Part shown: positions 1-22,500 of the stretch, in pieces
Layout: each line of letters starts with the position of its first letter
Numbering within the stretch: position 1 is the stretch's first letter
Program-made: the position numbers and the translations under genes
Notes under the pieces: model-generated
The model's database searches: none
What the model was told of the DNA's origin: nothing
What the model saw: the letters and a program-made list of their open reading frames with translations, nothing else
DNA from: Monosiga brevicollis MX1
Taxonomy: Eukaryota; Opisthokonta; Choanoflagellata; Craspedida; Salpingoecidae
NCBI RefSeq assembly: GCF_000002865.3
Contig: NW_001865079.1
Span: 26,794-49,293, forward strand
Length of the DNA: 22,500 bases
Direction: 5' to 3'

Positions 1-154
1 CATTATGGCTGCCGCTTTTTTTGGTGTGAATCCACGTCGTTCCAATTCATTTTGGCGCCAAAAGTAGTGAGCTGCTGAGGCGACTTATGTTTGTTTTTGG
101 TCTCTGGAAAAGTCATGCACTGCTCACCATTTTCTGGCTTCTTCTCTGTCTAGG
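1..154. other. Upstream region with probable 5'-UTR intron end
   Basis: No gene is supported here. Positions 121-153 read as a branch-point-like CTCAC, then a pyrimidine-rich tract and TAG. This looks like the 3' end of an intron placed one base before the ATG at 155. An ATG at 87 opens a hydrophobic leader in another frame, but that leader lies mostly inside the intron-like stretch. Confidence 0.4.
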
Positions 155-2117
155 ATGGCGAGCAGTGGCAGTGCAGACGAGCGATCCGGCGCCGTTTCGC
201 GCCCAGCTAGAGCAATGGAAAAGCTGGCCTCACGTGCTCCAGTTGGCCCAACTGCAGACGCTGAAGCCAAGCCGAGCAAGGCTGAAGACAAGCTTAAACA
301 CGCTGAAGCCATGCTGGACAGCGCTGAAGCCAGGCTGGACAGCGCTGAAGCCAACCTGGACAGCGCTGAGGCCAACCTGGAACCTGGACAGCGCTGAGGA
401 ACGTGCCATGGCGCCCATGGACACAGAGGAGCAAGCCAGTGCCGAATTGAAGGTGGCGGAAGCCGAATTGGGCGTGGCCAAAGCCAAACTGGGCGTGGCG
501 GAAGCCGAATTGGGCGTGGCCAAAGCCAAACTGGGCGTGGCTGAAGCTAATGTGGAAGCGGCTACAAATGATGAAGACCGAGCCCGAGCCGAATCAAGTG
601 TGGCCAATGCCAAATTGAAGGCGGCGCAAGCCAAACTGGAAGCGGGCGACGCCGAATTGGAAGCGGCTACAAATGAGAGAGACCAAGCCCGAGCCGAGGC
701 GGACGTGGTCGATGCCAAACTCAACGTGGCCAAAGTGAACGTGGCGGAAGCCGAATTGGGCGTGGCGGAAGCCGAATTGGGCGTGGCGAAAGCCAAACTG
801 AAAGCGACCAAAGCCAAAGTGGCAGCGGGTACGAATGAGAAAGACCAGACCCGAGCCAAATCGGGCGTGGCCAATGCCGAATTGAACGTGGCGGAAGCCC
901 AAGTGAACGTGGCGGAAGCCGCATTGGGCGTGGCCAAAGCCAAACTGGAAGCGGCCAAAGCCAAAGTGGCAGCGTGTTCGAATGAGGCAGACCAGACCCG
1001 AGCCAAATCGGGCGTGATCGATGCCGAATTGAACGTGGCCGAAGCCGAAGTGAACTTGGCCATCTGGCGTCGACGTGCCGCAGAGCTGAGCAATGTCTCT
1101 GAATTCATCCGAGACATCTTGAAAATGGAAGAGGCCTACGCTCGCCAGAAGCGTGATGAAGCTGCAAGCAGAAAAAAACCACCCATGGCGGCTGCAGTGA
1201 GCCCTCGTCCCCTGCAATCCCGTGAGCTTGGTTTCGTGGGCCTCGTGAACATTCCTGACAACGATGGGCAGCCGTTGTATTACCAACCATACTGCTTTCT
1301 CGGCGAGGGCAGGCACTGCAAGGCGTACAAAGGCGACTTTCATGACAAGCCGGCCGTCTTCAAGATTTTCCAGGACAAAGCCGTCATGAAGCAGGAGCGT
1401 GACATGCTTATCAATCTGGATTTGGCCAAGGTTCAAAACGTGCCTGTCCTCAAGGGTTGCTCGGAAGAGTACCCCTACTGCTGCGTCGTGGCCCCTGTAG
1501 GCAGAGAATTTGTCACGCCTCCTACAAGACATGAGCTATCAATGCTTTTGGATGTGCTCAAGGCCGCGCACAAGGCTGGGGTTGTTCATCGTGACCCGCT
1601 TCCCCGCAACTATTTTCGTGTGGATTCTACAATTCTATTCAGCGACTGGGGGTCGGCTGAAGAGATTCGCACAGGCCAGCCAGTTGCACCCACTGGCTGG
1701 CCTTGTGAGCAAGCAGATGACATGATTGACGAGGTTCGTGCCGCTTGCTGCAGTGAATGTGGGAAGAATTGCAGTGTGCAAGCCCCCTCATGTTCGACTG
1801 GTTGTGGTTTGCAGAGTGAGGTGGTGCCCCAGTTCCGACATGACCTGGAAATGTTTGCAAAGGGCATCTTCTTGCGAATGGTGCAAAAGGGCGGCTGGCC
1901 AAATGACCTGCGTAGCACTGATTTTTGGGATGAGGGATACTTGGGATCTACCTGGCGACCTGTCTTGAATGCTGCTCGCTCTCTACCCAATTTCCTTACC
2001 GGAGAAGACTCACCCGAAGATTTTGTGCAAAACCACGATGAGACATACGAGAACTTCAGAAACATACTCTTGGAGTCCTATGATCGCCTGCTCTCTAATG
2101 GGCCCGCTTTGTTTTGA
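155..2117 (+). CDS. Heptad-repeat coiled-coil protein with divergent C-terminal protein kinase domain (frame broken by a 7-bp duplication)
   Basis: The product has two parts. The first is a long Ala/Glu/Lys-rich helix made of seven-residue units such as AELGVAK and AKLGVAE (about 425-1075), expected to form a coiled coil. The second (about 1225-2100) is a kinase fold: a glycine loop LGEGRHCKAYKG, a VAIK-like AVFKIF, a catalytic loop HRDPLPRN at 1587 onward, and DWG at 1644 in place of DFG. Lys, catalytic Asp, Asn and metal-binding Asp are all present, so activity is possible. A Cys-rich insert follows DWG. The start at 155 is chosen because its frame already encodes AEAxLDS heptads and lies directly behind a splice-acceptor-like tract. 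A tandem AACCTGG duplication at 374-387 shifts this frame to a stop at 395-397, and the heptads continue in register in the frame that ends at 2117. Other possible starts in the 3' frame are ATG 408 (good Kozak context) and ATG 87 (signal-like leader, considered less likely). The substrate is unknown. Confidence 0.72.
374..387 (+). repeat. 7-bp tandem duplication that breaks the frame
   Basis: AACCTGG occurs twice in a row (374-380 and 381-387). With a single copy, the LDSAEANL heptads of the upstream frame run without a break into LDSAEERAMAP of the downstream frame. This could be a real allele or an assembly or sequencing error. Confidence 0.75.
425..1075 (+). repeat. 21-bp minisatellite-like array encoding heptads
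   Basis: Degenerate 21-bp units encode seven-residue heptads (AELGVAK, AKLGVAE, AELNVAE). They are interrupted four times by a charged marker heptad of the type NExDQxR: NDEDRAR, NERDQAR, NEKDQTR and NEADQTR. The markers are about 35, 54 and 49 residues apart, which indicates a higher-order repeat. One unit is two residues short (VNVAE), giving a skip in the heptad register. Confidence 0.8.
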
Positions 2118-3078
2118 GCTGCTGCTTTAACTTTGATTTTTTTCTCTTCTGTCCAGCTCCAATCGAAAGAACATTGCTACTCTGGTCATACACGATGGGT
2201 TTGCAACAATTATCTTGGGCAGGAGAAGGTATCAAACTCCACTCATATGTAAAGATGCATGACTTCTGTGCGCCGGTGTACAAGTGTGCTTGGAATGCAG
2301 CAGCACAAAGTAGATGGGCCACAGTTTGCTTGGCTCCTTTGAGCTGCTTCACAAACATGTTTGCATTGAGGCGCTGCTTCTATAATTCCTCTTCGGGTAG
2401 GCTGGGTTTGGGGTCGCGCTGGCACGCGTTCCTTCCAGAAGCCAAGAGCCAACAAAGCCTGAGGCACAGGGGCAGGAGGATCATGTGCAGTGCACGGCCG
2501 TTAGTAGCGCACAACAGCGTTTGGTTGCTATTTGTGCACTTCACTCTTGTCTGCGTGGTCGCCTCGGAGATCCGGATATCGTTTCACGCCTCTTGCCGCA
2601 CTGGCTACCAAGTAAAACCGTTGGAAAGCGCGTTGGCTGGGATGCCATGGGGCTCGGCTACCGCCTCTGGCGACCCCACAGATCCAGGATGACCTGGCCT
2701 CTCCTTACTTTCAAGTGAAGATGCTGATGCCCAAGCAGCAGATGGCGCGTGTGACACTGCTGCCCTTATGGTAGTAAGACAGAGTAAGTTGATTTCGGAA
2801 GACGCGGATACTTAGAATGGCATTGATTGATAACATAAGAGCACCGCAAGGACAGGCATTTGGGGGAATGATAGCATCAGATTAGGCTCAGACCTGCGTC
2901 GGCAACTGGCTCGAAGACCATCGCCACAACACGCATACACGCGCACGCCGTTGACGTGCCACAAGAGAAAAAGAAAACAACGGACAACCGAAGGAAGACT
3001 AGAAAAAAAAAAAAAAAGGAGAAAGAAACAGAAGCTACGTGTGTTCCACGCGTACGTTCCAGAGCCTCGATGCGACGA
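2118..3078. other. No supported gene
   Basis: Open frames in this stretch show no recognisable domain and no convincing exon structure. It holds an A-rich run near 3002-3017. A pyrimidine tract ending in CAG (about 2136-2157) lies just behind the stop of the kinase gene and may be chance. Part may be 3' UTR of the kinase gene, but no AATAAA was seen close to the stop. Confidence 0.5.
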
Positions 3079-3428
3079 CTAGGAGCAGTTGACGGTATCG
3101 TCTGGGAAGCTGACCCAATAGCGAACGCCCTCGGAGTGTTTAAGGACAAATTGGAAGCGATCACGGTGTTGAAGTGCAAGGGGATGGCTCCAGCACAGGT
3201 TGTCGCCCTGGAGCTGGGGTGACGAGGCAACGTGGGCATATTGCTTCTGGCCGACGCGTTTCACTTCCAGGTTGAGGGTGAGAGGCAATGACTCGTCGTC
3301 GCGTGGCGCGAGACAGATGCTTAGGACGTAATCGGGACAAGCGCCGACAACGCGCGTGGCAGGCACGCGGTAGGTCGTGAGGCGTGTACCTCGGCGTCGC
3401 GAGTCAGGTGGGCATGTGCATTCAAAGC
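3079..3428 (-). CDS. Tentative C-terminal exon of an unrecognised cysteine-containing protein
   Basis: The minus strand is open from 3585 to a TAG at 3079-3081. From 3428 down it reads like folded protein: FECTCPPD, then GACPDYVLSIC, LTLNLEVKRVG, DNLCWSHP and VRYWVSFPDD, ending NCS. Alternating hydrophobic strands and six cysteines suggest a small, perhaps secreted, beta domain. A CACAG acceptor lies just before 3428, and a GTATGT donor near 3625 could pair with it. A start codon and 5' exons could not be found. Upstream, another frame gives a Ser/Thr-rich stretch and this frame gives a Pro/Gln-rich one; which of them is coding is unclear. I do not recognise the family, and it may not be a gene. 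Confidence 0.3.
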
Positions 3429-4194
3429 CTGTGACTTGCACGGGTCGTGGTTGCAGAGGTTGTGGTGGTGGCTGAGGTTGAGCCCAACGTCGTCGCGGTT
3501 GCTGGCACCGTGGTGGGTGAACCTGGCGAGGATGCGATGGTAGAGGGCCCTGGGCTTGCTTCTTCAACACTTGAGCGCTTCCTCACAACCCAAACTGGCC
3601 TCTACCCGCCGTGGAGCCTGACATACCTCTGCAACCCCAACCAATACTATTGGTCTACAAGCATAGACGTATGTCCAGAAGCTGCTGGAACACTCTGGAA
3701 GATATCAGTCCAGGATGATGTCTGATGATCCTTGACGGCGCTCGTCAAGGAAAACTGTCGAACATTGTGATTGTTCCTGCCACCGAGATATAAGTACGGT
3801 CCTGTCGACCGGAAGTGGCATTTTACTTTGTACTTTTCCCGTTTCAATTTCCTCTGTTTGCTTTGTGAATTGACCACAAACAGATCACATCCTAAAAGAT
3901 CGATGCTAACTGGACTTGTGTCAAAGTGCAGGTGCCGCAACGAGAAGAGACGTCGGTATCCAAAGGCACATTTGGCATGGCATTCTGCCAAGGTATTGCA
4001 AAGGACACGAAACAACTTGTGTGCCTTCCCACATTGCAAGTTTGTGAGTGAATGTGTACTCGTCAGCGAGAAAAGTTGAACCTCCCACGGGCAATGGGGG
4101 CCTTGTGGTGAACAACGCCGGATGTGTGCAAAACCAGTGCAAGTGCTCGGAGCCACAGATTGGACTGCACGACGAAGAATCAAAACGAAAACAT
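3429..4194. other. No firmly supported gene
   Basis: Several open frames exist on both strands, but none shows a family motif or a convincing ATG with splice sites. If the candidate at 3079-3428 is real, its 5' exons would have to lie here, directly behind the PARP gene on the same strand. Confidence 0.4.
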
Positions 4195-7100
4195 CTAGGC
4201 AGTGTAGTAAACGACTAGCTCGGGGTAGATCTGGGCATTGTCGAACAATACCACCTCGCGAAACTTCCCTTGCGGTGTCGCAATGACAGAATCATGTCTG
4301 CGAGACAGCCAAAGACAAATCACATCAAACGGTGCGACAAGATTTGCAGGTATTGCCTCTTGCTTAACATACCGCTCATTGTTGGGTGCGTTGGGCAGCA
4401 GTGGTGGAGCCAGCGCCGCAGGGGAAGGTGAATGATAGACAAAGGCATGCCCCAGCAGGGCTCGCGTGATGACGAGCATGCGCTGACCATTGGGTGCAGG
4501 TTTTGCATAGACATGACTCTACAGCCAGAGTAGCAACACGCCTGTAAGCAACATTCACGATTACGATCCAGTCAAGGCTGCAAGAAAGCATCAATCGCAC
4601 CTTGCCAGGATGGTCTGCCAAATAAACACCGAGACCAAACCGATGGGCGCCTTTGTCACCCGCAAAGCGATAATCAAGGCCCAGGCGCACAATCTTGTCG
4701 CGCACCGATCTCACGGAGGAGATACCGTGGAACAGCAAGCGCTCTTGACAGGATGAGTCGCGAAGCAAAGCTGGAGAGCCCGAAAGCGCATCCAATGTGG
4801 CCGTTTTAAGTTGAGTGTAGTGCTCCCGAGTTTTGATGCGGTGCAACATCTCCCGTCGCTTAGCATGGTATCGCTCCCACAACACTGGGTTGTGCACGCG
4901 CTCCACCCTCTGCACTACAATATTAGGTGGCCCTTGTCCATCCTTGCTCAGCTCTTTCAACAACTCGGTCACCTAATCACAGAGTGCATTTAAATCAACC
5001 CACCTCACGAAGCGAAGTGAGCAATGGCAGCAACAGCCAACGCACACACACACACACACACACACACACCTCTGATATGAGCTCGGGTGCGTCCCGCAAA
5101 ACGTCAATGGCTGATGTGACATGGGGTGCAACATGTTGCTGTGCAACCTGCATGGCACTCAATAGGCTTGGCCGTTGCTTCGGATCTGCTGTCAGCAACG
5201 CCCGCGTTTCCTTGTACAAATCGCTTGTCGAGTCGCACAGCTGCAAATAAACAAAAAAAAGTGCATTCAGAAAGAATCATAAGCTCACGAGCTGACCCAT
5301 TCACTGATCAGCCAAGAATGCGTTACTGACCTGAGCCGCTAGGTGAGGAAAGCTGCAAGAAGGATCGTTGGCTTGCATGCTCCAACTGCATCGGTTCACG
5401 ACTTCATCGCTTCGCGACTGAGCCGGTGGTACTGTTAGTGGGAACATGTAGGTGTTGTACAAAACGCAGCCAAAGGAAAAGACATCCTGTGCCGGACGTG
5501 CGCCCACATGACCCTGGCCAAAGAGGACCTCGGGTGCGATGTAGCCGGGCGTGCCTGACGACGCAGTGGCCGTGCATGGCAGCATGGTGGCCTCGGCTGT
5601 GGCTTTGGCAATGTCAAAATCACCCAGCCGCACAACGGGCTGGTCCTCATCGCCGTCCAACATGACGTTGCTCAGTTTGACATCGCGGTGCACCAGGCCC
5701 TTGCTATGCATGAAAGCCAGAGCCATGCGCAGCTGAGTCATCAAACCGGCAATCACGCTTAAGGTGGCCAGGTGGCGCGCCTTGCCGAGCCACTGCTGCA
5801 GATCCCCTTGTGTACACCACGGCTGGACCAGGTAGGCGCTCGGGTGGCCATCGTGAACATCCACAAGCGCGCCGAGGACTGGAATGATGTGTGGGTGCTC
5901 AAGCTGCCGCATGGCGCGGAGCTCCCGTAGAAACCCGCGACACCTCTCTTGCTTGTGTTGTCGAGCGAATGCGTACTCTTTTACGGCCAAATCTTGATTG
6001 GGATGACTTGGCAGTGCTGCTCGGGCCTTGTACACCTTATGGTTCCGGTTGTAATAAAGGTCAAGCCGACCCAGGCTGGAGAGCGTTAACAATTGGTCCA
6101 CTCCAGTCATGGCCTCCAAGATGAGCCGGGCCGGAAGATCGGGGCCAAGCTTAGTGCGGAGACGCGCTCCCAACGCACTTTGCTCAGGATGCAGAAAGAC
6201 CAGCAGGGCTGGGAAGTGTTGGTGCAGCAGCTTTGCCAGTGCTGCCACCTCGTCCACCTGCGTTGAGTCCGATAGCTGCTGGCCCAGAGTTTTGAGGCGC
6301 TCCTTTAGTTCCTGCAAATCTTCCTCGACGCCAGCTCGCCGCTCCTCTTTTGCGAAAAGCAAGTACCCAGTGGTAGCATGAATTTGCCTTTTCAGCTGAG
6401 CCTCTTCTTGATGTAGAGATACAACTTGACTTGCGCAGCTTTGTTTGATACCACCAGCATGTTTTTGGCATAGATCTAGCACCGACAGTGTCGTGGCCTG
6501 CCATTCAACCATGTCTTGCAGCTGCTGCATCAGGGCTCGCGCTTCTTGAAACACAAACGCGATATACCAGGCTTGATGCTCATAGTCGTGCTCTGCCTTC
6601 CAGTCTGTGAGCTGTTTCAGACCATTCTGCTTGGGTGAGCTCAGGTTTTGGTGGGCCTGGTGCAGCTGCTTCCATGCCTTGGACAACGCTTTGGCTGGAG
6701 GTGGTACGTTTGCATCTGAACATTGCACTCTTTGCAGCAGCATGTCCACGCAGCGGACCATTTTGCTGGATCCTGCTTGTGCTACGGCGCCCAGCGCATC
6801 TATGAACGCGGATTCCACACGTTGGAGGTTGCTGTTGGTGCATTTGAGCATCTCTTGGCGCTTTTCCCCAACATTGTGCAGCTTGCCAAGCTTTTCAAGA
6901 CCTTGCACCAGGTTGGATGGCATTGCCTCTTGAGTCGGTCCAGGATTCTGCATCATGTCGGCATCGTCAGGGCTGGAGCTAGCTTTGTGCCGTTTGGAAG
7001 GTGGAGAACCGCTCTTCGCGGGTTTGGTGCGGGGTGGTTTCGTCGTCTTGCTGAAGACACCAAAGTGATTTTGAAACTCGTCAAAGTGCTGTTGAAACTT

Positions 7101-10100
7101 GTTCTTCACCGACAGCAGCTGAAGCTGAGCTGTGAGACCATGCATCTCTTGAAGTACCGATTCTAGCTTGTCGGACTGTGGGTTCAGTTGCCTGAGACGG
7201 TCGCTTAGTGCTTCGGTCACCTGCAATGCTTGACTGAGCGCGTTGGAGGCTTGGGTGGTCATGGCCTGAAAGGCTGGCCAGTCCATTGCAGGAAGGTCCA
7301 TGGGAGCTTCATTGATGATCTTCTGGATGTGAACAACCGCCGTTCTAAGATTGGGATCGTGCTTTCTGGCGCCTCTAATAAAGGCATCCAGATGTGGGAG
7401 GGGATGGGTGGGGGCACGCTCGGGTAGGAGCGGCTTGAGCCACTTGTCCACCGCAACCACGACCGCTGCCGTGGACTAATCGGGTCACAAGGTGATGAGA
7501 GTGGCCAGTCATGAATGTGTTGGTTCAGGTTTGGGCTGAAGCTTGGATTAGAGGCTTGGGCTATCAGCATAAATCGGGATGAGGGGGCTCACCTCAAGGG
7601 ACGGATGGTTGAGCAAGGGCGGCAGCCAGACGGACGGCAGTGCAGGCGCGCGGAATGCGATTTGAGCTTCGTGGGTGGCAAACACAGACTCCAGGTTGCT
7701 ACCGTGCCCTCTCCGACGTCCCCTCTCAAGGGGTGTTTCAAAGTTCTTAGAGGGGGTTTACAGTCGCGATCAGAGCACGTGAGCGAGGCAACGAGGTGTA
7801 GCTGGTCTTGGGTTTGTTGGTGTTGTCAAAATATAGCCGGCGCAACGATATGCAAGAACAGCCTGTGCCAATGAAGCCGGCAGGTAGTCTGGATAAATAC
7901 AAGATCCAACGAGAAAGGCTTGTTTTGGGGAATATAAAACGTTGAGTTGGGTATGGAAAAAGCAGGCTGGAAGCCGTTTGAGCCGGATCAAAGACGCAAT
8001 ATAGTGGATAAAAAGCGCGAGGTGGGCAGGTAGGAGGTGCAGCCAAAGGAAGAAACAATAACGTGTAGGTGCAAAGAAGGGAAGGAGGGAGAATTGGAAC
8101 GGTTGCGCACGATGGTCAGGTTGTAGAGGAAAAATGAGCCAAGAGCAGGAGTAGGATGCAGGATACAGGAGGCAGCATGCAGGAGGCAGGAGGCTGGAGG
8201 CAGAATGCGGGAGGCAGGAGGCAGGAGGCAGGAGGCAGGAGGCAGGAGCACGGGCCGCCATGAGAAAGATAAGCGGAAGGCACAAACCTTGGTTTTGGTT
8301 TTAGCTTGAGCATCAGCGCCGTGCTTCAATAGCATCTCCACGAGCTGCACATGACCAAGGTCACAGGCATGGTGCAGTGCTGTGCAGTCATCCTGTTGGT
8401 TGATACATCACACCATGAAAAACAAGTGTACCATCATGATTATGGGTTGACTACACATATCATGAGATACATTTCACGGAAAGAAGGGGGTGCAGACCTT
8501 GTCTTTCGCTCTCACATCAACGCCGTGGCTCAACAGCGTCTGTGCCACCGCCATTTGACCGAGGCTGCAGGCATGATGCAGTGGTGTCTGGTCATCCTGA
8601 TGGTTGATGCATTACAGCAATATATAAGTGTAGCATCATTATCTTGCGTTAGCTACATATATGGATAAATCACATCTCGCTTTGTACTGCACTTGGAGCG
8701 TGATACTGACCTTGTCTTTGGCTCTCGCATCAACGCCGCGCTCCAACAGCAAATTTACCACCTCGATACGCCCAAAACGGCTGGCCATGTGCAGTGGCGT
8801 CAAGCGATCCTGTTTATTGAGGCACCACACCATTGCGCATAGTCACAGTCATGTGTGAGCTATGCACACTTACAGGAAAAAGAATGCTTGTATGAATGTT
8901 ATGCATGTGGATGTAGACGTATTGTTAAAGGCACTTGTCAGACTCAATGACGACGAAACAGCTAACGAAATCAAGTACATTGCAACTGGTGTATCGAAAT
9001 CGGGAAGGGGCAAAATGGGGGCACCCACTTTGGTGGTCTTGGCTTGAGCATCAACGCCGTGTTTTAGCAGTATCTCCACAAGCTGCACATAATCGCGTCG
9101 GCAAGCATCGTGCAAAGGTGTCATGCCATCCTGTGGATTGACATCATTACGAACAGGTGTAGCATCCTTATCATGCATGAGCCGTGCCTGTCGAATTGAT
9201 ATGCAACGGAGGCAGCACCACAATAGAGCGGGGAAGAAGAGTACAGACCCTGGTCTTGGTTTGGGCATCAACGCCGTGTTTTAACAGCATCTCCACAAGC
9301 TGCACATGACCGCATGCGCAGGCATCGTGCAGTGGTGCTATACCAGTCTATTGAATGACATCACAAACAGGTGCAGCATCCTCATCATGAATAAGCTGTG
9401 CATGTCGGTAGCACCACAACAGAGGAAAGCGAGGACAGACCCTGGTCTTAGCTTGAGCATCAACGCCGCATTTTAACAGCATTTTCACAAGCTTCACATG
9501 GCCGTGTTGGCAGGCGTCGTGCAACGGTGTTCTGCCAGTCTATGGGTTGGACATCACATCAACGAACAGATGTAGCGTCCCCAACATGAATTAGCCGTGC
9601 ATGTCAAATACTTATGCAACAGAGGCTGTGCCACAATAGAGGAGGGAGAGATACAGACCCTGCTCTTGACTCGAGCACTAACGCCGTGCTTTACCAACAT
9701 TTCCACAAGCTGCGCATGACCGCGTTGGCAGGCATCGTGCAGTGGTGTCATGCCAGCCTGTGGGTTGATGAACCACACCATGACGAACAAGTGTGTCGAG
9801 CATCCTCATCATGTGTGAGATGGCATGGATGGATTCTTAAACATCAATCGAATGTCCACGATAGAGGGAAAAGAAAAAGGCACAGACCTTGTTCTTGACT
9901 CGAGCGTCAACGCCATGCTTCAACAGCGTCTCCACCACCATGATATGACCGCAAAGGCAGGCATAGTGCAGTGGTGTACGTCCATCCTGTAGGTTGATGC
10001 ATCCCCATTGCATGCAGGTGCAGCGTCATGTCAGAACAATTCAACACATTTCAGGTTTATCAACCAAAGAGGGGGCGACATCGAGGCACCGACGTCGGTC

Positions 10101-10660
10101 CTAGTTTGTGCATCAACGCCATGCGTCAGCAGCTTCTCCACCAGCTCCACACAACCACGAATACAGGCTCCGTGAATTGGGGTCAAGCCATGCTGTAGGA
10201 TCATAAAACCAGCATCATGGCATTGTTTTTGTTATACATGATGATGAGAATAATACCCATACACACAAGGATCTTGTTCCAGTTGGTGTGCCAAAATCAA
10301 GGTACTGACGTCGGTCTTGGCTTCTTTATTAGCGCCGTGCTTCAATAGTATCTCCACCAACTCCACGTGACCATTTTTACAGGCTCTGTGCAGAGGCATA
10401 CGCCCGCCCTGTGGGTTGATGCAACACCATTACGGAGAGGCACAGGTCACATTGCAGTTTTGGCTTTATGGGGCTACTTGAGCTGAGCCAGTAGTACGCA
10501 CGCGAGCACAATCAATCGTCAGACATACCGCATCTTCAAAAGTAACAGCGGATCGAATTCGTTGTTCGTCCCAGCTGTTCAACAGCTGCAGCGCCGTGCT
10601 TGGATTTTTCATTTGACAAGCACTGTACAGCTGCTCTCCATCATCACTCGCAGTACTCAT
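4195..10660 (-). CDS. Ankyrin repeat - protein kinase - PARP fusion protein (tankyrase-like layout with an inserted kinase)
   Basis: Sixteen exons assembled by eye: 10529-10660, 10310-10408, 10094-10192, 9888-9986, 9659-9757, 9441-9539, 9249-9347, 9029-9130, 8711-8809, 8498-8596, 8288-8392, 7593-7745, 5331-7475, 5070-5240, 4601-4972, 4195-4518. All 15 introns are phase 0; the sum is 4296 nt (1431 aa). Residues 1-44 are an N-terminal cap (ATG at 10660). Residues 45-377 are ten ankyrin repeats (TPLHDAC...LLKHGVDA type). Residues 378-900 are Gln/Leu-rich helices. Residues 900-1170 are the kinase: AVK Lys927, Glu946, HRDVKLSN with Asp1026 and Asn1031, DFD at 1047-1049, GTPGYIAPE. Residues 1201-1431 are the PARP catalytic domain: FHG His1282, GVY Tyr1317 and YPELVVYY Glu1424 give the H-Y-E triad. 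By family, ankyrins bind partners, the kinase phosphorylates Ser/Thr and the PARP transfers ADP-ribose from NAD. Exons 7593-7745 and 5331-7475 lack a plausible initiator Met, which supports one transcript. The weakest join is the 542-nt intron 7746-8287; two genes cannot be excluded. Confidence 0.8.
5043..5069. repeat. (CA)n microsatellite at a splice donor
   Basis: A 27-nt CA run. On the coding (minus) strand it is (GT)n and begins at the first intron base after GAG at 5070-5072, so the repeat itself supplies the 5' splice site of the intron 4973-5069. Confidence 0.85.
7746..8287 (-). other. Long intron of the ankyrin-kinase-PARP gene
   Basis: This 542-nt stretch separates the last ankyrin exon from the exon at 7593-7745. 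It has donor GTTTGT (8287 down) and acceptor CTAAG (up to 7746) behind a C-rich tract. The minus strand is pyrimidine-rich and no exon-like segment was recognised. An alternative 5' exon for the kinase-PARP half could hide here. Confidence 0.55.
8167..8249. repeat. GCAGGAG heptamer minisatellite
   Basis: Imperfect tandem copies of a 7-mer (GCAGGAG on the plus strand), becoming regular from about 8213 to 8249. It lies inside the long intron, just after the donor of the last ankyrin exon. Confidence 0.8.
8288..10408 (-). repeat. Tandem array of ten ankyrin exon-intron units
   Basis: Ten exons, eight of exactly 99 nt (33 codons) and two slightly longer (102 nt at 9029-9130, 105 nt at 8288-8392). 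Each encodes exactly one ankyrin repeat and all are in phase 0. Exon starts are spaced 192-229 bp apart, except one gap of 321 bp. The introns are related too: next to most acceptors the plus strand reads like ctgtgggttgatgca, then acgaacaggtg and agcatcctcatcatg. Whole exon-plus-intron units were therefore duplicated. Confidence 0.9.
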
Positions 10661-11777
10661 GGCAACGGTGTCTCTCGATCACAGCCCCGAAGCGCTTGAC
10701 CAATCTCAGGAGCCGTCTTGAAATACAAATGTCTGACAATTCAATGTCGGACTGGTTCCACAGGCTCGGACTCGAATACGCGCGCGTCAAAACGGCAGCC
10801 GGTGAGCAGAGCCTTGCTCCCCAGCTCCCCCTTGGTATGCTGGGAGGCTGAGCCCTGGTCACGGTGCAAAAAGCGTTGTGTTGTCGTTTGCCTGGCGCAC
10901 AGCGTCGAACGTGTGAGCGCGGTAGCGTGGTGAGGGAAAAAAGAGGCAGCGCGCTTGATGACCCACCAATCGCCCCGACGTCGCCAGACGCCCACAACAA
11001 AGATGAACCCCGTATCAAGCACCGGGGATCAAGCCAAGGTACGACAACTGACGCAGCCAGCCGCCAATAGTGATGTCAACTCCGATGTCTATCCAGACCG
11101 ACGCCAAAGAAGAAAAAGACACTACACCACAAGCAGCAAACGGAAAAGGATTTTCCTTTGTTTGACAATAAGTAGAAGATTCAAAAACTCTCTCTCGTAT
11201 GGTCTTACAAGCAAATCCTGCAGCCGCTGCACCAACTGACTGCTTGTGTGCTCCCAAATCGCCGCAAGCTAAACCCTTTTATGACGCACATGTGCGTGCG
11301 TGCGTGTGTGTTGGAGTGGTGCATGGCCTTGGTTGTCTCTGTCAGTACACACTACTATACCACAAATGCAACAGCAAACGCATCTCTAATTTCACAGTTG
11401 CTTCCTGCTCGTCTGCTTATCATGGATCTCATGGCCGTGTGCATCTGGCCATCCAAGTGTTCAAACCAACAAACAGCAACAGCAACAACGACAAAAGAAA
11501 ACTCCTTGTTCTCCGGGCCGCGGGGGAGATGGCTTCCTGTCCCTTCAAAAACGGCGGCGAACGTGAATATGACTGCTCTCTGAGAGCTGAATGTTTATTC
11601 AGCCCAGTTAATCAGGGGCACAGGCTGTGTGACCTTGGGATCGCAAGTTCAAGTTTTATTCTGATTTTTTTATCATTCACAAGGCAACTGCGTGGATCGA
11701 GCTCAGACTCGACATGAAGGCAAAAGGACACTGGCCGGGGCGTGCACCCGACGCGGACCATGCGGACAAGCGCCGCT
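10661..11777. other. Intergenic region: upstream of the ankyrin-kinase-PARP gene and 3' of the SNF gene
   Basis: No gene is supported. Both flanking genes are on the minus strand, so the part near 10661 should hold the promoter of the ankyrin-kinase-PARP gene and the part near 11777 the 3' UTR of the SNF gene. A short plus-strand ATG frame at 11003 ends at a GTACGA donor-like site, but no continuation was found. Confidence 0.5.
11586..11660 (-). promoter_or_regulatory. Candidate polyadenylation signals of the SNF gene
   Basis: On the minus strand AATAAA occurs at 11660-11655 and again at 11599-11594, about 118 and 179 nt behind the SNF stop codon. The second copy lies in a perfect inverted repeat (GCTGAAT, 4-nt loop, ATTCAGC at 11586-11603), which could fold in the transcript. 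Confidence 0.35.
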
Positions 11778-13741
11778 TTATCGCTTCTTGGAAAAGGACA
11801 CGCGCATCTTGTTTCCGGGCGTGACCTCCTTGCCATTCAGCGCGGGCAAGGCCGCACTGGCCTGCACATCAAGGTAAAAAATCCAGACAGCCAAACATTC
11901 GAGCAATCAGATGACGCTGCGGCAGTGATATGGGGTGTTGAACGTGACAAGAGTAGGAAAAATGGGCTCACCTGCACCTCGTTCTCGTACTCCACAAACC
12001 CAATGTCGGGGCGAATGGGTACCAGGCGTACTTCCTTGAAGCCTGGAAACTCCTTGAACAATGCCTGTGGCAGATTGCAAAGTGAGACGGGCCGAGCAGT
12101 CTCTCAAGCCTTCTGGTTGACGTTGTTGAAAGCGGTGATGAAAGGGTGAAGGCTGACTGACCGTGAGCATTTCCTGCGTGCGATCGGACGGCAAGTTTTC
12201 CAAAAAGAGAATGGGGCTTGGGTCTTCTGCTCCGTACAGAAAAGAGGGAGGAGGGGAAACAGAAGAAAAAAGAGCAAAGGTATCAGTGGAAAACTGGCTA
12301 CAGGCTTGGACATCATCGTGGCAATGGCATGTCGAATATCATCAAGCGTACCCATATTGGGCGGGGGGGCCGCGGGAGCGTGACCGGACGGGGCTGTTTG
12401 GCCTGGTGGTCCCGGGGGCGGGGGCGGGGCCGCCTCGCCAGACTCGTAACGCCCCCGCTTGCTGCTGGGCTCGCCGGGTGAGCCCGGGGCCTGCATGTAC
12501 TCGCCGGCACCGGGGTAGGGCGCCTGGCCACCACCTGCGGGTGGGGGCGGAGGTGGGGGTTGCACAGGCATGGGTGGTGGCTTGACGCGCGGCTTGGTGC
12601 CTAAGAGTTGACAGGCAATCGACCGAGGTGAATTCCGTGAGTGGTGATTGGGCAGCTTGTGGCTTGTTCACAAGTTTTTGAGGAGAAAACCGCTCAAAGG
12701 TGGGAAAGTCCCCCAAGGATGAGGCAACAGACCTGGTGGAGTAGGGCGAGGACCCAATGGGGCCTTGACGCGCGGCTTGAAGGCACCGTCGTTCTTGGCC
12801 ACAATGTCCGACTTTGTCTTGGCGAAATTGATGCGCTGTTCGATAAGCACGGAGTGGCCCGCCGTGATGAATGAGGCGAAAAGCAACAGAACCACACCGA
12901 GAGGAAGAACAGGGGAATCAAGAACAAAACCAGGCGAGCGTCGACAAGAACAGCGGGTGCGACATCAAAATCAGCGCGAGACTGTGACCGTTGCTGAGGC
13001 ATACCATGGGCTTGCCACAAAAGGGGAACGACTGCATAGCGTTGAGGGCCTTCTCCGCGGCTTCGATCGAGTCAAAGACAACAAAGGCTTGACCACGGCG
13101 CTTGAAGGAGCTCATGGCAACCACTCGGAGAATCTTTCCAAACTGATTGAAGATGGCCTCAAGCGCTTTCTTGAGCTCGTCCTCTTTGACACGCTCGGAG
13201 AGGTTGTTGATGTACAGCGTTTGATTGGGCTCTTCGAGCTCCACGGCCGGCTCGGCCTAAAGTGAAACGCCCAGAGCAAAGCCCAAGGCAATCATGCTGT
13301 CAGCTGGATCCAGGCCAGTTGGGTACCACCACCAGCCACCACGCCTGGCTAAAGGAGCGACACAGTGCGAGGAGACGGGTAACATACATTGGCTTCGGTC
13401 GGTGCACCAGCCTCAGCAGCAGGCGGTCTGAATGGCAGAAAAGAATGAGGGACATGAGTTAAAGAAAGGGGGCAAGGATTTTTCAACAAAGGCGGGTTGC
13501 TGAATCAGGGTCGTCAAAGACCTTACCCAAAAGGAGGCTGTGGCATCATGTGTGGCGGCGGGCCCGGCGGCATCATGTGCGGCGGGGGCTGCATCATGTT
13601 GGGAGGCATGGGAGGGCCGGGCTGGTGGGGCATCGGTGGAGCCGGCGCAGCTGCATTATTGGCTTGTTCATTTTGTTGCGGTGCCTCCGCTGGTGGCGGC
13701 GGAGGTGCCGCATCGGTCGGGGCTGCAGTGACCTCGGCCAT
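11778..13741 (-). CDS. SNRPA: U1A/U2B''-type (SNF family) spliceosomal snRNP protein with two RRMs
   Basis: Eight exons: 13527-13741, 13388-13427, 13005-13256, 12733-12835, 12352-12600, 12162-12226, 11972-12064, 11778-11861 (366 aa). RRM1 (about residues 94-185) has RNP2 LYINNL and RNP1 RGQAFVVF, then the typical [13 protein letters not shown] segment. RRM2 (about 290-366) has [19 protein letters not shown] and a C-terminal MRVSFSKK. These match the family that binds U1 snRNA stem-loop II and/or U2 stem-loop IV in the nucleus. The linker (about 200-287) is Pro-rich, as in U1A, and carries an SSKRGR basic patch. The Pro/Met-rich N-terminal extension of about 85 residues is unusual; human U1A starts almost directly with RRM1. 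The ATG at 13741 is the first in frame. It may serve both U1 and U2 snRNPs, as fly SNF does. Confidence 0.95.
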
Positions 13742-14593
13742 GTCGTTCGTTCGACGAGCTGACCGGGAAGCGATCCACACAAGTCAAGGAGCTGTGCGAG
13801 CGATGAGGTTCCAAACCCACACGCACACACTGCAACTCAACACCTAGGCAACAGATGCACACGCACGCAAGACCCACCCACACGCAGACAAGCGTGTGCG
13901 CGCGATCAGTGGAGGAGCGCTGCCCTTTTGTGCCGGCTGCTGGCTCACACTCTGATTTTTTTTTTTTTTCTCTCTCTCACACACACTCGTTACTGCGCTT
14001 TCCGAGCTGACAAAGTGTGACACATATCGCACTTTCACTACACAGCTGGTACAAGAATGGTGTCGACAACAGTCGTTCTGCATGTGATTTAGAGATAACG
14101 TTGAAGACGGCTGTTTTCAACGGCCGCATTCCGGTCTAAAAGTATTTCGCACCCATTTTTCCACATACTACGCTCTATCCCCACACATACATAAAAGTGT
14201 TTTACTTTTATTACCATCGCTCGCTGCTTTTGACCCTGCTCGTGACTTCACAACCGCTCGCACCTGCACCTTCACCCCCCTCGCCCGCCTTCGGCCCTGC
14301 CTCCTGCCTCCCTCTCCTCTTGTGCCTCCTGTTTTTCTCCCCCCTTCCTCTTCCTAGTGGTGGTGGTGGTGCTCTTGCGGGTGTTACGCCTTGTACAACT
14401 GCCAGACTTTTTTTTTTGCACTTGTCAACGAAGGTGCTGAAACCTGGTAAGACTCGTCGCGGCCTCATCACTCTTCCGCACGAGTGTTACCTGTCACTCA
14501 GTGGTCACGTCCTGCATGTCTAGACCGGCTCAGGAGAGGCTTTTGTCTTGGCAGCGCCCCTGGTGACATAGCTGGCATCGTTCCATCCTCATC
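13742..14593. other. Shared upstream region of the SNF gene (-) and the nucleotidase gene (+)
   Basis: These 852 nt lie between two divergent starts. No gene is supported. The region holds a T run and CT/CA-rich stretches near 13957-13990 and a C/T-rich stretch from about 14255 to 14345. Promoters of both genes should lie here; no clear TATA box or initiator was recognised. Confidence 0.5.
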
Positions 14594-17013
14594 ATGACCA
14601 AGCGCGTTCGCTTTGTCCACTTTAACGACGTCTATCGCATCGGTCCCAAGGACGTACGTGGCGCACACACTTGAATGGTTCTTCATTTGCTCGGCCACTG
14701 GCCCCAACGCCCCACTTGGCTAACCCTGCTTACCCTTGTGCCTCCTAGACGGAGCCTGTCGGTGGGGCAGCTCGCTTTGTTCGAGCCATCCATGATAAAG
14801 CCCCGGATGCCCTCGTTGTATTCAGTGGTGGGTCATCGTCATCCCGCTCGCCGATAAGCCCGAGCCCCGCTCCTCATCGGTTTTTTCCCCCATCCTTAAC
14901 GCTTGCACCCGGCCTGGCCCGACAGGCGACTGTTTCAACCCATCACTGCTTTCCTCAGCCACCAAGGGTGCGCATATGGTTCCCGTTTTGAACAAGTGTA
15001 ACATTGTGGCGGCCACGTACGGCAACCATGACCTCGACTTTGGCGAAGACACGCTCATCAAGCTTTCCAACGACTGCAATTTTCCCTGGCTTCTGGCCAA
15101 CATGCACCACGCCGATGGATCGTGCATCGGCACCGCCAAAAACCACCTGATCCACGAGCACAATGACCTCCGAATCGGCTTTTTTGGCCTCGGCGAAGAA
15201 GAATGGTCCGGTCCCGCTCTCCCTGTTTGCCTACTCCCTGCCGTGGTGCCAATGGGTCATTCTCATCGCAGGCGGCCGATGCATTTTCCAGGGTGGGCAC
15301 GCTCCCCGATCCGCCAGAGAACATGGTCTACCGCGACTTTATCGAGGTGGCCCACGAACAAGTCAAAGTCTGTTGCTCGCTGTGCCACAAATCCTGCATC
15401 GTTGGGCCGTGCACGTTTTCGCCTCTATGCCACCCGGACCGACACTGACTTTTTGACGACTTCTGCTTCCCACCCCCTAGTTTTTGAAGGAGCAAAAGTG
15501 CGATTTGATTGTGGCCATTACCCACATGCGTTTACCCAATGACCAACGTCTAGCCGATAGTGTTCCCGGGCTGGATCTGGTCTTTGGCGGTCATGACCAT
15601 TTCTACAAGCAAGAGCAGCACGGGGATTGCTTCGTCTCCAAGTCGGGAACCGACTTTCAGGAGTTTACCATCCTCGAAGCCGAGCGAGGCGCTGGCGGTG
15701 AGCGCTGGCAGGTCAAGTCTGAGCGCATCGAGGTCGTTGGCTCCATGCCGCAAGACAGTGAAATGGAAAAGCTTGTCGAGGACATGGAAGCCCACATCTC
15801 TGAAACCCTCGACAAGGTTGTGGGCTACACCGAGACGGACTGGGACGTCCGTGCTGAAGCCGTTCGCACCAAGGTGCGTTGTGTCCCTGCTCGTTTGCCC
15901 CCATCGTGTACCCGTCAGGCAGTCGATTCAAGTCAAACTGCACATCTCCCTGGCTCACTGGGGGCGTTTGGTGTTTCAGGAATCCAACGTGGGTAACTTT
16001 TTTGCGGGTGTGATGCGCCTGCGTTACGGTGCTGAACTTGGTACGTGCAGAAAATATTCGCACCTCTGAGCGCCGGCGTTGGCCTTTGGGCAGCACACGT
16101 GTTCCACCCGAATCAAAACAGCCCATAACATCCACAACCCAGAGGCTGATGATCCAACCTTTTTTTTTTTTTTTCCCGTTCCCGTCATTGGTTATTTTAG
16201 GCTTGCTGTGCGGTGGGACGCTGCGCTCCGACACGGTCTACGAGGCTGGGCCAATCACTGCTCGCGACATCAACACGATACTGCCTTTTCAGGACCCATG
16301 CGTGGTGCTTTCCATTACTGGGCAGCAGCTTTTGGAAGCATTGGAAAATGGTGTCAGCAAGTATCCAGCGCACGACGGGCGGTTTCCCCAGATCTCGGGC
16401 TTTCGGTTCACATTTGATCCAGCCATGCCACCCATGGAGCGCGTCGTGGAGGTTTTGGTGGGCGAAGAGCACGAGGAGCTTGATCTCAACCGCACGTACC
16501 GTCTGGCCACCCGCTATTACCTGGCCACGGGCCACGATGGCTATGACATTTTGCAAAAGTGCCCCGAAATTCTGGATCACGAACTGGGCTCTCTCCTCTC
16601 CACCATTGTAATCTCGGCTCTGAAGGAGGTTTGTTCCCTGCGTCCGGCCTCGGCTGCCCTGCCTTGTTACCAACTCGTGTGGCGGTGCAAATTGTGTGGC
16701 ATCACTACTCTCAATGCCAACTCAACACGCCCTCGTCCCGTTGTTGTAGGTCACTGTGGTCAAACGCTGGAAGGAGCGACACTCCATGCTGCGAGGCGCC
16801 ATTGCTGCATGGAAGGGTATTCGGCCCTGGACGCAACGGCGACCCGAGCAAGAGGGTTGCATCGTGTGCCCGCGTCCCGATGGACGCATCCAGACGGTTG
16901 AGCAAAGGAGCAACTCGGTCCCACCCGAGAAGCGTACGCGGTATTCTGTTTCGTATGCCTACGGCGTGGAGGTTGGCAGCCCGCAGGTGGACCATCCCCT
17001 CTCATCTCACTAA
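14594..17013 (+). CDS. 5'-nucleotidase family metallophosphoesterase (UshA/NT5E-type two-domain, cytosolic form)
   Basis: Eight exons: 14594-14653, 14749-14827, 14926-15205, 15292-15367, 15481-15873, 15980-16040, 16201-16628, 16750-17013 (546 aa). The N-terminal metallophosphoesterase domain has HFND (residues 9-12), GDCFNPS (47-53), GNHDLDFG (79-86), THMR with His180, and GGHDH (201-205), the usual metal ligands. The C-terminal 5_nucleotid_C domain has ESNVGNF, GGTLRSDTVY, ITGQQLLEALENG and GHDGYD, the substrate-binding half. By family it hydrolyses a phosphate ester such as a nucleoside monophosphate. The exact substrate is open, since related genes act on other phosphoesters. No signal peptide or GPI signal is visible, so it is probably cytosolic. 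In the first metal motif the usual second His (NDxH) is Tyr (NDVY). The join 15205/15292 uses a GTCCGG donor; the frame and the EEW-VGTLP match require it. Confidence 0.92.
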
Positions 17014-17238
17014 CCAAGCAACAGATTGGTAGTTCGATTCATTTCCACTCAAAAAATCTATTCACCAATATTCATACACCTGTAGCAGGCGTCCGTGCAG
17101 GACAAAAGTCTTTTGCCGGGCGCTCAAGCCGTCCTATGCATCTTTCTGTCTTGTACTCTGTGGATGGGACAGTTTATGCTACCAAGCCATCTCCTCCACC
17201 GTATTCGACAACGACAAACAAGTCAAGCAATTTTGCCC

Positions 17239-18247
17239 CTACGCCGAAGCCAAGGCGGGCAGCCGTGACTCGAGGTGCAAGAGGCGGGAGGACAGCGTGA
17301 GGCAGTACGTCAGGGCCTGCAGTCGCGTCAAGCCACCCTCGGCCTGGGGTTCAGCGGCCGTAGCCTCGTTCGGCGCAGACATGCTGTTGGCCAAGTCCTC
17401 CAGCTTGGTCTTGGCCACGGAAAGCTCAGCCAGAAGATCTAGCGGGAAAAGAAAATTCACCGCCATCAACATCAGGAACACGCACGAGGAGACGCGGTCA
17501 TCGAATCAATCAGTTGGCTTAAGGGTCAATGTGCGACATACCCTTGTTGTCGTCTTGCAATCGCTGAATGATTTCATCGCGCTCTTCTAGGTCGGAGCGC
17601 ACCATGGCCACTTGCTCAAGCTGGTCCTGGACCTGGTCCTCCAAATTTTCCTTGGACATTTCCAATTGTCGGCACTGCTGCTCTGCGTGCTCGGTCGACT
17701 GTTCCAGCTCACGCACGCGTGCACGGAGCTAGCCATGACAAAAATGCATGTGACAAGCGTGAGAACGCACACACACACACACACACTGAAGACGGAGGCA
17801 CGGTAGTGTCGAAGAACAAATTGCTCCGTCGTACAGGATGTGCGGGCATTGCTTGGAAACAGGCAACAGACCTTTTCAGTCTCGGCTTCACTTTGCGCGA
17901 GTTGCTCCATCAATTTTGAGTTTTCCTGGCGCAAGGCATTGCTCTCGGCACCACCTTTGCTCTGTCTCTTGCGCGCACAGGAGCGCCGTGTGAGGAAACC
18001 GATGCCACTGTCCATGGATAGAAAGCAACAATCCACCAGCTAAAGCCAAAGCAATACAGTCAAGACCCACCGATGCCTCATCTGCCAGTCGCTCGTACTT
18101 GGCGCGTTGCTGACGCTCATCCTTGAGTTGTTGCTTGAGCTGCGTAATCTCAGTATCAAGCTCCTGCTCAAGCAAGTTGAAGCTTTCGTCCAGCTCCTTG
18201 AGGTCCGCCTCGGCCTTGAGGCAGCGCGCTTGCCAATCCTCCGCCAT
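17239..18247 (-). CDS. Coiled-coil protein, probably NudE/NDE1-NDEL1-like
   Basis: Four exons: 18071-18247, 17872-17961, 17542-17728, 17239-17438 (217 aa). The protein is almost entirely coiled coil up to about residue 165, then a short Ala-rich, Leu-rich tail. Segments recalling NudE proteins are ELDESFNLLEQELDTEI near the N-terminus, VRELEQ in the middle, and LEERDEIIQRLQDDNKDLL, which parallels the NDEL1 region that ends its coiled coil. NudE proteins link LIS1 and dynein on microtubules. The ATG at 18247 is the first in its frame. The second exon could instead begin at 17967 (both acceptors are phase 0). It is shorter than human NDEL1 (345 aa) and lacks an obvious dynein-binding C-terminus. 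Coiled coils resemble each other, so another coiled-coil family remains possible. The gene converges with the nucleotidase, 225 bp apart. Confidence 0.55.
17768..17786. repeat. (CA)n microsatellite in a NudE-like gene intron
   Basis: A 19-nt CA run in the intron 17729-17871, away from both splice sites. Confidence 0.8.
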
Positions 18248-18375
18248 GACGCCCGCCTCAACAAACACACAACACGTTGCTCCCCCACCTGCGCTGTGCA
18301 ACACCCGTGCCACGCTCGCCTCAAAAGGTCCGCCCGCCACTGCCCTTTCCTCGACCGACAACGACACGATCTTCC

Positions 18376-18401
18376 AAAAAAAAAAAAAAAAAAAAAAAAA
18401 A
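18376..18401. repeat. Poly-A tract
   Basis: Twenty-six consecutive A residues. No retrotransposed sequence or target-site duplication was recognised next to it. Confidence 0.9.
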
Positions 18402-18488
18402 GGATGAAGAATTTAAAATCCGAATCAAGAAGTCAAAATACGAGATCAAGGTCCAAGGGAAAACTTTTGCGAAGTGTCGTCATTTCTG

Positions 18489-18489
<1 letters not shown>

Positions 18490-18538
<49 letters not shown>
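18490..18538. repeat. (CA)n microsatellite
   Basis: A 49-nt uninterrupted CA run, the longest microsatellite in the window. Confidence 0.9.
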
Positions 18539-18541
<3 letters not shown>

Positions 18542-18891
18542 TTAACTATGGGGCTTTTTTTTTTACACAAGCAGAGCGGTGCTTCGCCCAGAACTGATGA
18601 ACCCCGTGACCCCTGCCACACTCAATCAATTATTCCCACTGCCACCACATGACCGGCTGGCGTCATGGGACACTCTCGTCATTCGGTCAGACCTTGACGA
18701 ATTCTTTAGATGGCAGGAGCCTCATGTCTTGGGCTGTCACTGGGACCAGAGCGCCTCGCACGTCCAGTCAAGTAGCTCGACCCGCCCCAGAAGTATCATT
18801 TTTCAACTCTCGATCTCACATGTAATCAAAGAGCTCAACTGGACACTTGCCCATCGATCACTTTGCGAAAGAAACAACCACAACCATTACC

Positions 18892-19776
18892 ATGCCCAAC
18901 ACGACCCACACGATCGCTGTCACTAGCGTGACCGGCAACCTCGGTGCGCTGGCTGTTGAGAAGCTGCTGGCGCGCGGTCAGCCGGCGTCCCAGATTGTCG
19001 GCCTGGCTCGCACGCCATCCAAGGCCGCTGCGCTTCGGGCCAAGGGCGTCACGATTCGCGCCTTTGACTTTGAGCAGCCCGCGACCAGTGCCCTCGTGGG
19101 CGTGGACTTTCTGTTGCTCGTCTCATCCAGCGAGGTCGGCAAGCGCGCGGCGCAACACCAGCACGTCATTGACGCGGCCAAGTGGGCGGGTGTGAAGCTG
19201 ATCGCTTACACCTCGCTGCTCCACACCGACACGTCGGCCCTGACTGTGCTGCCGGCGGAGCACAACGCGACCGAGGCTGCACTCAAGGCCAGCGGCGTGC
19301 CCCACGTGCTGCTACGCAACGGCTGGTACAACGAGAACTATGAGAGCTCGATTGGCGGTGCTGTGGCGCAGGGCAAGCTAATGGGTGCTTCCGCCAAGGG
19401 CAAAATTGCGTCAGCGTCCCGCGCCAACTATGCAGATGCGGCAGCTGCCGTATTGCTGGCCGATGATGCAGTCGCACAGCACGCCGGCAAGACGTACGAG
19501 CTGGCTGGTGATGAGGCATACACGCTGGCTGAGCTGGCGGCTGAAGTGCAGAAGCAGAGCGGCAAGACGGTCGAGTACGTGCCCCTTGATCGTGATGCCT
19601 ACAAGGCAGCCCTCGAATCCATCGGCCTGCCCGAGCCGATTGCTGAGATGCTTGCCGACTCGGACAACGGTGCGGCCCAGGGTGGCCTGTTTGATAACAG
19701 CAAGACGCTGAGCGCGCTAACAGGCAAGCCAACCACGCCCATCGCCGAGACGGTAGCTGCGATGCTCAAGCAATGA
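18892..19776 (+). CDS. qorB: NAD(P)H:quinone oxidoreductase, QorB/NmrA-like family, bacterial type
   Basis: A single intron-free frame of 294 aa. It resembles bacterial QorB (E. coli YtfG, 286 aa) along its full length: the dinucleotide-binding loop VTGNLGALAVE, then PASQIVGLAR, LLLVSSSEVGKRAAQH, LIAYTSLLHTDTS, LLRNGWYNENY, GKIASASRANYADAAA, YELAGDEAYTLAELAAE, ADSDNG and GGLFDNSKTLS. This family has a Rossmann fold and reduces quinones with NADPH in the cytosol. The ATG at 18892 is preferred over the in-frame ATG at 18847 because it has a better context (ttaccATGc) and matches the bacterial start. There is no signal or transit peptide. All other well-supported complete genes to the right of 4195 have several introns, so the lack of introns plus the closeness to bacteria suggests horizontal transfer. 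Confidence 0.95.
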   Translation: MPNTTHTIAVTSVTGNLGALAVEKLLARGQPASQIVGLARTPSKAAALRAKGVTIRAFDFEQPATSALVGVDFLLLVSSSEVGKRAAQHQHVIDAAKWAGVKLIAYTSLLHTDTSALTVLPAEHNATEAALKASGVPHVLLRNGWYNENYESSIGGAVAQGKLMGASAKGKIASASRANYADAAAAVLLADDAVAQHAGKTYELAGDEAYTLAELAAEVQKQSGKTVEYVPLDRDAYKAALESIGLPEPIAEMLADSDNGAAQGGLFDNSKTLSALTGKPTTPIAETVAAMLKQ

Positions 19777-20099
19777 GCCAAATCATCGATAGCCGTAATG
19801 CCGGCTCGTGTCGGCTCTTCAAAAGCTTCTTGCCCGTGCCTTCAACATCATTGCTTCTTGTCGTTTTTGTCTCCCAATTTATTCAAGGCACGCCAGCCTA
19901 ATCCAACATGTAAACTTGAACGCTGCCCCTCCTCGCTGTTGTCTCATTCACAGGTGCACCAGCCCTGCTCCCCCACTGGTTCTCTTCAAGATGAAACATC
20001 AAAAAAAGATTAAAAAAAGTATCATTGCATTTATACTGTTACCATCAGGAATTCCACTGAGCGCGCAGCACTCACAGGGGCCGTACACGCACGTCTGGC
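19777..20099. other. Convergent intergenic region
   Basis: These 323 nt lie between the stops of the quinone oxidoreductase gene (+) and the sulfotransferase gene (-). It has A-rich runs near 20000-20020 and nothing else recognisable. It should hold both 3' UTRs. Confidence 0.6.
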
Positions 20100-21449
20100 T
20101 CATGCTTCTGGAAAGCGACGTCGGCAGGCAGCGAGGCGCTCCATGAAGACCCCCTGGATAAAATCGTACAGCCGCTCATCCTGCCCGAGCGTCAAGAGTT
20201 TGCGACGGTTTGCATCGGTCAGCAGCTCCGGCTTGGCATTATTCGCGTTGTGAACCGGCTTTTGTTCGTAAAAGTCCGGGAGGGTCTTGAAAAACGTGGG
20301 CAAGACCTGCGAAAGCATCCACACCGACTCGTTGTAACGCTCTGTAACCCCGACCACAGCGTAGTGGTGCAGCACGTTGGCTTGGGCGCGCTCCAGTGCG
20401 ATGGCGGAGGTCCGGTCCCTGCAATCTTCGTGATGCCCGCAGAAGAATCCAACCATCTGTGTAAGATTGCGTACAGGTCACCAAAACACGATGGCAAGAT
20501 GTGAGTTGGCACAGACCCACAGGCCACTGCAGAAGCCCAGTAAGTTTGGGAAAAAAATAAAAAAAAACATCAAGGGTATGAGAAACATCAAGGGTACGCA
20601 GCACAGAACCAGCACAGACAAACCAGGTTCATGTTGTCAATCATCCAGGGCCAGGACTTGCAGCCGTACTCTGCTTCGATGCACTTGTTGATACTCCAGT
20701 CAAATTGCTCGCCCAGCCAAGATCGCAACTGGGCGGTGTACGGGATATTGGCGTAGCGCTGGTAGTAGTAGCTTGATTGCACCCGCTCAGTTGGTTCTAG
20801 CACGCCATGTTACTTGCACCGTAAGGGCGGGCCGTAGAGACCGGCGCTGAGCTCTGGGAGTCGCTTCCTACCTCGGACAATGTTGATATGGATGGGTTGG
20901 CGATAACCGAACCGCGAAAAGTTCAAGAGCCGGACGTGCTGCTCGTAGAACATCTGTTACATACGATCCGTCGACCGTAGCACAAGCCGTCACCCACAGT
21001 CAAACAAGATGCAACAAGACGAGCTCTGAAGGAGACAGGCCACGCACCGGACGATCCGCATGGTGATGCTTCTTTGCCATCACGCTACCGACATTGGAGC
21101 GTTCTTTATCTTCATCGAAGAAATTTCGGTCGTCCATGATCTGCCAGACCGCGGAAAATGGACGCTTCGGCGAGTCGGCTATCGCATGAGCTAGCCGAAC
21201 CAGCGAAGTCCCACCAGCTTTGGGTATCCTACAGTTGCAAATGCCCTGCATGGTCAACCCCCAGGACGCTGGTGCATATCTGGCGCAGGCATTTAAACTC
21301 ACGCACCGGTTGTAAAACAGAATATCGTCTGATGTGATGGGTACGGGCGAGCAGTCGAAGCAAGCCACAGACTGGCAAAGCCAGGCCACGCTGGTCATCA
21401 TCACCACTAATCCATGTGCCGCCATCCTCGCTGTCCGTGTTCGTGCCAT
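20100..21449 (-). CDS. Uronyl/heparan-sulfate 2-O-sulfotransferase family protein
   Basis: Five exons: 21307-21449, 21048-21228, 20872-20953, 20624-20796, 20100-20456 (311 aa). A hydrophobic N-terminus (residues 10-30) acts as signal peptide or anchor. ILFYNRIPKAGGTS (about 44-56) holds the 5'-phosphosulfate-binding loop of PAPS sulfotransferases. INIVREPTERVQSSYYY (about 131-147) matches the 3'-phosphate-binding segment (IRDP.ER...YYY) of HS2ST. FFCGHHEDC, ALERAQANV, YAVVGVTERYNESVWML and LPTFFK follow in the same order as in HS2ST/UST. The role by family is transfer of sulfate from PAPS to the 2-O position of uronic acid in glycosaminoglycans in the Golgi. The acceptor here is unknown. The protein is shorter than human HS2ST1 (356 aa). 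An in-frame ATG at 21515 would add 22 mostly hydrophobic residues and make a longer anchor; 21449 is the conservative choice. Confidence 0.85.
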
Positions 21450-21787
21450 GACCCTCGACCCGACCGGAAAGGAAAAAAAAACTCTTATTGAGAATGAAAA
21501 GAAGCAGAAAAGCATGCAAGCAAGCAACACGGGCTCTGGTTTGAGCGACAATTATTAATTATTCGCATTCAGCTCATGGCTCGTTTTCATAACCCGTCAC
21601 GCTCTCATGCTCACGGGCTCACACCTGCGTGCAAACTCGACGCTTAACCCGCCGCCCTTTATTCGAAGCTTTCAAGATGTAAAAAAGACATTGTATTTTT
21701 TGGATTTAAGCACCTTTACAAGGTAGCGCCATGGGCAATCGTTGACAAGACATTTCGCGGAACTAAAGACAGCATCGGTTCAGTCTG
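21450..21787. other. Intergenic region between two minus-strand genes
   Basis: It should hold the promoter and 5' UTR of the sulfotransferase gene and the 3' UTR of the BTB-BACK gene. A pyrimidine-rich tract on the minus strand lies at about 21464-21505, upstream of the sulfotransferase start. No gene is supported. Confidence 0.5.
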
Positions 21788-22500
21788 TTAAGAGCCTGCG
21801 CGAGGCACAAAGTGCTTGTCGTCAGCGGGTGCCTTGCGAGTGGCTTGGTATTTCCAGGCCTTGGAAATGAGGCGCTCTGGTACGATGGGATCCTTTTCGT
21901 TGTCGGCTTCAATCTGTTGCAGGGTCGCGGCGTCCAGGAGGGGCAGGCGCACATGCTCGATGACGGGTGCAATGGTGTCCTTGAGTGATTGGCCGGTCAC
22001 CACGGCGTTGACACTTGCCCAGTTCTTGGCCACTTCCAGAACGGTGCTCTCGGGTACTCGCAGCTTATCCGATTCGAGAATGTGTGCAAAGGTTTCCGCA
22101 GAAATTTCAACAAAATGTTTGGAGTGAAAGACCTCGGCCGTGTGCTCTTCGATAAAGGTCATGCAGCGATCACGCAGCTCGATCTGATCGTACGCAATGG
22201 CCGCCTGGAATGGAGAAACACAACCAAGAGAGAAAGGGCGCATGGTCATATGGGTAGTTATGAGTATGATGATGTCGCATCCGGCCCACAACGCAGGATC
22301 CATGCCCCCCTTCACCCCCCTCTAAAAAAAAAAAACGATCACAGTACCTGAATGGCACCGCAGGCGGTGTCGACGGTAAGGTTGTCGGTGATGTAGTTGG
22401 CACAGCAAGCGGCCAGGCCATCCAGGCCGTACTCGATGGCCGAGGCCAGCACGTCCACCACGGTCGAGGGCTTCAGTGTACAACTGTTGGTGTAAATGTA
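21788..22500 (-). CDS. BTB-BACK domain protein (5' part beyond the window)
   Basis: Two exons are visible: 22348-22500 (incomplete at its 5' side) and 21788-22204, joined in phase 0 across a 143-nt intron. The first gives the end of a BTB/POZ domain: YIYTNSCTL, then VVDVLASAIEYGLDGLAACC. The second gives a BACK domain: CMTFIEEHTAEVF, FVEISAETFAHILESDKLRV, ESTVLEVAKNWA and VRLPLLDAATLQQIE. The protein ends soon after at TAA 21788-21790, so there are no C-terminal Kelch repeats. BTB-BACK proteins often act as Cullin-3 substrate adaptors or scaffolds. What the N-terminus contains cannot be seen here. Confidence 0.87.

Follow-up and report, generated by a model that had tools for sequence, protein, structure and literature searches.

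The window analysed here, a stretch of 22,500 nucleotides from the genome of the choanoflagellate Monosiga brevicollis MX1, contains on its minus strand a gene that runs from an ATG at 10660 to a TAG at 4195. Its predicted product leads from ten ankyrin repeats through an orphan middle region and a protein kinase domain to a C-terminal PARP domain (Table 1). An in-frame TGA lies seven codons 5' of the ATG, all 16 introns are of the GT-AG type, and the exons join in one unbroken frame. Each domain scores above its curated Pfam cut-off (Ank in ten stretches, E = 5.5e-77; Pkinase, E = 1.1e-36; PARP, E = 2.4e-11), which bears out the domain content assigned by an earlier sequence-only reading of this DNA. 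That reading had counted sixteen exons, all in phase 0. There are 17 instead, because the deposited model removes a 75-nt GT-AG intron (4298-4372), leaving 1406 aa here, whereas reading through it gives 1431 aa. As this last intron is in phase 2, the introns are not uniformly phase 0, although exons 2-11 are. These ten exons recur at a spacing of 192-321 nt; exon and intron together form a unit in tandem repetition. Starts resembling exon 1 also occur in the deposited paralogs P0002, P0003, and P0015 (judged by eye) and, as tblastn matches, in loci L021, L031, L039, L041, and L045.

The gene is already public as MONBRDRAFT_39188, a shorter model that has the same first and last residues as the gene read here and to which the ankyrin, kinase, and PARP domain types are all assigned. 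The earlier reading knew of no described protein of this order, and our literature search, which did not reach the papers on the M. brevicollis genome and on its kinome, found no description of an ankyrin-kinase-PARP protein.

Table 1. Features of the ankyrin-kinase-PARP gene (positions in the window).
Feature	Position	Strand	Content
Exon 1	10529..10660	-	ATG start codon; cap at the N-terminal end of the ankyrin array (LYSACQ...ALQLLNSWDEQRI)
Exons 2-11	8288..10408	-	Ten exons of 99-105 nt, each one ankyrin repeat, phase 0
Intron 11	7746..8287	-	542 nt, pyrimidine-rich; junction doubted by the sequence-only reading
Exon 12	7593..7745	-	Closing half ankyrin repeat (paralogs: TPLxxGRxxGH...LEPVFAAHE) and Pro-rich linker
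Exon 13, first 440 codons	6156..7475	-	Middle region
Exon 13, remainder	5331..6155	-	Protein kinase domain; Lys, HRDVKLSN, DFD, and APE present, glycine-rich loop lost
Exon 14	5070..5240	-	End of kinase domain and linker to PARP
Exon 15	4601..4972	-	First part of PARP catalytic domain, containing His (LFHG) and Tyr (GVYLAD) of the triad
Exon 16	4373..4518	-	PARP catalytic domain, middle part
Exon 17	4195..4297	-	End of PARP domain, triad Glu (FREVVLFDNAQIYPEL), stop TAG

Paralogs and the integrity of the gene

Together with its relatives in the M. brevicollis genome, the gene makes up a family of about 50 loci. After exon pieces of one locus were merged, 100 genome matches gave 50 places, 36 of them near-full copies and 14 partial or divergent. 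Left out were six matches to ordinary kinases (E = 3e-15 to 7e-11), as well as a fragment carrying four stops. In every near-full copy (36/36) the kinase exon is followed by the PARP exon, 310-518 nt downstream. Counts of residues and splice sites and dN/dS values given below refer to 30 of the 36 near-full copies (L009-L038, the window's own copy included). On the question of where else the family occurs, protein searches found it in M. brevicollis and in no other species; the middle region, which has no confident Pfam match, likewise matched only M. brevicollis proteins. Of 21 deposited members of the family that the search returned, eight contain all three domain types, and most deposited predictions are incomplete; it is from such database predictions alone that the family genes are known here. 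Fourteen of 48 loci have a contig end no more than 25 kb away, against a uniform expectation of 7%; two further loci, on contigs whose length is not given, were left out of this count. The telomere pattern (TTAGGG)4 has a single exact match in the genome, on a contig without a listed family locus (C29), so the excess cannot be called subtelomeric; it may reflect assembly breaks at repeats.

The paralogs bear on two alternatives that would remove the gene or the family as a functional entity. The sequence-only reading had doubted the 8288/7745 and 5070/4972 junctions, and both prove to be conserved across paralogs. At the former, the length and pyrimidine content of intron 11, together with several deposited models (P0007, P0010, P0012) that lack ankyrins and begin in the middle region, would suit two misjoined genes, of which the first, with ankyrins only, would end after 8288 and the second, with kinase and PARP, would begin inside 7746-8287. 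By eye, however, exon 12 opens with half an ankyrin repeat (NFETPLERGRRRGH), which carries the ankyrin part across the doubted junction, and ankyrins are joined to exon 12 in deposited models P0002 and P0005. An AG precedes the homologues of exon 12 and of exon 13 in 30/30 copies each, and 28 of the 30 have an ankyrin exon within the short upstream flank. The paralogs' intron at this place measures 200-667 nt (only 200 nt in L021) and shows no conserved reading frame among 13 aligned and 4 translated sequences, on which ground a hidden exon in intron 11 was also rejected. As for an ATG inside 7746-8287, stops lie a short way 5' of exon 12 in its frame, with no Met after them. We therefore regard misjoining as extremely unlikely and reject it on the conservation of splice sites and exon order; a chance frame is likewise rejected on the conservation among paralogs. 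A single gene with the order ankyrin-kinase-PARP, predicted to encode one protein of about 1406 residues, is strongly supported. A family of decaying repeats that spread by duplication, most of its copies non-functional, is highly unlikely: it would fit the broken or short copies (e.g., one stop each in L011 and L032), the partial places, the decayed extra PARP exons, and the loci near contig ends. Against it, 34 of the 36 near-full copies have no stop where the long exon was matched, and all catalytic exons have low dN/dS in the 30 copies.

Conserved catalytic domains and variable ankyrin arrays

The kinase domain is assigned to the kinase fold by profile (PF00069, 127 bits against a cut-off of 31.7) and is non-canonical. 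Its Lys, HRD Asp, Asn, and DFD Asp are kept at 30/30 loci. The DFG motif is replaced by DFD in the 30 copies, one of them reading DCD, with Asp as the third residue in 30/30, and GxGxxG is absent from all 30 rows (by eye), where the loop is of the YNQNHKVYKA type; with both changes, inactivity of the kinase is possible. The PARP domain (PF00644, 44 bits against a cut-off of 26.7) was matched in 13 of 14 deposited members scanned, and its H-Y-E triad is retained nearly throughout (His at 29/30 loci, Tyr and Glu at 30/30). In a clear register, the triad Glu aligns gap-free with the Glu of tankyrase-2 AEYVIY and stands opposite Ile/Leu in PARP12/15; when the M. brevicollis PARP1/2-like gene was used instead, a different residue, also Glu, was paired by MAFFT, and gapless scoring was ambiguous. 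In a profile search, PARP12 scored 64.6 bits, PARP15 58.5, and tankyrase-2 36.1. Because of the H-Y-E triad, the predicted activity is probably poly- or oligo-ADP-ribosylation. Purifying selection acts on the exons of both enzymes: over 435 pairs of copies, median dN/dS is 0.13-0.23 overall (0.13 for the kinase and 0.13-0.21 for PARP exons 15-17), values for which synonymous sites are partly saturated. As catalytic residues are conserved in both domains, it is plausible that one protein both phosphorylates and ADP-ribosylates, and the presence of both enzymes in one chain would allow a direct coupling of the two modifications. No description of a kinase and a PARP fused in this way turned up in the literature searched.

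The ankyrin arrays, by comparison, vary in size, from 2 to 11 repeats across eight arrays. The repeat scan covered the window and 16 loci; outside these eight arrays it gave 3, 2, 1, 2, and 1 repeats respectively for the partial or divergent L040, L041, L044, L045, and L046, and none for L042, L043, L047, and L048. The patterns observed, tandem exon-intron units and mosaic members, suggest that ankyrin units multiply and that family members exchange parts.

Variation within the repeats is concentrated at five positions that we take, from designed-ankyrin work, to contact the ligand; they were picked after the window's repeats had been viewed, and are compared with the other codons of the family's own ankyrins. 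In the last ankyrin exon of 27 copies (the 28 with an ankyrin exon minus L037, which is the same as L036 there), pN/pS at these positions is 1.85 (CI 1.43-2.66) vs. 0.54 for the rest, or 1.20 (CI 0.93-1.72, which includes 1) when the contact codons' own pS is used, and 0 of 5000 random five-codon sets reached the observed contact pN. Across 49 of 51 repeats (two gapped ones dropped), all five contact positions are among the six with the highest entropy (0 of 20,000 permutations; 0.0003 once position 24 is added as a sixth). For the window's own ten repeats the ratio was 0.90 when position 8 was added to the five, making six, and 0.46 at the rest. Within arrays, contact positions gave 0.90 for all pairs and 1.20 for close pairs, against 0.55 and 0.65 for the rest, with L039 excluded, a truncated copy whose near-identical repeat pairs inflate the filtered ratios. 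The contact positions thus evolve faster than the rest of the repeat, while whether they also outpace synonymous change varies with the choice of pS.

Proposed role and comparison with known systems

The larger result, beyond the one-gene finding of the sequence-only reading, is that the gene belongs to a family of some 50 loci whose ankyrin surface diversifies. By analogy and from the sequence features above, we lean somewhat towards viewing the family members as intracellular recognition proteins. They would function in the manner of fungal NLRs but lack a NOD domain, and the kinase and PARP would be their outputs. The concave ankyrin surface would bind a member-specific ligand, for instance a product of microbes or a host protein modified by one; this step we infer from the diversification of the contact positions. 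The binding signal may then be passed on via the middle region to a constant output, phosphorylation together with ADP-ribosylation, and ankyrin unit multiplication and part exchange could shift specificity while the output stays untouched. A bolder version, in which exon-shuffled hypervariable ankyrins sense non-self and the kinase and poly(ADP-ribose) polymerase of the same chain respond, would make these proteins a new class of intracellular immune-type receptor; this we put forward tentatively, at rather less than even chances. If true, an NLR-like solution without a NOD domain was separately invented in a close unicellular relative of animals. M. brevicollis is in use as a model for pathogen response (PMC8592570), but the words ankyrin and PARP are both absent from the main text of the M. 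brevicollis STING paper, a point against the recognition reading. Whether relatives of animals evolved large receptor repertoires lacking NLRs becomes testable with this family, which also raises the question of whether ADP-ribosylation is an ancient immune output.

Two other readings of the protein have to be weighed against this. Both enzymes are constrained, ankyrins and PARP are already paired in tankyrase, and surface positions are variable among many ankyrin proteins, all of which would suit an ordinary tankyrase-like signalling scaffold, in which the ankyrins hold assorted host proteins for the kinase and PARP to modify, and duplication enlarged a family that takes no part in non-self recognition. 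The PARG and PBZ homologues that a 2014 survey lists for M. brevicollis (PMC4245714) point the same way. We consider a scaffold rather unlikely, since a fixed one would hardly need the roughly 50 loci found in a single species, the varying number of repeats, the mosaics, and the fast contact codons. The other reading concerns the kinase, which might be a pseudokinase serving as an allosteric switch or dimer part, with PARP the sole active enzyme. The missing glycine-rich loop and the DFD/DCD motif favour it, as does the divergent member L041, which reads HGH and GFE in the kinase yet keeps H-Y-E; the catalytic residues kept in 30/30 copies and the low dN/dS of the kinase speak against it, as does the divergent L040, which lacks the PARP triad but keeps the kinase motifs. 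A pseudokinase is a real possibility, though not the outcome we expect, and it is compatible with a recognition role, so that its odds are not additive with those of the other readings.

Among known proteins, the tankyrases (PARP clade 4) share with the family ankyrin repeats followed by a C-terminal H-Y-E PARP. Here, however, no SAM domain was matched between ankyrins and PARP in Pfam at E up to 1, a kinase occupies that place, about 50 loci are present, and the PARP domain scores nearer PARP12/15. Tankyrase identity was rejected on the missing SAM and this PARP affinity; tankyrase itself is reported as undetected in M. brevicollis (PMC9688111). The closest solved PARP domains by sequence are those of PARP12/14/15 (clade 3 mono-ADP-ribosyltransferases), from which the family differs in having Glu rather than Ile/Leu at the third triad position; the macro, WWE, and zinc-finger domains are not among the Pfam matches of the gene. 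Animal RIPK4/ANKK1 and ILK combine ankyrins and a kinase in one chain, to which the family here adds the PARP and the orphan middle region, with DFD and without the glycine-rich loop. Ankyrin repeats combined with PARP in M. brevicollis were noted in the 2014 survey (PMC4245714), whose proteins probably include some of the family genes; its main-text passages on them mention no kinase domain, number, or repeat variation.

NLR membership was rejected, as Pfam scans of the gene and of deposited family members gave no match to NACHT or NB-ARC, and none of the eight NACHT places listed in the M. brevicollis genome is at a family locus. Nevertheless, the ankyrin module invites comparison with that of fungal NLRs (e.g., in Podospora anserina), for which arrays of differing length and positively selected sites on the concave surface are reported (PMC4986451); the two are alike in a variable ankyrin module, in repeat-number variation, and in selection on the concave surface. 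Exchange between members, reported there for WD repeats (PMC4986451), is likewise suggested here by the mosaic members of the ankyrin family. Unlike the fungal NLRs, the family in M. brevicollis carries its ankyrins at the N-terminus, has the kinase and PARP as its predicted outputs, and encodes one repeat per exon, with introns between.

Gene model and the ankyrin-kinase junction

Seventeen minus-strand exons make up the gene from the ATG at 10660 to the TAG at 4195, the two ends given by the sequence-only reading, and all 16 introns are of the GT-AG type. An in-frame TGA lies 7 codons upstream of this ATG. The same reading had counted 16 exons, all in phase 0; introns 1-15 are indeed in phase 0, but intron 16 (75 nt) is in phase 2, and the lower count is consistent with read-through of this last intron, which is open when unspliced and would yield 1431 aa. 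By Pfam, the predicted protein (1406 residues) has ten ankyrin repeats (one per exon), a kinase, and a PARP domain at its C-terminus; a half repeat in exon 12 and a middle region of 440 residues separate the repeats from the kinase. Exon 13 encodes the middle region and most of the kinase. The existence of the gene is not new, as it is already in databases: in a protein search, exon 13 matched MONBRDRAFT_39188 (M. brevicollis MX1) at 100% over its full length. The deposited model has identical ends, but has 1123 residues and lacks seven ankyrin exons and exon 12.

The junction 8288/7745, the doubtful point of the single-gene model, is supported by three features. The start of exon 12 resembles the closing half of an ankyrin repeat, and its homologs (TPLxxGRxxGHGDKLEPVFAAHE) are placed between the ankyrin exons and exon 13 across the family; an AG precedes exon 12 in 30/30 copies analyzed, as it does exon 13 (30/30); and an ankyrin exon is present in the short upstream flank of 28/30 copies, the window's own included. 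Splice sites of ankyrin exons are similarly conserved (AG 42/45, GT 42/45). The array is separated from exon 12 by a pyrimidine-rich intron, 200-667 nt long in the family, with a 23-T tract in the consensus of 13 aligned paralogs, and no conserved reading frame was seen in it among the paralogs (13 introns aligned, 4 translated).

Features within the window and second PARP exons elsewhere in the genome (C7, C9, and C14 are contigs; other positions refer to the window)
Feature	Position	Strand	Observation
Open frame, 695 aa	30-2117	+	hydrophobic start, long AEAELGVAKAKL-type repeats, kinase-like stretch (HKAGVVHRDPLPRNY, FSDWGSAEE) by eye
7-nt tandem array, 15 copies	8145-8248		inside intron 11
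5'-nucleotidase gene pieces	14799-16898	+	C-terminal domain PF02872, E 1.7e-31, at 16014-16898
NmrA-like protein	18826-19773	+	PF05368, E 9.8e-17
BACK domain fragment, BTB/Kelch-type protein	21788-22321	-	PF07707, E 1.8e-15
Second PARP exon, decayed	C9:76296		with stops
Second PARP exon, decayed	C9:44720		with stops
Second PARP exon, decayed	C9:104117		with stops
Second PARP exon, decayed	C14:166886		with stops
Second PARP exon, decayed	C7:96525		with stops
Second PARP exon	C9:9606		open

Among the other frames in the window, the 695-aa one has no Pfam match at E up to 0.01. The frames upstream of PF02872 look by eye like the N-terminal part of a 5'-nucleotidase and have no Pfam match.

A gene family in M. 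brevicollis

Searching the M. brevicollis genome (39.5 Mb) with exon 13 returned 100 rows that merged into 50 places (36 near-full, 14 partial or divergent), and the PARP exon returned 56 rows. A same-strand PARP exon lies within 1.5 kb downstream of all 36 near-full copies and of 45/50 places, and 2/36 near-full copies have a single stop within the matched long exon. Second PARP exons occur ~1.4-1.9 kb downstream of six copies, which look as if they carried an old duplicate tail. Fourteen of 48 family loci are <25 kb from a contig end, compared with ~7% expected; contigs with such loci gave no match to the telomere repeat.

Protein searches covering 5.8 billion sequences matched the middle region to 17 proteins, all from M. 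brevicollis, and the PARP region to 20 (19 from M. brevicollis and one ostrich PARP10, E 1.3e-7), although distant relatives may escape these searches, which depend on shared 5-residue words and, in two of three, scored only the ~8000 candidates sharing most words. Among the best 120 of 254 exon 13 matches, 17 M. brevicollis family members rank first, followed by other kinases, mostly bacterial, starting at E 1.8e-15. The searches returned 21 deposited family members; precomputed Pfam annotation assigns all three domain types to 8 of them. A literature search that did not reach the papers on the M. brevicollis kinome and genome found no description of the three-domain protein, including in the accessible parts of a 2010 PARP survey, a 2022 tankyrase paper (PMC9688111), and the S. 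rosetta genome paper; neither the M. brevicollis STING paper nor a 2025 preprint has ankyrin, PARP, or ADP-ribos anywhere in its main text. A 2014 paper, in its accessible part, mentions ankyrin+PARP proteins in M. brevicollis and names no kinase domain for them (PMC4245714).

A variable ankyrin array and conserved kinase and PARP domains

The seven arrays measured besides the window's have 2 to 11 ankyrin exons (9 in the truncated copy L039), and partial and divergent loci have 0-3 repeats. The repeated unit in the window array is exon plus intron, spaced 192-321 nt, with introns 5-7 being 74-80% similar and remaining intron pairs 44-68%. Fourfold-site divergence is correlated between gene parts (rho 0.47-0.64, 435 pairs); the parts nevertheless differ partly in their histories, and some pairs are mosaics. 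Paralogs L036 and L037 (contig C28) have 0% fourfold differences in exon 12 and the N-terminal middle region vs. 57% in exons 14-17, a strong mosaic that suggests conversion or recombination among family members.

Across 49 repeats from eight arrays, the six most variable positions were 8, 11, 3, 12, 33, and 1, among them the five that are randomized in designed ankyrin libraries. None of 20,000 random five-position sets matched the variability of these contact positions (0.0003 with a sixth contact position, 24). For the final ankyrin exon, compared across 27 copies, contact-codon pN (0.59) over all-codon pS (0.32) was 1.85 (bootstrap CI 1.43-2.66), vs. a pN/pS of 0.54 (0.45-0.71) at non-contact codons; over their own pS, contact codons gave 1.20 (0.93-1.72). 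In the window's own repeats, the ratio was 0.90 at six positions (five contact positions and position 8) and 0.46 at the rest, and within-array pairs without L039 gave 0.90 vs. 0.55. Judged from these sequences, contact positions clearly differ in rate from the others, the contact rate likely exceeds the synonymous one, and the putative ankyrin sensor is diversifying.

Median dN/dS over 435 pairs from 30 copies was 0.13 for the kinase, 0.17, 0.21, and 0.13 for exons 15, 16, and 17, 0.23 for exon 14, 0.26-0.32 for the middle region, and 0.42 for exon 12. The values are rough, since divergence at synonymous sites is high (median pS 0.34-0.58), to the point of saturation in some pairs (111/435 in exon 17). 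These ratios indicate constraint on the predicted kinase and PARP output modules. The kinase Lys, HRD, catalytic-loop Lys and Asn, and DFG Asp are each present in 30/30 copies, as are Tyr and Glu of the PARP triad (His 29/30). The predicted kinase is unusual, with the DFG Gly replaced by Asp in 30/30 copies and a glycine-rich loop without GxGxxG. In low-identity alignments, the divergent member L040 retains the kinase motifs and has lost the PARP triad, while in L041 the kinase has HGH and GFE and the PARP domain retains H-Y-E. These two members point to separable activities.

The nearest solved relatives of the PARP domain in a profile search are PARP12 and PARP15, which have Ile and Leu, respectively, opposite the family triad Glu. 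This Glu, presumably the catalytic one, pairs gap-free with the Glu of tankyrase-2 AEYVIY (31/31 letters confirmed) and would suggest poly-ADP-ribosylation. For M. brevicollis, the accessible part of the same 2014 paper (PMC4245714) names homologs of PARG and PBZ but neither MacroD nor TARG1, a set that would fit turnover of polymer rather than of mono-ADP-ribose.

Proposed working and comparison with known systems

The protein probably works by binding a ligand through the variable ankyrin surface, from which a signal would be relayed via the middle region to a common output from kinase and PARP. We rejected its identification as a tankyrase. Identity with NLRs was also rejected, as no NOD domain was found in family proteins by Pfam and all 8 NACHT places listed for the genome lie outside the family loci. 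Fungal NLRs, which use a NOD domain, nevertheless show a similar regime of ankyrin evolution, with changes in repeat number and selection on the concave surface in the accessible part of the source (PMC4986451). By analogy, the ankyrin-kinase-PARP protein probably works like such a receptor.
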